From: Anaerolineae bacterium | GTDB taxonomy: Bacteria > Chloroflexota > Anaerolineae > Aggregatilineales > UBA3940 | Length of the DNA: 64,000 bases | Assembly (NCBI GenBank): GCA_016926255.1 | Contig: JAFGOY010000058.1 | Coordinates: 1 to 64,000 of the forward strand | Direction: 5' to 3' | Notes under the pieces: generated by a model | Database searches by the model: none | What the model was told of the DNA's origin: nothing | The model's input: the letters and a program-made list of their open reading frames with translations, nothing else | Program-made: the position numbers and the translations under genes | Part shown: in pieces, positions 1 to 64,000 of the stretch | How positions within the stretch are numbered: position 1 is the first letter of the stretch | Layout of the letters: every line of letters starts with the position of its first letter

Positions 1-2
1 AG

Positions 3-125
3 TGGCTGTTGGTGGTGACCTTCATCCGCACCTGGCTGCCGTTCATCCTGCTGGCGATTGGGATCATCCTGGTCAGGCTGCTGCTCAGCCGGCTGGGGCA
101 GGGCTCGACCTTTGGCGGGATGTGA
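3..125 (+). CDS. C-terminal end of a membrane protein (partial)
   Basis: An open frame enters from the left edge and ends in TGA at 123-125, giving the last 40 residues of a protein. It contains a strongly hydrophobic stretch (FILLAIGIILVRLLL) after a WLPF turn and a short polar, Gly-rich tail. This is what the last transmembrane helix and cytoplasmic tail of an integral membrane protein look like. The family cannot be told from this fragment. The long frame overlapping it in another phase is low-complexity (His/Ala/Gly-rich) and looks spurious. Confidence 0.55.
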   Translation, partial: WLLVVTFIRTWLPFILLAIGIILVRLLLSRLGQGSTFGGM

Positions 126-239
126 GCGTGTATATGACGGGCACGACCGGCGGCTGCCGCACAATCTGGGGTAGGTATTGTTTGAATGATATGATTCATC
201 TTAGGATTGAACCTGGTACCAGTGGATATTAGTTGCCTC

Positions 240-1049
240 TCAATGCGGCTTACTGAATATGATATGTGCTCCTAGCCTTCCTGCTTTGTCCCATGTTTCA
301 AAGGGCGTGCGCCAGTCGGGTTCCGGTTTGCCTTCCTCTCGTTCTTCAGTAGTTCTCCCCGGTAGCTTTGTGCCATCGGGTAAAGTTGCACCTTCAAAGT
401 TGGCTGCATGTAAGTTTGCCCCTTCCAGGTTGGTTCCTAGCAGGACTGTTTCTTCGAGGTTGGCTCCGAATAGGCTTGCTCCTTCGAGGTTCACTACTCC
501 CAGGTGTGCTCCTTTGAGATTGGCTACCCCCAGGTTTGCTCCTTTGAGGTTGACTTCCCAAAAGAATGCTTCTTTGAGATTGGCTACCTCCAGGTTTGAA
601 TCTTCAAGGTTGGCATGACTCAGGTCTGCGCCTTCAAGATTGGCCCTCTGCAGATATGCCTTCTGCAATGAATTATCATCGTTAAAGCCCCAACCTCGAT
701 GTCTTAGCTGACGCGCCGCCTCTACCGCTGACTCATTGAACGGACTCCCCATCTGGAGAATCAACCGCTCTTTCTCCCTGTCCTCCGCCTCCTTCTCGCG
801 CCGACCTGTGAGCAGTATCTCAATCAGCAAAAACGTGATAGCTGCTCCGATCATCTCAGTGCCAAAGTTCTGAAAGAACCCGTCGATCCATTCGAACACG
901 GGCCGCGCAAAGTTGATTCCCTCCAGCACCTTCGAAGTGATCGATATAGCGACGCCAAACAGAAACAACCCTGCAGTGATCGCTACAAGTCGCTCATCTT
1001 TGATCTCACTTGAGCGCTTGCGCAATGAGTCGAGTAGTTTGCGAATCAT
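240..1049 (-). CDS. Pentapeptide-repeat protein with two membrane helices
   Basis: The 269-aa protein has two hydrophobic segments near the N terminus (about residues 22-43 and 65-82). A charged Glu/Arg/Lys linker follows, then a run of A(N/D)LxX pentapeptide repeats from about residue 128 to 225 (YLQRANLEGADLSHANLEDSNL and similar units). Such repeats fold into a right-handed quadrilateral beta-helix. The architecture of membrane anchor plus cytoplasmic repeat solenoid is common in bacteria, but its function is generally unknown. The C-terminal 40 residues are polar and not repeat-like. It stands alone, transcribed leftwards, at the edge of the island containing the restriction-modification genes. 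A DNA-gyrase-protecting role like Qnr/MfpA is not supported, because those proteins are soluble. Confidence 0.8.
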   Translation of the reverse strand: MIRKLLDSLRKRSSEIKDERLVAITAGLFLFGVAISITSKVLEGINFARPVFEWIDGFFQNFGTEMIGAAITFLLIEILLTGRREKEAEDREKERLILQMGSPFNESAVEAARQLRHRGWGFNDDNSLQKAYLQRANLEGADLSHANLEDSNLEVANLKEAFFWEVNLKGANLGVANLKGAHLGVVNLEGASLFGANLEETVLLGTNLEGANLHAANFEGATLPDGTKLPGRTTEEREEGKPEPDWRTPFETWDKAGRLGAHIIFSKPH

Positions 1050-1097
1050 GAGAACCTCCCGCCCTGTTTTTTAACCAGTATACAAGGACTCGGAATT

Positions 1098-1122
1098 AAA
1101 AGCCCCCATCTCGTATGGGGGC
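1098..1122 (-). terminator. Rho-independent terminator of the restriction-modification operon
   Basis: GCCCCCAT (1102-1109) pairs with ATGGGGGC (1115-1122) around a 5-nt loop. Read on the minus strand, the stem is followed by TTTTAATTCC, so it terminates leftward transcription from the methyltransferase gene that ends at 1162. Confidence 0.7.
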
Positions 1123-1161
1123 GCTGATAATTTGTGGCTGAGAAAGAGCAATGGGAGGGCT

Positions 1162-2712
1162 TTAGAATAATCTATATTGCAGATTTGGGATTCTTCTCAA
1201 TATGCTAGATTTCATCAAAGGAATATTGGCTAGTTCTTTGGGTTCGACTTTGTGCAAACCTCCACCGTAAACTCTGCCTTCATTTACTATTGTTTCAATA
1301 GGAATGTTTCTTAAGACATCCCATAAATCTCTCAATAATTCATGCTTGATGGCTAAAACTTCTTTTAGTATTGGTTTTGGGTAAAGCAGTAGATATACGT
1401 TCGACGCAATTGCTTTGGAGTGATTGAAGATAAAACGGAACGGGATACTGTTGCCTCGGTTTCTGCCCATATAAGTACATAGGATAGGCGCTGGATCGCG
1501 CTGTTCCTGAGAGTACCATGGGGTTCGATTACTGCATAGATATTTCTGATCTATCCCTTGCTCAATTCCTCCAAGGTAATATTGCCATAGTTGTGGGTGT
1601 TGTTCTTCTAAGAGGCTGGGGGGCAAGTTGCAATCTAATAAGAACAATCTATGAGACAATATTGGAAGCTCAGACTCATCTGACATTATTTCATCAGGGA
1701 CGTGTTTGGGACTGGGGAGGATTGGCTTAGCACATTCGGCAGGAATGTTAAGTGCTAACAATTTCTCTTGAGGTAAGATAAAGAACTTATTTGCTCCGGT
1801 AGCAATCCCACGTTTGATCTCAAAAAGGTCAGATATTGTTACACTAGGGTTTCTCTGTGAAACATAATTTTGATTAGTTAGCTGAGTCCATTTATGGCTT
1901 TGTTCCAATTCGGAGATAGAGATAAATCTTGTTGTTTTTGGTTTCTTTAATGTTCCGCCATATGTAAATTCAACTTTGTGGTTGGGAGGTGTTTTTGTTT
2001 TCTGAAACCACACCACAGCAGATGAAACGAGAGCATCGTCGAATTGTAGTTCATTAGGGTCAAATCTGTGAATTCTAATTAATTTGACTTTATTGACAAG
2101 ATAGTTTTTTACTTCAACCCCATAATTGACATCCATAAACTCGCTTGGGATAAGCCAACCGGCTATTCCGCCTTCGCTCATCCATTCATGACATATAAGC
2201 ATAAAGTAACAATATAAACCTGCTAAACCAGATAGTGGGAGGTTTGTGGATTGAAAAACACGATTTGCTAAAAACTGTTTGGTCTTTTTGCTTAAGTGAT
2301 GATGTCGGACATATGGCGGATTACAAATAATAAGATTAGGCTTTAAGTTTTCAGAAGCTGGAGGAGTAGCTCTGGTGAAATCTGAAAAGTGAATTTGTAA
2401 ATTGTGTTTTGCCCAGATATCAGCTGCGGCGTTTCCATAGTGAGAATCTATTTCATAGCCGACAGAACTAACGATTTGACTCTTTGGAAAAGTTTGTATG
2501 AAGGCAGAAAAGAAAGCTCCAGTTCCCAAAGCGGGATCTAAAAAACGTATTGGTTCTTGACCAAGGAGATTGGCTGAGTACTGAAGAATATCCATTGCTA
2601 TGGGTAATGGTGTAGAAAATTGCCCGAGCTTATTTCTTTCCTCGTGGGTTTTGGTTGAATCTAGTTGGCTTTGTAGCGATTGTCTATGCAGTTCTACTTT
2701 TTGATAATTCAT
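1162..2712 (-). CDS. Type II N6-adenine DNA methyltransferase (Eco57I/TaqI-like)
   Basis: The 516-aa enzyme should transfer a methyl group from S-adenosylmethionine to adenine N6 in the site cut by the endonuclease encoded just upstream. GQFSTP at residues 30-35 resembles the motif X seen in gamma-type methylases. Motif I (FLDPALGTG, about 58-66) is the AdoMet-binding loop, and NPPYVR at 131-136 is the catalytic motif IV. The C-terminal half has the size expected of a TaqI-like target-recognition region. Its ATG overlaps the stop of the preceding endonuclease gene by 4 nt, so the two are translationally coupled in the order R then M. Codon use and base composition are more AT-rich than the flanking chromosome, which suggests horizontal acquisition. 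Modification of the exact XamI/SalI site is inferred from the partner only. Confidence 0.88.
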   Translation of the reverse strand: MNYQKVELHRQSLQSQLDSTKTHEERNKLGQFSTPLPIAMDILQYSANLLGQEPIRFLDPALGTGAFFSAFIQTFPKSQIVSSVGYEIDSHYGNAAADIWAKHNLQIHFSDFTRATPPASENLKPNLIICNPPYVRHHHLSKKTKQFLANRVFQSTNLPLSGLAGLYCYFMLICHEWMSEGGIAGWLIPSEFMDVNYGVEVKNYLVNKVKLIRIHRFDPNELQFDDALVSSAVVWFQKTKTPPNHKVEFTYGGTLKKPKTTRFISISELEQSHKWTQLTNQNYVSQRNPSVTISDLFEIKRGIATGANKFFILPQEKLLALNIPAECAKPILPSPKHVPDEIMSDESELPILSHRLFLLDCNLPPSLLEEQHPQLWQYYLGGIEQGIDQKYLCSNRTPWYSQEQRDPAPILCTYMGRNRGNSIPFRFIFNHSKAIASNVYLLLYPKPILKEVLAIKHELLRDLWDVLRNIPIETIVNEGRVYGGGLHKVEPKELANIPLMKSSILRRIPNLQYRLF

Positions 2713-3674
2713 AAGTCAAAGCCCGCCAGATCATCTATCCTGTGCTCCCAGACCCAATCTATGCCCTCAGAAGCTTCATAACCCAGGTAGCCTGCGTCAA
2801 AGTATCCGCACAGGAATAGGATATATCTTGTTGAGTTGCCATAGGTGTTAGTTAACTGACTAAATTTCTGTGCTTCTTCCTTGCGGCGCTTGTTTACATT
2901 GGCAAGATCGCCAGCTGATTTTGCCTCAATTAGCAAAGGAAAAGAACCAGGTGGTTCATGTTTGGGCATAACCATTACATCTACGGAAATATCGACTTCG
3001 TTATCATTCCCGAGGTTTGCTGGTACGTTGATATGAAAAGCAAAAGAACCAGGTTGAATAGTAAGATGATCAATTCCTGCGCCTGGGGCTACGAAATGAT
3101 AATCTCTATTCTCTAACCATCTTTTGATAGAGGCGAGTTGTCTCTGTTCTTGAGCATTTCGGATTATAGGGTCTGAGCGAGCTCCGGTTAGTCTGTCAGC
3201 TACTACTGAAGCTGCTCGTTTTATATCTGTATCCTCAGGTGGCAAATTTGTTTCAAGCCAGGTGAACAAGTCTGTGTCGGTCAGCTTGAGGATGACCTTC
3301 GCTATTTGAGCTAGTTGTTTGGTTGCAGCTTGCATGCTCATACGAGGTGGTATACGAGGTTTTTCTTCATCTTCCATACTTTTTACGAGGTTGGCTTTTA
3401 CATCTGCTAAACCGATAAGTCGGTCTCTCGCGATGGGTGGTGCTGTTGTCATTCTCAGCATTGATAGAACGGAGGGGTTTTCTAGGAGAACTTTGTAATC
3501 CAGTTCTGTTAGATAGGCAGTGCTCTTTAAAGCGGATATTACATATTCAGTGGTTTTGGTTCTCGTATCTCTAAAAGTTTTTGGGGCAAAGTTCATAAAC
3601 CACTCGTTATAAAAGTCCATTGATTTTTTGCTATCTTCTTTCCACATATGTGGTTTATCTGCATTTACTGCCAT
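2709..3674 (-). CDS. Probable XamI-family type II restriction endonuclease
   Basis: This 321-aa protein sits directly upstream of, and overlaps, a DNA methyltransferase gene. The C-terminal half carries a PD-(D/E)xK-like nuclease core: acidic residues around 228-232 (NEVDISVDVMV), then PLLIEAKSAGD with the E-x-K pair at Glu250/Lys252, followed by a basic KRRKEEAQK stretch. This region resembles, from memory, the XamI endonuclease family, whose prototype cuts GTCGAC. The N-terminal half is mostly predicted helical and probably contributes to DNA recognition or dimerisation. The ATG start is the first in frame. The endonuclease role is supported by motif plus pairing with the methylase; the XamI assignment is less certain. 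Confidence 0.75.
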   Translation of the reverse strand: MAVNADKPHMWKEDSKKSMDFYNEWFMNFAPKTFRDTRTKTTEYVISALKSTAYLTELDYKVLLENPSVLSMLRMTTAPPIARDRLIGLADVKANLVKSMEDEEKPRIPPRMSMQAATKQLAQIAKVILKLTDTDLFTWLETNLPPEDTDIKRAASVVADRLTGARSDPIIRNAQEQRQLASIKRWLENRDYHFVAPGAGIDHLTIQPGSFAFHINVPANLGNDNEVDISVDVMVMPKHEPPGSFPLLIEAKSAGDLANVNKRRKEEAQKFSQLTNTYGNSTRYILFLCGYFDAGYLGYEASEGIDWVWEHRIDDLAGFDL

Positions 3675-3713
3675 TGGAACCTCGATGCGTCATATATTTA
3701 CAGATATTGGAAT

Positions 3714-3801
3714 TTATAACTGGGATTTAGCCGAATAGGAATGACTACCGATTCTACAATTACCAATTTTGTTAGTTATAACTGGATTCTAACGAAATAG
3801 G
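3714..3801. repeat. Pair of 26-bp imperfect direct repeats upstream of the endonuclease gene
   Basis: Copies at 3714-3739 and 3776-3801 both begin TTATAACTGG and end AATAGG, with 20 of 26 positions identical, and start 62 bp apart. They lie in the 144-bp gap between the ribbon-helix-helix gene and the restriction operon, where an operator would be expected. Binding by the RHH protein is inference. Confidence 0.5.
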
Positions 3802-3818
3802 CTACTTTTTGCTTGCGT

Positions 3819-4010
3819 CTATGGAACGTCTGTGCTATCCTGTTTTGGAGATTGGTCAGGAGCGGGGCCAAGTATCCGCTCAGAATTGAAAATAAGAAAG
3901 CGTATGAATTCGGAGGTATTGGTGAATCCGTAAGAACGGGCTTTTGCATGAATAGCCTCAAGTTCATCTTCAGAAGTTCTTACGTATAACCCTTTTGTTT
4001 TATTTGACAT
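3819..4010 (-). CDS. Small ribbon-helix-helix protein
   Basis: The 63-aa protein has the arrangement of a ribbon-helix-helix DNA-binding fold: a beta strand (KGLYVRTS), helix 1 (EDELEAIHAKARSYG), a turn (FTNTS) and helix 2 (EFIRFLIFNSERIL), then a polar Pro/Asp/Gln tail. Similar small proteins act as MobC-like relaxosome components, antitoxins or autorepressors. It lies upstream of the restriction-modification pair in the same orientation, separated by a gap with direct repeats. An inverted repeat lies just before its start. A role as local controller of the R-M genes and/or the divergent integrase operon is plausible but not shown. No toxin gene adjoins it and no relaxase is present in the window. 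Confidence 0.62.
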   Translation of the reverse strand: MSNKTKGLYVRTSEDELEAIHAKARSYGFTNTSEFIRFLIFNSERILGPAPDQSPKQDSTDVP

Positions 4011-4017
4011 GTTTATT

Positions 4018-4033
4018 CAATGTATTGACATTG
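4018..4033. promoter_or_regulatory. Inverted repeat overlapping the integrase-operon -35 box
   Basis: CAATGT-ATTG-ACATTG is a perfect 6+6 inverted repeat (4018-4023 and 4028-4033). It lies between the divergent RHH gene (start 4010) and the rightward promoter, and overlaps that promoter's TTGACA. The position is typical of an autorepressor operator. The binding protein is unknown; the RHH product is the obvious candidate. Confidence 0.5.
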
Positions 4034-4054
4034 TCTAAATGATAATGATATACT
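4025..4054 (+). promoter_or_regulatory. Sigma-70-type promoter of the integrase operon
   Basis: TTGACA (4025-4030), an 18-bp spacer and TATACT (4049-4054) make one of the strongest consensus promoters in the window. Transcription would start near 4061. That gives the 4208 and 4608 genes a leader of about 150 nt that contains three hairpins. Confidence 0.65.
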
Positions 4055-4073
4055 GAGCTTGCTTCTTAAAAAG

Positions 4074-4207
4074 GGAAGGTCTCGCGTTAATGTCCTGGTA
4101 GACTGGGCGAGACCTTCCACAAGCGCCCTTGTGGGCGGTTACTGACATTGTACAGCACTTCTGTTCGATGATCAAGCCGCCCACGGGGTCAACTCCTGGG
4201 CGGTTTT
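4074..4207 (+). promoter_or_regulatory. Structured leader with stacked hairpins before the zinc-ribbon/integrase genes
   Basis: Three hairpins follow the promoter. The first is a perfect 12-bp stem, GGAAGGTCTCGC (4074-4085) with GCGAGACCTTCC (4107-4118). The second is CACAAG/CTTGTG (4118-4123 and 4128-4133). The third is CCGCCCA/TGGGCGG (4177-4183 and 4197-4203), followed directly by TTTTAT and the start codon at 4208. The last resembles an intrinsic terminator, so read-through into the integrase could be regulated. Its alternative role as a translation-blocking hairpin is equally possible. Confidence 0.45.
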
Positions 4208-4621
4208 ATGACTCAAAAGACAATCCTCAAAGGTCGGTTGAACGGCGCACAGCGCACCCGGTTGAAAAGCCTGCTCGATATGATGTATCGACCGGCTGAA
4301 CTGGCCGAAGTCGTCAACTTCAAGGTGCGCCAGGTGTACCGCGTGTATGTCCCTCTCGGGTGTCCTAACAAGCGTGACGAGCACAATCATCTCTGGATCA
4401 ACGGCAAAGCGTTCCGGGAGTGGTATTACGAAACCTATCTTCGAACGCAGCTCAAAGCCGATGAAGCCTACTGCCTGACCTGTCTACGGGGCAGGAAGAT
4501 CATTGATGGGCAGGAAAAGATAAAGAACGGGCTTATCTACATTCAAAGCAACTGCCCTGAATGCGGTCGTGTGCTGACTCGGATAGTCGGATCGGAAAGG
4601 TGCCGGCGTGATCAATCGTAA
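4208..4621 (+). CDS. Putative HTH/zinc-ribbon protein upstream of integrase
   Basis: I do not recognise this 137-aa protein. Residues about 25-70 (MYRPAELAEVVNFKVRQVYR, then an LWINGKAFREW segment) look like a MerR/excisionase-type helix-turn-helix in which the second part selects a recognition helix. The C-terminal part has two CxxC pairs (CLTC and CPEC) about 30 residues apart, fitting a small zinc ribbon. It overlaps the integrase start by 14 nt, so the two are co-translated. A role as recombination directionality factor (excisionase) is the simplest guess from context. No clear Shine-Dalgarno precedes the ATG; the start lies immediately after a hairpin. Confidence 0.6.
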   Translation: MTQKTILKGRLNGAQRTRLKSLLDMMYRPAELAEVVNFKVRQVYRVYVPLGCPNKRDEHNHLWINGKAFREWYYETYLRTQLKADEAYCLTCLRGRKIIDGQEKIKNGLIYIQSNCPECGRVLTRIVGSERCRRDQS

Positions 4622-5678
4622 TAACTACCAGCTCGTCCAGAAGTATCTGGAGTATCGAGAGAAAACTGATCAACTTGCTGATAAGTCACTTCGGCTTGAG
4701 GTCTGCTGGCTGCGGCTGCTGTTGGAGTGGGCGCAGGATGTCCCTTTCGCCAAAGCGTCGCGAATTGAGCCTGCCTACTCTGTCTATGTTCTCCGCACTC
4801 GGCGCGATGGGAAAGACCATCCTTATTCGAAAAACTACTCGGATAGATGTGTTCGAGCGGCAAAGCGTTTTTTTGAGTGGCTCTCACGCCACGTAGCCGG
4901 TCACAGGACGCTTAACGATGCTTACCTGGATACTCTCAAGCCCCCAAAGATAAATGAGCCTCCTAAGTGGCATGAGGCGGTCAACATCGATGAAGTCCGG
5001 GCGATGGCCCAGGCCGATGTGATCAACATGCGTGAGAGGCGGATTCGGGCTGCCGTAGTCTTTCTCTTCCTCTCAGGGATGCGGATCGGTGCGTTTACGA
5101 CGCTGTCTCTGGAAGCGGTCGATATTGATAACCGCACGGTGAAGCAGTGGCCCAGCCTGGGCGTGAAAACCAAAGGTGGCAAGTATGCGACGACTTACCT
5201 GCTGCCAATCGACGATCTCCTCGATGTGGTGAAAGCCTGGGATGTCTTTGTCCGTGATCGGCTTAAGCCTTCCGATCGCTGGTATCCGAACCTGCGGCCT
5301 ATGACCGGCGAGCTGGACACCTCGGATAGAGAACCAGGTGAGCAGCGGGATGTGGGCTTCCGGGCAGACCTTCGAGAGTGGCTCTGTCGGGTCGGCCTTG
5401 AATATCACTCGCCGCACAAATTCCGGCACGGCCACGCGGTCTACTCACTCATCCATGCGAAAGACGTCAGCGATCTCAAGGCGATCAGCCTGAACATGAT
5501 GCATTCAAGTATCGTTGTGACGGATAGCATCTATGCGGTGCTGTCTGAGCAGGATATTCAGGCGCGTATCAACGCACTTAGAGAAGGGAGAGCAGCTATA
5601 GACGAGAATCAGGACATTTTGGCGACTCTAAAAGCTTTGATTGACCAGTTGGAAGGGGGTAAAAATGTACAGTTTTAG
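4608..5678 (+). CDS. Tyrosine recombinase/integrase
   Basis: This 356-aa site-specific recombinase has the full catalytic set. Arg159 lies in LSGMRIGAF. A Lys-rich beta-hairpin follows near residue 189. HKFRHG supplies His270 and Arg273, MMHSS supplies His299, and Tyr309 in DSIYAVL is the nucleophile. Residues 1-110 form the SAM-like core-binding domain. The GTG start is preceded by GGAAAGG at suitable spacing and overlaps the upstream gene. The gene points at the 3' end of tRNA-Val 42 bp downstream, the usual layout for an element integrated into a tRNA gene. It probably mobilised the island to its left, but the other element end was not found. Confidence 0.93.
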   Translation: MINRNNYQLVQKYLEYREKTDQLADKSLRLEVCWLRLLLEWAQDVPFAKASRIEPAYSVYVLRTRRDGKDHPYSKNYSDRCVRAAKRFFEWLSRHVAGHRTLNDAYLDTLKPPKINEPPKWHEAVNIDEVRAMAQADVINMRERRIRAAVVFLFLSGMRIGAFTTLSLEAVDIDNRTVKQWPSLGVKTKGGKYATTYLLPIDDLLDVVKAWDVFVRDRLKPSDRWYPNLRPMTGELDTSDREPGEQRDVGFRADLREWLCRVGLEYHSPHKFRHGHAVYSLIHAKDVSDLKAISLNMMHSSIVVTDSIYAVLSEQDIQARINALREGRAAIDENQDILATLKALIDQLEGGKNVQF

Positions 5679-5720
5679 GGGGCTAATGGCACAAAATCGC
5701 AACAAAAAAGGGTCAAAAGG

Positions 5721-5794
<74 letters not shown>

Positions 5795-5936
5795 GATATG
5801 GCGGGAATTATAGCATCGACAGGTTGAGGTGACAACTGTCACATCGGCCATTTTTAGATTTCCATTGGTGTTGAGACTCGCGTGATCTGCTACTACATTC
5901 AAGATTGTGTTCGTTGATGTTTCAGGAGAGACTCAC

Positions 5937-6548
5937 ATGCAGGACGAGCGTCGAAAGCTCGAAGCCCGGATGAGGCAGGAAAACCGCCTTCCGCCGGGTC
6001 AATCGGCGACATTTAAGTTTCCGGTGCTGCATTATGGCCCGGTGCCGGAGGTCGACCTGGAAACGTGGACATTTCGCACCCTTGGCCTGGTAGACGAAGA
6101 AAAAAACTGGACATGGAAAGAGTTTCTCGAACTGCCGACCACATCAGTAACATGTGATGTCCATTGTGTGACAACTTGGAGCAAATTCGGCACAAACTGG
6201 GAAGGGGTATCGTTTAAGTCGCTGGTCGAACTCGCCGGGGTCAAGCCGGAGGCACAGTATGTACTGGTCCATGCCGAGTATGGCTATACGGCAAATCTCC
6301 CGCTTGACGTGATGCTCGACGATGATGTGCTGCTGGCATACAAATATGAGGGCGAGTACCTGGAACCCGATCACGGGTTCCCGCTGCGCACGCTGGTGCC
6401 CAGTCGCTACTTCTGGAAAAGCGTCAAGTGGGTTCGGGCTGTAGAGTTTCTTGATGCGGATAAGCCGGGGTTCTGGGAAAAGGCAGGTTATCACAATGAG
6501 GCTGACCCTTGGAAGGAGCAGCGCCACGTGCGGAGGACAGGCTGGTAA
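5937..6548 (+). CDS. Molybdopterin-dependent oxidoreductase, sulfite-oxidase fold
   Basis: The 203-aa protein matches the oxidoreductase molybdopterin-binding domain (sulfite oxidase/YedY type). VTCDVHCVTTWSKFGTNWEGV carries the cysteine (probably Cys77) that ligates molybdenum. PDHGFPLRTLVPSRYFWKSVKWV is the conserved pterin-binding region, and the C-terminal GFWEKAGYHNEADPW is typical. ATG 5937 is chosen because AGGAGAG ends 6 nt before it; an upstream ATG at 5907 lacks a ribosome site. There is no signal peptide or heme domain, so it is probably cytoplasmic and needs a separate electron carrier. Substrate unknown. A terminator follows directly. Confidence 0.88.
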   Translation: MQDERRKLEARMRQENRLPPGQSATFKFPVLHYGPVPEVDLETWTFRTLGLVDEEKNWTWKEFLELPTTSVTCDVHCVTTWSKFGTNWEGVSFKSLVELAGVKPEAQYVLVHAEYGYTANLPLDVMLDDDVLLAYKYEGEYLEPDHGFPLRTLVPSRYFWKSVKWVRAVEFLDADKPGFWEKAGYHNEADPWKEQRHVRRTGW

Positions 6549-6570
6549 ATGCGATACGGCTGAGTCGACA

Positions 6571-6597
6571 AGCCACCGGTGGATGGTGGCTTTTTTA
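6571..6597 (+). terminator. Rho-independent terminator between the molybdopterin enzyme and dnaA
   Basis: AGCCACC (6571-6577) pairs with GGTGGCT (6585-6591), and the stem runs into six T. It ends the rightward gene and overlaps the stop codon of convergent dnaA. Confidence 0.85.
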
Positions 6598-8028
6598 CTC
6601 TGATCGGGGGTGATGTTCCGGGGCAGAGTTTGGCAGTAGTGTCCGCAGGATATTGTTGACTTCGCGGCGAACACGTGAGTCGGTCGCTACCAGGTCTGCG
6701 ATGCGTTCACAGCTGTATAACACGGTGCTGTGATTACGTCCGCCAAGCATCTCGCCGATTTGCTGGAGTGGGTGGTCGATTTCCTTATGAGCGATATACA
6801 TCGCAACCTGGCGGGCTATCGAGACTTCGCGGGAGCGTCCTCGCCCGGAGAGGTCTTCCGGGGTCAGCCCATAGTACTCCGCCGTCGCCATGATCACGTC
6901 TTCCAGGGATGCTGATGGTTCTTTCTCTTCTGCCGCCTGCATTTTCTTCAGGGCAGCCTCGACTATGCTGTCGTCTATGACGTTCTCGTTCAGCATGGCG
7001 GCTGCGACGACCTTGTTTAAGGTTCCCCCCAACTCACGGATATTGCCACCAGACTGTTCGGCGATGCGTTCGAGCAGATCGAGCGGCAGCCGGTTTTCGA
7101 AGCCGCGCAGGGAAGTTTTGATCTCCAGGATATCGATCCGGGTCAGGAAATCCGGTGGAAGGAGTTCGACGGTCAGCCCACCTTCGAAACGTGATTTCAG
7201 TCGCCTGTCGAGCTGTTTGATCTGCTCCGGCGGAGAGTTGGCGGCGATCACAATTTGAGCGCCGGAATCATACAGGGTGTTGAAGGTATGGAGGAATTCT
7301 TCCTGGGTCGTTTCTTTCCCCGCAATGAACTGGATATCATCGATCAGTAAAATATCGACGCTGCGGTATTTGCTTCGTAGTTCACTTGTGCTGTGGCTCC
7401 GAATGGCTGCTACCAGATCGTTGGTGAAACGTTCGGCTGAAGCAAAAAGGACATTATAGCCGCGTTCGTGACAGGCGTTGCCGATTGCATGGAGCAGGTG
7501 CGATTTGCCCAGCCCTACCCCGGCGTGAATATACAGGGGGTTGAACTGCGCTGCCGGGGATTCGGCGATGGATAAAGCTGCAGCATGGGCCAGTCGATTA
7601 CATTCGCCGACCGCGTAAGTCTCGAAGGTCTGGCGAGGGCTGACGCCGGTTTCCCCTGGCGAGAGCCGCTCAAAGGTCGGTGCCGGTTCACTTTGTTTTT
7701 CCAGCGGGGCCAGCAATGGCCCTGCTGAAGCAATATCGGGATCGCTGCGCTTTTCCGGGGTGAGAATGAAGCGCACTTCAGCCGTTTGCTGGGCGATGCG
7801 GCTGAGGGTGCGGACGATTACTTTTTTGAGGCGGTGTTCCAACCATTCACGGGCATAGATATTATGCACACCAATGATGAACGTTCCGTCCTCGTGGGCG
7901 ACCAAGCGCGCATTACGGAGCCACGTGTCAAACGTCTCGCGTGGAAGTTGTAGTTGTAGTTCGCCGTAGGCTGTACGCCAGATATCGGCGGGACTGCGAG
8001 ATTGACTGTTCATCCTGTTGTGTACCAT
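6595..8028 (-). CDS. dnaA: Chromosomal replication initiator DnaA
   Basis: The 477-aa ATP-dependent initiator binds DnaA boxes and opens oriC. Domain I (about residues 10-85, DIWRTAYGELQLQLPRETFDTWL) mediates helicase loading and oligomerisation. A linker follows (about 90-135). The AAA+ domain III has Walker A GVGLGKS at 170-176 and Walker B ILLIDD near 227. Domain IV ends in the DnaA signature, IGEMLGGRNHSTVLYSCERI. The length is typical. Either ATG 8028 or ATG 8013 (five codons in) could be the start; neither has a convincing ribosome site. dnaN does not adjoin it and gyrB lies about 29 kb away, so the classic dnaA-dnaN-recF-gyrB order is broken here. Confidence 0.97.
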   Translation of the reverse strand: MVHNRMNSQSRSPADIWRTAYGELQLQLPRETFDTWLRNARLVAHEDGTFIIGVHNIYAREWLEHRLKKVIVRTLSRIAQQTAEVRFILTPEKRSDPDIASAGPLLAPLEKQSEPAPTFERLSPGETGVSPRQTFETYAVGECNRLAHAAALSIAESPAAQFNPLYIHAGVGLGKSHLLHAIGNACHERGYNVLFASAERFTNDLVAAIRSHSTSELRSKYRSVDILLIDDIQFIAGKETTQEEFLHTFNTLYDSGAQIVIAANSPPEQIKQLDRRLKSRFEGGLTVELLPPDFLTRIDILEIKTSLRGFENRLPLDLLERIAEQSGGNIRELGGTLNKVVAAAMLNENVIDDSIVEAALKKMQAAEEKEPSASLEDVIMATAEYYGLTPEDLSGRGRSREVSIARQVAMYIAHKEIDHPLQQIGEMLGGRNHSTVLYSCERIADLVATDSRVRREVNNILRTLLPNSAPEHHPRSE

Positions 8029-8686
8029 CTATCAGGGATGCCAAACAACGCCATAGAACGGCATTGCTGATAAATTCCCTCGGTGTGCAAAAAGAAATGC
8101 CCAGTACGCAGATATTCGTACTGATTTGAGGAGCTATTCACTTGTGATTGCTGAGTGAACGACCACCATATTCATCATATCAGAGACGATATTCTTGAAC
8201 AATGGGATGATCTTAAAAAGTCGTATTCTTTAAGGTTGGTCAAATGTTAAAAAGTTCAGGAGTAGTAATCGGCGATTTATCCACTGGTTGTCACAGTTTT
8301 CTAAACAGTCAAAATCCCCCAGATATGGGGGAAAGAAACAACTGCTCCCCTACATCTGGGGGGAAGACCGGTGGATCGATTCGAATGGAATAGACGATAG
8401 ATGAAAAACGATTCAAGGGATTCCTGTGATCACCTACCTGGGGGGAAACCTGAAATTTCAGAAAATCTGCAGCTTTTTGTCAGACTTGCATGTATGGGAA
8501 ACCCGGTTTATGCTTTTGTAAGGTAAATGTACTGCCGCAGACGCGGAAGTGATTTGTTTCCATGTATACTTAGGTGTAACATCCTACCGTGAGGCTGAGC
8601 CAGGCGGTGTGAGGTCGATGCGACGAAGTAGCTGACCATCCAAAAGACCAGGACCGCACGCCGCTAACCTACAACCGGGGGAACAG
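8029..8686. other. 658-bp non-coding region upstream of dnaA, candidate oriC
   Basis: No convincing gene is present. One DnaA-box-like site, TTATCCACT (8277-8285, one mismatch to TTATCCACA), lies at the right edge of an AT-richer stretch (about 8160-8280). G-tract repeats with a TGGGGG(G)AA core occur at 8326, 8357 and 8439, and CCCCCAGATATGGGGG (8316-8331) can form a hairpin. The position beside dnaA fits a replication origin or a dnaA autoregulatory region. Only one good box was found, so the oriC call is weak. Confidence 0.35.
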
Positions 8687-9472
8687 ATGTCAGAAGACAA
8701 GGCCAAAGAGAAAGAAACGGAAGCAAAAAAGGCTGAAGAAGCCCAGGCCGAAGAAAAGAAGGCCGAAGAGAAAAAAGCCGAGGAAAAGAAGACTGACGAT
8801 AAAAAGTCAGTCGAGGAACGCAAGGCGGCTAAGCTCGAACGGGATACTAGGGAAGCCGACAAGTACTTCTATCCAAATAAATGGGCACGGATCGTGCTCA
8901 CTTCGGCGGAGGAAGTGATGGGGCCTCAAGGTGTCCGTTCGATGCTGAACATGGCGAAAATACCACAGTACATCGACAATTACCCACCAGACAATATGAA
9001 GAAGGAATTCTCGTTTGGTGGGGTCGGGCAGCTCCAACAGGCGATCTGGGATATGTACGGTGCACGTGGAGCACGCGTTTTCGCCGTCCGCGCAGGTGAA
9101 CAATCCTTCCAGGTTGGCCTTTCTCAATTCAAGAGTGTTGCCACCGCAGCGCAGGTAGCCATGCGTGTGGGGTCGTTGGAGGCAAAGGTCAAGCTGGGCC
9201 TGGAGTTTTTCTCCAAACTGTTTAACACAGTCACCGACCAGGTCGTTGAGGTCAGTGAGGATGAAAAACACTGGATATGGAAGATCACCCATTGCCCGGT
9301 CTGTTGGGGCCGTGTATCCGATGAGCCGGTATGCTACCTGGCGATTGGCGTGTTGCAAGCCGGGCTTTCCTGGGTAACCGAGGGCAAGAAGTTCCGTATC
9401 AAAGAGACGGAATGCAAGGCCATGGGGCATGAAGACTGCATCTTCATGATCGAAAAGGTGCCCGTCGAGTAG
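8687..9472 (+). CDS. V4R-domain protein with charged N-terminal tail
   Basis: The 261-aa protein begins with about 55 residues almost entirely of Lys, Glu, Ala, Asp and Ser (KKAEEAQAEEKKAEEK), likely a flexible or helical charged tail. The rest is a sensor-like fold ending in the V4R (4-vinyl-reductase) signature, with Cys residues in HCPVCWGR, EPVCYLAIG, ETECKAMG and HEDCIFMIEK. V4R domains bind small hydrophobic ligands and often zinc, and occur in regulators. The upstream GGGGGAACAG may serve as ribosome site. It is followed in the same direction by a roadblock protein and a receiver protein, suggesting one signalling group. The ligand is unknown. Confidence 0.8.
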   Translation: MSEDKAKEKETEAKKAEEAQAEEKKAEEKKAEEKKTDDKKSVEERKAAKLERDTREADKYFYPNKWARIVLTSAEEVMGPQGVRSMLNMAKIPQYIDNYPPDNMKKEFSFGGVGQLQQAIWDMYGARGARVFAVRAGEQSFQVGLSQFKSVATAAQVAMRVGSLEAKVKLGLEFFSKLFNTVTDQVVEVSEDEKHWIWKITHCPVCWGRVSDEPVCYLAIGVLQAGLSWVTEGKKFRIKETECKAMGHEDCIFMIEKVPVE

Positions 9473-9697
9473 TGATAGCCGGATGACCTCTCCTGGTTGC
9501 TGCCGGGATGTTTTGCTTCCTTCGGGCGTGGCTCCGAGGGAAGCGCACATCAGACGTTCCCGGAGAATGGTACATCCTGGTATCCCAGGTAGGTATCCCT
9601 GTGATGGCGATCACTGCTGGATGGCTCACGCGGTTAGGAATATCTTGATAGGTTGTAACCAATAAGGCACATTTGACCGCAGTCTAGGAGTTTGACA

Positions 9698-10069
9698 TTG
9701 ACCAAGTCCCGTACTGAACAAATGATAGAACGGCTGCGCGATCTGCAGGTCAGTTCACCGTCAGTAGAAGCAGCCGCCGTGGTAAGCGTCGATGGCCTCA
9801 GCATGGCATCGTCGATGCCTGCCGAAGTTGAAGAAGACCGTGTTGCAGCAATGTCGGCAGCGATGCTCTCGCTGGGTGAGCGTATCGCTGGCGAACTCGG
9901 TCGTGGCACGCTGAATCAGGTCTATATCAAGGGTGAGAACGGCTACGTCGTCCTTATGGCGGTGGGAGAAGAAGCGGTATTAACCGTGCTGGCTCGTAAG
10001 GATGCCAAGCTGGGTCTGATCTTCCTGGATATGGGTCGAGCTGTCGAAGATTTAGAGAAGCTTGTATAA
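9698..10069 (+). CDS. Roadblock/LC7 domain protein
   Basis: A protein of about 123 aa with a single roadblock/LC7 domain: an N-terminal helix (TEQMIERLRDL), strand VEAAAVVSVDGLSMAS, helix AAMSAAMLSLGERIAGEL, then strands GYVVLMAVGEEAVLTVLA and the C-terminal helix. Bacterial roadblock proteins of this size usually partner small MglA-like GTPases or act in signalling complexes; no GTPase gene is seen nearby. TTG 9698 is preferred over TTG 9692 because AGGAG (9686-9690) lies 7 nt before it, against only 1 nt for the other. It follows the V4R gene in the same direction. Confidence 0.85.
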   Translation: MTKSRTEQMIERLRDLQVSSPSVEAAAVVSVDGLSMASSMPAEVEEDRVAAMSAAMLSLGERIAGELGRGTLNQVYIKGENGYVVLMAVGEEAVLTVLARKDAKLGLIFLDMGRAVEDLEKLV

Positions 10070-10382
10070 GACATTGATGAGATTGCAGTCCACTTGATTG
10101 TTGGCCTGCACAAACATGACCACGCGGGTTAGACTTGTGGTAATTGTCTGGTTTCTCAACTCTTTGATGGTGCCCGGCGATGGGGCAGACTGCTGTACCT
10201 TTAGCAAAGTGATTGTCTATCGCCTTTACCGATCACTTGCAGGTGGTTTTCCAGGCATCGATTTGGGTAAATGTAATTGATCGGAGTGGACTAGTGATAC
10301 GCATGGGTAGAATATTGCCCATGCGTGTTGTTGCTTTTGCCTCATTCCTGTTTTCATGGGCGGCTCTGGAAAGGCCGAGACA
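10070..10382. other. 313-bp intergenic stretch, no feature recognised
   Basis: Short frames here lack ribosome sites and recognisable protein character. I see no clear terminator hairpin or consensus promoter, although a promoter for the downstream receiver gene is expected. Confidence 0.4.
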
Positions 10383-11261
10383 ATGGGTAAGAAAAAGCGG
10401 ATAAAAATGCTGGTCATCGAAGACGACCTTGGGCTGGCAGAGATGCTGGAGGTCTATTTTAATACGCATGGTTTCGATGTCCTGTCTTCCGCCTGGGGCG
10501 AAAAAGCCTTCGAAGTCGCTTCAAAAGAACTTCCCGACATCATCCTTCTTGATATTCGCCTCCCTGATATTGACGGCTTCGAGGTCTGCCGCAGACTGCG
10601 TGAAAGTCACAAGACGCGCGGCATCCCCGTCATATTCCTGACTGAACGACATGAGCGAAAAAGTAAATTACAGGGCTTGGAAATGGGTGTGGTCGATTAC
10701 ATCACCAAACCCTTCGATATTCAGGAGCTTCGCTTACGGATTCGCAATACGCTTGCCCGTGCGGAAAAGGCTAAAGCAGACAACCCGGTTACAGGACTGC
10801 CGGAGAGGAACGCCGTAACAGAGATGTTGAAGAGGGCGATCACCACCGGCGCGGATACTGATTGGGGAATGCTGGCCGTCACACTACAAGGGATTGAAGA
10901 CTTCCGTGAGCTTTACGGATTTATTGCCAGCGACGATGTTCTCCGGGTGACAAGCCTGACCTTGAAAAACGCAGCTGAGGAGATCGGCGGTGAGAGCAGT
11001 TTTTGCGGGCACCTGGGTGACTCTACGTTTGTCCTGATCGTCCACGCGCTTCGCCTGGAACAGCTTCGCAGCCGGATCATCGAGCGGATTGCCGAATCAC
11101 TGAAATATTTCTATCCTGGCAACAACCGGGAAAAGAATGCCGCCGAATCCGAACGGTTGGGCCTTCGTATAGGGAAAGTCACTGCCAAAGACAAGAAATA
11201 CGAAAATGTCGATGATCTAAAAAAGGCGCTGCTGGCTTCTTGCGAGCCTGTCACTGTCTGA
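10383..11261 (+). CDS. Response regulator: receiver plus degenerate GGDEF-like domain
   Basis: The N-terminal receiver domain (about residues 5-120) has the acidic pocket VIEDD, the phosphoacceptor Asp in IILLDIRLPDIDGFEV, the Thr in PVIFLTERH and the Lys in DYITKPF. After a linker, residues about 135-285 resemble a GGDEF domain: TGLPERNAVTEML matches the usual TGLPNR start, but the catalytic motif reads GHLGDSTF in place of R-x-GGDEF. Diguanylate cyclase activity is therefore unlikely; a protein- or GTP-binding role is possible. ATG 10383 is chosen because it sits just before the first receiver strand; a longer frame from 10356 has no better ribosome site. It follows the V4R and roadblock genes. 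Confidence 0.85.
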   Translation: MGKKKRIKMLVIEDDLGLAEMLEVYFNTHGFDVLSSAWGEKAFEVASKELPDIILLDIRLPDIDGFEVCRRLRESHKTRGIPVIFLTERHERKSKLQGLEMGVVDYITKPFDIQELRLRIRNTLARAEKAKADNPVTGLPERNAVTEMLKRAITTGADTDWGMLAVTLQGIEDFRELYGFIASDDVLRVTSLTLKNAAEEIGGESSFCGHLGDSTFVLIVHALRLEQLRSRIIERIAESLKYFYPGNNREKNAAESERLGLRIGKVTAKDKKYENVDDLKKALLASCEPVTV

Positions 11262-11315
11262 TCCCCCACCCCGTTTGCGTGTTTGGCACACTCGCCGCCG
11301 ACCGGCGGGTATGAG

Positions 11316-11321
11316 TATAAT
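11316..11321 (+). promoter_or_regulatory. -10 element 7 nt before a glycosyltransferase start
   Basis: A perfect TATAAT ends at 11321 and ATG 11329 follows after 7 nt, so the mRNA would start at or next to the start codon. No good -35 at 16-18 bp was found. It suggests a leaderless transcript if ATG 11329 is the true start. Confidence 0.4.
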
Positions 11322-11328
11322 CATCCCC

Positions 11329-12300
11329 ATGCAAATCTCATTGATAGTCACCGTTCTGAATGAAGGCAGCTCGATCCGAGGCTTGATGGATTCAATCGCT
11401 ACCCAAACCCGGCCTCCCGATGAAGTCGTAATCTGTGACGGCGGCTCGACCGACGACACGGTCGAAATCATCGAAAGCTACGCGGATCGACTGCCGCTGC
11501 GCGTAGTCGCCAGCCCTGGAGCGAATATCTCAAAAGGGCGCAATGTGGCGGTCAATGCCGCTTCGCATGACCTGATCGCCGTGACCGATGCCGGGGTGCG
11601 GCTTACGGAAGATTGGCTGGAAAGCCTGATCGCTCCCCTTGAAGAAAACCCTGATCAGATGGTTGCTGCCGGTTTTTTCCTGCCCGATACCCGGACAGCT
11701 TTTGAGGTTGCAATGGGGGCAGCGGTGCTCCCGGCGTTGAGAGATATCGATCCGGTGAGCTTCATGCCTTCCAGCCGCTCGGTTGCTTTCAGGCGTGAGG
11801 CGTTTGATCAGGTCGGTGGGTACCCGGAATGGATCGATTTCTGCGAAGACCTGATCTTTGATTTCCAACTCAATGCTCTTTACGGCCCATTCGCTTTTGC
11901 CCCAGATGCCATCGCTTATTTCAAGCCGAGATCGTCGCTAAAGGCGTTTTCCCGGCAGTATTATCAGTATGCGCGCGGCGACGGCAAGGCGAACCTGTTC
12001 TTTCGCCGCCACCTGATCCGCTACGCGGCTTATCTGGCCGCGCTGCCGGTGATCATTGCTGCCGGGGCGCTGATCAGTCCCTGGTGTCTGCTGTCCCTTC
12101 TTGTTGGATGTGCGTATGTCTGGCATCCGTACCGGCGGTTGATCGATCAGTGGCAGCACCTATCGACGGCGGGAAAACTGACGGCTGTTCTACTGGTTCC
12201 GGTGATCATCGTCACCGGTGATCTTGCAAAAATGGTGGGGTATCCTGTTGGTGTGTGCTGGCGGATACAGAACCGCCCTCCGGATTGGCGGATAAAATAG
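11329..12300 (+). CDS. Family 2 glycosyltransferase, membrane-anchored
   Basis: The 323-aa inverting GT-A enzyme shows ISLIVTVLNEGSSIRGL at the start, the nucleotide-binding CDGGSTDDTVEI, and a DAGVRL segment in the DxD position. GYPEWIDFCEDLIFDF is the usual acceptor-side ED motif. The C-terminal part has hydrophobic segments (about 225-265 and 280-300) that anchor it to the inner membrane. ATG 11329 is used because the GT fold begins immediately there and a TATAAT sits just before it; in-frame ATGs at 11275 and 11311 add only basic residues. Donor and acceptor cannot be named. It is followed by the pyr promoter, so it is a separate unit. Confidence 0.82.
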   Translation: MQISLIVTVLNEGSSIRGLMDSIATQTRPPDEVVICDGGSTDDTVEIIESYADRLPLRVVASPGANISKGRNVAVNAASHDLIAVTDAGVRLTEDWLESLIAPLEENPDQMVAAGFFLPDTRTAFEVAMGAAVLPALRDIDPVSFMPSSRSVAFRREAFDQVGGYPEWIDFCEDLIFDFQLNALYGPFAFAPDAIAYFKPRSSLKAFSRQYYQYARGDGKANLFFRRHLIRYAAYLAALPVIIAAGALISPWCLLSLLVGCAYVWHPYRRLIDQWQHLSTAGKLTAVLLVPVIIVTGDLAKMVGYPVGVCWRIQNRPPDWRIK

Positions 12301-12315
12301 TTTTAACACAATAGT

Positions 12316-12344
12316 TTGCACAAGTGGGTGCAACCATATATACT
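12316..12344 (+). promoter_or_regulatory. Promoter of the pyrimidine operon
   Basis: TTGCAC (12316-12321), a 17-bp spacer and TATACT (12339-12344) form a good sigma-70-type promoter. A transcript starting near 12351 would have a 178-nt leader containing a short ORF and a terminator before pyrB. Confidence 0.65.
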
Positions 12345-12382
12345 TTCGCAGGTTTTGCCATAATCACGGAGGAAAATAGCTG

Positions 12383-12460
12383 ATGCCGATCGGCGGATGC
12401 AAGATACGAATCAGATTCATTGTCCCGAAGACTCGTTTATCGGGGCGTATTGTCATTTAA
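12383..12460 (+). CDS. Putative 25-residue leader peptide of the pyr operon
   Basis: ATG 12383 is preceded by GGAGG (12368-12372) at a 10-nt spacing, and the frame ends in TAA 12458-12460, only 2 nt before the terminator stem. The peptide starts MPIGGCKIRIR and ends SGRIVI, with four Arg and two Lys. The arrangement resembles the E. coli pyrBI leader: a ribosome reaching the stop would cover the 5' arm of the terminator and let RNA polymerase continue into pyrB. Translation itself is unproven. Too short for normal gene finding. Confidence 0.55.
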   Translation: MPIGGCKIRIRFIVPKTRLSGRIVI

Positions 12461-12493
12461 CAGCCTTTGGAGCATTCCAAAGGCATTTTTTTT
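12424..12493 (+). terminator. Attenuator upstream of pyrB: possible pause hairpin plus intrinsic terminator
   Basis: A perfect 9-bp stem, GCCTTTGGA (12463-12471) with TCCAAAGGC (12476-12484), has a GCAT loop and is followed by ATTTTTTTT, a strong Rho-independent terminator. It ends 36 nt before the pyrB start. Upstream, CCCGA (12424-12428) and TCGGG (about 12439-12444) can form a weaker hairpin that could pause polymerase. No PyrR-binding loop consensus was recognised. Confidence 0.75.
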
Positions 12494-12528
12494 GTATATC
12501 AACAATACACGAGGAGAAATAAGCATAT

Positions 12529-13494
12529 ATGGTTAATTCTAAACCCAGACCGGCAGATAACGTAACGAATGGCCTTTATAACCAGGACATTCTGACGGTG
12601 CGCCAGTTCACACCCGAACTGGTCGATTATGTATTCGGTGTCGCTGACGAGATGCGAACGCTCGTCGAGCGGTTTGGTTCAGCCGACCTGCTCCAGGGCA
12701 AGATCATGGCGAACCTGTTCTATGAACCCAGCACCCGGACAAGTTCGTCGTTTATGGCCGCCATGCAGCGATTGGGCGGGCAGGTAATCCCGATCAATTC
12801 GGTAAAGTATTCATCGGTCAGTAAGGGGGAATCACTGGCCGATACGGTGCGGACGCTGGAATGCTACGCCGACGTGATCGTCCTGCGTCACTATGAAGTT
12901 GGCGCGGCGGCTGAAGCTGCCCACTGGGCCAGCAAACCGATCATCAATGCCGGGGATGGCGTCGGCGAGCACCCGACCCAGGCACTGCTCGATGCCTATA
13001 CCATCCAGCGTGAACTCGGCAGAATGGAAAACCTGACCGTCGGTATGCTGGGCGATCTCCGCTTTGGCCGCACTGTCCATTCACTGACCCGCCTCCTGCT
13101 CAACCGGGATGTAACTTTCCGCTTCGTATCGCCACGGCTGCTGCGCATGCCTGAAGAAATCCGCGATGAAGTCACCAATGCCGGGGATACCTTCACCGAG
13201 CATCGTGATGTGATGGAAATCATTGATGAGGTCGATGTGCTGTACGTGACCCGTGTGCAGAAGGAACGCTTCACCGATCTGGCTGATTACGAACGTGTCA
13301 AAGATATTTATGTGATCACGCCGGAGGTGTTGGCTAACGCCAAAGAAAAGATGGTGGTTATGCACCCGCTGCCGCGTGTGGGTGAAATCGCCTACGAAGT
13401 CGATCAGGACCCGCGTGCAGCCTATTTCCGCCAGATGCAAAACGGTGTCTTTACCCGCATGGCGCTGCTGGCAGCAGTATTGGGGCGTGCCTGA
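12529..13494 (+). CDS. pyrB: Aspartate carbamoyltransferase catalytic subunit
   Basis: The 321-aa enzyme makes N-carbamoyl-L-aspartate from carbamoyl phosphate and aspartate, the first committed step of pyrimidine synthesis. [12 protein letters not shown] holds the carbamoyl-phosphate-binding STRT motif, [18 protein letters not shown] the HPTQ motif, and [11 protein letters not shown] the conserved C-terminal loop. GAGGAG lies upstream of the ATG at usable spacing. The stop TGA overlaps the pyrF ATG by one base. No pyrI regulatory subunit gene follows, so control is probably at the attenuator rather than allosteric through PyrI. Confidence 0.96.
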
Positions 13495-14330
13495 TGACTA
13501 CATTTATCGAAAAGCTGAAAGCGGCACAGCGAAAGAATCGATCCTGGCTATGCGTTGGCCTCGATCCCGACCCGGCTCGCATACCTGATCTCCCTTCCCT
13601 GAAAGGGCCAGCCGGTCTGGCGGTGTTCTGCAAGGCGATTGTCGAGGCGACCAGCGACCTGGTTTGCGCTTACAAGCCGAACCTGGGATTCTTCCTGGCG
13701 CATGGTTCGAAGGGAATTGCTGTCCTTGAAGAGATATTAATCGCCATTCCCCCGGAAATCCCGGTGATCCTGGATGCAAAAGTCGGCGATATCGGGAATT
13801 CGCAGCGTCGCTACGGGGAAGCGGCCTTTGGTACATTCGGCGTCGACGCGATGACCGTCAGCCCCTATGTAGGCGAAGATGCGGTCATCCCTCTGCTGGA
13901 AGCCTATCCCGGCTGCGGGCTATTTGTGCTGGCCCGAACCAGCAATCCCGGTGCGGAGCGATTCCAGAATCATCCAGGGCAGGGAACCCTGCTTTATGAA
14001 GAGATCGTCCGGGCGGTCGATGGCTGGTCAAAAATGTATTCGGAGAGCACGGTGGGCCTGGTCGTGGGCGCAACCTATGAATCCGAGCTTGAGGAACTGC
14101 GAAAAGCTGCCCCCACTCTTCCCTTCCTGGTTCCGGGGATCGGCGCGCAGGGAGGCAGCCTCGAATCCGCCGTGAAGTATGGATCAACGGTCGATGGGGT
14201 TGGGCCGGTGATCAACGTCTCTCGCGGGGTCTTATATGCTTCCGGGGTGTCCGATTATACTGACGCGGCGCGCCAAGCTGCGTTACAATTGAGAGATACT
14301 ATCAACCGTTTTACAGCCACGACCGAATAA
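13494..14330 (+). CDS. pyrF: Orotidine 5'-phosphate decarboxylase (type 2)
   Basis: The 278-aa protein converts OMP to UMP. LCVGLDPDPARIPD begins the barrel, and VILDAKVGDIGNS carries the Asp-Lys-Asp catalytic array (D-x-K-x-x-D). SPYVGEDAVIPLLE and LVPGIGAQGG (phosphate-binding loop) are typical of the longer type 2 family. It starts on the last base of pyrB and is followed 10 nt later by pyrE, in the middle of a tight operon. Confidence 0.95.
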   Translation: MTTFIEKLKAAQRKNRSWLCVGLDPDPARIPDLPSLKGPAGLAVFCKAIVEATSDLVCAYKPNLGFFLAHGSKGIAVLEEILIAIPPEIPVILDAKVGDIGNSQRRYGEAAFGTFGVDAMTVSPYVGEDAVIPLLEAYPGCGLFVLARTSNPGAERFQNHPGQGTLLYEEIVRAVDGWSKMYSESTVGLVVGATYESELEELRKAAPTLPFLVPGIGAQGGSLESAVKYGSTVDGVGPVINVSRGVLYASGVSDYTDAARQAALQLRDTINRFTATTE

Positions 14331-14340
14331 GGACGATCCG

Positions 14341-14967
14341 GTGATCGATAAAGAGTCTTTGATTGTCAGCCTTTACGAAATAGGTGCGGTTCAGTTTGGT
14401 GAGTTTACGCTCAAATCGGGCGTGGTTTCGCCGATCTATCTCGACCTGCGCCTGCTTGTCAGCCGACCGGCAACGCTGCGCCGTGTGGCGCGTATGATGC
14501 AGTCGCTTGCCACAAAATTAACCTTCGACCGCGTGGCGGCGATCCCCCTCGCCGGTTTGCCGATCGGGGTTGCCTTCAGTCTCACAACCGACATCCCATT
14601 GATCTACCCGCGCACGCAGGTTAAAAAACACGGAACGGGGCGCTATATCGAGGGGACTTATAATTCGGGTGAGACAGTGCTGGTCATAGACGATCTGATC
14701 TCGTACGCAGACAGCAAACTGGAAACGATAGAACTCCTGGAATCCGTTTTCTTGAAGGTTACCGACCTGATGGTGATTGTCGACCGGCAGATGGGTGGGG
14801 TTGCCGTGCTTCAAAATAAGGGGTACACGCTTCACTCTCTCCTGACGCTGAACGAAATCCTCGATTCGCTGCTCGAGTTGAAACGCATTCCACTGGAGCG
14901 ATACCGGTATGTAAAGGCGTGGCTCGCAGAAAACCAGGTGGACGGTGAGCAGGAGGTCAACACGTAG
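14341..14967 (+). CDS. pyrE: Orotate phosphoribosyltransferase
   Basis: The 208-aa phosphoribosyltransferase makes OMP from orotate and PRPP, the step before PyrF. FGEFTLKSGVVSPIYLDLR matches the N-terminal orotate/PRPP region, and the Lys-rich RTQVKKHG loop is present. The PRPP motif reads ETVLVIDDLISYADSKLE: two acidic residues are kept, but the usual Thr-Thr/Ser-Gly triplet is replaced by Ser-Tyr-Ala. The start is GTG, preceded by AAGGACGA. Operon position and the orotate-binding region make the function secure despite the unusual loop. Confidence 0.92.
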   Translation: MIDKESLIVSLYEIGAVQFGEFTLKSGVVSPIYLDLRLLVSRPATLRRVARMMQSLATKLTFDRVAAIPLAGLPIGVAFSLTTDIPLIYPRTQVKKHGTGRYIEGTYNSGETVLVIDDLISYADSKLETIELLESVFLKVTDLMVIVDRQMGGVAVLQNKGYTLHSLLTLNEILDSLLELKRIPLERYRYVKAWLAENQVDGEQEVNT

Positions 14968-14984
14968 TTGTTGTAAAATCGAGG

Positions 14985-15013
14985 TTGACTGGCAGGAATC
15001 GACGCGCTATAAT
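14985..15013 (+). promoter_or_regulatory. tRNA-Asn promoter
   Basis: TTGACT (14985-14990), a 17-bp spacer and TATAAT (15008-15013) lie 12 bp before the tRNA, right after pyrE. This near-consensus promoter gives the tRNA its own transcript. Confidence 0.8.
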
Positions 15014-15025
15014 TCCGCAAGTCTT

Positions 15026-15097
15026 TCCACCGTAGCTCAACGGCAGAGCATCCGGCTGTTAACCGGAGGGTTGCTGGTTCGAATCCAGCCGGTGGAG
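15026..15097 (+). tRNA. tRNA-Asn (GTT anticodon)
   Basis: A seven-base acceptor stem TCCACCG/CGGTGGA, a D-arm with GTAGCTCAACGGCAGAGC, anticodon stem TCCGG/CCGGA with loop CTGTTAA (anticodon GTT) and a normal T-arm make a complete cloverleaf. The discriminator base is G and CCA is not encoded. Confidence 0.97.
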
Positions 15098-15101
15098 TAA
15101 G

Positions 15102-15137
15102 TGACCCGGTTCAAATGAGCCGGGTCATTGTTTTATT
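15102..15137 (+). terminator. Terminator after tRNA-Asn
   Basis: TGACCCGG (15102-15109) pairs with CCGGGTCA (15120-15127) and is followed by TTGTTTTATT. The T-rich tail overlaps the -35 element of the tadA promoter. Confidence 0.8.
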
Positions 15138-15165
15138 GACCCGACCCTACCGGGCTTGATATAAT
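15136..15165 (+). promoter_or_regulatory. tadA promoter
   Basis: TTGACC (15136-15141), an 18-bp spacer and TATAAT (15160-15165). The ATG follows the -10 by only 9 nt, leaving almost no 5' leader. Confidence 0.6.
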
Positions 15166-15174
15166 CGAGCCGCC

Positions 15175-15642
15175 ATGATGGATGAGCATATCGATTGGAT
15201 GCGGTGCGCGCTGGCCGAGGCTGAGAAAGCATCGGCGGTCGGTGATGTGCCGATTGGGGCAGTGGCCGTCTGGGATGGCGAGATCGTCGGGCGAGGGTAT
15301 AACTGTAAAGAGTATGCCCACGATCCGACGGCTCACGCGGAGATCATCGCCATGCGTGAGGCGGCGAGAACGCTCGGCGGTTGGCGGCTGGTCGGTGTGA
15401 CGCTTTACTGTACGCTCGAACCCTGTGCGATGTGCGCCGGGGCGATGATCCAGGCCCGGCTGCCGCGACTGGTCTGGGCCGCCGACGATCCCAAGGCAGG
15501 TGCCGGGGGATCGGTGCTCGACCTGCTCGACCACGATCAACTCAATCACCGGGTCGAAGTGGTTAAGGGCGTTCTGGCCGACGAAGCTCAGGAACAGATC
15601 AGGGCATTTTTCGAGGGTCTGCGCGCCCAGGTCAAGAAATAA
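15175..15642 (+). CDS. tadA: tRNA-specific adenosine-34 deaminase
   Basis: The 155-aa zinc deaminase converts A34 of tRNA-Arg(ACG) to inosine. HAE (His54, Glu56) and PCAMC (Cys84, Cys87) give the zinc ligands and the proton-shuttling Glu of the cytidine deaminase fold. The length fits TadA, and the flanking tRNA genes suit a tRNA-modification enzyme. Two adjacent ATGs (15175, 15178) are possible starts. The -10 element lies 9 nt before the first, and no Shine-Dalgarno fits between, so translation may be leaderless. A guanine or cytosine deaminase of the same fold is less likely. Confidence 0.92.
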   Translation: MMDEHIDWMRCALAEAEKASAVGDVPIGAVAVWDGEIVGRGYNCKEYAHDPTAHAEIIAMREAARTLGGWRLVGVTLYCTLEPCAMCAGAMIQARLPRLVWAADDPKAGAGGSVLDLLDHDQLNHRVEVVKGVLADEAQEQIRAFFEGLRAQVKK

Positions 15643-15679
15643 GCAGGCCGTGTGATTTACAATCTAATATCTGTTTTTT

Positions 15680-15766
15680 GGAGAGGTGCCAGAGTGGTTG
15701 ATCGGGGCGGTCTCGAAAACCGTTGTGGGCTTCGGCTCACCGTGGGTTCGAATCCCACCCTCTCCG
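15680..15766 (+). tRNA. tRNA-Ser (CGA anticodon)
   Basis: An 87-nt class II tRNA with acceptor stem GGAGAGG/CCTCTCC, anticodon stem GCGGT/ACCGT enclosing loop CTCGAAA (anticodon CGA), and a long variable arm (TGTGGGCTTCGGCTCAC), as expected for serine. The discriminator is G and CCA is not encoded. It reads UCG codons. Confidence 0.96.
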
Positions 15767-15777
15767 CCTTATAAAAC

Positions 15778-15816
15778 AGCCGCCCGACATCTTGTCGGGC
15801 GGCTTCGTTTTTCTCG
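15778..15816. terminator. Bidirectional terminator between tRNA-Ser and clpB
   Basis: AGCCGCCCGAC (15778-15788) pairs perfectly with GTCGGGCGGCT (15794-15804) around ATCTT and is followed by TCGTTTTT. It serves the tRNA on the plus strand. The minus-strand side carries TGTTTTAT, so it can also end clpB transcription. Confidence 0.85.
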
Positions 15817-15831
15817 TCTCGCTCCACTCAG

Positions 15832-18462
<2,631 letters not shown>

Positions 18463-18595
18463 ATGATAAGTTTCCCCCCTATACCAACATCTTTAAAGAG
18501 ATTTTACGAGGTAAGTGTCTGAAACATATATGAATAACCTAAATCCGGCATTAGAGTTTTTGCCCTACAATAGTGTAAAAGTAGTCATCGCGTTA

Positions 18596-18625
18596 TTGCG
18601 ACGTCGACTGGCGGCGTGCTAAACT
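18596..18625 (+). promoter_or_regulatory. Possible promoter of the NBR1-Ig/SGNH lipoprotein
   Basis: TTGCGA (18596-18601), an 18-bp spacer and TAAACT (18620-18625) lie 24 bp before the ATG. The match to consensus is moderate. Confidence 0.4.
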
Positions 18626-18649
18626 AGCGGCGTTTTTAGAGGATAATCT

Positions 18650-20524
18650 ATGCGACGCCGTCAAGCACCCTGGAAGCACGATCTCCACAGGGACAACTTC
18701 ACAAAGAAACGCGGTGCCAGGGTCAAGGTCGGAATCTTTGCGCTGGCGATTTTTGTGTTATTGACGGCCTGCCGGGGCGCTTCGGACAGCCCGACGCCGA
18801 CGCTGTACGCCCTGCCGACCCTCGCCCCGACCGACGATGTCCAGACCCCGACCGCTGCCGCGATCCCCGTTCCGGTGACTCCCAGCATCACACCCACCGA
18901 AATCCCCGACTATACCGGCTGCACAATGGAGGCCATTTTCATCGACGATGTAACTGTCCCCGATAACCAGCCAATCGATCCGGGAGCGGAGTTCACCAAA
19001 ATCTGGCGGATGCAGAACATCGGTAACTGCGACTGGCGGGGCGGGATCAACCTTGTTTTCCAGAGCGGCGATCAGATGGAAGGCGAGCCGATACCGGTGC
19101 CTGATACACCCGCCGGGGGGACGGTTGATATCGCGCTCAACCTGGTTGCACCGGTCGATCCGGGATTGTATACCGGTATCTGGCGGCTTCAGATGCAGGG
19201 TGGGGATGTATTCGGTACCGAACCCTATGTACGGATATTTGTTCCTCGCGCACTTGTCGGACCGGAAACCGACCTCGATCGAGTCGGCTGCGTGCTTGAT
19301 TCCCTTTTTGTTTCAGATGTGACAATACCTGACAATACGGTGCTCGAGCCGGGGGAGGCGTTTACCAAAACCTGGCGCATTCTCAACTCAAGCAGCTGCG
19401 ATTGGGGAGAAGGGTTCAAACTGGTTTTTCAGGGCGGCGAGGATTTGAACAAAGCCGGGGAAGTGCCGGTTCCCCTGACGCGTGCCTGGACGACTGTCGA
19501 TCTCTCAGTGGAGATGACCGCCCCGGCCAGTGCCGAGACCTATGTCAGTGTCTGGGGATTACAGGCCCCTGACGGAACGCTTTTTGGGATCAACCCGTTC
19601 GTTCAATTCGTTGTTGAAGAATCGATCCCGGTAACGGCGACGACCACGCCAATGCCTACTGCCACGCCTAGATCGTCGGCTGGCACACCTCAGCCCACGC
19701 AGCGCGTCACGCCAACTCCTTCGCCGACGCCCCTTCCAGCAGCATCCGCGACTCCGGTCGCGCTCTCCGGCTTCCCGATCATTTCCGGGATTACCGGGCA
19801 TGCTCACGAAATCTATCAGCGAGGGCAGGCACTGGGTAATAATCCCAATGTTATCGCCAAAGTGGGCGACAGCCTCACCGATAATATCTATTTCCTCTAC
19901 CCGATAGGCGATGGCAACTACGATCTGCACAGCTACGACTATCTCCAATCGGCAGTCAGCTTTTTCGTCGGTGGGATGGCCCGCGCGGGAAATTCGTTTG
20001 GCAATATCTCATTGGCGGCAAAAGGCGGTTGGAACTCCGATATGCTGGTCGATCCGGAGGCTGCCGATCTGATGTGTGACGAAGGATTGACACCCGTCCA
20101 ATGCGAGTATATTTTTAGCAAGCCCTCGGTGGCGATTATCATGATCGGGACGAACGACGGCGATTGGAAAATCGGTGATGGGAGCTATCAGGCGAACCTG
20201 AGCAGCGTTGTCGAATCCTCAATCGAAATGGGGGTGATCCCGGTATTGAGTACCATCCCCTGGAATAAATTCCGCGATCCTGCCCCATATAACACTGCGA
20301 TCATTACGGTTGCACGCACCTATAATGTCCCGCTGGTCGATTTCTACTCGGTGGTTGACCACCTGCCCAATCGCGGAGTCGGCGAGGACGGCGTCCACCT
20401 TTCGATTCCACCCGGCGGAGAATCGGGCGACTTCTCAAGTAACAATCTCCAGTATGGGTACACCATGCGGAACCTCGTGACGCTCCAGGTACTAGATGCC
20501 GTGTGGCGGCAGGCCATGTATTGA
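18650..20524 (+). CDS. Lipoprotein with two NBR1-type Ig-like domains and a SGNH hydrolase domain
   Basis: The 624-aa exported protein has a basic N region, a hydrophobic core and a lipobox LLTAC (Cys41), so it should be membrane-anchored outside the cell. Two consecutive Ig-like repeats of the NBR1 type follow (about 90-200 and 210-325), each starting Cys-x(5)-IFIDDVTVPDN-like and containing FTKxWRxxNxxxCDW. A Thr/Pro linker (about 330-375) leads to a SGNH/GDSL-type domain with VGDSLTD (catalytic Ser), IGTNDGDW (block III Asn) and DGVHLS (Asp and His). That suggests an esterase acting on a glycan or lipid substituent. The N region before the hydrophobic core is long (25 residues), but no better start is visible. 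Confidence 0.85.
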   Translation: MRRRQAPWKHDLHRDNFTKKRGARVKVGIFALAIFVLLTACRGASDSPTPTLYALPTLAPTDDVQTPTAAAIPVPVTPSITPTEIPDYTGCTMEAIFIDDVTVPDNQPIDPGAEFTKIWRMQNIGNCDWRGGINLVFQSGDQMEGEPIPVPDTPAGGTVDIALNLVAPVDPGLYTGIWRLQMQGGDVFGTEPYVRIFVPRALVGPETDLDRVGCVLDSLFVSDVTIPDNTVLEPGEAFTKTWRILNSSSCDWGEGFKLVFQGGEDLNKAGEVPVPLTRAWTTVDLSVEMTAPASAETYVSVWGLQAPDGTLFGINPFVQFVVEESIPVTATTTPMPTATPRSSAGTPQPTQRVTPTPSPTPLPAASATPVALSGFPIISGITGHAHEIYQRGQALGNNPNVIAKVGDSLTDNIYFLYPIGDGNYDLHSYDYLQSAVSFFVGGMARAGNSFGNISLAAKGGWNSDMLVDPEAADLMCDEGLTPVQCEYIFSKPSVAIIMIGTNDGDWKIGDGSYQANLSSVVESSIEMGVIPVLSTIPWNKFRDPAPYNTAIITVARTYNVPLVDFYSVVDHLPNRGVGEDGVHLSIPPGGESGDFSSNNLQYGYTMRNLVTLQVLDAVWRQAMY

Positions 20525-20569
20525 TCACCCGTTTGCCTGTAAGCCCTCTGCTGTCTCTGCTCCGGGTCT

Positions 20570-20598
20570 TTGCCAGCCTGTAGGGGCTGCACTATACT
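20570..20598 (+). promoter_or_regulatory. corA promoter
   Basis: TTGCCA (20570-20575), a 17-bp spacer and TATACT (20593-20598), 55 bp before the corA ATG. Confidence 0.6.
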
Positions 20599-20653
20599 CC
20601 TAACATCAAAGAATTAATCAAGAAAAGATTTAAGTGAGTAAGTTCAGGCCCCA

Positions 20654-21571
20654 ATGTCATACGAAACCCTAACACACGGACGTCTGACCTGGACCCATAT
20701 AACCAATCCAGCCCCAGGCGATGTCGCCCGCCTGCATGAAGCCTATCCGCATTTCCACCCGCTTGATCTGGAAGACTGCCTCAGCCGGATTGAACGCCCG
20801 AAGATCGATGAATATGACGACTATCTGTTTATTGTGATGCACTTTCCCTACTGGGACAGTCAGGAACGCATTTCACGTCCAGGGGAGGTTGACTTTTTCC
20901 TGGGAGTGGGGTACCTCGTCACCGTTTATGAGAGTGAATTAAAGCCACTTTATAATCTGTTCGAGCAGTGCCAGACTGACGAAGAAACACGCGCAAAATA
21001 CATGGACATGGGAGGCGGTCGTTTGATGCATGCCGCCGTTGATCGGATGGTCGATTATCTCTTCCCGATCCTTTACAAAGTCGATGCTAATATTCGTAAC
21101 ATCGAAGAAAATATGTTTGACGAAAACATCCAGCGAACTATCCAGAATATCTCCCTGGTGCGCCGGGATATCATCGCGCTGCGGCGCATCATTCGCCCCC
21201 AGGTTCCGATCATGGAGACTCTGGAGCAGATCGATCGCCCGTTCATTCGTGAAGACCTGGATGTGTATTTCAGTGATACGCTCGACCACCTGCAAAAAGC
21301 CCGTGATATCGTCGAAGATGACGCTGAGGTAATCAACAGTCTCGCCGATACGACCGACGCACTCGCTTCTTACCGGATCAACGAGGTCATGCGCATCCTG
21401 ACTGTCATCTCTGTGATCATGCTGCCTCTGACCCTGATATCGGGTATTCTGGGGATGAACGTTCCCCTCCCGCTCCCGCTTCGACCGATTACTTTTTGGG
21501 GCGTTATGGGTCTGATGGTTTGTATTTCGATCTCGATGTTATTGTATTTTCGCTACCGGCGCTGGCTATGA
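20654..21571 (+). CDS. corA: CorA-type magnesium/cobalt transporter
   Basis: The 305-aa protein has a large cytoplasmic N-terminal part and two C-terminal helices. The first helix ends in the GMN signature (ISGILGMNVP) that forms the selectivity filter of CorA channels; the second is followed by a basic tail (YFRYRRWL). Family members are homopentameric and carry Mg2+ or Co2+ inward. The length is typical. The stop overlaps the ATG of the downstream ribonuclease D by 4 nt. A role in exporting zinc (ZntB-like) cannot be excluded from motifs alone. Confidence 0.9.
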   Translation: MSYETLTHGRLTWTHITNPAPGDVARLHEAYPHFHPLDLEDCLSRIERPKIDEYDDYLFIVMHFPYWDSQERISRPGEVDFFLGVGYLVTVYESELKPLYNLFEQCQTDEETRAKYMDMGGGRLMHAAVDRMVDYLFPILYKVDANIRNIEENMFDENIQRTIQNISLVRRDIIALRRIIRPQVPIMETLEQIDRPFIREDLDVYFSDTLDHLQKARDIVEDDAEVINSLADTTDALASYRINEVMRILTVISVIMLPLTLISGILGMNVPLPLPLRPITFWGVMGLMVCISISMLLYFRYRRWL

Positions 21572-22731
21572 CTAATCCTCTACAACCACAAATGGATCAC
21601 CCCTTGATTATCAACACACCCGCTTCGCTGAACAGGCTTTGGCAGGCATTGACGGGCAAGCGCCGGCTTGCGATCGATACCGAGGCGAACAGCCTGTATG
21701 CGTATCAGGCCCAGGTCTGCCTGATCCAGATATCGACCGATGAGCAGGATTATCTGGTCGATCCGCTGCCGTTCGACAGTTCTGACCTTGGTTTCCTCGG
21801 AGAGATCTGCGCCGATCCGGTGGTTGAGAAAGTCTTTCACGCTGCCGAGTACGACGTGATGATCTTACGGCGTGACCTGGGGTTTACCTTCACCAATATA
21901 TTCGATACGATGATCGCTGCCCGTGTGCTGGGTTGGGAACAGTTTGGCCTAGGAACGATATTGGAGGATCGCTACGGTGTGAAAGTAAACAAGAAACACC
22001 AGCGTGCCGATTGGGGCCGTCGCCCGCTGTCGGATGCCATGATCCGCTACGCACAGATGGATACCCATTTCCTTCTGTCCCTGCGTGATGAGCTCTATCA
22101 GTCTCTGGTACAGGGCGATCACCTTGAAGAGGCCCAGGAAATGTTTGACGAGGTTTGCCAGGCGCTCTGGAACGGGCCTGACTTCGATCCGGAAGGCTAT
22201 TGGCGCATTCACCGTGCCCGCGACCTGGACCCCCGTGCGATGGCTGTGCTGCGGGAATTGTATCTGTATCGTGAACAGCAGGCTGCGCGAAAGAATTTAC
22301 CCGTATTCAAGGTCATGGGCGATCAAACCCTGGTCGATCTGGCGCAGGCGCAGCCGCGCAGCTTGAAAGAGGCGCGGCGTATGACCGGTCTATCAGAAAT
22401 TCAGGCGCGGCGATATGGCAGCGGCATTCTTGACGCTGTCCAGCGCGGGCAAACGGCGGATATTCCCACCCCACCCCGTCGCAACGGGCGTCAGGTCGAC
22501 GAAGATACTCTCCGGCGCTATGATGCTTTACATCTCTGGCGCAAGGAACGCGCTGTCAAGCGGGGTGTGTCATCTGAAGTGGTTACCACAAAGGATGCGC
22601 TCTGGGAGCTTGCGAAAAAGGCCCCCCGGTCGATGAGTGATCTGCAATCAATAAAACATCTTGGCCCCTGGCGTGTCAAGACCTATGGGCAGGAAATTCT
22701 ACGGGTTATCGCTGAACAGGAACACGAGTAA
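21568..22731 (+). CDS. rnd: Ribonuclease D-like 3'-5' exoribonuclease
   Basis: The 387-aa DEDD exonuclease has AIDTEANSLYAY (Exo I, Asp-x-Glu), the Exo II segment HAAEYDVMIL with IFDTMIAARVLG, and YAQMDTHFLLSLRD (Exo III, Tyr and Asp). Two HRDC-like helical regions follow (about 205-290 and 310-385), the usual RNase D layout. It trims 3' ends of tRNA and other stable RNA. ATG 21568 overlaps the corA stop; the longer in-frame extension would lie inside corA. It is followed 18 bp later by a second RNA nuclease gene. Confidence 0.9.
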   Translation: MTNPLQPQMDHPLIINTPASLNRLWQALTGKRRLAIDTEANSLYAYQAQVCLIQISTDEQDYLVDPLPFDSSDLGFLGEICADPVVEKVFHAAEYDVMILRRDLGFTFTNIFDTMIAARVLGWEQFGLGTILEDRYGVKVNKKHQRADWGRRPLSDAMIRYAQMDTHFLLSLRDELYQSLVQGDHLEEAQEMFDEVCQALWNGPDFDPEGYWRIHRARDLDPRAMAVLRELYLYREQQAARKNLPVFKVMGDQTLVDLAQAQPRSLKEARRMTGLSEIQARRYGSGILDAVQRGQTADIPTPPRRNGRQVDEDTLRRYDALHLWRKERAVKRGVSSEVVTTKDALWELAKKAPRSMSDLQSIKHLGPWRVKTYGQEILRVIAEQEHE

Positions 22732-22749
22732 GCGGAGGAACAAAGCATA

Positions 22750-24159
22750 ATGAAGATAACCTTTCACGGTGCCGCCGAAACAGTCACCGGGTCCCAGCAC
22801 CTTGTCGAAGTCAACGGGAAGCGAATACTGCTTGACTGCGGCCTGTATCAGGGGAAGCGTAAAGAAAGCTACGAGCGGAACAAGAATCTCCCGTTTGATC
22901 CGTCCAGTATTGACGTGGTTGTGTTATCTCACGCGCATATTGATCACTCTGGCAATCTACCCAACCTGGTAAAGAACGGCTTCAAAGGCGATATCATCTG
23001 CACATTCGCTACACGTGATTTATGCGCGACGATGCTGCGTGACAGCGGGTATATCCAGGAGCGGGATGTTGAGTATGTGAACAAAAAGCGCAAGAAGAAA
23101 GGCGAACCGCCGGTCGATCCTATCTATACCGAGCAGGATGCCATTGTCGCGCTGGGGAATTTCATGGCGATTGGCTACGAACGGTCGTATGCGATAACCC
23201 CCGACATCGTACTGACCTTCTACGATGCCGGACATATGCTTGGTTCGTCGATAGTCGCGCTGGACATTGCCGATCAAGATCGGAAACGGGATGCCCGCCT
23301 GGTATTTTCCGGCGATATTGGCCGCGCCGAAACACCGATCCTGCGCGATCCAACCCTGCTGGATGAAGCGGACATCGTCCTGATGGAAACGACCTACGGC
23401 GGGCGATTCCATCCCCCCTTGGCGGAGTCGGAGGAAGAACTGGAGGATGTGATCGTCCGGACGTATAAACGCGGCGGCAAAGTGATCATCCCCGCATTTG
23501 CTGTCGGGCGTACCCAGCAGATGGTTTATACGCTGAATAAAGCTTATCACTCCCACGACATACCTGAAATCGACGTCTATGTCGACAGCCCGCTGGCAGT
23601 CAATGCTACCGATATCTTCCGCCTGCATCCCGAAGCCTACGACCGTGAAGCGCTGCAATATATGACCGAGGAAGACCCCGATGGGGATATCTTCGGCTTC
23701 AGCCGCCTGCGTTATATTCGCCAGGTCGAACAGTCAAAAGAACTGAACTCCCTCAATAAACCGGCGGTGATCATCAGCGCATCGGGGATGATGGAGCATG
23801 GTCGCATTTTGCATCACCTCAAGAATAATATCGAGGATAAACGAAACACGGTTTTGATTGTCGGCTGGCAGGCGCCTGACACCCTGGGGCGGCGGTTTGT
23901 CGAAGGGGATAAACTTGTTCAGATTTTTGGGGAAGAATACAAGGTCAAGGCAGAAGTTGTCGTTCTGACCGGGTTCAGCGGCCACGCCGATCACAATGGG
24001 CTGCTGGAGTGGGCCGGTGCATTCAAGCGCCGCCCGGATCACTTCTTCTTGGTGCATGGTGAACCGGAAGCGGCCAACTGTGTGGCCGATGATCTTCGGT
24101 CGAAACTCGGCTACCGGCAGATAGATATTCCTAAACCTCATCAATCTTTTGAGGTATGA
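22750..24159 (+). CDS. Metallo-beta-lactamase/beta-CASP RNA-processing nuclease
   Basis: The 469-aa protein matches the CPSF73-like bacterial family. The metal-binding HAHIDHSG motif is followed by GHMLGSS and SGDIGR, then the beta-CASP region. C-terminal motifs are IISASGMMEHGRILHHL and the RNA-specificity segment TGFSGHADHNGLLEW, ending with LVHGEP. These enzymes are two-metal endo/exoribonucleases. GGAGG at the usual spacing precedes the ATG. The gene follows RNase D, suggesting a small RNA-turnover unit. Confidence 0.9.
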   Translation: MKITFHGAAETVTGSQHLVEVNGKRILLDCGLYQGKRKESYERNKNLPFDPSSIDVVVLSHAHIDHSGNLPNLVKNGFKGDIICTFATRDLCATMLRDSGYIQERDVEYVNKKRKKKGEPPVDPIYTEQDAIVALGNFMAIGYERSYAITPDIVLTFYDAGHMLGSSIVALDIADQDRKRDARLVFSGDIGRAETPILRDPTLLDEADIVLMETTYGGRFHPPLAESEEELEDVIVRTYKRGGKVIIPAFAVGRTQQMVYTLNKAYHSHDIPEIDVYVDSPLAVNATDIFRLHPEAYDREALQYMTEEDPDGDIFGFSRLRYIRQVEQSKELNSLNKPAVIISASGMMEHGRILHHLKNNIEDKRNTVLIVGWQAPDTLGRRFVEGDKLVQIFGEEYKVKAEVVVLTGFSGHADHNGLLEWAGAFKRRPDHFFLVHGEPEAANCVADDLRSKLGYRQIDIPKPHQSFEV

Positions 24160-24196
24160 AGATCGTGCTGGCTCTTTATTGACTGGAGTGAAAAAA

Positions 24197-24550
24197 ATGG
24201 CAAACCGTAAGCACTGGCAGTACTGTCAGGTAGAAGTTGGGGTAAACAGCACCGGCTTTTTGAAGCAGTTTTTCCCCGGCCAGCAGCCGGTCGAGTCGGA
24301 CCTTCATCAAGGCTGGCCCGCGATGATCGCTAAGCTCGGTGAGCAGGGGTGGGAGCTGGTTGGAGCGTTTCCAAACGAAAGTGGACGGGGTCGGAGTCCC
24401 CTGACTTATGTCTTCAAGCGAGAAATGCCGGGTGGCGGTTCTAACCCTGCCATATCTCCGCCTGCGCAAAGCCCGCCTTCTCCGCAGCAGCCTGAACCAC
24501 CAGAAAAACCATCAGGGCCGGTTCAGGATTTCGAACCACTGGATTTCTAA
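24197..24550 (+). CDS. Small DUF4177-like protein with Pro-rich tail
   Basis: A 117-aa protein. The N-terminal 80 residues (WQYCQVEVG...AKLGEQGWELVGAFPN...LTYVFKRE) have the beta-alpha-beta pattern of DUF4177-type domains, in which the GWELV segment is typical. A disordered Pro/Ser/Gln tail follows. ATG 24197 is selected because GGAG lies 8 nt upstream; the longer frame from 24149 would overlap the preceding nuclease gene. Function unknown. Confidence 0.7.
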   Translation: MANRKHWQYCQVEVGVNSTGFLKQFFPGQQPVESDLHQGWPAMIAKLGEQGWELVGAFPNESGRGRSPLTYVFKREMPGGGSNPAISPPAQSPPSPQQPEPPEKPSGPVQDFEPLDF

Positions 24551-24562
24551 AGCTGCATAGAA

Positions 24563-24598
24563 AACGCCCGGCGTTAATAGCATCGCCGGGCGTTTTTT
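24563..24598 (+). terminator. Rho-independent terminator
   Basis: AACGCCCGGCG (24563-24573) pairs with CGCCGGGCGTT (24584-24594) and is followed by TTTT. It separates the rightward nuclease group from the convergent cyclophilin gene. Confidence 0.88.
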
Positions 24599-24611
24599 CG
24601 GTTTTCATGAA

Positions 24612-25130
24612 TTACGATTCGATGATCTCTACAGTGTGCAGAGTGTCGCCGGGGTTGGGATCGCTTTGTGGATCGCGCACCCGGATTTTCATCAGCACAT
24701 CCAGTGATTCTTTGTCGGCAACCTTACCAAACACACCATGTTTGCCATCAAGCCAGGGGGTAGCGATGTGAGTGAGGAAGAACTGACTGCCGTTGGTGTT
24801 TGGCCCGGCGTTAGCCATCGAGAGCACGCCCGGCCCGTCGTGTTTGAGCGCGAGCGCGCCCGGTTCGTCTTTGAACTTATAGCCCGGCCCACCTCGCCCG
24901 GTGCCGGTCGGGTCGCCGCCCTGAACCATGAAATCGGGGATCACCCGGTGGAACATCGTGTCATCGTAGAAGCCTTCACGGGCCAAAAACACCAGATTGT
25001 TGACCGTGATCGGCGCTTTATCGGCAAAGAGATTGACCCGGATATCACCGCGCTGAGTCTTAAAAACCGCCGTGTAAGTCTTTGTGGGATCGATACCCAT
25101 CGGCGGTTGATTGCTGTACTGCTTGGACAT
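24612..25130 (-). CDS. Cyclophilin-type peptidyl-prolyl cis-trans isomerase
   Basis: The 172-aa protein has the cyclophilin core: [19 protein letters not shown] (active-site Arg and Gln), the [17 protein letters not shown] region, [24 protein letters not shown], and a C-terminal strand. It speeds proline isomerisation in folding proteins. ATG 25130 is used because AAGGAG precedes it at 6 nt; an upstream ATG at 25181 adds 17 residues without a ribosome site or signal peptide. With no export signal it is probably cytoplasmic. Confidence 0.93.
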
Positions 25131-25335
25131 GGCTGTCTCCTTGACTGGAATACACGCTTGATCGTCCATTGAGCATAGCATGCTTTGCCGACTAACACGA
25201 ATGGGTTGCCTTCGCAGATTACCGGTTCCCTCGCCTGTGCCCGTGATAGTGGTGGCGCGGCGTGTTTGCTGGCGTTATCATCATTACGAACTGTCCAAAA
25301 CAGCCGGAGCGTCGTTAGCCAGGGTATAGATCATT

Positions 25336-26892
25336 TTGAACGACAAGCAGCAACCTCGAACCATTCGCCGTGTGATCATCTGGCTGCTCGTTTTGAGCGC
25401 CCTGGGTGTGGCTGTCTGGCAGTGGGGGGACGAAGCCCTCTATTACGCCACCGGTCAGCACATTATCGACAGCGTGGAGAAGGAGATCGGTGCCGAACAA
25501 TCAGCGGGCGCGGCGATAGCCTCCGACCAATCTCAACCGGCTGATTCCGGCCAACTGGCAGCGCCATCCACCGATCCGGACAACCTGACAGGGGAGGATT
25601 TCCCCTACCCGGCTCGTCAGCACGTTTTGAAGTACAGGGTGCGGTCAGGTGATGCCCTTTTTGCGCTGGCCGAACGATTCGACCTGCACGCCAGCACGAT
25701 CCTCTGGGCCAACGACGATCAACTGCACGGCGATCCTAATGCCCTCCAGATCGGCATGGAACTCTATATTCTCCCTACCAATGGGATATACCACTTCTCG
25801 GACGGGCAGCAGACCATCGGGGAGATCGCCGCATTGTACGGCGTTCAACCGAATGACATCCTCGCTTCGCCATACAATACGTTAATCGAAGAAAGCAGTT
25901 CGGTCATTCCTCCCTATGGGCTACGGATTGTCGTCCCCGGTGGACGAAGTGATTCGATCTTCATTCCTGAAGAACTCCAACCCGAAAATGGAGAGGCTTC
26001 TCTCGATGACGTTCCCTTGCAGCCAGGAGCCTGTGACTATGAACCCTATGATGGCGAACCGGAGTCTTTTGTCGATCCGCTGACTACGGCGATGCATACC
26101 GTCACTGCCGAGTTTACATCATGGCATCCCGGCCTGGATATCGCTGCCAGTGAAGGGGCACTGGTGCTTGCCCCGACAGATGGAATTATTTCGTTTTCCG
26201 GGGAGGATGATGAACTGGGGAATGTAATCATCATCGATCATGGGGCAGGCTGGACGACCCATCATGCGCACCTGAAAAACCTGTTAGTCGAATGCGGAGA
26301 GACGGTGGAGGGAGGACAGCGGATCGGTACGGTGGGGATGAGTGGAAACGCGACGAGCGCTTACCTCTATTTTGAGCTTAGGCAGAACGATGTCCCCGTC
26401 GATCCCAGGCCCGGTGCCTGCCGCCATCATTACAATATTACGCCCTTAATAGAAGACATGATCAGCCCCTTGCAGCCGAATCAGCCGTACCGGGTTACTA
26501 CCGACTTCATTCCCAACTGGCATGTGGGGATTGACCTGGCAGCGCTGATCGGCACGCCGATCTACGCCGCCCATTCTGGAGTGGTGGTCTATGCGGGCGA
26601 TCAACTGCTTGGGCTTGGCGAGACGGTGATCATCGATCACGGGAATGGTATGACAACAACCTATGCTCACCTGGACAATCTCTTTGTGGACTGCGGCGCT
26701 CAGGTCCAGCAGGGCCAGCATATCGGCGAGATGGGGAATTCCGGCAATTCGTCCGGGGTGCATCTCCACTTTGAGATACGAGAGGACAATGTCCCCGTCG
26801 ATCCGCGAGACTACCTCGAATTCAGTGAGGTGGTTGAAGACGAACTACAGACCCTTCCCCCGACACCACTGTATATGGATGATCTGGAATAA
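25336..26892 (+). CDS. LysM protein with two M23 (LytM) domains, the first degenerate
   Basis: The 518-aa membrane-anchored wall protein starts with TTG 25336. It has one N-terminal transmembrane segment (about 12-31), a LysM domain (about 100-150), and a second LysM-like segment (about 152-205). Two LytM folds follow at about 255-365 and 385-500. The second has the full zinc set, HVGID, YAHL and HLHFE, as in active peptidoglycan endopeptidases. The first keeps HPGLD and HHAHL but has YLYFE where HLHFE should be, so it is probably inactive and may bind or activate, as EnvC/NlpD-type domains do. It stands alone before a terminator. Confidence 0.88.
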   Translation: MNDKQQPRTIRRVIIWLLVLSALGVAVWQWGDEALYYATGQHIIDSVEKEIGAEQSAGAAIASDQSQPADSGQLAAPSTDPDNLTGEDFPYPARQHVLKYRVRSGDALFALAERFDLHASTILWANDDQLHGDPNALQIGMELYILPTNGIYHFSDGQQTIGEIAALYGVQPNDILASPYNTLIEESSSVIPPYGLRIVVPGGRSDSIFIPEELQPENGEASLDDVPLQPGACDYEPYDGEPESFVDPLTTAMHTVTAEFTSWHPGLDIAASEGALVLAPTDGIISFSGEDDELGNVIIIDHGAGWTTHHAHLKNLLVECGETVEGGQRIGTVGMSGNATSAYLYFELRQNDVPVDPRPGACRHHYNITPLIEDMISPLQPNQPYRVTTDFIPNWHVGIDLAALIGTPIYAAHSGVVVYAGDQLLGLGETVIIDHGNGMTTTYAHLDNLFVDCGAQVQQGQHIGEMGNSGNSSGVHLHFEIREDNVPVDPRDYLEFSEVVEDELQTLPPTPLYMDDLE

Positions 26893-26894
26893 AA

Positions 26895-26919
26895 AACCGC
26901 CTTTTGGGGCGGCTTTTTG
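26895..26919 (+). terminator. Terminator between convergent genes
   Basis: CCGCC (26897-26901) pairs with GGCGG (26908-26912), with an A-run before and CTTTTT after. The stem is short but lies directly after the M23 gene stop. Confidence 0.6.
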
Positions 26920-26937
26920 CTGCAAACGGTATATCGA

Positions 26938-28683
26938 TCAGCGCACGTCTTGCAATTCGTATACTTTGGTGTATTGTGTACGCCCCTTCACCTGGATCGG
27001 CTCCAGTTCCATCACTGACACATTATCTCGAACCAGGAGATAGGTCGCTTCGCTCAGGAGGATTTGCATTGGGGCTGCGACTTCCTGCAACCGCTTGGCA
27101 AGGTTGACGCTGTCGCCCATTGCCGTGTAATCGAGGCGTTCAGGGCTGCCCACATTGCCGACGACCGCTTCCCCGGTATGGACGCCGATGCCAAACTTCA
27201 GCCGTTCATCCGGTTCGACTGTTTCATGGTATGCCCGGATGTCGGCCATCATCAGCGCCGCCGAACGAACCGCGCGCAGGGCATGATCTTCCTGTGGACG
27301 GAGCGCTGTGTTATACAATGCCATCACCGCGTCCCCCAGGAATTTGTCGATGACCCCCTGCTGCTGGTGGATGGCATCTGAGGCAATCGTCATATACGTA
27401 TTGATGATCTCGACCAGCTTTTCCGGGTCGAGGTGTTCGCTGAACGTCGAAAACCCTCGGATGTCGCCAAACAGGATCGAGATGACCTGCCGGGTGCCGC
27501 CGAGCTTCAGTTCGTCAGCGCTGCGGATGCCATCGACGACTTCGACTGGCAGGTAGCGCCGCACCCCGGCGATCTGGGCTTCACGGCGCTTTGTCTCGGT
27601 CAGGTCGTCGAGAACTATGGCGACACCCTGCGTCTGGTCATGGGCATCTTTCAGCGGGCTGAAATTCATGCTCAGGTTGAGCTTACCTCGGGTTTCGACC
27701 TCGGTTTCGAATTCGATTCCGGTCAGCCGCTGATCGGTTTCCTGCACCTGACCGACCATCGTATCGAAACGGGTGTCGAGCGGCGGGAGCACGTCATACA
27801 GGTTGTACGGCAGTGAAACGTCGCCTTCGAGATCGAGGATTTGCTGGGCGCGCCGGTTGATATAGGTGATCTGATCCATCAGGTCGGTGGTGATCACCCC
27901 CGATGCAATCGAGGCGAAGATATTGTCTTGCAGGTTCTTCATCTCGGTGATTTCGTCGAGGGTTGTTCTGAGGCGTGCAAACAGCCGGGCATTCTCGATG
28001 GCGACCGCTGCCTGGTTGGTGAAAGCCATCAACAGATCGCGTGTTTGTTCGGTGAACAGTCCGGCATGGATTTTATTGTCGGTATAGACCACGCCGGTCA
28101 CGTCGCCTTTTACCATCAAAGGGACGGCGAGGATCGAACGCAGGCTGTAGCTAACGATGCTTTCCGCATGCTGGAAGCGGGTATCTTCCTGGGCATTGGT
28201 CGTCAGGATCGGTTCGGCGCTTTCGGCTACCCGCCCGATGACGCTGCGGCTGATCTCGAACTCCGAACTGTCGATGGATTGCCGGTCGACATTGCGGGCA
28301 ATGCGGAACTCCAATTCCCCGGTCAACTCGTCACGCAGCATCAGGTAGCCGCGTTCAGCACCGGAAATCTGGATGATGGTATCCATCACTTCGTTGAGCA
28401 CCTGCGTGAGGTCGAGCGATGAGTTGATCAGTGCCGCGATATCAGCCAGAGCACGATACTGATCGCGTTCGTGTTCGAGAACGTTGACCCGGTTTCCTGC
28501 GCCTTCGAGACGTTTCGCGATGTCGTTAAGCGTGGTCGTCGTGCCGGGGGGCAGACGAAAGCCCTGATCGCGCAGCATCTCGCGCTGCTGCTTCAGCAGG
28601 TTTCGAAGGTCTACGGTGAGCTGTCGGATATAATCAAGCTCCGCTTTCAGACCAGATTCTTGAGCCTCGGCTGCTTCTGCCAT
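26938..28683 (-). CDS. Class III adenylate/guanylate cyclase with GAF and PAS-like domains
   Basis: A 581-aa signalling protein. It has an N-terminal coiled coil (about 1-75), a GAF domain (about 80-235, with SGAERGYLML and LRSILAVPLMVKG), and a PAS-like domain (about 245-370, NLQDNIFASIASGVITTD). The C-terminal cyclase domain (about 385-560) has ISILFGDIRGFSTF for the first metal Asp, IDKFLGDAVMAL for purine Lys and second Asp, and LDYTAMGDSVNLAKRLQ for the purine-contacting Asp and transition-state Asn/Arg. The Lys/Asp pair favours ATP, so cAMP is the likely product. No membrane segment. The GAF ligand is unknown. Confidence 0.92.
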   Translation of the reverse strand: MAEAAEAQESGLKAELDYIRQLTVDLRNLLKQQREMLRDQGFRLPPGTTTTLNDIAKRLEGAGNRVNVLEHERDQYRALADIAALINSSLDLTQVLNEVMDTIIQISGAERGYLMLRDELTGELEFRIARNVDRQSIDSSEFEISRSVIGRVAESAEPILTTNAQEDTRFQHAESIVSYSLRSILAVPLMVKGDVTGVVYTDNKIHAGLFTEQTRDLLMAFTNQAAVAIENARLFARLRTTLDEITEMKNLQDNIFASIASGVITTDLMDQITYINRRAQQILDLEGDVSLPYNLYDVLPPLDTRFDTMVGQVQETDQRLTGIEFETEVETRGKLNLSMNFSPLKDAHDQTQGVAIVLDDLTETKRREAQIAGVRRYLPVEVVDGIRSADELKLGGTRQVISILFGDIRGFSTFSEHLDPEKLVEIINTYMTIASDAIHQQQGVIDKFLGDAVMALYNTALRPQEDHALRAVRSAALMMADIRAYHETVEPDERLKFGIGVHTGEAVVGNVGSPERLDYTAMGDSVNLAKRLQEVAAPMQILLSEATYLLVRDNVSVMELEPIQVKGRTQYTKVYELQDVR

Positions 28684-28818
28684 TACCGCGCTCCCATTCT
28701 ATACCAAGCATTCGGCATTCTATATATCTACCAATTGCTATTATACGCTACTCAATATCCCCAGCAAGCCCGGTGGCTGGCAAGACTGCGATTACCAATC
28801 ACCCGGCTGAGTATCAAC

Positions 28819-29259
28819 TTACTTTCCGGGTTCCAGGATGATGGGATTCGCACCGGTAATCGTGATCTCCGATGTGCTCATCTCGAACCCGGAGGCTTCC
28901 GAGGCAAAGAGTTCAAGGTCACCACGTGCCAGGATTGCAATCGGCTCACTGCCCGACAGCAGGTGAACTTCCCCGGTACCATATTCATGCTCGACCACGT
29001 TGACCTCAAGCCGGATGGTCTGGCCTGGGCCAACGTTGAGATCGAGCATGCCATCCCGGTTGGTTGTGATCTGTTCAACATGCTGATCGATCTCGATGGT
29101 AAACCGCTTGCCACTCCAGGGTTGGCCCCCATTCTCGTAGAGAAAGACTCCCAGCCGCACTGGCTGCTGGCTCAGTGGTGTTAGATAAAGCTGTGTGCGA
29201 TAGGTGATGTCTTCCCACCCACCGGATCGCCAGAATGGAAGATACATAAAACCGGCCAT
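28819..29259 (-). CDS. Uncharacterised beta-rich protein
   Basis: I do not recognise this protein of about 146 residues. It is dominated by alternating hydrophobic/polar strands (RLGVFLYENG, GKRFTIEIDQ, TIRLEVNVVEHEYG, PIAILARGDLELFA), suggesting a beta sandwich. A WRSGGWED segment lies near the N terminus. There is no signal peptide. ATG 29259 is preferred over ATG 29265 because AAGGAG lies 9 nt before it, compared with 3 nt for the other. It starts about 18 bp after a glycosyltransferase gene in the same direction and is probably co-transcribed. Confidence 0.6.
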   Translation of the reverse strand: MAGFMYLPFWRSGGWEDITYRTQLYLTPLSQQPVRLGVFLYENGGQPWSGKRFTIEIDQHVEQITTNRDGMLDLNVGPGQTIRLEVNVVEHEYGTGEVHLLSGSEPIAILARGDLELFASEASGFEMSTSEITITGANPIILEPGK

Positions 29260-29277
29260 GTTCATTTTCTCCTTTGG

Positions 29278-30414
29278 TTATGAATAATCTGCATTACGAT
29301 AGTTTTCCGCAGCCTCTTCAAGGATTTTTAAAATGGCACGCGCTGAAGATTCCCAGGAGAAGCGCTTTACTCGTTCATATCCATACTCGATCAGTTTTTC
29401 TTTGACGCTGGGTTCGGTCAATACTTTGCGGAGGACATTCACCAGCGCGCCAACATCGGTCGGCGCGAAGGTCAATGCAGCATCCTGGACTAACTCGGGC
29501 AGCGATGATGTGTTGGCGCAGACAACCGGTGTTTTACAGGCCATCGCTTCCAATGCCGGAAACCCAAACCCCTCATACAGTGAGGGAAAGGCATAGACTT
29601 CAGCCCCGCTGTACAGAGTCGACAAATCCTCGTCGGCGACATAGCCGGGCACAATGACACGATCTGACAGACCCAGCTTCTGAATACGATCAAACAGCGA
29701 ACGATACCCCCAGCCCAGCCGCCCGGCCAACACCAGGGACAGACCCTCGATCTCATCGACCAGTTGGGCAAACGCTTCGACCAGCCGGGTCAGGTTCTTG
29801 CGCGGCTGGATGCTGCCCACATGCAGGATATAAGGCCCCGATATTTCCAGTCGTTTGCGCAGGTCATCGATCTTCTCTTTGTCTTCAACCGGCTGCAGCA
29901 GGTCGTCGACTCCCGGGTGAACCACCCGAATTTTTTCCGGCGGTGTATGGATCAAAGCAATCAGGTCATGGGCAGTTGCTTTCGAATCGGCGATTACCCT
30001 TCGGGCAGCCGCTGCGCTGTGGCGTGTTGACCAGTCGAGATAGAGGCGCGAGAAAAGAGGATGTTTGCTGGGATAATGCATATAACCAAGGTCGTGGGCG
30101 GTAAAAACCGCCGGAACATCTGCCGGGGCAGGCCAGGGGATAACGTGTGCGGGAACAAAAAGTACATCCGGTGGATCGCGGCGTACATCCGGCCCCAGCC
30201 CCCGGTGAGTCCACATCCGGGCCTTGATAATTACCCGCTTTTCGATATTGTCCTGTTCTGGAACCAGGTCATCTTCTGGCGTATCGCGGAAGTACAGGCG
30301 GAAACGATGACCGCTTCCCTGTTCTACCAACCCGCGAATAATATGCAGGCTGTATCCTTCAGTGCCGGTACGCTGTTTGACTGTTGCACGACTTGCATCG
30401 ATGCCAATTAACAT
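29278..30414 (-). CDS. GT4-family glycosyltransferase
   Basis: The 378-aa retaining GT-B enzyme has an N-terminal MLIGIDASRATVKQRTGTEGYS acceptor-side region. Its C-terminal half includes VGSIQPRKNLTRLVEAF, SLVLAGRLGWG and YEGFGFPALEAMACKTPVV, the E-x7-E nucleotide-sugar motif of this family. Such enzymes often transfer mannose or another hexose during polysaccharide assembly. It is upstream of and co-directional with the small beta-rich protein. Donor and acceptor are not predictable. Confidence 0.9.
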   Translation of the reverse strand: MLIGIDASRATVKQRTGTEGYSLHIIRGLVEQGSGHRFRLYFRDTPEDDLVPEQDNIEKRVIIKARMWTHRGLGPDVRRDPPDVLFVPAHVIPWPAPADVPAVFTAHDLGYMHYPSKHPLFSRLYLDWSTRHSAAAARRVIADSKATAHDLIALIHTPPEKIRVVHPGVDDLLQPVEDKEKIDDLRKRLEISGPYILHVGSIQPRKNLTRLVEAFAQLVDEIEGLSLVLAGRLGWGYRSLFDRIQKLGLSDRVIVPGYVADEDLSTLYSGAEVYAFPSLYEGFGFPALEAMACKTPVVCANTSSLPELVQDAALTFAPTDVGALVNVLRKVLTEPSVKEKLIEYGYERVKRFSWESSARAILKILEEAAENYRNADYS

Positions 30415-30436
30415 GTTTATGGTTACCTTGAATGAG

Positions 30437-30985
30437 TTACTCGGTATCCAGGTGAACGTCGTGACTGCGATTCCGCAGCGTTACAATGGCGACAGACGTT
30501 ATCAGAATCAGGAACAGCGGCCAGAGCCGCATTGCCTGGCGAAATCCGGTGCTCTGGAGGAGCTTCAGCGTCACAGGTAGGAGCAGGAGGCCTGCGCCGC
30601 CGATCAGATAGGCGGGCAGCAGCAGCGACTGCCGCCGGGAGCCATCACGCAGGTAGACGAACAGAAAGGCGACACCCACAATAAACAGGAATATTGGCCA
30701 GTAGCTGTTCAGCGATTGCCAGGTAAGGTTCCCCAGGTTCAGTGTAAATATGCTCAAGAATAACCCGGATAGCAACAGGGTTATCCCTACCAGGATGATC
30801 CCGCTTCCGCTGGAAGACTGCCCTGAGTTTTGAGCCAGCAGGGTAATCCCGATCAGCATCAGGATGAGAGGCCACAACTTATCGAAGCCCATCAACGGCG
30901 CGCCTAATTCGGTCGCTGCCAGCCACCCGCCGAAGAGGATCAGAGCCACCCCACCTACATAAGAACCCGGTTGATGTAGTTTCAT
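30437..30985 (-). CDS. Small multi-pass membrane protein (LiaF/DUF5668-like)
   Basis: About 182 aa with at least six hydrophobic segments: GGVALILFGGWLAATELG, LWPLILMLIGITLLA, GIILVGITLLLSGLFLSI, YWPIFLFIVGVAFLFVYL, LLLPAYLIGGAGLLLL and LWPLFLILITSVAIV. The recurring (F/Y)(W)P(I/L) turn before each pair is characteristic of LiaI/LiaF-type membrane regions seen near envelope-stress genes. ATG 30985 is preferred; the longer frame begins with TTG 31033 and a charged stretch. Function unknown. A related protein lies at 34258. Confidence 0.72.
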   Translation of the reverse strand: MKLHQPGSYVGGVALILFGGWLAATELGAPLMGFDKLWPLILMLIGITLLAQNSGQSSSGSGIILVGITLLLSGLFLSIFTLNLGNLTWQSLNSYWPIFLFIVGVAFLFVYLRDGSRRQSLLLPAYLIGGAGLLLLPVTLKLLQSTGFRQAMRLWPLFLILITSVAIVTLRNRSHDVHLDTE

Positions 30986-31067
30986 TACCAGATAATTCTC
31001 CAATGCGGCTTCTCGCCTAATTGTAAAACCCAACCGGCAAAACGTAAAGTGACCCCGCTGGTACCTC

Positions 31068-32444
31068 TCAAAGAAGCAAACCAGGAGCCAGCCGGGTCAG
31101 TGCATCCGTCAGCGAGAAACGGTATATCTCCAGCACCTCAGGCAGGTGCGCCCAGATGCCAAAGTAGTGATGAACCGTAAAAGCCGCGATGACGATCAAT
31201 ACGACACCATAGGCAACCCACAGCGCGGTTTCGCCGGTTGGCCCAACGCGCTGGCGTGCCCAGTCGGTCATCCATACGACGGCCAGTGCGGGGAAGTAAT
31301 AGAGTGCGGGCTGTATCCCTATCGCTTGCAGCGTGCTCCGTGCGGTGCCGCTGATCATAACCGGTACCAATCCAACAATCAGGGTCAACAGCATAAACGC
31401 ATTGGCGGTCGTGATCCGGAAGGTGTCGTCGTATTTGCTGCGGCCCTGGCGGGCGGGTCGGTAAGGCATGATCAGGCTGACAATCGCCAGGCTGATCCCG
31501 ATATAAAAAAGCAGGCTGAACAGCGGCCCAAGCAGCGGTTTCCCCGGAAGCGTGTAGGCGACGAGATTGTCTCCGCGAAAAGTGATGATTCCCAATCCTG
31601 CCCGAACCGCATTGCGAACCGGTTCGGTTTCCCCTCGCGAGATCAGGCCCAGGAAGTGCAAAGCCTGACCCTCGATTCCGCTCACCGGTCGGCGGAACAG
31701 GGTCAGCACCAGGGGCAGTGACACCAGCGCGGCAATGGCTAAAGTCAGTGCCAGCCCTGACCACGTTCGGCGCAGGACGCGCGGTTGATCCAGTGACAGG
31801 AACAGGTAAAAGGCCGGGAAGACCATCCACATTATCCGCGCCGACGGGCTGGTATAGATCGACAGGCCCAGCAGGATTCCGGCCAGCGCGAACCAAATCC
31901 ACCCCTCGATCTCAGCCTGAGGGCGGTATTCTAAGGGGAGGAAATCATCCTCGACATCTTCCTCGACGCGGAAACCGCGTCGAAGCGCGGCAGCGGCGGC
32001 CATGTAGAGAACCGGCAGCGTGATCGCTCGTAGCGCCAACCGGCTGGTCCAGACACCCCAGGGGCTGACGGCCAGTGCCGCTATCGTCGCCAGTGCCAGC
32101 CAGCGGTTCTGTGTCGAGAGTCGAATCCAGAGATAGATGAGCGCCAGCAGAATGGTACCGAAGAATGCCGAAGTCAGCCGGGCGGCTACTGCTGTCCGTC
32201 CAACGATCAGCATCATCAACGCGGTTGCATAAGCATAAAGCGGTTCACGGGTGACGCCATCGTCAGCTTCGATGTAAACAGGTAGATCTCCATCCAGTAT
32301 ATGGAGTGCGTCCTGAACATGCTGCACTTCTTCCGCGCTGAGGTCACCCGGAGCCTGGTCGATTGCGCCAAAGCGCAGTGCAGCGCCAACCAGTAGGACA
32401 AGGATATAAAGCACTGTTTCGATGTGACGTGATGTTCGATCCAT
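31068..32444 (-). CDS. PMT/ArnT-like membrane glycosyltransferase (GT39/GT83 type)
   Basis: The 458-aa polytopic protein has about ten transmembrane segments. The first outer loop carries an acidic cluster (GDLSAEEVQHVQDAL), as expected for GT-C enzymes that use polyprenyl-phosphate sugar donors. REPLYAYATALMMLIVGRTAVAARL and SPWGVWTSRLALRA are typical of the PMT/ArnT superfamily in Chloroflexota. It probably transfers a sugar to a protein or lipid outside the membrane. The specific reaction is unknown. Co-directional with but not overlapping the gene at 30437. Confidence 0.75.
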   Translation of the reverse strand: MDRTSRHIETVLYILVLLVGAALRFGAIDQAPGDLSAEEVQHVQDALHILDGDLPVYIEADDGVTREPLYAYATALMMLIVGRTAVAARLTSAFFGTILLALIYLWIRLSTQNRWLALATIAALAVSPWGVWTSRLALRAITLPVLYMAAAAALRRGFRVEEDVEDDFLPLEYRPQAEIEGWIWFALAGILLGLSIYTSPSARIMWMVFPAFYLFLSLDQPRVLRRTWSGLALTLAIAALVSLPLVLTLFRRPVSGIEGQALHFLGLISRGETEPVRNAVRAGLGIITFRGDNLVAYTLPGKPLLGPLFSLLFYIGISLAIVSLIMPYRPARQGRSKYDDTFRITTANAFMLLTLIVGLVPVMISGTARSTLQAIGIQPALYYFPALAVVWMTDWARQRVGPTGETALWVAYGVVLIVIAAFTVHHYFGIWAHLPEVLEIYRFSLTDALTRLAPGLLL

Positions 32445-32561
32445 AGTTTTCCCTGCCAGTCTGGTCGCCAGGCGCAGCCGTATGTAATGACTACTGGCAA
32501 CTTTAGCGGTGGAAGAGGCGATTCGTCAAATTGATCATCTTGTCAGTTGCATCCAAAAAGC

Positions 32562-32590
32562 TTGTCGCCTTGCTAGGGTGCGGGTATTAT
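32562..32590 (+). promoter_or_regulatory. Promoter of the three-LysM protein
   Basis: TTGTCG (32562-32567), a 17-bp spacer and TATTAT (32585-32590), about 50 bp before the ATG at 32642. Confidence 0.45.
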
Positions 32591-32641
32591 GAGGATGTGG
32601 ATTGCAATCACGGGAGCCTTAAAGGGTTATGGGGTGCTGAT

Positions 32642-34192
32642 ATGGCTTTACGACGAGCAGTAATTATCAGTGTTGTGCTGATCATCGTGCTGGCTTCCAG
32701 CGTGACGCTTGTGCAGGCTCAGGAACAGACTCATGTTGTGCAGGCAGGAGAAACACTGTACCGCATCGCCGCTCAATACGGCCTGACGGTCGAGCAACTC
32801 GCTGCCGCCAACGGGATCACCAACCCGGCTTTGATCTATGTCGGGCAGGTATTGGTCATTCCAAACGGTGATGGCGAATCGACTGCAAGCGGCACGACGA
32901 GCTACACGGTCGCTGCCGGGGATACGCTTTACAGTATTGCCCGGCGGTTCGATACCACCGTCGCGACACTGGTCAGCTTGAACGGGTTGAGCAACGCTAA
33001 CGTGCTCTATATCGGGCAGGTGCTGGTACTGCCGGGCGGCGAATCGACGACCACTACTGTAACACCGGAACCAACGGAAGAAGAGGAAACTGAGACACCA
33101 GAAGCGACGGAGGAGCCAACCTCAGACGAGCCGGTTTATCACACCGTGCAGCGGGGGCAAACCCTCTCCCAGATTGCGCTGCTGTATGGCATGACTTACC
33201 AGGAGATCGCGCTGCTAAATGGGCTGGATAACCCGAACCTGATCTTCCCCGGCCAGGAACTGCTGATCAAATCCGGTGAGGAAGAGGAGGAAGATGCAAC
33301 TGATACGCCGACCCCGACCAGTACGGCGACTTCGACGGTAACCCCGACGGCGACAGCCACTTCGACCGGAGAGCCAACCGCCACCCCGACGGCGACCGCA
33401 ACCGAGGAAGAGTCGGGCGAGGCGACCGCTACCCCGACGGCGACATCCATACCAACCATGTCGGTAACCCCGTCGACAACCCCCACCGACCTGCCGGAGG
33501 GCATCGAAACGCCAACGCCGATTGTTCAGGACGTCGAAATACCGTCGGATGCGCCCAATCTGCTCGATAACCCCGGTTTTGAAGGTTCTGTGCGGTCGGT
33601 CGATTTCGACAGTGTGCAGGTGTTCGATGGTTGGCAGCCATTTTATTGTGCTCAACCGTACACATCGGAGAAATGCGCTGCGCTGCGCCAGGGCGCGGGG
33701 AATCCAGAAGGCTTGCTGATGTCTCGCCCGGTCTATAAATCGACCAATACGACCTATCACGTACATGGGGGGACAACTGCCCAACAGTGGTCGTGCAGCT
33801 ACAGCGCGTGCCGGGGTGGTGTCTACCAGATTATCGAAACGGTGCCGGGTGCAAGCTGCGAGGTTGGTGCTTATGTCCAGTCTTTGAGCACTAACAGTTC
33901 CGGCATTACCTCTGATCTGCTCACCGCCGACGACCGAGACAACTCGACGTGGTACATCCGTGTCGACCTTAGCGGAGGGGAATCTGCTTTTACAACCGGG
34001 GACAACCTGCTGATCAGCCGGGGATTTGGCTATATCGACGGGACATATGACCGGTTTGCGAAGATCGGCTTCACATTTACCGCCACCGACGATGAGACGG
34101 CGGTGTATTTCGAAAATCTGCGACTCTGGCCGCTGGCCCGCAATCGCAGCTACCTCGACGATGCGTATGTCAGGTGCTCGGCCTCACCGTAA
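32642..34192 (+). CDS. Secreted protein with three LysM domains and a Thr/Pro linker
   Basis: The 516-aa exported protein starts MALRRAVIISVVLIIVLASS, a clear signal peptide with likely cleavage after VQAQ. Three LysM peptidoglycan-binding domains follow, each with (V)QxGxTLxxIAxxY and xNPxLIYVGQxLxIP (about 29-73, 85-129 and 158-202). A long Thr/Pro/Glu-rich linker (about 205-315) joins a C-terminal beta-rich domain of about 190 residues with several Cys and Trp, possibly a carbohydrate-binding jelly roll. ATG 32642 is chosen because the signal peptide begins there; the upstream frame would add 37 non-signal residues. It is probably a wall-attached surface protein, with no enzymatic motif seen. 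Confidence 0.85.
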   Translation: MALRRAVIISVVLIIVLASSVTLVQAQEQTHVVQAGETLYRIAAQYGLTVEQLAAANGITNPALIYVGQVLVIPNGDGESTASGTTSYTVAAGDTLYSIARRFDTTVATLVSLNGLSNANVLYIGQVLVLPGGESTTTTVTPEPTEEEETETPEATEEPTSDEPVYHTVQRGQTLSQIALLYGMTYQEIALLNGLDNPNLIFPGQELLIKSGEEEEEDATDTPTPTSTATSTVTPTATATSTGEPTATPTATATEEESGEATATPTATSIPTMSVTPSTTPTDLPEGIETPTPIVQDVEIPSDAPNLLDNPGFEGSVRSVDFDSVQVFDGWQPFYCAQPYTSEKCAALRQGAGNPEGLLMSRPVYKSTNTTYHVHGGTTAQQWSCSYSACRGGVYQIIETVPGASCEVGAYVQSLSTNSSGITSDLLTADDRDNSTWYIRVDLSGGESAFTTGDNLLISRGFGYIDGTYDRFAKIGFTFTATDDETAVYFENLRLWPLARNRSYLDDAYVRCSASP

Positions 34193-34205
34193 TCGAGACA
34201 ACAAA

Positions 34206-34240
34206 AAAAGCGGCGGGATGTTGTCATGCCCGCCGCTTTT
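34206..34240. terminator. Bidirectional terminator
   Basis: AAAAGCGGCGGG (34206-34217) and CCCGCCGCTTTT (34229-34240) form a perfect 12-bp stem with A-rich and T-rich flanks. It separates the LysM gene from the convergent membrane-protein gene. Confidence 0.88.
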
Positions 34241-34257
34241 GCTTATAAAAAGGCTGT

Positions 34258-34752
34258 TTACCGGCGAAATGCGCTGCCCAGCGCTGTCAGCCCGATGGCA
34301 ATCAGGATCACCGGCCACCACTGTTCGAAGGAAATATCAAGGCCGAATGTGTTGCCCAGCCCGATGCCGATCAACACGCAGCCCGCTATAATGTTGAATA
34401 TCGACGGGCCGGATACGTTGGGCAGGATCACCCGGATAAGCGCTTTGAGCAACAGCAGCCCACCTGCGCCAAGCATGATCCAGTCCCAGGGTTCGGTTCC
34501 GGCGGGCAGCATTCCCATGTTCCAGGCCAGAAGAACGGCCCCGGCGACGATCAGCAGTGCCGCCCAGAATATCGAAGACCAGGAAGCAAGACCTCCATCC
34601 TGCCGGTGATGATGGCGCATGAAGTCGGGATGGTGGCGTGTGGTGCGCCACTTATATTCAAAGCGGTCTGATGAATAATCGCTGCGTTCGACTTTCGGTG
34701 CTTCAACCGGGCGTTCGTTCTCGGGCAGTTCGCCCGTATAACCTTCACTCAT
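34258..34752 (-). CDS. Small membrane protein, LiaF/DUF5668-like
   Basis: A 164-aa protein. A polar N-terminal tail of about 50 residues rich in Glu, Arg and His (including HHHRQDG) precedes four hydrophobic segments: WSSIFWAALLIVAGAVLLAW, WIMLGAGGLLLLKALI, IFNIIAGCVLIGIGLG and WWPVILIAIGLTALG. The EQWWPVILI turn is shared with the protein at 30437. This is the LiaI/LiaF-like transmembrane arrangement, often linked to envelope stress, but no partner two-component genes are adjacent. Confidence 0.7.
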   Translation of the reverse strand: MSEGYTGELPENERPVEAPKVERSDYSSDRFEYKWRTTRHHPDFMRHHHRQDGGLASWSSIFWAALLIVAGAVLLAWNMGMLPAGTEPWDWIMLGAGGLLLLKALIRVILPNVSGPSIFNIIAGCVLIGIGLGNTFGLDISFEQWWPVILIAIGLTALGSAFRR

Positions 34753-34882
34753 CGAGTGTTGTCTCCTTCTTGAAATTCAACTTCACTAAGTAATACGTGT
34801 GATTCAATAAGGAGTTGCACTCAGTACACTATTCTTCTGTTAAAATCGAAAAACAAATTCATTCTGGAGAAAGGATCGCACA

Positions 34883-35773
34883 ATGGCTCAGAAAGTTGGC
34901 TATATCGGACTTGGATTGATCGGTGCGCCGATGGCTCGCAACCTATTGAAAGCGGGGCATGAGGTTGTCGTCCACAACCGCAGCCGGGGGATTGTTGACG
35001 AGTTGGTGAGCGAGGGGGCCATCGAAGCTTATTCACCTGCAGAAGTCGCCCGGCAGGTCGAGGTTGTCTTTACCTGCCTGCCGGACTCGCCCGATGTCGA
35101 ACGGGTAGCCCTGGGGCCGGATGGCATCATCGAAGGGGCGCACGAGGGCCTGATCCATGTCGATCACAGCACGATCAAACCGGAAAGCGCCAAGCTGATC
35201 GCCGAAAAGCTTGGCGAGGCTGGCATTCGCTGCCTCGATGCACCGGTTTCTGGTGGGGATATCGGCGCGAAGGCGGGGACACTCGCGATCATGGTCGGCG
35301 GCCCGCATGAAACGTTTGAAGCCGTTCTCCCGCTTTTCAAGGCGACGGGCAAGACGATCACCCATATCGGGGAGAGTGGGGCAGGCCAGGCGGCCAAAGC
35401 CTGCAACCAGATCATGTGTGCCGCGCAGATGGTGGCAATGTCTGAACTGCTTGTGCTGGCCGAAAAATCAGGCGCGGACCCGGAAAAGGTAATCGAGGCG
35501 ATTAAAGGTGGGGCGGCCCAGTGCTGGACGCTCGATACCAAGCCGCAGCGTATTTTTGCCGGTAATCGGGAGCCGGGGTTCAAAGCCTATATGCAGCATA
35601 AAGACCTGGGGATCGTGCTCGATACGGCCCGCACCTATGGCGCGTCCCTGCCGGTAACCGCCGTGATCACCCAACTGTTCGAAGCCATGCTGCAAAATGG
35701 CCTCGGCGACCTGGATAACAGTGCCGTTCTGGGCATTCTCGAAATGATGAGCAATACGAAAGTTGGCCCCTGA
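34883..35773 (+). CDS. NAD(P)-dependent beta-hydroxyacid dehydrogenase (HIBADH/GarR family)
   Basis: The 296-aa enzyme has an N-terminal Rossmann motif (VGYIGLGLIGAPMARNLLKAGH) and the family signature DAPVSGGDIGAKAGTLAIMVGG. The catalytic Lys lies in GAGQAAKACNQIM, and the substrate-binding HKDLGIVLDTA comes near the C terminus. Family members oxidise 3-hydroxyisobutyrate, reduce tartronate semialdehyde, or reduce succinic or glyoxylic semialdehydes. The sequence alone does not choose among these. GGAGAAAGGA precedes the ATG at good spacing. Monocistronic. Confidence 0.9.
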   Translation: MAQKVGYIGLGLIGAPMARNLLKAGHEVVVHNRSRGIVDELVSEGAIEAYSPAEVARQVEVVFTCLPDSPDVERVALGPDGIIEGAHEGLIHVDHSTIKPESAKLIAEKLGEAGIRCLDAPVSGGDIGAKAGTLAIMVGGPHETFEAVLPLFKATGKTITHIGESGAGQAAKACNQIMCAAQMVAMSELLVLAEKSGADPEKVIEAIKGGAAQCWTLDTKPQRIFAGNREPGFKAYMQHKDLGIVLDTARTYGASLPVTAVITQLFEAMLQNGLGDLDNSAVLGILEMMSNTKVGP

Positions 35774-35812
35774 GAAAGTGGGGCTTACGTCGCATAGAAA
35801 CGCCCGCTGCGG

Positions 35813-35818
35813 TATAAT
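35813..35818 (+). promoter_or_regulatory. -10 element 9 nt before a start codon
   Basis: TATAAT (35813-35818) precedes ATG 35828 by 9 nt. An AGGGG at 35821-35825 is too close to the ATG to be a normal ribosome site, so the transcript may be leaderless. Confidence 0.4.
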
Positions 35819-35827
35819 AAAGGGGTC

Positions 35828-36835
35828 ATGGAAAGCGAAAAAGCGAACACGCCGACGCCTCCGGTCGGCGTTATTGAATCACTTACCAGGGGATTTGAAA
35901 CAGTAGCGGGCAGCCTCGTGCTGATTTTGCTTCCGCTGCTGCTCGATCTCTTTTTATGGGTCGGGCCAAGGCTGGATTTCAGACCTGCTTTCGCGTCCTA
36001 TTATTATGATCTATGGGAACCGATGGTCGCTTCCATGGATACCGAAATGCAGAGCGGCCTGAAGCAGTTCGGCGATCAGATATTGGAACTGTCGGAGACT
36101 ATGCCCGACCAGTATTTACCGATCTTTGGGATGCCCTCACTGATGGCCTGGCGCGAAGCCGAGCCGCTGCCCTTTGGCTACATTCCACCTGTATGGGAAG
36201 TGCGCACCTCGGTTGATGTTTTAGGCGCGAATGTTCTATCGCTGCTGGCGGGTTTTGTGCTGTTTGGCTGCTATATCACCGTCATTGCTGAGCGGGTGAA
36301 GAGTGGCAAAACGAAATTCGGCAGGGTACTGGCCCGACTGCCGATCAACCTGATCTGGCTGGGATTGTTCTTCGTCACGGCGTTCATCATACTGTTTCTC
36401 ATTTACATTCCCTTCCTTCTTGTCTCGGCCAGTTTTCTCCTCGTTTCAGAATTGTTGTCCGCAGTGATTAACTTCCTGGGATTGATCCTGATATTCTGGA
36501 TCGCAGCCTATGTCGTTTTTACGATTCACGGCATCTTCCTGAACGAAAGAGGACTGTTCAGGTCTCTATGGGACAGCATCCGAGTTGTGCAGTGGAACAT
36601 GCCGCAGACGATTACGTTGTTCTTGCTGGTCGCCATCCTCAGTACGGCGCTTTCTCGTATCTGGCTGCTGGCCCCGGTCGGCTCGTGGACGGCTCTTCTG
36701 GCAATTGGGGGGAATGCTTTCGTCCAAACCGGACTGATCGCCGCCACGTTTTTCTACTATAAAGATCGCTACAGATACTGGCAGGAAAGCCGTGCCGAAA
36801 TGCTGGCGAGACTTGAACAGCATAGGATTCAATAA
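35828..36835 (+). CDS. Uncharacterised multi-pass membrane protein
   Basis: A 335-aa protein with one hydrophobic segment near residues 27-46 (GSLVLILLPLLLDLFLWV), a roughly 90-residue extracytoplasmic region, then about five more membrane segments from residue 130 to 305 and a basic tail. It lies 41 bp before gyrB in the same direction and could be co-transcribed with it. I recognise no family or motif that suggests a function. Confidence 0.75.
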   Translation: MESEKANTPTPPVGVIESLTRGFETVAGSLVLILLPLLLDLFLWVGPRLDFRPAFASYYYDLWEPMVASMDTEMQSGLKQFGDQILELSETMPDQYLPIFGMPSLMAWREAEPLPFGYIPPVWEVRTSVDVLGANVLSLLAGFVLFGCYITVIAERVKSGKTKFGRVLARLPINLIWLGLFFVTAFIILFLIYIPFLLVSASFLLVSELLSAVINFLGLILIFWIAAYVVFTIHGIFLNERGLFRSLWDSIRVVQWNMPQTITLFLLVAILSTALSRIWLLAPVGSWTALLAIGGNAFVQTGLIAATFFYYKDRYRYWQESRAEMLARLEQHRIQ

Positions 36836-36876
36836 AGTACGATTTGACTTTTATCTGGATTAGATAAGGAAACACT

Positions 36877-38820
36877 ATGGCCCGTAATGCGCAGCCAAAC
36901 GACGTCAAATATGATGAGACCACAATCGAGCACCTCAGTGGTCTTGAAGCCGTTCGCCGTCGGCCTGGTATGTACGTTGGCGGCACGGATATCAAGGCGC
37001 TGCATCACCTAGTCTACGAGGTCGTCGACAACTCAATTGACGAGGTGTTGGCCGGTTACTGCGACACGATCTGGATTTTGCTTCGCAAAGATGGCGGTGT
37101 TGAGGTATGGGATAATGGGCGAGGTATTCCGGTTGGCATCCATCCCACCGAAGGCGTCTCGACTTTGCAGCTTGTCATGACGGAACTGCACGCTGGTGGT
37201 AAGTTTGGAGACAGTGCCTACAAAGTGTCTGGCGGTCTTCACGGTGTCGGTGTGACGGCTGTCAATGCGCTTTCATACGGCTGCGAGGTCAGCGTCAAGT
37301 CCGGGGACGGGTATCTGTACCGCCAGCGCTACAAAAGAGGGCAGCCTGTAACCGAAGTGGAACGAGTCGAGGAAGTAACCGATGGATCGACCGGAACGAC
37401 CACCATCTTCTGGCCCGACCGCGATATTTTCCCCGATACCGAGTTTCGTTTTGAGACGCTGATGCAGCGTTTTCGCGAGATGGCGTTCGTCACGCGCGGC
37501 GTGACCATTCACCTGACCGATGAACGTGCCGAGCCTTTCCCCAAGGAAATCTCCTTTTACTTTGAGGGTGGGATCGGCTCCTTTGTGCGCTACCTGAACC
37601 GCCACCGTAAGCCCATTCATGACGTCGTTTTCGCCGACCAATCCTTCGAAGTGGAAGGCATTGGTGAGATAGAAGTCGAAGTTGCCGTCCAATATGCTGA
37701 TTACTACGCCGATTCGGTTCTTGCCTTCGCCAATACGATCAATACACCTGATGGTGGCACCCACCTCGAAGGTCTCCGGGCCGCACTGACCCGTGCGATC
37801 AACTTCTATGGCCGCAAGGCAGGCGCATTAAAAGAAAACGATACCAACTTTTCCGGCGACGATACCCGGGAAGGATTGACGGCCATCGTCAGCATCAAAC
37901 ATCCCGATCCACAGTTCGAGAGCCAGACCAAAGTCAAATTGATGAACTCTGAAGTCAAGGGGCTGGTTCAGTCGCTGGTCAATGATGCTTTTGGTGAGTT
38001 CCTCCAGACTGACTCGCGCGGGGCCAGGGCGATTTATGACAAGTGCCTGACTTCGGCCAGGGCGCGCATCGCCTCCAAACGTGCGCGTGACCTGATCCGC
38101 AGCAGCCCGCTTCAAAGCACCACTCTGCCCGGTAAGCTGGCCGACTGCTCGTCGAAGGATGCGGCAAGTTCTGAGCTGTATATCGTCGAGGGTGACAGCG
38201 CGGGCGGCAGCGCCAAGCAGGGCCGTGATCGTCACTTCCAGGCGATCCTGCCGCTGCGCGGGAAGATTCTCAACACCGAGCGCGCTCGCCTTGACCGCGT
38301 ACTGGATAACAAAGAAATCCAGGCGCTAATCTCGGCGCTGGGCGTCGGCATTGGCGAGGAATTTGATCTCAGCAAGCTGCGCTACGGGCGGGTGATCATC
38401 ATGACCGACGCCGACGTGGACGGTGCGCATATCCGCACCCTGCTGCTGACATTCTTTTTCCGCTATATGCCGGAGTTGATCGAAGAGGGGCATCTATATA
38501 TCGCCCAGCCGCCGCTTTACCTGATCAAGAGCGGGAAAAAACGCGAATATGCGTATACCGAAAACGAAAAGGATAAATTGTTCAGGCAGTTTGGTGACCG
38601 GAAGATCGATCTCCAGCGGTACAAGGGTCTTGGTGAGATGAACCCTGATCAGCTCTGGGAAACGACCATGGACCCGGAGAACCGGATTCTGCTCCTGGTC
38701 TCGATTGAAGATGCCGCCGCCGCCGACCGCACCTTCGATATGCTGATGGGCAGCAGCGTGCCGCCGCGCCGGAAATATATTATCACCCATGCCAAGAGCG
38801 TGAGGAACCTCGATATTTAG
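36877..38820 (+). CDS. gyrB: DNA gyrase subunit B
   Basis: The 647-aa ATPase subunit of gyrase has the GHKL ATP-binding domain ([50 protein letters not shown]), the transducer domain, and the Toprim domain with [23 protein letters not shown] and [12 protein letters not shown]. It ends with [19 protein letters not shown], needed for GyrA contact. The size is that of a standard GyrB without the extra Gram-negative insert. The topoisomerase IV subunit ParE is possible, but gyrase is favoured by the motif set. ATAAGGA precedes the ATG. It lies about 29 kb from dnaA. Confidence 0.95.
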
Positions 38821-38845
38821 AGTACCATGTGAGAATGAAACACAA

Positions 38846-38873
38846 AGAGCAGCCGCCGGGCTGCTCTCTTCTT
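38846..38873 (+). terminator. gyrB terminator
   Basis: AGAGCAGCC (38846-38854) pairs with GGCTGCTCT (38859-38867) around GCCG and is followed by CTTCTTT. Confidence 0.8.
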
Positions 38874-38958
38874 TCCTCTATCCAAACGCCTCTGTATTTG
38901 TTATCATGGCGGCGTATCAGGGAACATTAAATATCGTTCAAGAAAGGGTTCCTGATTG

Positions 38959-39579
38959 ATGTCTATCCGCATCCACCCCACCGCTGAAGTGTCGGAGCAG
39001 GCCAATATTGGCGAAGGTACTTCCATCTGGCACCAGTCTCAGGTCCGAGAGAATGCCACGCTGGGAAAAAATTGTGTGATCAGCAAAGGCGTCTATATCG
39101 ACTTCAATGTTCAGATCGGCGATAATGTCAAAGTGCAAAACTACGTCTCTGTCTATCACGGTGTTACACTTGAAGATGGTGTTTTTGTCGGCCCGCACGC
39201 CTGCTTTACCAACGATCTCCGCCCACGTGCGATCAATGCCGATGGCTCGCTGAAATCCGCCGATGACTGGGTATTGTCGAAAACCCTGATCCGCACCGGG
39301 GCGGCTATCGGCGCGAACTCGACCATTGTCTGCGGTGTGACCGTTGGTCGCTGGGCAATGATCGGTTCAGGCAGTGTCGTCACCCACGACGTCCCGGACT
39401 ACGGACTGGTTTACGGTAATCCGGCCAAACTGCATGGGTTTGTCACGCCGGGCGGCGAACGGGCCACCGAAGTCGTTGACCTGAGCCCGGACGAAGCGGG
39501 TAATATCAAACTAGCCGGGCCGGAAAGCAAAGAAGAAATTCTGGTTCCCTTATCGCTTTACCAGCAGATCTCAAAATAA
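38959..39579 (+). CDS. wbpD: Acyltransferase of the WbpD/WlbB type (UDP-3-amino-sugar uronate N-acetyltransferase)
   Basis: The 206-aa left-handed beta-helix acetyltransferase is built of hexapeptide repeats (ANIGEGTSIW, NCVISKGVYIDFNVQIGDNVKVQN, GAAIGANSTIVCGVTVGRWAMIG). It has the loop containing PHACFTNDLRPRA that is typical of WbpD/WlbB. These enzymes acetylate the 3-amino group of UDP-GlcNAc(3N)A. A C-terminal tail of about 40 residues is added. ATG 38959 is favoured because a purine-rich AAGAAAGGG precedes it, although TTG 38956 is also in frame. It is followed by the aminotransferase, oxidoreductase and dehydrogenase of the same pathway, which strongly supports the assignment. Confidence 0.82.
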   Translation: MSIRIHPTAEVSEQANIGEGTSIWHQSQVRENATLGKNCVISKGVYIDFNVQIGDNVKVQNYVSVYHGVTLEDGVFVGPHACFTNDLRPRAINADGSLKSADDWVLSKTLIRTGAAIGANSTIVCGVTVGRWAMIGSGSVVTHDVPDYGLVYGNPAKLHGFVTPGGERATEVVDLSPDEAGNIKLAGPESKEEILVPLSLYQQISK

Positions 39580-39590
39580 AAGGTTAACTT

Positions 39591-40676
39591 ATGATCTACA
39601 TCTCCAAGCCCTATATTGGTGAAGAAGAAAAACAGGCTGTGCTCGAAGTTCTCGAATCGGGGATGCTCGCCCAGGGCAAGCGCACAGCTGAATTCGAAGA
39701 GAAGTTCGCCGCTGTCTGCCAGACCAAGCACGCGATTGCCACCTCGTCAGGCACAACGGCTCTCCAGATAGCATTGATGGCCCACGACATCGGCCCTGGA
39801 GATGAAGTCATCACCACTCCGTTTACTTTCATTGCAACAGTGAATTGCATCCTTTTTGTCGGTGCAAAGCCGGTCCTCGTCGATATTGAAGAAGAGACCT
39901 ACAACATCGACCCGGCCCAAATCGAAGCGGCAGTCACGCCCAGGACTAAAGCCATTCTCCCGGTGCATCTCTATGGCTATATCTGTGATATGGACGCCAT
40001 CATGGATATTGCGAAGAGGCACAACCTGCTCATCATCGAGGACGCGGCTCAGGCGGTTGGCGCTGAATACAATGGAAAGCGTGCGGGGAGCTTTGGCACC
40101 GGCTGCTTCAGCCTGTATGCGACCAAGAACGTGATGAGCGGTGAAGGGGGGATGATCACCACCTCGGATGATGATTTCGCCCACTGTTGCCAGATGATCC
40201 GCAATCATGGGATGGAACGCCGTTATCATCACGATATGCTGGGCTACAACTTCCGCACCAGCGACATCCATTCGGCGATTGGCTCTGTGCAGATGGATCG
40301 CCTGGAGGCGTTCACCGAGAAGCGCATCGCCAATGCTGCTTACCTTAATGAGCATATCACGGGTGTGATCACCCCGGCGGTGCGTGAAGGATATAAGCAC
40401 GTCTGGCACCAGTACACCGTCCGTGTCCGCGATGCCGCCTCGGACGGCTCGACTCGTGACGCGGCCATCGAAAAACTGCGTGAGAACGGTGTCGCCCCCG
40501 GCATTTTCTATCCAATCCCGGCCCATAAACATGCCTATCTGCGTGATTACGGCGTCGAGGAGGTCAGCCTGCCGGTTGCCGAAAAATTGGCTGCTGAAGT
40601 GATGTCACTGCCGATCCACCCCCAACTGACCCAGGAAGAACTGGCGAAGATCGTTGAGGAGGTGAACAAGCTATGA
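39591..40676 (+). CDS. wbpE: PLP-dependent sugar aminotransferase, WbpE-like (DegT/DnrJ/EryC1 family)
   Basis: A 361-aa fold-type I aminotransferase. TSSGTTALQIALMA and DEVITTPFTFIATVN bind PLP, IIEDAAQAVGAEYNGKRAGSFG supplies the cofactor Asp, and the Schiff-base Lys lies in SLYATKNVMSGEGG. In the WbpA/B/E/D pathway it would add an amino group to C3 of UDP-3-keto-GlcNAcA, using glutamate. AAAAGG precedes the ATG. Its stop overlaps the next ATG by 4 nt. The exact sugar substrate is inferred from the neighbours. Confidence 0.88.
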   Translation: MIYISKPYIGEEEKQAVLEVLESGMLAQGKRTAEFEEKFAAVCQTKHAIATSSGTTALQIALMAHDIGPGDEVITTPFTFIATVNCILFVGAKPVLVDIEEETYNIDPAQIEAAVTPRTKAILPVHLYGYICDMDAIMDIAKRHNLLIIEDAAQAVGAEYNGKRAGSFGTGCFSLYATKNVMSGEGGMITTSDDDFAHCCQMIRNHGMERRYHHDMLGYNFRTSDIHSAIGSVQMDRLEAFTEKRIANAAYLNEHITGVITPAVREGYKHVWHQYTVRVRDAASDGSTRDAAIEKLRENGVAPGIFYPIPAHKHAYLRDYGVEEVSLPVAEKLAAEVMSLPIHPQLTQEELAKIVEEVNKL

Positions 40677-41677
40677 GATCGAAAGCCGCAGTTATCGGCG
40701 TCGGGGCGATGGGCCATCACCATGCTCGCGTATACGCCGAAATCCCGGATGTTGAACTGGTTGGTGTGGCCGACATGAACGAAGAAGCCGCCCGGTCGAT
40801 CGGTGATCGGTTTGGCAGCACCGCTTATACCGACTATCACCAACTGCTGGACGAACAAAAGCCGGATGCGGTCACCATTGCCGTTCCAACCGTCGAGCAT
40901 CTGAAGGTGGCTCTTGACGTTATCGAGCGGGGCATCCACCTGTTGATCGAAAAGCCGATTGCCCACTCGGTCGAAGATGGACAGAAAATCATTGATGCCG
41001 CAAAAAGCGCCGGAGTGAAGCTGATGATCGGCCACATCGAGCGATTCAACCCGGCGGTGGCAGCCCTGAAAGAACATATCAACCAGGGTGAATTGGGGCG
41101 TGTTTTCGAGATGGACGCTCGCAGGCAGGGGCCGTTTCCGGCCCGCGTGCGTGACGTGGGCGTGGTGATCGACCTAGCTGTCCACGATGTCGACGTGATG
41201 CGTTATGTGTGTGATGCCGATGTCACCCGCGTTTACGCAGAAACAGAGCGCCGGATTCACAGTCAACACGAGGATTTGTTGAGCGGTTTGCTTCGTTTCG
41301 ATAATGACTCGGTCGGAACGCTGACAATCAACTGGTTGACCCCGACCAAGGTGCGTGAATTGTACGTTACCGGCGAGCTGGGTATGTTCCGCGTGGATTA
41401 TCTCACACAGGACCTCTATTTTTTCGAGAATGCCACTGCCCAGGGTGCTCAATGGGAGACACTCCGCATACTGCGCGGTGTCAGCGAAGGCCGGATGATC
41501 CGGCATGTTGTCGCCAAGCGCGAGCCGCTCCGTGCCGAGTTGGAAGCGTTCTTGGCGTCTGTTCGGGATGAAGCCCTCGTTCCCGTCAGCGGCGAAGATG
41601 GCCTGAAGGCGCTGCAAATCGCCCAAGCAATTGTCCACTCCGGGCAAACTAACCAGGCTGTCACATTCAACGGCTGA
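40673..41677 (+). CDS. wbpB: Gfo/Idh/MocA oxidoreductase, WbpB-like UDP-sugar 3-dehydrogenase
   Basis: The 334-aa enzyme has an N-terminal Rossmann fold (AAVIGVGAMGHHHARVYAEI) and the family's EKPIAHS motif with the catalytic Lys, then a C-terminal alpha/beta domain with GVVIDLAVHDVDVMRYV containing the Asp and His of the active site. In this pathway WbpB oxidises C3 of UDP-GlcNAcA, with NAD+ recycled by 2-oxoglutarate. It is translationally coupled to the aminotransferase (ATGA overlap) and followed 3 nt later by the dehydrogenase. Confidence 0.85.
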   Translation: MRSKAAVIGVGAMGHHHARVYAEIPDVELVGVADMNEEAARSIGDRFGSTAYTDYHQLLDEQKPDAVTIAVPTVEHLKVALDVIERGIHLLIEKPIAHSVEDGQKIIDAAKSAGVKLMIGHIERFNPAVAALKEHINQGELGRVFEMDARRQGPFPARVRDVGVVIDLAVHDVDVMRYVCDADVTRVYAETERRIHSQHEDLLSGLLRFDNDSVGTLTINWLTPTKVRELYVTGELGMFRVDYLTQDLYFFENATAQGAQWETLRILRGVSEGRMIRHVVAKREPLRAELEAFLASVRDEALVPVSGEDGLKALQIAQAIVHSGQTNQAVTFNG

Positions 41678-41679
41678 AT

Positions 41680-43008
41680 ATGACTATTCGGACACTCCAC
41701 CAGAAGATCGAGGATAAGACGGCCAGAATAGGCGTCATCGGGCTTGGCTATGTCGGGCTGCCCGCCGCCTGTATGTTCGCCGATGCCGGGTTCGCCGTGA
41801 CCGGCGTTGACGTCAAGCCGGATCGCGTCGATCTGATCAATCAGGGCCAATCACCGATTGAAGGTGATGAACCTGGGTTGGCCGAACTACTTACTAAAGT
41901 CGTCGAGATGGGGAAATTCCGAGCGACTGCCGATTATGATGCGCTGCGTGAGGCTGATATCGTCCTGATCGTGGTTGAAACCCCGGTCGACGACACCGAC
42001 CATAAGCCGCGCTATGCGGCACTGCAGTCGGCCTGTCGGAGTCTGGGGGCGGTCCTCAAAGATGATGCGCTGGTGATCTGCGAATCGACCGTCGCACCAG
42101 GTACGGTCGACGGGTTGATCGGCCCTACGCTCGAAGAAGTTTCCGGAAAGAAGGCCAACACCGATTTTTACCTCGGTGCCTGTCCGGAGCGGGTGATGCC
42201 GGGCAAGCTGCTCGCCAACCTTCGGGGAGTCAGCCGGGTTTGCGGGGGAAGCACCTCGGAGACGGCTCGTGCGATGGTTTCGCTGTACAGCCATATCGTC
42301 GAGGCCGACCTGGACGCGGCGGATGTCATCACGGCGGAACTGGTCAAGACGACCGAAAACGCCTACCGGGATGTGCAGATTGGCTTTGCCAATGAAGTCG
42401 CCATGATTTGTGAGGCCAACGGTGCGAACGTCTGGCACGTCAGGGAGTTGGTGAACAAGTCGCCTTTCCGGAATATGCACCTGCCCGGTGCCGGAGTGGG
42501 TGGTCACTGCATTCCCAAAGACCCCTGGTTGCTGGCTTTTGCGGCCCCCGACGATGTTGATCTGCGGATCATCCCCTCGGCACGTGCGGTCAACGATGGA
42601 ATGCCGCTCCATATTCTCAAACTGGCGGAAAAGGCGCTTGCCAGCCATGATCACAGTTTAGTCGATGCGCGCCTCGCTGTGCTGGGCTATGCCTATCTCG
42701 AGGAAAGTGACGATACCCGCAACAGCCCCTCCGCAATCCTGGTCGAACAACTGGAGAAACTGGGCATTGACCACATGATCCACGATCCCTGGGTCGATGC
42801 ATACAAAGGTGATTTGTTCGAGCGAATCGGTGGGTGCGATGCGGCGATTATTATGGTCAAACATGCCGCCTATCGTGATATGGACCTCGAATCTTTAAAG
42901 GACTCACTTCGAACGCCAATTCTTATCGATGGGCGGGGCCTGCTCGACCCAGAGCAGGTTCAGGCGGCGGGCCTGACCTACTATGGAATCGGGCGTGGGG
43001 ATATTTAA
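41680..43008 (+). CDS. wbpA: Nucleotide-sugar 6-dehydrogenase, WbpA/WecC type
   Basis: The 442-aa UDP-glucose/UDP-GlcNAc dehydrogenase family enzyme has the Rossmann motif IGVIGLGYVGLPAACMFADAG, the active-site segments VLICESTVAPGTVD-like and LVKTTENAYRDVQIGFANE, the catalytic Cys in GAGVGGHCIPKDPW, and the C-terminal UDP-binding domain. It oxidises C6 of UDP-HexNAc to the uronate in two NAD+-dependent steps. Next to wbpB/E/D homologues it most likely makes UDP-GlcNAcA; UDP-ManNAc dehydrogenase (WecC) is the main alternative. It ends a tight four-gene operon facing a convergent ATP-grasp gene. Confidence 0.88.
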   Translation: MTIRTLHQKIEDKTARIGVIGLGYVGLPAACMFADAGFAVTGVDVKPDRVDLINQGQSPIEGDEPGLAELLTKVVEMGKFRATADYDALREADIVLIVVETPVDDTDHKPRYAALQSACRSLGAVLKDDALVICESTVAPGTVDGLIGPTLEEVSGKKANTDFYLGACPERVMPGKLLANLRGVSRVCGGSTSETARAMVSLYSHIVEADLDAADVITAELVKTTENAYRDVQIGFANEVAMICEANGANVWHVRELVNKSPFRNMHLPGAGVGGHCIPKDPWLLAFAAPDDVDLRIIPSARAVNDGMPLHILKLAEKALASHDHSLVDARLAVLGYAYLEESDDTRNSPSAILVEQLEKLGIDHMIHDPWVDAYKGDLFERIGGCDAAIIMVKHAAYRDMDLESLKDSLRTPILIDGRGLLDPEQVQAAGLTYYGIGRGDI

Positions 43009-43074
43009 TGTTGGGTAAAATACTGATGCCTGATGAATGGCAGGTCGATAAGTCGATATTGGGCCTATCGCCTT

Positions 43075-44310
43075 CTATGGCATAAACTTGTTGTCCCCCG
43101 TGCGGTTGATGTAGCGCCTTTCAAGGTTCGCATTAACGTTCGTTACTTGCCCGCTCAACAGGCTGCCGATGGTATAGAAAATGCGTACCAGGTCCGGGCG
43201 TAAATCCTGCCAATCCAGGTCATGATGAGTTACCTCGTACTGCCTGAGATGACGTACTTCCTCAATCCCAAATTCCTTTAACATTTGCAGTTTGGCTAAA
43301 GTGGACTGCGGGAAGCGGAAATTATAGCGGACATTAGCCGGATAATCCCGGTTGCGTTCAACCGGGCGGCCCATTATCAAGTTGCGGATCATACCGGGGA
43401 AGTTCATACCGACTTTAATTGACAGGTCAAGCGTCCCCCACAGCTTGGGGTTGATCTCGATCAGCTTGTACCGTCCATCACGGGGATCGTACTTGAATTC
43501 GATCTGAGCCGGGCCGTGCCATTCAAGTTCGGTAAGCAACCGCCTCGCGAGTTCGGCCAGCCGGGGATCATCTGTTGTGACATTCACCGCTCCTACGCCG
43601 CCATAGATCGGGTACATCACCTGCCGTACCTGAGTCAGCAGATTGACGACCTCACCGTGATCGGTTAGCGAACACACATCGTGGATGAACCCGGGAATGA
43701 ATTCCTGGATCAGTGGAGCGTCATAGTCCCGGGCACCCGTTGTGGCGGTGAAGGAAGTAATCTCCTCATATTTTGCTAGCAGTTCATCCCTTGAGTTCGC
43801 ATACCGCAGCCCTTTATCGACCAGTGCTCCGCTTCTGGCCTTGACCACTACCGGGTAGGTGACCTCTTTGGCAATCGCGTCCAGGTCATTGTCGGTGTAA
43901 TCAGTATATACTCGCGGTGCATCGATTCCGATCTTCTCGCAGAAGCGAGTGGTTTGCAGCTTATCGTGCGCAATGTTGAAGATGTGTTCTTCCGGCAGCA
44001 TGAAGGGAATATGCTCGCCAATTTCCTCCGCGTGCTTCACAACGGCGTAGCAGGAATCGTTTCCGAAGGGAAGCAGTAAATCGTAGTCGTTTTCCCGGCA
44101 TAGATCAATGACGTCCTGTGCGAACTGGGTATCGTCGTCTGCTGCCGATGTGATCTGGTAGAACCGATTGACATGTTTACTCAGGAAGAAGTGACGCCAG
44201 ACAAAATTGAGATGCCAGGCCAGGTCACAGGTATCACCTTCCTGACTCAGTGCTTTGATTCCGGCCCCGGCTGACACGCCGGGCAGATTCGGGACTAGGA
44301 TTCGGGCCAT
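43075..44310 (-). CDS. ATP-grasp enzyme, carbamoyl-phosphate-synthase-like
   Basis: A 411-aa protein with an N-terminal pre-ATP-grasp domain (ARILVPNLPGVSAGAGIKAL) and an ATP-grasp core. VTYPVVVKARSGALVDKG is the ATP-binding Lys loop, PLIQEFIPG the hinge, and GPAQIEFKYDPRDGRYKLIEINPKLWG carries the Glu and Asn metal ligands. These ligases join a carboxylate to an amine through an acyl-phosphate. Family members occur in polysaccharide and peptide-conjugate clusters, but the substrate here is unknown. It is the last gene of a leftward group with the ABC transporter, 53 bp after the ATPase gene. Confidence 0.82.
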   Translation of the reverse strand: MARILVPNLPGVSAGAGIKALSQEGDTCDLAWHLNFVWRHFFLSKHVNRFYQITSAADDDTQFAQDVIDLCRENDYDLLLPFGNDSCYAVVKHAEEIGEHIPFMLPEEHIFNIAHDKLQTTRFCEKIGIDAPRVYTDYTDNDLDAIAKEVTYPVVVKARSGALVDKGLRYANSRDELLAKYEEITSFTATTGARDYDAPLIQEFIPGFIHDVCSLTDHGEVVNLLTQVRQVMYPIYGGVGAVNVTTDDPRLAELARRLLTELEWHGPAQIEFKYDPRDGRYKLIEINPKLWGTLDLSIKVGMNFPGMIRNLIMGRPVERNRDYPANVRYNFRFPQSTLAKLQMLKEFGIEEVRHLRQYEVTHHDLDWQDLRPDLVRIFYTIGSLLSGQVTNVNANLERRYINRTGDNKFMP

Positions 44311-44363
44311 GAGTTCTCCAGATGACAGTTATGAGTAATTCTGGTTGGCAATGCATTCCGGGG

Positions 44364-45173
44364 TTAGTCGGTGAACAAGGTGTTGTCAGAGGCCAGCGAG
44401 TCTTTGATCCCCTTGGCGACTTCTTCCTCCAGCAGGCTCAACACCTTCTCCCGGACTTCAAGATAGTCGTCGCCTGTATAATTTCGCGGACGGGGTAAAT
44501 CTACATCCACAATGCCTTTTACCTGGCCTGGCCGGGCGGTCATCACCACGATCCGGTCGGCCAGATAGACAGCCTCGATTACGCTATGTGTGATAAACAA
44601 TACCGTTTTTTTCGTTTCCTGCCAGATACGAACCAATTCCTGCTGCATATACTTCCGTGTTTGCGCGTCGAGTGCGCCAAATGGCTCATCCATCAACAGC
44701 ACCAGCGGGTCGTAAGCCAGTGCACGGGCAATTCCGACTCGCTGCTTCATCCCACCTGACAGAGTATGTGGAAAGGCATTCTCGAATCCTTCCAGGTTCA
44801 TCAATCGGATGTATTCTCTGGCTCGTTCGATTGCTTCCTTGCGCTTCCACCCGTTGTTGGTCAATCCAAAGGTGATGTTCCCTAGCACAGTTCTCCAGGG
44901 AAACAGTGCATAGTCCTGGAACACAAACCCGCGATCTGGCCCAGGCTCCTTCACCTCTTCACCATTAAGTATTACCTGCCCGGTGGTGGGTGTCTCAAAT
45001 CCAGCAACCAGATATAGCAGGGTTGATTTGCCACAACCGGATGGCCCGATAATTACATTAAATGTACTTGGCCAGAATTCAAGATCGACATTGGTAAGGG
45101 CATGGACATTGTTGTGACTGTCGGTAAAAGTTTTGCTGACGCCCTTGATCTCTACAATTGGTTCGCTATTCAT
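44364..45173 (-). CDS. ABC transporter ATPase, SsuB/TauB type
   Basis: A 269-aa ATPase with Walker A GPSGCGKST, Q-loop FQDYALFPW, signature LSGGMKQRVGIARAL, Walker B VLLMDEPFGALD and the H-loop FITHSVIEA. The C-terminal part resembles nitrate/sulfonate/taurine transporter ATPases. ATG 45173 starts right before the ABC core, with AAGGGG close upstream; the longer frame adds 26 residues that overlap the permease gene. It powers uptake by the two adjacent permeases and the lipoprotein. Confidence 0.93.
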   Translation of the reverse strand: MNSEPIVEIKGVSKTFTDSHNNVHALTNVDLEFWPSTFNVIIGPSGCGKSTLLYLVAGFETPTTGQVILNGEEVKEPGPDRGFVFQDYALFPWRTVLGNITFGLTNNGWKRKEAIERAREYIRLMNLEGFENAFPHTLSGGMKQRVGIARALAYDPLVLLMDEPFGALDAQTRKYMQQELVRIWQETKKTVLFITHSVIEAVYLADRIVVMTARPGQVKGIVDVDLPRPRNYTGDDYLEVREKVLSLLEEEVAKGIKDSLASDNTLFTD

Positions 45174-45180
45174 AATCCCC

Positions 45181-45966
45181 TTAGTTTTCTGCAACCACGC
45201 CCCATTTTTCAATTGTCCACCGCTCCAACCGCCGAAGAAGCAGCTGGTCAATTATCGTACTGGAAATTCCGATCAGGATCAATCCAACGAACATTACGGC
45301 GGTATCATTGAAAAAACGTGCCTGGTAAATCATTTTTCCCACGCCCCACTGTATCATTGCAGCCAGCATCTCACCCCCTACCAGCGCGCGCCACGAATAG
45401 CCGATGCCCAACCGCAGCCCGGCAATGATCGAAACCAGCGAGCCGGGGATCAAAACGCTGAAAACCAGTCGGAGTCCTTTTACTCCCACGATCTCCGCCG
45501 CGTGTATCTGGTTTTGGTTGACCATCTCGATGCCGCTCATTGTATTGTAAGCAATGGCGAAGAACCCACCCAGGAAGATGGTCATGATCACCGTCCGATC
45601 GCCCAGACCCATTATGACCAGCAGTACGGGTACCCAGGCCAGCGTCGGGACCGAGATGAGCAGGCTGATCACCGGACTGAATATCATGTGCAGCGTCTTG
45701 TTCAACGACAGCAGCACACCGACGGCAATCCCCAACGTCACCGCGAGCAAATAGCCGACGGTGATTCGATACAGGCTGCTTAACAAATGGTGAAACAGCA
45801 CATTGCTTCCCCAGATTAACGACCAGGCTGAACGGAAAATATCAGATGGGGCGGGCAGCGTCTTGATGCCGCTGAGCCCCAACTGTACGATCACTTCCCA
45901 GAGGATACCCACGACCACAAAGGGGAACAGGTTGATGAGGTCCTGCTTGATTTTATCCTTTGTCAT
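45181..45966 (-). CDS. ABC transporter permease, SsuC/TauC type
   Basis: A 261-aa inner-membrane permease with six predicted helices. The cytoplasmic EAA loop (NQIHAAEIVGVKGLRLVFSV) contacts the ATPase. Its start overlaps the stop of the upstream permease by 4 nt, so the two are made in equal amounts and probably form a heterodimer, less usual for this family, which often uses one permease gene. Confidence 0.9.
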   Translation of the reverse strand: MTKDKIKQDLINLFPFVVVGILWEVIVQLGLSGIKTLPAPSDIFRSAWSLIWGSNVLFHHLLSSLYRITVGYLLAVTLGIAVGVLLSLNKTLHMIFSPVISLLISVPTLAWVPVLLVIMGLGDRTVIMTIFLGGFFAIAYNTMSGIEMVNQNQIHAAEIVGVKGLRLVFSVLIPGSLVSIIAGLRLGIGYSWRALVGGEMLAAMIQWGVGKMIYQARFFNDTAVMFVGLILIGISSTIIDQLLLRRLERWTIEKWGVVAEN

Positions 45967-46745
45967 TTGACCATCCCCCAGCGTCGGATGGTTTGCGCCT
46001 CAAGCAGATTCAACACGCCTTTCTCTAGCACGAAGTAAAAGACGATCAGGATGGCGATCCCGCCGAACACAATCCCCGACCGGAGATAGCTGGCTGCGTC
46101 CCAGATCATATAGCCCAGGCCGTAGTTTGTCGCTGCGATGAATTCTACGGCGATGATTGTGCGCCAGCAGCGGGCCAGCCCCAGTTTTACGCCAGTCAAG
46201 AGATAACCCATCGCCCAGGGTAGGTACACCTGAAAAGCGATCCCCAGCCGTGTCGAACCGCTGATGGTAGCTGCACGAACCAGTTGTGGATCGACACTGC
46301 GCACCCCGGCGGTGACGTTGTAAGCGATTGGAAAGAATGCGGCTAGCCCGCCCAATGAAATAATGGTTGGATTGCCAAACCCGATCCATACGATGAACAA
46401 CGGTGCGAGAGCGATTCCCGGTATCGGCATCAAGGCAGTCATCAGCGGATTGAAGAAACGGTAAATTGCCGGGCTTATTCCCATCACTAACCCGGCAACA
46501 ATACCTGCCAGAATACCAATAGACGAGGCAATGACCAGTCGATAGGTCGTTGCCTCGATATGCTTCAACAGCAGGGAGCGTTCAGGTAGCTCGCGCGTAT
46601 GAACTGATTGAATTTCGGCGGCGATTTTACTCGGTTGAGGAAACAACGCCCCATTGATTATGTGTGTTCTTGCCAACACTTCCCATGCGCCTAGAAGCAG
46701 TACGATGAAGAGTACAGGCAATAACCATTTTTGAAATTGTTTCAT
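45963..46745 (-). CDS. ABC transporter permease, SsuC/TauC type
   Basis: A 260-aa permease with an N-terminal signal-anchor helix (WLLPVLFIVLLLGAWEVLA) and further helices through GLVMGISPAIYRFFNPL, then the EAA loop VDPQLVRAATISGSTRLGIAFQV. It has the same fold as the neighbouring permease but is clearly diverged from it. It starts directly after the binding-protein stop, at the same spacing. Confidence 0.9.
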   Translation of the reverse strand: MKQFQKWLLPVLFIVLLLGAWEVLARTHIINGALFPQPSKIAAEIQSVHTRELPERSLLLKHIEATTYRLVIASSIGILAGIVAGLVMGISPAIYRFFNPLMTALMPIPGIALAPLFIVWIGFGNPTIISLGGLAAFFPIAYNVTAGVRSVDPQLVRAATISGSTRLGIAFQVYLPWAMGYLLTGVKLGLARCWRTIIAVEFIAATNYGLGYMIWDAASYLRSGIVFGGIAILIVFYFVLEKGVLNLLEAQTIRRWGMVK

Positions 46746-47732
46746 TTATTCCGCGTTGTAAAGCTCATAAGCCTCTTCGAGAAAACTGGTGTCATAGCGA
46801 AATTCCGGGATGGATTCGATCTTTCCCTGGTCATACAGGAATTGGGCCGTGTCTTGAAGCGCTGCGATCACATTCTCGTCAACATCCAATGAGAAATCAA
46901 CACGTTCGAAAACCTTCAGGAACGTCTCGGGCGATGCTTCCGACCCCTGGGCAGAGGCGGCTTCGGAAGCAATCTGCGCAGCCTGTTCGGGGTCAGATTC
47001 GATCAACTCGACCTTAGCTATATGCGCCGCCAGGAACCGTACTAACTCCGTCCGATGGCTCTCGGCATATGAAACGGTCGTATGTAGCGAAACCGGCACC
47101 AGTGCGATGTCACCATAGCTGCGCATTACTCGTCCGACTCCCTGTGCTTCAGCGATGGCGGGGGTGGGTTCCCAGGCGGTGAAGGCCTGGATACTGCCGT
47201 TTTCCAATGCAGCCGTCATATCCTCGACATTCAGATCAACCCATTCGAAGTCGTTCCAGTCCAACCCGTCAGTCTCTTCGAAATAGCGCAGCAGCACCTG
47301 CTCTGCTCCGGTACCTAACCTGACGCCAACTGGTTGTCCTTTCAGGTCTTCCCAGCTTTCGTATGTCGAATCGACCGGTACCATTGTTGAATAACGATCA
47401 CCGCGCTGTACGGTCGCGATGATGAGCATTTCATCAGGCATGGCGTTGAACAAGGCTACTGTCTTGCTGTCCGATCCCACATTAACATCGACTTCACCAG
47501 CGATCAAGGCCTGGTTGCCCTCGTTGCCAGAACTGAAAAGGAGGTGCTCCACATTAAGATCATACATTTCCCAAAAGTCTGGTTTTCCAGCCAGCAAAAA
47601 CTCTTCTGGATAGTACTGGCCACCATATCGCAGCGGTTCGGTTTGCTCCTGTGTCTGTGATGATTGGCAGCCAGTGGTGATCAGTCCCAAAATCAACAGG
47701 AAAAGCATAGCTGACCATTGTCTCTTTGTCAT
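46746..47732 (-). CDS. ABC substrate-binding lipoprotein, NMT1/SsuA-like
   Basis: A 328-aa periplasmic-type binding protein. LFLLILGLITTGC is a lipoprotein signal with lipid-attachment Cys. The mature part has the two-lobed NMT1/THI5-like pattern (RYGGQYYPEEFLLAG, NEGNQALIAGEVDVNVGSDS, GVRLGTGAEQVLLRYF, NGSIQAFTAWEPTPAIAE). This family binds nitrate, sulfonates, taurine or thiamine precursors; the ligand cannot be named. ATG 47732 follows AGAGGAAG at 6 nt; the frame's earlier start (47783) would add 17 residues ahead of the signal peptide. Confidence 0.9.
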   Translation of the reverse strand: MTKRQWSAMLFLLILGLITTGCQSSQTQEQTEPLRYGGQYYPEEFLLAGKPDFWEMYDLNVEHLLFSSGNEGNQALIAGEVDVNVGSDSKTVALFNAMPDEMLIIATVQRGDRYSTMVPVDSTYESWEDLKGQPVGVRLGTGAEQVLLRYFEETDGLDWNDFEWVDLNVEDMTAALENGSIQAFTAWEPTPAIAEAQGVGRVMRSYGDIALVPVSLHTTVSYAESHRTELVRFLAAHIAKVELIESDPEQAAQIASEAASAQGSEASPETFLKVFERVDFSLDVDENVIAALQDTAQFLYDQGKIESIPEFRYDTSFLEEAYELYNAE

Positions 47733-47828
47733 TTTTGACTTCCTCTTATATCGATTGTCGGTCAAACATGTCAACGATATCATCGAAAAGTAGGTTGGAG
47801 CGAATAAGGAATCTTTATGACAGGACTC

Positions 47829-48752
47829 TCAGGCCGATATTTCATGGTCGGTGAGATCGCTGCGGTGCTGATGGGCAAAGTCAATAAATGTGCTTACCAG
47901 GTTAGTGAGTGGCAATGTTCGCCGATAAACGAAATAAATGTCACGGTACATTTTCAAGTGCTCGATAGGTACTTCTACGAAATTGCCGTGCTTCAACTCT
48001 TCCAGGACACCCAACCGTGAGATGATCGTCAGCCCACCCCCTACCCGAACGGCGGTTTTGGTCGATTCCTGTAGTCCTAGATAGGCAATAATATTGAGAT
48101 TGTTCAACGAAATATCGTGTTCTCGTAGCGCCGATTGTAGCAGGGCCGTCGCGCCTGAACCCTGCTGTTGAAGCACGATCGGCAGTTGGAGAAATTCGTC
48201 GATCGTGATCGGGGCATGATCACGCCATTCATCTTCGGCGGGGGCAATTAAAACCAACTCGTCCTTGACGAATGTTTCGAACTGGAGATGGCGGTCTCGC
48301 CGTGACATTCCGACCAATCCCAATTCGATCCGCTGGCTCAATACCTGATCGATAATATCGACCGATGAACCGACTATCAGCGAGATATCTACCTCCTGAT
48401 AGCGTTTCTTGAACTTGCTCAATAACAGGGGCAATACAAATTCGCCCGGTCCGGAGCTTCCTCCCACCATCAGCTCTCCGGTCAGGCTTTGGCCAGCACT
48501 TCTCACCTGCTCTCGCGAGCGTTCGTACAGGTTGATGATCTGGCAGGCAGCTTCATAAACGGTCTTTCCGTGTTCGGTGGGCAGCGTCTCATACCCCGAT
48601 CGGTGAAGCAGTTCGACGCCGTATTCTTTCTCTAATTCTTTGATCTGGAGGCTGATGGCAGGCTGAGTCAAACCGAGAAAATCCGCCGCGCGGGAAAAAC
48701 TCCGCATCTCGACGACTTTACAAAACGTGACTAACTCATCAAGGCGTGGCAT
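47829..48752 (-). CDS. LysR-family transcriptional regulator
   Basis: The 307-aa regulator has an N-terminal winged helix-turn-helix (LVTFCKVVEMRSFSRAADFLGLTQPAISLQIKELE) and a two-lobed effector-binding domain (ELMVGGSSGPGEFVLP, ELGLVGMSRRDRHLQFE, FLQLPIVLQQQGSG). The pattern resembles sulfur/selenium-type LysR proteins such as CysB and CysL, which would suit a sulfonate-like transporter. It lies directly upstream of the ABC operon in the same direction, not divergent from it, with 97 bp between. Control of the transporter is inferred from position. Confidence 0.9.
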   Translation of the reverse strand: MPRLDELVTFCKVVEMRSFSRAADFLGLTQPAISLQIKELEKEYGVELLHRSGYETLPTEHGKTVYEAACQIINLYERSREQVRSAGQSLTGELMVGGSSGPGEFVLPLLLSKFKKRYQEVDISLIVGSSVDIIDQVLSQRIELGLVGMSRRDRHLQFETFVKDELVLIAPAEDEWRDHAPITIDEFLQLPIVLQQQGSGATALLQSALREHDISLNNLNIIAYLGLQESTKTAVRVGGGLTIISRLGVLEELKHGNFVEVPIEHLKMYRDIYFVYRRTLPLTNLVSTFIDFAHQHRSDLTDHEISA

Positions 48753-48777
48753 GATTCACTCAGTAGGCAGCAGATGA

Positions 48778-49806
48778 CTAGACCGTCAAAATCTGTTCGT
48801 TTAAACTGGATACCAGGTCACGGGCCAGCAGTACCTCTACCTGCTGTTCGACCAGCCAACCCAGCCATTCATCATAATAAGAAAGCCGCGATTGGAGTAT
48901 CGAGGGATGCGTATTGATCACAAAAAGCCCTCCCACTGTCCCCAGCAGATGAACGATCGTTTTCAACAGATCAACTGCCTGTACCTCACTCAGGTTTCGG
49001 TCACGGAACAGGCCGTCATCCTGTACAGTCAGCGGGAGTTCCCACAGGTTGATGCTGGGATAAAGATAAGGCTGGTAGAGTTCAAGCCCTTTTGTGTAGA
49101 ACAGATTAGTTGTCAGGCTGCTGTCGTATTTGAAGCCCAGTTCTTGCAGCACGCTCATTGATCTCTCCGAGATGCTCAAGCCCGGCGCACGGTAACCATC
49201 CACCTGTCCCCCCAATACATCCAGACTGCGCTGTAAGCGCCCCTTGAGCACTTCCCGGCGGCGGTAACCGCTGGCGAGATCGTGGAAATCGCCGTGCAGC
49301 CCGATCTCAAATCCCTGGCGCTTGATCTGTTCGAGCCAATCTAGATCGAGGTTGTATGGGCCGTCAGTCAATACATTCGATGTCGAATAAAGACCATATT
49401 TTTGTTCGACTTCGATCGCTCGGTGCCAGAAGTCGTGCCCGATACGTGTATCAATGTCGTGGGTGAGACATATTCGAGTGCGGGTCATCTTCGCTTTTTG
49501 AGCCAGACCCATCTGCCGTTCGACCAACTCACTGGTGGAAAGAACGGGTGGCAACCGGGTGCCTGATACACCGCGCAGCCTCTTTACAACATCGGTTACT
49601 GTTCGGTAAGCCGAATAGGGCAGGCGGTGCAGTACGTCGCTGAACAGCAGGCGTGTCATCTGTTTTTTGAATGAACTGGTACAGCGTAACGCCTCGTCAG
49701 GTACCGGCCATGTATCAATGGCAAGAATTGCTCGCTGCTCGTTGTCGATCAATCCGCTGCCAGTTTCAAACCAGAGCGTAGCGGAACGGGCCAGATCAGA
49801 CATCAT
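48778..49806 (-). CDS. Polysaccharide deacetylase family protein
   Basis: An approximately 342-aa NodB-homology hydrolase. RICLTHDIDTR holds the first Asp pair that binds metal, FEIGLHGDFHDLA the His-x(3)-His metal ligands, and GYRAPGLS the substrate-loop Arg. VINTHPSIL is the later conserved His. It probably deacetylates N-acetylated sugars or related glycans. ATG 49806 (or 49803) overlaps the upstream amidotransferase stop by about 10 nt, so the two are co-translated; the frame continues upstream without a ribosome site. There is no signal peptide, hinting at a cytoplasmic, precursor-level substrate. Confidence 0.83.
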   Translation of the reverse strand: MMSDLARSATLWFETGSGLIDNEQRAILAIDTWPVPDEALRCTSSFKKQMTRLLFSDVLHRLPYSAYRTVTDVVKRLRGVSGTRLPPVLSTSELVERQMGLAQKAKMTRTRICLTHDIDTRIGHDFWHRAIEVEQKYGLYSTSNVLTDGPYNLDLDWLEQIKRQGFEIGLHGDFHDLASGYRRREVLKGRLQRSLDVLGGQVDGYRAPGLSISERSMSVLQELGFKYDSSLTTNLFYTKGLELYQPYLYPSINLWELPLTVQDDGLFRDRNLSEVQAVDLLKTIVHLLGTVGGLFVINTHPSILQSRLSYYDEWLGWLVEQQVEVLLARDLVSSLNEQILTV

Positions 49807-51853
49807 AGAGTTTGTCTGCTGCATTGATGGTCTGGACCGTCTTTTCGAAGTCCAACCCGTTGACATCACAGTACCACTTGATCGACTCGTAGCGGGGTTG
49901 GTTGTGAGTCCTTACTTTTTCGAGCGCTTCCTCCCGTGTTAACATACCCTCACGAACCATGTTGCTGAAGAACGTATCATGCTCGGATAATCCTGCAATG
50001 GTGTAGTAGATGTAGTTGTAGAAAGCCGCTGTCCCATCCCCAATGCGCCAGGTCGTGTCGGTGTCATTCGCGATTTCCCAATCATATTCAGCTCGTAAAG
50101 TTGACATGATTTCCTGCTCGTCCCAGGGGATGTAGTCATACAGCCACTTGAAGTTGTGGTTAAGGACATAGGCTGAATAGAAACCTTGGATAGTATCTTT
50201 CAGTGAAGGATTGATGTAAGCCGGGTTCTGCAAGATTTGCCTGACATAATACCAGAGGATTCTCAGTTTCCGCGTGGCAGGCATGTTGTAAGAACGCCAT
50301 TCCCCGGACTTCCCTGTGCTGGTCAGTTCCATCACACCGGCGAACCCCGATTTGAAGTAGGTTTGCTCGTACCGGTTGCCGGAAATAAATCCGAGGTTGA
50401 TGCCAAGCTGTTCTTGCAGCTTCATTCCATAGTAGAAGTACTGCTTATCACCTACCATGAAAAGCGGCACCATGCCCAGTTCGGGGTTTCTGAGCCAGGC
50501 ATTAACATTGCGCTGGATGTTCTTGCGTTTCTTGTTGATATCCGCCGAAACCAGGATGTGCTCAACTCCCAACTTACCGCAAATCCGGGAAATGTTTCGG
50601 CGGGCCAGGTCAGTGACCATGCCCCAGTCATAGGTGTAGGCAATCGGGTTCATGCCCAGGACGGTTTTAACAAAGTGCAGGCCGTAGGTACTGTCGCGCC
50701 CGCCGCTGACGCATACCAAACAATCCGGGCTGCCATCCTTGCTGCGATAGGGTTCGGCCAGTGCCTCTAAAGCATCCATTCCCAGGGAGGTTGTTTTTTT
50801 ATAGTTATGACAGTAGTTACATACTCCATCTTCATCGAATTCAATGTAGGTCATCGTTTCCGGCAGCACGCAGTGTGTGCAGCGTCGGAGATTGTCAATC
50901 GGTGAATGATCGTACTGAACACGATCCAAAACTTCCTGGGGAATGATAACTTCAGTGACGAGCGTCAGCCCTGCCGTTTTGTCAGCTCCCAGGCCTGTGG
51001 GTTTGATGTTGTGGATGCTACGGCTGATTTCACTGCGGGCCATAGGTGTCGCGGATTGTAGTGCGTCCTCTACCTGAAGATCAAAGTGGAGCGTCTTTAA
51101 GTTCCCAAGCGAAACAAGCTCACCTTTTCCGGGCCGAATCTGATATGTGTGCGGCATCACTGATTTAGGCAGAAGATTCGCCGCCTGCTTTTTGAACTGC
51201 TGCAGGATGTAGGCCTCTGAAGCGAAAACCAACACCTGACCGGGATATTCCATCACATAGAGTGACCCGTTGTTGGTTGCCAGCAGCAGGTGGTCCAGTT
51301 CACCGAACACGACTGCCGTTGATGTCGCCCCCTCGATATTGTCAAACGTCTTTTGCGCCGCCTGCACAATATCGACATCCTTCTTTAGAAACCAGCCGAG
51401 CAAGGTCGGGATGATCTCGGTATCGACCTCGTATTGGCGTTCCAGGTCAGGGAATTTCTTCCAGATCAACTCGTCATTGACAATAATACCGTTGTGGATA
51501 GCTACAATATCATTTGCGATGACGGGTTGATTGTTATCATGATGGGTTTGTAGCCCGTTGGTAACCAGCCTTGAGTGCCCAATGATGACCTGCGGGCAGC
51601 AATTATTAGATCCATTGCTGGATAACGGAATATAGTTATGGATCAACTCCTGGTAATCGAGTGAGGCCAGCATATGTGATGCTGATACCGGTGCTTTGAA
51701 CGTTGCGATTACGTCCTTCCTGACAATCGCCAGGCCGGCGGCTTCTTTGCCCCGTGACTCCGATAGTCTGAACAGGCCGCGTATAGACCGTTCCAATTGT
51801 TTCGCCGAAGTCGGGTAATCTTCGGCAACTGCGATTCCAAAAATACCGCACAT
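49796..51853 (-). CDS. Class II glutaminase fused to a PP-loop N-acetyl sugar amidotransferase
   Basis: A 685-aa fusion. Residues 1-260 are a class II glutamine amidotransferase: Met1-Cys2-Gly-Ile-Phe-Gly at the N terminus (Cys2 the nucleophile after Met removal), IGHSRLVTNG and AIHNGIIVN. Residues about 320-350 contain two Cys pairs (C325, C328, C345, C348: CTHC and CNYC), a likely zinc site. Residues about 378-680 are an ATP-pyrophosphatase with the PP-loop CVSGGRDST at 381-389, as in WbpG/PseA-type sugar amidotransferases. In the usual WbpG pathway the ammonia comes from a separate HisH-type partner. Here the donor is built in. A related sugar route (wbpD-E-B-A) lies 7 kb away. AAGGA precedes the ATG. 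Confidence 0.85.
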   Translation of the reverse strand: MCGIFGIAVAEDYPTSAKQLERSIRGLFRLSESRGKEAAGLAIVRKDVIATFKAPVSASHMLASLDYQELIHNYIPLSSNGSNNCCPQVIIGHSRLVTNGLQTHHDNNQPVIANDIVAIHNGIIVNDELIWKKFPDLERQYEVDTEIIPTLLGWFLKKDVDIVQAAQKTFDNIEGATSTAVVFGELDHLLLATNNGSLYVMEYPGQVLVFASEAYILQQFKKQAANLLPKSVMPHTYQIRPGKGELVSLGNLKTLHFDLQVEDALQSATPMARSEISRSIHNIKPTGLGADKTAGLTLVTEVIIPQEVLDRVQYDHSPIDNLRRCTHCVLPETMTYIEFDEDGVCNYCHNYKKTTSLGMDALEALAEPYRSKDGSPDCLVCVSGGRDSTYGLHFVKTVLGMNPIAYTYDWGMVTDLARRNISRICGKLGVEHILVSADINKKRKNIQRNVNAWLRNPELGMVPLFMVGDKQYFYYGMKLQEQLGINLGFISGNRYEQTYFKSGFAGVMELTSTGKSGEWRSYNMPATRKLRILWYYVRQILQNPAYINPSLKDTIQGFYSAYVLNHNFKWLYDYIPWDEQEIMSTLRAEYDWEIANDTDTTWRIGDGTAAFYNYIYYTIAGLSEHDTFFSNMVREGMLTREEALEKVRTHNQPRYESIKWYCDVNGLDFEKTVQTINAADKLYDV

Positions 51854-52379
51854 GGGCTATATCCTTCGTTCAGCAACTTATACAAGTTGATTTTGCTCGA
51901 TGTTGCGTGTGCGTCTTTTGTGCTGGCCCCGCCTTACATCTAAGTAACCGTGGAGCTAATTGCTGAGGTGTGACTTTTGTGCCTGGTACCCTCCCAACCC
52001 CGCTCACGCTCGATTCCTCTCCCTCTAAGGGGGAGAACAAAGGTGAGGGGTCAAACAGGCATAAACTTCCCTACCAGACGTTCACCAAACTGGCACCAGT
52101 AGGTTATTTACATTCAAAGCAATAGTTTAACAGTTTGAAGGGCTTTCTACAATGGATCGGACAATCCGCGCCACCCGCCAGTAAGGAAGGATCAATTTGG
52201 GGGATTGAGTGTGAGAATATTCCACACGGACAAAATATCAACCAGGAAAATAAAACGACAACCCATATCAATTTGTGATGGATTATCTTTTTTATTACGC
52301 ATCTTACCTTTTCTGCGGAGTTTGCTATAATCCCGCAGGAGTTTAACCAATCGGATAGAGAAGCGATCGAGAAGTGAAG
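51854..52379. other. 526-bp non-coding stretch between divergent sugar genes
   Basis: No good gene is present. A palindromic GC-rich repeat lies at 52002-52050 (annotated separately). The right half is AT-rich and should contain the promoter of the 52380 gene, but no consensus -35/-10 pair was clear. Confidence 0.5.
52002..52050. repeat. Imperfect palindromic element
   Basis: The core CTCCCTCTAAGGGGGAG (52019-52035) folds with one mismatch. Flanking CCCCGCTCAC and GTGAGGGG (to about 52050) extend the stem imperfectly. Elements of this look (CCTCTCCC/GGGAGAGG type) are common dispersed palindromes in bacteria. Only one copy was seen in this window. Confidence 0.45.
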
Positions 52380-54473
52380 ATGGGACAGTTTGCATATTTG
52401 TACGGGTTACATGTGATCGGGATATTGTTTGGCCTGCTATTCAAAAAGCGCCTTCCGATACCTTTTCTGTGTATCACAGGGTTCTTCTGGGGCGCGGTGC
52501 TGTGGGTGGTTGTCGCACTCATGTTGATGACACTCTCTCTGCCCTACACACTCGCCAGTATGCTGATCGTGCTGGGCCTGGTTGTTGTTGCTCTTGTGGT
52601 GATCCATATCAAACAGGGAACGTGGCGGCTGTCCTCCTATGAACTGTACTGGCTTGGTGGATCGCTGCTTGCGGCTGCTTTAGTGATCTTTGCCGCTGTC
52701 TCGACTAACTATGCCAGGGCTACCGCCGACTCTTTGGCACTGATCGTCTTAGGCAGGAACTATGCACAGGACGGGTTGACTGCCTGGAGTATTTCCCGTC
52801 TCTCCGATTGGGGCGTCTTTGTGCCTGTGTTGTTCTCGGCAAACGTGTTTATCGGCCAGGATTATTTGCATGCCTTGCTTCCCACAATCAGTTTCTTCTA
52901 TTTTGCATCATTCTTTGTCTTGGGTTATCTGGCGGTAAAGAAGCTGTTGAGTAGTGTGTTAAAAGCACTGGTAGTCTCTGCTATTGTATCGATCTTATTA
53001 GCCAGTACCTATATAGTTGCCTTTCAGGTATTTTACGTCCACACTAACCAACCATCGGCGGCCTTTCTTCTTTTAGCTGTGGCCTCATTCTGGTTCGCCA
53101 CCAGCGAGGAGAACAGCGCCTGGTTGATCTTCGGTACGATTGCGACTCTTGGTTTTAGCCTGATGCGCACCGAGGGGCCCCTGTTCGCCCTGATTCCGTT
53201 GGTGTTGTTTCTGAGCAGCGGCAAGGCCAGCTATAAAGAACGTTTGCTGGTCACTTTACCACTGGCGGCAGTACTGCTTCTGTGGTACATAAAAATCGCG
53301 TGTGGAGTCACAGCAGGTGATGGGGTGCTCACGCCTGTGAGGGCGCTGGCGATGGTCGCTCCATTGATCGCCCTGGCAGGATTCACCGCGCTGACCTATT
53401 TCCGAATCGCCAATCAATTCATGAAGCAGTTGTCTTATTTGATGCTCGTGGCCCTGTTGTTTGTCTGTGTGGTATTTTTCCTGGTCATTCCAGAGCATAT
53501 GATCGAATCCACTAACGCCATCCTGACGAATCTGCTCACACCCAGCCGATGGGGATTTACTTGGTTTATCATCCTTAGTATGATCCCCCTGTTTTTCAAG
53601 AAGTCTAAACTGCCGTATGAGAAAATCTTGTCATATGTTTCTCCCGCCTACCTAATGTTGCTTGTTACTATCGCCTATGCTCGGAATCCCTATCATACCG
53701 GCTTCTATGACTCGGCCAATCGACTGATGACACAGATTCTCCCGGTTGCAATGTTATATGGCACTCTCAAATTCTTAACCATTGAATGGAACTCCGAAGG
53801 ACAGGAAGACCACTCGTATCGAATGGTACTTATCTTGACTTCACTGCTTGTCGTTGGTGTGCTTTTGAGTGTAGTGGCGAAAGTATGTCCCATTCAGGCG
53901 GAGCATCTGCGGTGGCTCTATCGTGCCTACCGGGTGGGTACTGTCGGTGTGCTTGGAATTCTGGCGCTTGTTTTGACAACCATGGTGGTTAGCGAGCGGG
54001 CTGCCCGATTGGGTTATGCCGGGTTTGTCATACTGCTGGTACTGTCTGGCATTATTGTCAATATCAGGAATCTTTCGTACTGGAAGGCATTTGAACGCAT
54101 CGAATCCTATCAACTGGTTGACCTCGCTGTCGCCAGTGGCCGCCCAAACTGGGAACTATTTGAAGCCACCTACGAACTCTATCGAGGGCGGGTCTTGTTA
54201 ACAAACCTCGACGTGTACGAGGAAATCGAAAGCAGAGATAATAAGTTTTTCTGGTGGGGAGGGTTTCAAATGGTGGAGTATCCGTCGACCCCGATCGCCC
54301 TGACCGCTGAACAGATGCAGCAGTTCTCCACCCTTCCTTCTACCGAAGAGGTGGTCAACAATCGAACCTATGTTATGCTCTCACCTACAGAGGCATTGAC
54401 TGAGATATGGTTCGCCAAATACGACGACAAATACTATTTTATTCCGGTTGAGTTGATCGCTGAACAGGATTAA
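52380..54473 (+). CDS. Large polytopic membrane protein, possibly GT-C or polymerase-like
   Basis: A 697-aa protein with about 14 predicted transmembrane segments in the first 560 residues and a roughly 140-residue soluble C-terminal domain. Hydrophobic helices such as YTLASMLIVLGLVVVALVVIHI and VSAIVSILLASTYIV dominate. It is in a surface-sugar region and co-directional with the flippase 20 bp downstream, so a polysaccharide polymerase or GT-C glycosyltransferase role is plausible. No catalytic acidic motif was certain. ATG 52380 is used; GTG 52374 is just before it. Confidence 0.7.
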   Translation: MGQFAYLYGLHVIGILFGLLFKKRLPIPFLCITGFFWGAVLWVVVALMLMTLSLPYTLASMLIVLGLVVVALVVIHIKQGTWRLSSYELYWLGGSLLAAALVIFAAVSTNYARATADSLALIVLGRNYAQDGLTAWSISRLSDWGVFVPVLFSANVFIGQDYLHALLPTISFFYFASFFVLGYLAVKKLLSSVLKALVVSAIVSILLASTYIVAFQVFYVHTNQPSAAFLLLAVASFWFATSEENSAWLIFGTIATLGFSLMRTEGPLFALIPLVLFLSSGKASYKERLLVTLPLAAVLLLWYIKIACGVTAGDGVLTPVRALAMVAPLIALAGFTALTYFRIANQFMKQLSYLMLVALLFVCVVFFLVIPEHMIESTNAILTNLLTPSRWGFTWFIILSMIPLFFKKSKLPYEKILSYVSPAYLMLLVTIAYARNPYHTGFYDSANRLMTQILPVAMLYGTLKFLTIEWNSEGQEDHSYRMVLILTSLLVVGVLLSVVAKVCPIQAEHLRWLYRAYRVGTVGVLGILALVLTTMVVSERAARLGYAGFVILLVLSGIIVNIRNLSYWKAFERIESYQLVDLAVASGRPNWELFEATYELYRGRVLLTNLDVYEEIESRDNKFFWWGGFQMVEYPSTPIALTAEQMQQFSTLPSTEEVVNNRTYVMLSPTEALTEIWFAKYDDKYYFIPVELIAEQD

Positions 54474-54492
54474 ATAACCAGTAAGGCAATTC

Positions 54493-55809
54493 ATGTCGAA
54501 TCCGTTTACCTCAATCAGAAATCGCTACGAACAATTCCGAAAAATACTGCTTGGCCGGTTCGGCCAGGGGGTCATGTGGAGCGTCGGCAGCCTGGGCATT
54601 CTGGCTGTCGGCGGTGTTCTCATGAACCTGATTATCGTCAGGTTTCAAGGAGAAGAGGCGCTCGGTATTTTTAATCAGGTTTATGCGATTTATATCGTAT
54701 TATCGCAGCTCGGTGTGGGTGGTTTGCAGTTCTCAGTCTTAAAACATGTGTCCCATCACCAGGACGATCGCGATACCTGCGGCGATATCACAACCACTGC
54801 GTTGATCATCGCCCTGCTCTTTTCGATCCTGGTCTGCCTGATCGTCGTTCTTCTGGCAAGACCGGTTGGAAACCTGTTTGACAGTGAGGGTGTCGGTCAG
54901 GGACTACTGTTCGTTGCCCCAGGATTGTTGTTTTTTACCCTGAACAAAATCCTGATCAATACGGTCAACGGCCTCAACGATATGAAGTCCTACGCAGTAT
55001 TCCGGGCGCTGCGGTTTACCCTTATTCCAGCTGCGATTGCAGTAATCATTGCGCTGAAGTATCCGGCCCCCTATCTTACCCTCTCATTGACGGTTTCCGA
55101 GTTTCTACTCTTCATAAGCCTGTCGATCTATGTCTATACAAAACTTGTCCCGCTCCGCCGGATTGTCGATGCCCGCCAATGGTTTTCCGAGCATCTTTCG
55201 TTTGGGGCTAGGGGAATGCTCAGCGGCATACTGCTTGAACTAAACACGCGGGTGGATGTCCTGATGCTGGGATACTTCACGACCGACGCCCGGATCGGTA
55301 TCTATACCTTCGCGGCGACTCTCGCCGAAGGATTTTCCCAGCTTCCGCTGGCCGTTCGCTATAATGTCGATCCGGTTATCGGCAAGCATTTTGCAGAAGG
55401 AGCCACCGAAGAGATCACAAAACTTTCTCGTAAAACTCGGCGCACGTTCTACCCCGTGATCGTCTTGATCGGTATTGCGTCGATTTTGCTGTACCCGCTG
55501 ATTTTCAACCTTTTATTGCAGGATGGCACGACCTATGAAAGCTGGCCGATATATGCGATCATCATGGTTGGTGTATTGATCAACGCCGCTTTCCGGCCCT
55601 TTAATGGCACCCTTCTTCAGGGTGGAAAGCCGGGGGCCTATACGGGCATGGTGCTGGGGATCGTGATTCTCGATGCGCTGCAAAACCTGTTTGTTATCCC
55701 CCTGTGGGGAATACGTGGGGCGGCAGTGGTGACGGCAGTTACCTATGTGCTCGAAGCAGTGCTGCTGATCATCGTCACCCGTAAATTGTTGAAAGTCTCT
55801 TTGATTTAG
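54493..55809 (+). CDS. Wzx-type polysaccharide flippase (MOP superfamily)
   Basis: A 438-aa polytopic protein with about 12 membrane segments. It has a basic N-terminal tail, then GVMWSVGSLGILAVGGVLMNLIIVRF and QLGVGGLQFSVLKHVSHH, typical of the first repeat of Wzx/MATE-type exporters. The second half repeats the pattern (SEHLSFGARGMLSGILLELNTRVDVLMLGYF). These proteins flip lipid-linked oligosaccharide across the membrane. AAGG precedes the ATG. It is placed between a membrane protein and a glycosyltransferase, as expected in a Wzx/Wzy cluster. Confidence 0.9.
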   Translation: MSNPFTSIRNRYEQFRKILLGRFGQGVMWSVGSLGILAVGGVLMNLIIVRFQGEEALGIFNQVYAIYIVLSQLGVGGLQFSVLKHVSHHQDDRDTCGDITTTALIIALLFSILVCLIVVLLARPVGNLFDSEGVGQGLLFVAPGLLFFTLNKILINTVNGLNDMKSYAVFRALRFTLIPAAIAVIIALKYPAPYLTLSLTVSEFLLFISLSIYVYTKLVPLRRIVDARQWFSEHLSFGARGMLSGILLELNTRVDVLMLGYFTTDARIGIYTFAATLAEGFSQLPLAVRYNVDPVIGKHFAEGATEEITKLSRKTRRTFYPVIVLIGIASILLYPLIFNLLLQDGTTYESWPIYAIIMVGVLINAAFRPFNGTLLQGGKPGAYTGMVLGIVILDALQNLFVIPLWGIRGAAVVTAVTYVLEAVLLIIVTRKLLKVSLI

Positions 55810-55840
55810 GCGATCTATCGTTTATCTGGAGAACAGATCA

Positions 55841-56791
55841 GTGTACGAACAACTTAAGATCGGTGTCGTCGTTCCTGCCTACAATGAAGAAGTACTGATT
55901 CGGCGCACACTTGAAGGCATGCCTGACTATGTCGATTCCATCGTCGTGGTTGACGATTGCAGCCCAGATAATACATCGGCGGTGGTCAGGGAAGTGGCGA
56001 CCCAGGATGAACGAGTCATTCTTATCCGTCACGAACAGAATAAGGGCGTCGGCGGTGCGATCAGCACTGGTTATATCTGGTGCCGCGAAAACGACATCGA
56101 CGCGGCGGTGGTGATGGCCGGAGACAACCAGATGGACCCCGCCGATCTCCCGGCGCTGCTGGTCCCGGTTGTCGAAGATCGGGCAGATTACAGCAAGGGC
56201 AACCGTTTGTTCACCGGCGAAGCCTGGGAAAAGATACCGAAGATACGGTATTTGGGGAACGCTGTTCTCTCATTCCTCACCAAGATCGCCAGTGGATATT
56301 GGAACGTCGCCGATTCGCAGACGGGCTATACGGTTTTGAACAAAAAAGGGCTGCATTTGCTCCCGCTAGAAAACATCTATCCGCGTTTTGGTATGCCCAA
56401 CGATTTTCTTGTCACCTGCAATATCTATGACCTGCGCGTGATCGATGTTCCGATCAGGCCGGTCTATGCCGATGAAAAAAGCAAACTCAAAATCCGGCGG
56501 GTCGTTTTTTCGATCTCGGCGCTGCTCGTGCGTCTCTTTTTCAAGCGGATGCTGCAAAAATACGTTATTCGGGATTTCCACCCGCTGGTGCTGTTCTATT
56601 TTATCGGGGCATTGCTATTTCTTCTCGATGTACCATTGCTGGTTCGATTCATTCTGTTGTGGTACTCACTTGGATACGTGCCGGAAATCACCCTGCTGAC
56701 GATCATCTTCTTAACCATCTCTGGCCTTCAGCTGGTTCTATTCGCCATGTTGTTTGATATGCAGGCTAATCAGGATTTGAAGGGTCATTAG
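55841..56791 (+). CDS. DPM1-like family 2 glycosyltransferase with two C-terminal helices
   Basis: A 316-aa GT-A enzyme starting with GTG. IGVVVPAYNEEVLIRRTLEGMP, VVDDCSPDNTS, GVGGAISTGYIWCRENDIDAAVVMAGDNQMDP (DxD-like) and DSQTGYTVL match the dolichol-phosphate mannose synthase type, which charges polyprenyl phosphate with a sugar. Two membrane helices near the C terminus (about 245-265 and 275-305) end in MLFDMQANQDLKGH. The last 65 codons are nearly repeated at 58151-58352, so a second copy once existed downstream. GGAGAA precedes the GTG. Confidence 0.9.
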   Translation: MYEQLKIGVVVPAYNEEVLIRRTLEGMPDYVDSIVVVDDCSPDNTSAVVREVATQDERVILIRHEQNKGVGGAISTGYIWCRENDIDAAVVMAGDNQMDPADLPALLVPVVEDRADYSKGNRLFTGEAWEKIPKIRYLGNAVLSFLTKIASGYWNVADSQTGYTVLNKKGLHLLPLENIYPRFGMPNDFLVTCNIYDLRVIDVPIRPVYADEKSKLKIRRVVFSISALLVRLFFKRMLQKYVIRDFHPLVLFYFIGALLFLLDVPLLVRFILLWYSLGYVPEITLLTIIFLTISGLQLVLFAMLFDMQANQDLKGH

Positions 56792-56849
56792 TATTCATAT
56801 TAGGACTTACGTAAATAGATGCTCATGTCCAGCAAGAAGGAGTATTAAG

Positions 56850-57515
56850 TTGGCCAAAATTGATTATGCAAACGCACCGCTTGAGGGACGCTGGGAAAAG
56901 CATGTCGCTAAATATAACAGCGTGCTTGGTAAGATGCTGTTGAAAGGATTTTTCGCTGGTATCTCCAAAGCAGTAACTTTCATGGACCTGAAAGAAGATG
57001 CGCAGCTTCTTGAGGTTGGCTGTGGATCGGGGCAGGGTTCATTGCAAATCATGAAGATGCTCGTTGGCCAACAAACGCTTCAAATTTCAGATATTAATAA
57101 GGAATTTGTAATCAAGTTGCAGGCAAGTAACTTTCCCTTGCGTGTAACTCAGGAATCCGTATACGATTTGAAGCGCGCAGGTGGAGAATTTGACTGCATA
57201 TTTCTGCTGGAGGTTCTTGAACACCTCGATAATTATGAGAAGGCCTTGTCCGAATTGGTTCGAGTATCAAAAAAATACATCGTAATTTCTGTTCCGAATG
57301 AACCTCTCTGGCGTATTTTGAATATGATGAGAGGCAAATACCTCCGCGGATTTGGCAATACACCAACCCATGTCAATCACTGGAGTCCACCAGCATTGAA
57401 AAAGCTTGTATCACAATATGCTGAAGTCCAGAAGATTTATCTGCCTATACCCTGGATTATATTAGTTGCGAGACTATATCAAGACCAAACATCTGTTAGC
57501 AATCGCAGTGATTAA
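56850..57515 (+). CDS. Class I SAM-dependent methyltransferase
   Basis: A 221-aa enzyme with the AdoMet-binding motif LLEVGCGSGQGSLQIM, the acidic loop QISDINKEF, and FDCIFLLEVLEHLDNYEKAL (motif II/post II). The rest is a helical cap with HWSPPALKKL. It starts with TTG 56850 after AAGGAG. In this cluster it may methylate a sugar, a lipid carrier or a nucleotide sugar; the substrate is unknown. It ends directly at the transposase fragment and looks complete. Confidence 0.82.
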   Translation: MAKIDYANAPLEGRWEKHVAKYNSVLGKMLLKGFFAGISKAVTFMDLKEDAQLLEVGCGSGQGSLQIMKMLVGQQTLQISDINKEFVIKLQASNFPLRVTQESVYDLKRAGGEFDCIFLLEVLEHLDNYEKALSELVRVSKKYIVISVPNEPLWRILNMMRGKYLRGFGNTPTHVNHWSPPALKKLVSQYAEVQKIYLPIPWIILVARLYQDQTSVSNRSD

Positions 57516-58141
57516 CCCTTGTGGGGAATTTGAACTGGTTGGTGCAGCACAGGCGGCTGTATACTTATACCTATGACCATGATTTCACCAGCTTTGCCGA
57601 GGGGAGAGTCATTCCCCACGCTATTTACGACCTGCAACTCAACACCGGTTTCATCAACCTCGGTATCAGCCATGATACCAGTGAGTTTGCCTGTGATAGT
57701 TTGCGTCAGTGGTGGTATACGCGAGGTCGCTATGATTATCCCCAGGCAACCTCTATTCTGATCTTGTGTGACAGTGGTGGAAGCAACAGTTGCCGCCACT
57801 ACATTTTCAAGCAAGACTTACAGCAACTCGCCGACGAACTCGGCCTTAAAATTCGGGAGGCCCACTATCTGCCTTACTGTTCCAAGTACAATTCGATTGA
57901 GCATCGTTTATTCCCACATATCACACGAGCTTGCCAGAGCGTCGTTTTCAGTCGTCTTGATACGGTCAAAGAATTGATGGCTCGAACCAAAACCAAACAA
58001 GGTTTATCTGTCATCGTCAATGTGATTGACAAGGCTTATTCGACCGGGCGCAAAGCCACTGATCATTTCATGCACAACATGCCCATTATCTTTGATGATT
58101 TCCTGCCTCAGTGGAACTACAGGGCTGTGGCCCAGTGTTGA
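57516..58141 (+). pseudogene. ISAzo13-type transposase, C-terminal fragment
   Basis: The roughly 200-codon frame reads as the second half of a DDE transposase. RVIPHAIYDLQLNTGFINLG, ILILCDSGGSNSCRHYIFKQ (Asp of the catalytic triad), YCSKYNSIEHRLFPH (Glu), and the end FLPQWNYRAVAQC are characteristic of ISAzo13 elements. The N-terminal half is missing, and neither a start codon with a ribosome site nor terminal inverted repeats were found. It sits between the methyltransferase and the remnant of a glycosyltransferase. It is probably inactive. Confidence 0.85.
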
Positions 58142-58150
58142 CCGCTGTTC

Positions 58151-58352
58151 AGGTTATATTCCCTTAGGGGCACTTCTGTTTGTTGCCGATATACCAATGC
58201 TGGTTCGCTTTTTCCTGCGCTGGTATGCAACCGGCCAGGTTCCAGAAATTGCCCTGCTGACGATTATCTTTCTGACCATCTCTTGGCTTCAATTGTTTCT
58301 GTTTGCGATGTTATTTGATATGCAGGCAAATCAGGATTTGAGGGGAAACTGA
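58151..58352 (+). pseudogene. Truncated tail of a second DPM1-like glycosyltransferase
   Basis: The frame ending at TGA 58350-58352 encodes GALLFVADIPMLVRFFLRW... and MLFDMQANQDLRGN, which match the last 65 codons of the intact gene at 55841 at roughly three-quarters of positions. The homology starts just after the transposase fragment, where the corresponding frame is lost. So a duplicate glycosyltransferase was cut by the insertion or by the rearrangement that accompanied it. Longer open frames across this region are chance. Confidence 0.85.
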
Positions 58353-58362
58353 CCTTCACAAA

Positions 58363-59034
58363 ATGTCGTTTGTAGAAAACACGCCTTCCATCATTCTTGC
58401 CTCTCAATCTCCCCGGCGCTGCGAACTTCTATCGCTGCTTGGCCTGCCGTTCACCCGGTTTGTCACCCGGATTGACGAGCAGCGCCAGCCCGGAGAAACG
58501 CCTCTTGATTATGTGCTTCGCCTGAGCCGGGAAAAAGCCCGCGCCGCTGCCCAAAAGTGCGATCAACCGGGCATCGTTCTCGCCGCCGATACGATTGTAG
58601 TCGACGGCGACGATGTGCTGGAGAAGCCCGCCAGCGAGGGCGAAGCCTGGACGATGCTCACCCAGCTTCGCAGCCGCAGCCATGTTGTCTACACAGCGAT
58701 AGCGGTGCTCAATCAATTGGGCGAACTTGATACGGAGATCGCGCAGAGCCGGGTGCCGATGCGTGACTACAGCGACGAGGAAATCGCTGACTACATCGCC
58801 AGCGGTGACCCGTTCGACAAGGCCGGGGGATATGGCATTCAGAATGCCGACTTTCACCCTGCCGGGGGATTTTCTCACTGCTTTGCCAACGTGATGGGGC
58901 TGCCACTCTGCCACCTGACGCGTCTGCTGCGTCAATCTGGCATCGAACCTCCAGCTGATGTGCCAGCGGCCTGCCAATCTCATCTTGTGTATTCATGTCC
59001 TGTTTACAAGGGCATTCTGCGGGGCGAAGACTGA
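58363..59034 (+). CDS. maf: Maf-family nucleoside triphosphate pyrophosphatase
   Basis: A 223-aa protein with the Maf signature ASQSPRRCELLSLLGL, VTRIDE, LSREKARAAA, VLAADTIVVDGDDVLEKP and YIASGDPFDKAGGYGIQ. Maf hydrolyses dTTP, UTP and modified nucleotides such as pseudo-UTP or m5UTP to monophosphates. It has a longer C-terminal end than E. coli Maf. It abuts the convergent lipoprotein gene with no spacer. Confidence 0.93.
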   Translation: MSFVENTPSIILASQSPRRCELLSLLGLPFTRFVTRIDEQRQPGETPLDYVLRLSREKARAAAQKCDQPGIVLAADTIVVDGDDVLEKPASEGEAWTMLTQLRSRSHVVYTAIAVLNQLGELDTEIAQSRVPMRDYSDEEIADYIASGDPFDKAGGYGIQNADFHPAGGFSHCFANVMGLPLCHLTRLLRQSGIEPPADVPAACQSHLVYSCPVYKGILRGED

Positions 59035-60066
59035 TCACTCGTACCCGGCGACCAGCCAGCCTTTGCCATCCGGCACCAGGGTGATCACTTCACCCTGTAT
59101 GTTCGTAAAGTAGAACTGCTCCCCTTCGTCGCCAAGCCCGTTCTGATAGGTTGTATTGAACGAAACTTCACCGGACACTGCCCATCCTAACCTGTCTTCG
59201 ACCGTTGCCGTGTATCGCCATACAGTACCGAAGCCATGCTGAGGATAGGATTTCCCATCGGGAGGCGGAACTGCCGGTTCGATCCCTTCCATTCCTTCCT
59301 CATACGGATTTGGGATAGATCGCCAGGCCGGTTTCGACTGGTCGGACTCGGTGATCAGGTCTTCGAAAAGAATGATGATCAGGTCAAGTTCCTCGATCAA
59401 CACCATCTTCCCCCTTTCGAATTCCTGCATCCCTGCCGGGGAACTGGCTGGTTCTCCCGTCGGGCATATATCGTCAGGCGGTGGGGAGAAAAACCACGAG
59501 AAGCCGCAGGTAACTTCGATGGTGAGCCTTTCCTCAATGACGGTGATGCCGTTTGTCAGCGTCAGGATATACGTCTCAGGTTGAAATGCTGATGCGGGGG
59601 AGACGGTCAAAGACCCTTCCAGCTCGACCGTCCAGGATTCGCCTTGCTGGCCGTCTGCATCGAGTTGAGTGATTGCGGCGTTTGTCCCATACAGTGTCGC
59701 CCATACTAGCACGACGGGTTCTCCCGGCGCGGCCTGCTCTGGAGAAGCCATGAAATACTCGATGACCGGCGATTGTGATCCCCCCATTCCCTGGGACAGT
59801 GTCGGCAGTTCGCTTTCGGAGATAGCTGAGGTTGACCCCAGCGGTGATGTAGGCGATACCGGCAGTGTGGGTGATGTCGCCAATGTTGGTGCGATTAGCG
59901 TCTGTTCGCTCTCAACTATTGCTGGGGTAGATGTCGAAACCTGGCTGGGTTCCAAGGTCGGCAGGGGAGCAACGGTCGGCACTGTATCACTGCATCCTGC
60001 AGCAAACAGCACGGAAAGGATAGACAGTATAATAGATGGAACGAAATTGCCAGTATGGTTGGTCAT
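59035..60066 (-). CDS. Lipoprotein with Thr/Pro-rich linker
   Basis: A 343-aa exported protein. SIILSILSVLFAAGC is a lipoprotein signal; the mature end starts with a long Thr/Ser/Pro region (VPTVAPLPTLEPSQVSTSTP), then a beta-rich part (VIEYFMASPEQAAPGEPVVLVWATLYG, an Ig-like start). A C-terminal region has several Trp and Gly (WRYTATVEDRLGWAVSGEVSF). ATG 60066 begins right before the signal and has GGAG upstream; the longer frame has no ribosome site. Function unknown. Confidence 0.72.
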   Translation of the reverse strand: MTNHTGNFVPSIILSILSVLFAAGCSDTVPTVAPLPTLEPSQVSTSTPAIVESEQTLIAPTLATSPTLPVSPTSPLGSTSAISESELPTLSQGMGGSQSPVIEYFMASPEQAAPGEPVVLVWATLYGTNAAITQLDADGQQGESWTVELEGSLTVSPASAFQPETYILTLTNGITVIEERLTIEVTCGFSWFFSPPPDDICPTGEPASSPAGMQEFERGKMVLIEELDLIIILFEDLITESDQSKPAWRSIPNPYEEGMEGIEPAVPPPDGKSYPQHGFGTVWRYTATVEDRLGWAVSGEVSFNTTYQNGLGDEGEQFYFTNIQGEVITLVPDGKGWLVAGYE

Positions 60067-60229
60067 TATCTCCAGGGGCCTTGCTGCTCGAATCCTTCCC
60101 TGCATCATACTTCCCGCCCCTCGTCCCGGCAAGTCAACCCGAGTTGATTTACTCCAGGTATCCCCGACTATGGGTGCCGGTCGAGCTATGCTACAATTCA
60201 GAATATAAGAGGTCGTTTCTGGAGTCTGT

Positions 60230-60847
60230 ATGTCCCATCGACTGGAAATCGAAGTTAAATTCATTCTGGATGATCCTGACGCAATGAGAAGCCATTTGCT
60301 TCAACTGGGGGCAGCTTCGCATGGGAAACATACCGAGTTGAATATCCGGCTCGACGATGACCAGGGGAATCTCGGCAAACGGTTGACAGTCTTGCGCGTG
60401 CGTCATATAACATCCTTAAACCAGACGTCCTCTGTCCTGACCGTTAAAACTCCTGTTCAAAGCTCCGACCCCGCCTTGAGTACACGCCGTGAGATTGAAT
60501 TATCTGTCGGTAGTGGCCCGGAGATGATCGCCGCATTGGAAGTCCTGGGATACAAACCCTACCTAAGCTACGAAAAGCGGCGTGAGATATACTCACTTGA
60601 CGATGTCGAAGTTGTTATCGACGAGCTGCCCTTTGGATGGTTCGCCGAATTGGAAGGGGAAGAAGATACAATACGCGCCCTGTCCAGGAGATTAAACTTC
60701 GACCTGGCGGAAAGTCTTTCTCTGAGTTACGCCGAGTGCTGTCAAATCGTCCGTCAGAAATTGGGGCTATCGACGACCGAAATGACATTTGAGGCGCTGA
60801 AGGATACTGGCCTGACTTCCTTGATATTTCATGAGGCCCTTAAATAA
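60230..60847 (+). CDS. CYTH-domain protein (triphosphate tunnel metalloenzyme)
   Basis: A 205-aa triphosphate tunnel enzyme. The family motif ExExK is Glu6-Ile-Glu8-Val-Lys10. Basic residues line later strands (LNIRLDD, KRLTVLRVRHI, SVLTVKTP), and EVVIDELPFGWFAELEGEE gives the acidic metal ligands. Such proteins hydrolyse inorganic triphosphate, thiamine triphosphate or polyphosphate, or make cAMP. The genes that follow suggest inorganic or polyphosphate substrates. No start ambiguity: the ATG is followed directly by the motif. Confidence 0.9.
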   Translation: MSHRLEIEVKFILDDPDAMRSHLLQLGAASHGKHTELNIRLDDDQGNLGKRLTVLRVRHITSLNQTSSVLTVKTPVQSSDPALSTRREIELSVGSGPEMIAALEVLGYKPYLSYEKRREIYSLDDVEVVIDELPFGWFAELEGEEDTIRALSRRLNFDLAESLSLSYAECCQIVRQKLGLSTTEMTFEALKDTGLTSLIFHEALK

Positions 60848-60892
60848 AAAGTCACCGTAGTTTGATAAAATCGATCAGACAGGAGATGAATT

Positions 60893-61654
60893 ATGGCAAC
60901 ATTACCGGATGGCCGTACCCTTCCCGGTAAGCTCATCGTCGTTGAGGGAATCGACGGGTCAGGGAAAAGCACCCAACTCGACTTGCTGCGCAAGTACCTC
61001 ATTGGCGAGGGGTACTGTGTCGCTTTCAGTGAATGGAACTCGTCCTCAATCGTCGGGGGGGTCACCCGGCGCGGAAAGCGGAAGCAGCTTCTGACTCCGT
61101 TGTCCTTTAGCCTGATCCACGCTGCCGATTTCGCTGACCGGATGGAGCGCCAGATGCTCCCGGCCCTGAAAGCGGGCGCAATTGTGCTGGCGGATCGCTA
61201 TATCTACACCGCGTTTGGGCGCGATGTAGCGCGGGGGCTGGACCCGCAGTTTGTTCGCCGGATTTACAATTTCGCCATCCGGCCCACAATTGCCTTCTAT
61301 TTTCGCGTTCCACTTGAGGAATCCTTGAAGCGCATCCTGGTCGGACGCCCACAGCTCAAATTCTATGAAGCCGGGCTGGATATCGGGCTGGATGAAGACC
61401 CCTACGAGAGTTTCAGGCTCTTCCAGAGCCAGATTCTTGACGAATACGACAGGATGGTCGATGAGTTTGACCTGACGGTTATCGACGCGACAAAGCCTCT
61501 TCTCGAACAGCAGGAGGAAGTGCGTGAGATCGTCACCCCTCACCTGGAAAATGTCCTGTCTGCCGAACACAGCGCATGGCGTGAAGCCTTGACCGAGGAA
61601 GGTTTACACGGGCGATATCTTGAATCCCTGGTACCGGAGCAGGAGACAACATGA
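60893..61654 (+). CDS. Thymidylate-kinase-like P-loop kinase
   Basis: A 253-aa protein with an intact P-loop (EGIDGSGKSTQ, Lys25), the LID/DRY-like segment VLADRYIYTAFGRDVARGLD, and the C-terminal region of the TMPK fold. It is longer than a usual dTMP kinase (about 210 aa). Classic dTMP phosphorylation is possible. However, two paralogues in tandem beside CYTH and CHAD genes, and the TMPK-like fold of PPK2 polyphosphate kinases, make another phosphate-transfer role worth considering. GGAG precedes the ATG. Confidence 0.8.
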   Translation: MATLPDGRTLPGKLIVVEGIDGSGKSTQLDLLRKYLIGEGYCVAFSEWNSSSIVGGVTRRGKRKQLLTPLSFSLIHAADFADRMERQMLPALKAGAIVLADRYIYTAFGRDVARGLDPQFVRRIYNFAIRPTIAFYFRVPLEESLKRILVGRPQLKFYEAGLDIGLDEDPYESFRLFQSQILDEYDRMVDEFDLTVIDATKPLLEQQEEVREIVTPHLENVLSAEHSAWREALTEEGLHGRYLESLVPEQETT

Positions 61655-62394
61655 ACAATAAACAGGGGCAGTTCTATGGTTATGATCTTCTCGCCGAGCA
61701 TATTCGAGATTGCAAAGGCCGCCTGATCGTTCTGGAAGGTACGGACGGCGTCGGACGGTCGAGCCAGATCGCACTTCTCCGCGAATGGCTTGAGAACGAG
61801 GGCTACGCGGTGGCGACCAGTGGCTTGAAGCGGGGTAAACTGGCAGGCAAGGGTCTGAATGCTGCGATGGAAGGCCACACACTGGGCGACACGACGATGA
61901 ATCTGCTCTATGCCACCGACTTCGCCGACCGGCTTGAGCGCGAGATTCTCCCGGCACTGAGAGCCGGATTCATCATGTTGACCGATCGCTATGTCTACTC
62001 GATCATCGCCCGCGCCCTGGTTCGCGGCGTCGATCCATACTGGATACGCGAGCTGTTCAGCTTCGCCCTGGTACCGGATATCGTCTTTTACTTGCAAACC
62101 GATGTCCACCGGCTTGTCCCGCGCGTGTTGAACGCGCGCGGCTTCGACTACTGGGAATCCGGGCTGGACTTCTTGCCGGGGCGCGATTATTACGACCATT
62201 TTGTCGAATATCAGCGCAGGCTGCTGGCCCAATTCGATGCCATTGCCGATGAATATGGCTTCTACCGTATTGATGGCAGTCAATCGATGCATAAGGTGTT
62301 TCGGGATTTGCAAGATCAAATAGAAGGTGTGATCAGCGGCATGAAGCCGACTTTGCCGCCCAGTAATGGGAGCCTGGAAATACCAACCGGGTAA
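61651..62394 (+). CDS. Thymidylate-kinase-like paralogue with altered P-loop
   Basis: A 247-aa paralogue of the preceding gene, overlapping its stop by 4 nt. The P-loop reads EGTDGVGRSSQ: Arg36 replaces the Lys that contacts ATP phosphates. The DRYVYS segment and the C-terminal region (SGLDFLPGRDYYDHFVEYQRRLL) are kept. The Arg could still allow binding, but normal catalysis is doubtful, so it may be a regulatory partner of its neighbour. Its ATG is fixed by the overlap. Confidence 0.78.
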   Translation: MNNKQGQFYGYDLLAEHIRDCKGRLIVLEGTDGVGRSSQIALLREWLENEGYAVATSGLKRGKLAGKGLNAAMEGHTLGDTTMNLLYATDFADRLEREILPALRAGFIMLTDRYVYSIIARALVRGVDPYWIRELFSFALVPDIVFYLQTDVHRLVPRVLNARGFDYWESGLDFLPGRDYYDHFVEYQRRLLAQFDAIADEYGFYRIDGSQSMHKVFRDLQDQIEGVISGMKPTLPPSNGSLEIPTG

Positions 62395-62478
62395 TCGCTG
62401 CAAAGTCAGGCTGTTATTCGCCACCGGGGGGATTTGTCGGACGAACCGAGCCGGTTAAGCCCGGCGAGGAGTACGTGG

Positions 62479-64000
62479 ATGGGCGATGGCACTGTGTCAG
62501 GTGCAGACTTTCTTGTTGGGCGTCAGCTTACACCTGACGAAAAAATTGAGCTGGGTCAAATCGAACAGAGTGCTGCCGGGCCTTTATCTCGAAGGGCGCG
62601 GATCATCCTTAATTGGGCTGCCGGGGCAGAAGCTGCCGAGATCGCCCGGCGCGTCGATCTGACCGAACGCACAGTGAAGCACTGGCTGAACGAATTTAAA
62701 AAACGGAGGATGGAGATTTTTCCTTCCCGGCCAGAGCCTGTCGAAGCACCGACCATCGACGAACTATGCCAGCGCTTTTATGTCGATATGGCTCATGCCC
62801 GCCATGTTGGGACACTGGCCGCCGAATTGTTCGATCTGACTCAACTCCTGCACGGGTTGGATGAGCGATACAGAGACGTTATCTATACCGGTGGGCTGCT
62901 TCACAATATCGCTTATGCAGGTGGTCGGGCAAAACATCACACACGTGGGCGTGATATTCTGATCGAGAACCCCATCGCCGGGATGGATGAAACTACCCGA
63001 AAGCTGATCGCTGTGGCGACCGTTTTCCACCGTAAAAAATGGCGGAATGAAAGGTTCGAAAAAGAGGCGGTTTACCAATCGCTTTCGGAAGAAGAGCGTT
63101 ACGCAGCAGGTTGGCTCGCCGCCTTGATCCGCGTCGCTGACGGCCTGGACTATTCACAGAGTCAGACGACCGCCATCGGCCCTTGCCGGGTGACCGGCGG
63201 GAACGTGATCATCACGGTTGCCGGGCCGTACGTCGATTTCGATTCTGCCCGCGCCGATGACAAGGCAGATATGTGGCGCTCGATATCCGGCACCTCGATC
63301 TTTATCCGTCCGGCGTCCGGTATGCTCTCGCTGGAGAACGATGGGCTGGCAGCCGGGCAGGAGAGCTTCGTCTTATCTGATACCCCCGGTGTGCTCACCG
63401 ATGACGTGATGAGTGAGGTGGGGCGAAAAATCCTCCATTTTCACTTTGAACGTATGCTCAAAAACGAACGCGGAACACGGGAAGGCGTCGATATCGAGGC
63501 TTTGCATGATATGCGCGTCGCGACCCGGCGCATGCGTGTCGCCCTGCGCATGTTTGGCGATTACTTCGAGAGAGATATCTACAAGCGGCTTCAAGGCGGT
63601 CTGAAAAGCGCCGGGAAAGCGCTGGGGAACCCACGTGACCTCGATGTCTTTATGGAGAAAACCCAGCAGTACCTTGCCACTCTACCGGTTGAACGTGCGG
63701 CTGAACTGGATATCGTTCAGGAACATTGGAAAACCCAGCGTGATACTGCCCAGGAGGATTTGATCGCGTATCTGGTAAGTGATGTCTACCGGTTATTTGT
63801 TGATGAGATGGCCGAATTTGTATCGATCCCTGGCCTGGGCAGTGCCGATCTGGAACTGGCTCGTTTTAAACCGGTTCACGCTCGCCACGTGGCACCCGGT
63901 TTGATCTATGCGGCCTATCAGGGTGTTCGTGCCTATGAAACCGAAGTGCCCTGTGCTTCGCTCGAAACTTTGCACCAGCTGCGGCTCACGGCGAAGCAGC
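62479..64000 (+). CDS. HTH - Ppx/GppA-type HD - CHAD fusion protein (partial, runs off the right edge)
   Basis: At least 507 codons, open to the window end. ATG 62479 follows GAGGAG at 7 nt. Residues about 15-75 form a helix-turn-helix (AGAEAAEIARRVDLTERTVKHW). Residues about 95-300 resemble the C-terminal HD domain of Ppx/GppA exopolyphosphatases (GGLLHNIAYAGG, FHRKKWRNERFE, LIRVADGLDYS). There the usual HD pair reads His142-Asn143. From about residue 320 a CHAD domain follows (EALHDMRVATRRMRVALRMF, LGNPRDLDVF), a conserved polyphosphate-binding fold. It lies in a row with CYTH and the two kinase genes. Its C terminus is outside the window. Confidence 0.85.
   Translation, partial: MGDGTVSGADFLVGRQLTPDEKIELGQIEQSAAGPLSRRARIILNWAAGAEAAEIARRVDLTERTVKHWLNEFKKRRMEIFPSRPEPVEAPTIDELCQRFYVDMAHARHVGTLAAELFDLTQLLHGLDERYRDVIYTGGLLHNIAYAGGRAKHHTRGRDILIENPIAGMDETTRKLIAVATVFHRKKWRNERFEKEAVYQSLSEEERYAAGWLAALIRVADGLDYSQSQTTAIGPCRVTGGNVIITVAGPYVDFDSARADDKADMWRSISGTSIFIRPASGMLSLENDGLAAGQESFVLSDTPGVLTDDVMSEVGRKILHFHFERMLKNERGTREGVDIEALHDMRVATRRMRVALRMFGDYFERDIYKRLQGGLKSAGKALGNPRDLDVFMEKTQQYLATLPVERAAELDIVQEHWKTQRDTAQEDLIAYLVSDVYRLFVDEMAEFVSIPGLGSADLELARFKPVHARHVAPGLIYAAYQGVRAYETEVPCASLETLHQLRLTAKQ

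Follow-up and report, generated by a model that had tools for sequence, protein, structure and literature searches.

Controller (C) proteins of restriction-modification (R-M) systems are helix-turn-helix (HTH) proteins; in the available passages of PMC3874152, the regulators given for R-M systems are HTH C proteins, and those given for toxin-antitoxin systems are ribbon-helix-helix (RHH) repressors. According to the same passages, the RHH repressors omega and PaaR lead toxin-antitoxin operons. For F55, an RHH repressor from virus SSV1, binding to its own promoter and to other promoters is stated in the accessible part of PMC9608457. We found no case of RHH control of R-M genes in the titles and abstract openings of the literature searched. 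If the small RHH gene described here regulates the R-M genes next to it, its product would be an R-M regulator that departs from the usual HTH fold; if it also controls the neighbouring xis/int operon, it would act as one switch for the defence cargo and the mobility of an integrative element.

We analysed a window of 64,000 nucleotides from Anaerolineae bacterium GCA_016926255.1 (contig JAFGOY010000058.1, positions 1-64,000, forward strand). On the minus strand, the RHH gene (3819-4010, 63 aa) is followed by a 144-bp gap, an endonuclease gene (2709-3674), and a methyltransferase gene (1162-2712) whose start overlaps the endonuclease stop (2712 vs. 2709). On the plus strand, a 147-bp leader (4061-4207) precedes an xis-like gene (4208-4621), with an HTH-like N-terminal part recognised by reading and a four-cysteine C-terminal part, and a tyrosine recombinase (integrase) gene (4608-5678; Phage_integrase, E 2.2e-9), adjoining a minus-strand tRNA-Val(CAC) gene (5719-5794). 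Next to the R-M genes, at the end of the contig, is a pentapeptide-repeat protein gene (240-1049; Pentapeptide, E 4.5e-22). The RHH gene is predicted to regulate its neighbours, which is probable, and we tentatively read it as the autorepressing first gene of an R-M cargo operon that has the promoter-like site for xis/int within its control region.

An integrative element with a tyrosine recombinase fills the tRNA-Val gene, and both of its borders were recognised. An exact 35-nt copy of window positions 5721-5755 lies on a different contig, C23 (266991-267025; L004 1501-1535; L090), in the expected orientation, and marks the element's far end. Beside this copy is a hairpin with a run of Ts, which would be expected to follow the original tRNA gene. 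The visible element comprises C23:267026-271306 and window positions 1-5720; the assembly leaves these contigs unjoined, and because their ends show no overlap, the element's middle may be absent from it. On the far-border side there is an HTH gene (HTH_31), together with a gene that is weakly sigma-like (Sigma70_r2, E 0.11). A second tRNA gene on contig C33 (33267-33383; L003; L091 5268-5384) is followed by a flank that is 84% like the window's flank behind the integrase along some 118 nt; no integrase ORF was recognised next to it, and this flank is perhaps the scar of a related element.

At the protein level, the ORF of the original prediction is present, and its assignment to the RHH fold is probable rather than certain. 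The best Pfam match is NikA-like RHH (E 8e-6), whose 26.4 bits (24.7 in a repeat scan) fall just short of the curated cut-off of 27 bits. The RHH_1 profile matched at E 0.17, and the MobA and MbpA profiles at E about 0.03. A single-sequence AlphaFold2 model predicted two helices (14-26 and 32-46; mean pLDDT 75) and, as a monomer, showed no strand. The top Foldseek matches of this model were mostly RHH proteins (CopG, NikR, MazE9, NikA), with a best E of 1.1 and none at E<=0.001, and a PDB sequence search gave a single match at E 1.5. An HTH fold appeared neither among the profile matches, which belonged to RHH and mobilisation families, nor among the leading fold matches. Altogether, profiles and model point to a protein that is probably RHH.

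Since the top profile matches are mobilisation proteins and a strong inverted repeat adjoins the gene, the protein might instead be a NikA/MobC-type mobilisation accessory protein or its remnant, with the leader hairpins as part of a transfer origin. We consider this highly improbable: the NikA-like cut-off was missed, and the ORFs scanned in both visible pieces of the element, whose middle may be absent from the assembly, included no relaxase gene.

The composition of the RHH gene connects it to the R-M genes. Its GC3 (22/64) is typical under the R-M rate (P=0.56; endonuclease 118/322, methyltransferase 172/517, combined 290/839), whereas under the xis/int rate it would be exceptional (P=7e-6; xis 88/138, int 219/357, combined 307/495). 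Because the RHH gene shares both strand and low GC3 with the R-M genes, they probably arrived together. No terminator-like sites were detected on this strand in a scan of 3500-4400; together with the upstream position, the common strand and the low GC3, this makes a link with the R-M genes plausible. By position, the RHH gene is also the divergent neighbour of xis/int.

Judged by its domains, the R-M pair is of the XamI type, with a RE_XamI domain (PF09572, E 3.9e-95) in a type II endonuclease beside an N6-adenine methyltransferase (Eco57I, E 3.3e-13; N6_Mtase, E 1e-7). Among genome contigs we found 341 XamI-type relatives and kept 80 of them. The endonuclease preceded the methyltransferase in 79 of the 80 loci, and in one locus (L085 49-2694) the two formed a single fused open frame. 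The window RHH protein had no phmmer match at E<=1 against all ORFs of these 80 loci. Within about 700 bp upstream there were 82 small ORFs (six loci had <400 bp upstream), of which 54 were included in a Pfam scan and 28, mostly the shortest, were omitted. Among the matches listed, which cover 25 of 32 matched families, there was at least one RHH_1 (L051) and at least one HTH_26 (L088). The RHH_1 gene belongs to a Cycloclasticus MAG and lies directly before the XamI-type endonuclease with a 28-bp gap (L051 812-1045); by reading, there is an inverted repeat in front of it. BLASTP found no match between this protein and the window RHH protein at E<=10, and it would thus be an independent recruitment. 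The HTH_26 gene, a C-like HTH gene, is also placed directly before the endonuclease, and a second possible RHH is weak (L076; Antitox_RHH, E 0.12). A controller conserved at XamI-type loci was therefore rejected, since the 80 loci do not share a small regulator gene ahead of the endonuclease.

In a phylum sample of 400 genomes, 20, the window's own among them, had XamI-type loci. For the 20 other phylum-level loci, no RHH gene upstream of the endonuclease was noticed on reading the 14 placed by tblastn, while six remained unplaced; this reading was made without a family scan, and one locus (L142) has no upstream DNA. We also considered self-regulation by methylation at GTCGAC, which we take to be the XamI recognition site, and rejected it, as positions 1-6050 contain no GTCGAC; the whole window contains 23 vs. 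34 expected.

The original prediction described a 26-bp imperfect direct repeat between the RHH gene and the endonuclease (3714-3739 and 3776-3801), and this repeat is real: 20 of 26 positions are identical, and none of 500 dinucleotide shuffles of 3675-3818 scored as high. Each core is part of a 42-nt stretch, and the two stretches form a degenerate pair at an offset of 62 (3698-3739 and 3760-3801). Identity is higher in the core (20/26) than in the remaining 62-bp unit (16/36), with a one-sided Fisher P of 0.01 that is merely suggestive because the core was picked for its best match. On the minus strand, each repeat core terminates in CCAGTTATAA (TATAA). Because of this motif, we infer that the pair at 3698-3801 more likely serves the R-M genes as a duplicated promoter/operator region than the RHH protein as a binding site.

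The same repeats had been proposed as the target of a C-protein analogue, in which the RHH protein activates the endonuclease and delays its expression in a new cell. They lie between the RHH gene and the endonuclease start, exceed chance, and their 62-bp spacing corresponds to about six helical turns. Nevertheless, we regard this role as very unlikely. No motif is common to the repeats and the site next to the start of the RHH gene, as already noted in the original prediction. Moreover, the window's repeat motif was missing beside the 80 homologous R-M loci, apart from one match with seven mismatches (L049). The original prediction had named such a loss of the repeats as an outcome that would refute it, although those XamI-type loci also lack this RHH gene. 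A strong direct repeat upstream was present in 6 of the 80 loci (0/60 shuffles reach it), again without the window's motif. Since the methyltransferase follows with an overlapping start, endonuclease and methyltransferase would rise together. In the passages of PMC3874152 available to us, C proteins are HTH activators or repressors, whereas the RHH regulators set beside them are strictly repressors. The controller role is thus a weak reading: a link with the R-M genes is plausible from strand, GC3 and the Cycloclasticus locus, but the RHH type of the protein and the lack of a conserved regulator or conserved repeats at the XamI-type loci speak against it.

On the other side of the RHH gene, the 6+6 inverted repeat CAATGT-ATTG-ACATTG (4018-4033), the candidate RHH operator, is present and overlaps TTGACA as predicted, but it is at chance level, being matched or surpassed in 89 of 1000 shuffles of 4011-4060. 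It is also the only candidate seen in front of the RHH gene for the operator repeats (C-boxes) that precede C genes. The promoter-like site facing the xis/int operon (TTGACA-18-TATACT, 4025-4054, plus strand) matches 11 of 12 consensus positions, in a scan that returned two sites in total against 1.9 expected by chance. The suggestion that R-M expression is tied to excision of the element thus keeps the adjacency of the two units and loses the palindrome as support. Overall, the earlier observations were partly confirmed, and their interpretation is partly supported.

Against our preferred reading speak the Pfam score below the cut-off and the lack of a significant Foldseek match. The chance-level operator also counts against it, as does the search for relatives of the RHH protein, which found none beyond its own copy. 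Only this copy was recovered in a 400-genome phylum sample and in a 154-genome order sample; no relatives were found among viral contigs, and plasmids and phages gave weak partial matches. A chance-level operator and a lack of relatives found would both suit an orphan antitoxin-like or stray gene without regulatory effect on either neighbour. Such a gene seems unlikely here, given the intact ORF, its tight fit between two divergent units, and a codon composition like that of its R-M neighbours.

We compared the xis/int module with 21 sister loci containing the xis-like protein, nine from a first search and 12 from a second; 51 further genomes from the first search were left out, with E-values no better than 1e-6 and matches chiefly in the cysteine-rich end. 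The sister elements (L125-L133, L162-L176) have in common the xis-like protein, with its HTH-like part and four conserved cysteines, and the integrase, and the xis-like gene is followed by the integrase in all 21. Two sisters contain replication genes by Pfam, REP_ORF2-G2P (L129) and Rep_trans (L125), in the manner of filamentous-phage-like or plasmid-like elements. A divergent HTH gene occupies the position of the RHH gene in two of the 21 modules (L130 and L168), making a regulator at this position plausible. On reading the remaining 19, family-scanned in part, no small divergent regulator was noticed, and no RHH gene was noticed in that position among the sisters. Three sister elements (L126, L128 and L131) have RHH-like proteins, and we rejected the idea that these represent the window RHH gene in a new place: the two included in a Pfam scan (L126 and L128) had no RHH match, and hhalign of the three-sequence alignment against the window RHH gave a probability of 0.3%. 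As far as these results tell, it is therefore not the same gene moved.

This comparison bears on a possible but doubtful alternative, that the RHH protein is the element's own lysogeny-type repressor of the divergent xis/int genes and that the R-M genes use the duplicated promoter in the 144-bp gap. It would account for the divergent position, the 50-bp control region common to both units, and the repressor-like HTH genes of the two sisters; besides, the endonuclease has its own 144-bp upstream region with significant repeats and TATAA motifs. However, the GC3 of the RHH gene fits the R-M genes and not xis/int, while the HTH genes in the two sisters are closer in GC3 to their own xis/int, and the lack of noticed small divergent regulators in the other 19 modules argues in the same direction.

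The leader of the xis/int operon contains features absent from the original prediction. A perfect 12+12 inverted repeat (4074-4118) was not reached in any of 200 shuffles, and the predicted fold of the 4061-4240 RNA is more stable than that of shuffled sequences by 4.8 standard deviations (z -4.8; -4.1 in a further calculation). Also overlooked were attenuator-like features (4131-4203, plus strand): a hairpin (4177-4203) followed by TTTT lies just before the xis start at 4208, and its 5' arm (4177-4184) is able to pair with 4131-4138 instead, at predicted energies only 0.2 kcal/mol apart (-68.5 vs. -68.7 kcal/mol). In these folding predictions, the leader resembles a terminator/antiterminator attenuator. 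The best inverted repeat before xis was strong (0/40 shuffles) in the window and in three of the 21 sisters (L125, L127 and L132), with differing sequences. Leader hairpins as a family trait were rejected, since the structure is not conserved across the 21 sisters, and for the same reason the attenuator reading remains just a lead. No further copy of the leader was found in the window's own genome, and in an Rfam search of 1-9000 only the tRNA was above the gathering score. In an extended form of regulation, which we judge distinctly unlikely, the RHH protein at the 50-bp region would keep down both the R-M genes and xis/int, its release would lead to restriction and excision together, and the leader would provide a second gate.

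The reading that we tentatively prefer, the RHH gene as autorepressing first gene of the R-M cargo, builds on the gene order, strand, composition, repeats and integration site observed at this locus. An AT-rich cargo operon would consist of three genes: RHH, XamI-type endonuclease, and methyltransferase. The RHH protein would dimerise and repress its own upstream region (about 4011-4060), and this repression would brake read-through into the R-M genes. Binding near 4011-4060 would repress the xis/int operon too, because its promoter-like site shares the same 50 bp.

When compared to the C-protein type II R-M systems, as described in the passages of PMC3874152, this locus likewise has a gene for a small DNA-binding protein next to the endonuclease gene, on its upstream side. 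Unlike in those systems, the putative regulator is RHH and not HTH, no C-box was recognised on inspection, and the endonuclease and, after it, the methyltransferase form one unit. Closer in gene order are omega (epsilon-zeta) and PaaR (paaA-parE), where, according to the same passages, the RHH gene comes first, the antitoxin and toxin genes follow on the one strand, and repeats are nearby. Here, in contrast, the pair is R-M, with the toxin-like gene ahead of the antitoxin-like gene, RHH binding is predicted, and the repeats lie behind the RHH gene rather than in its own promoter.

Regarding the element, the likeness is to F55 of the Sulfolobus/Saccharolobus virus SSV1, an RHH protein that is likewise very small, comes from an element integrating at a tRNA gene, and is a proposed repressor of element genes in the accessible part of PMC9608457. 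Unlike F55, an archaeal virus protein that binds a known 11-nt repeat in several promoters, the window RHH gene has no repeated operator that we could find.

Finally, the R-M genes themselves follow the common order of XamI-type loci (PF09572), endonuclease then methyltransferase, and differ from most of them in the RHH gene placed in front, which is clear in one of the 80 relatives. As the arrangement is not conserved in related elements, its reach would be local rather than that of a widespread control system, and its sequence features suggest a local variant of kinds already known.
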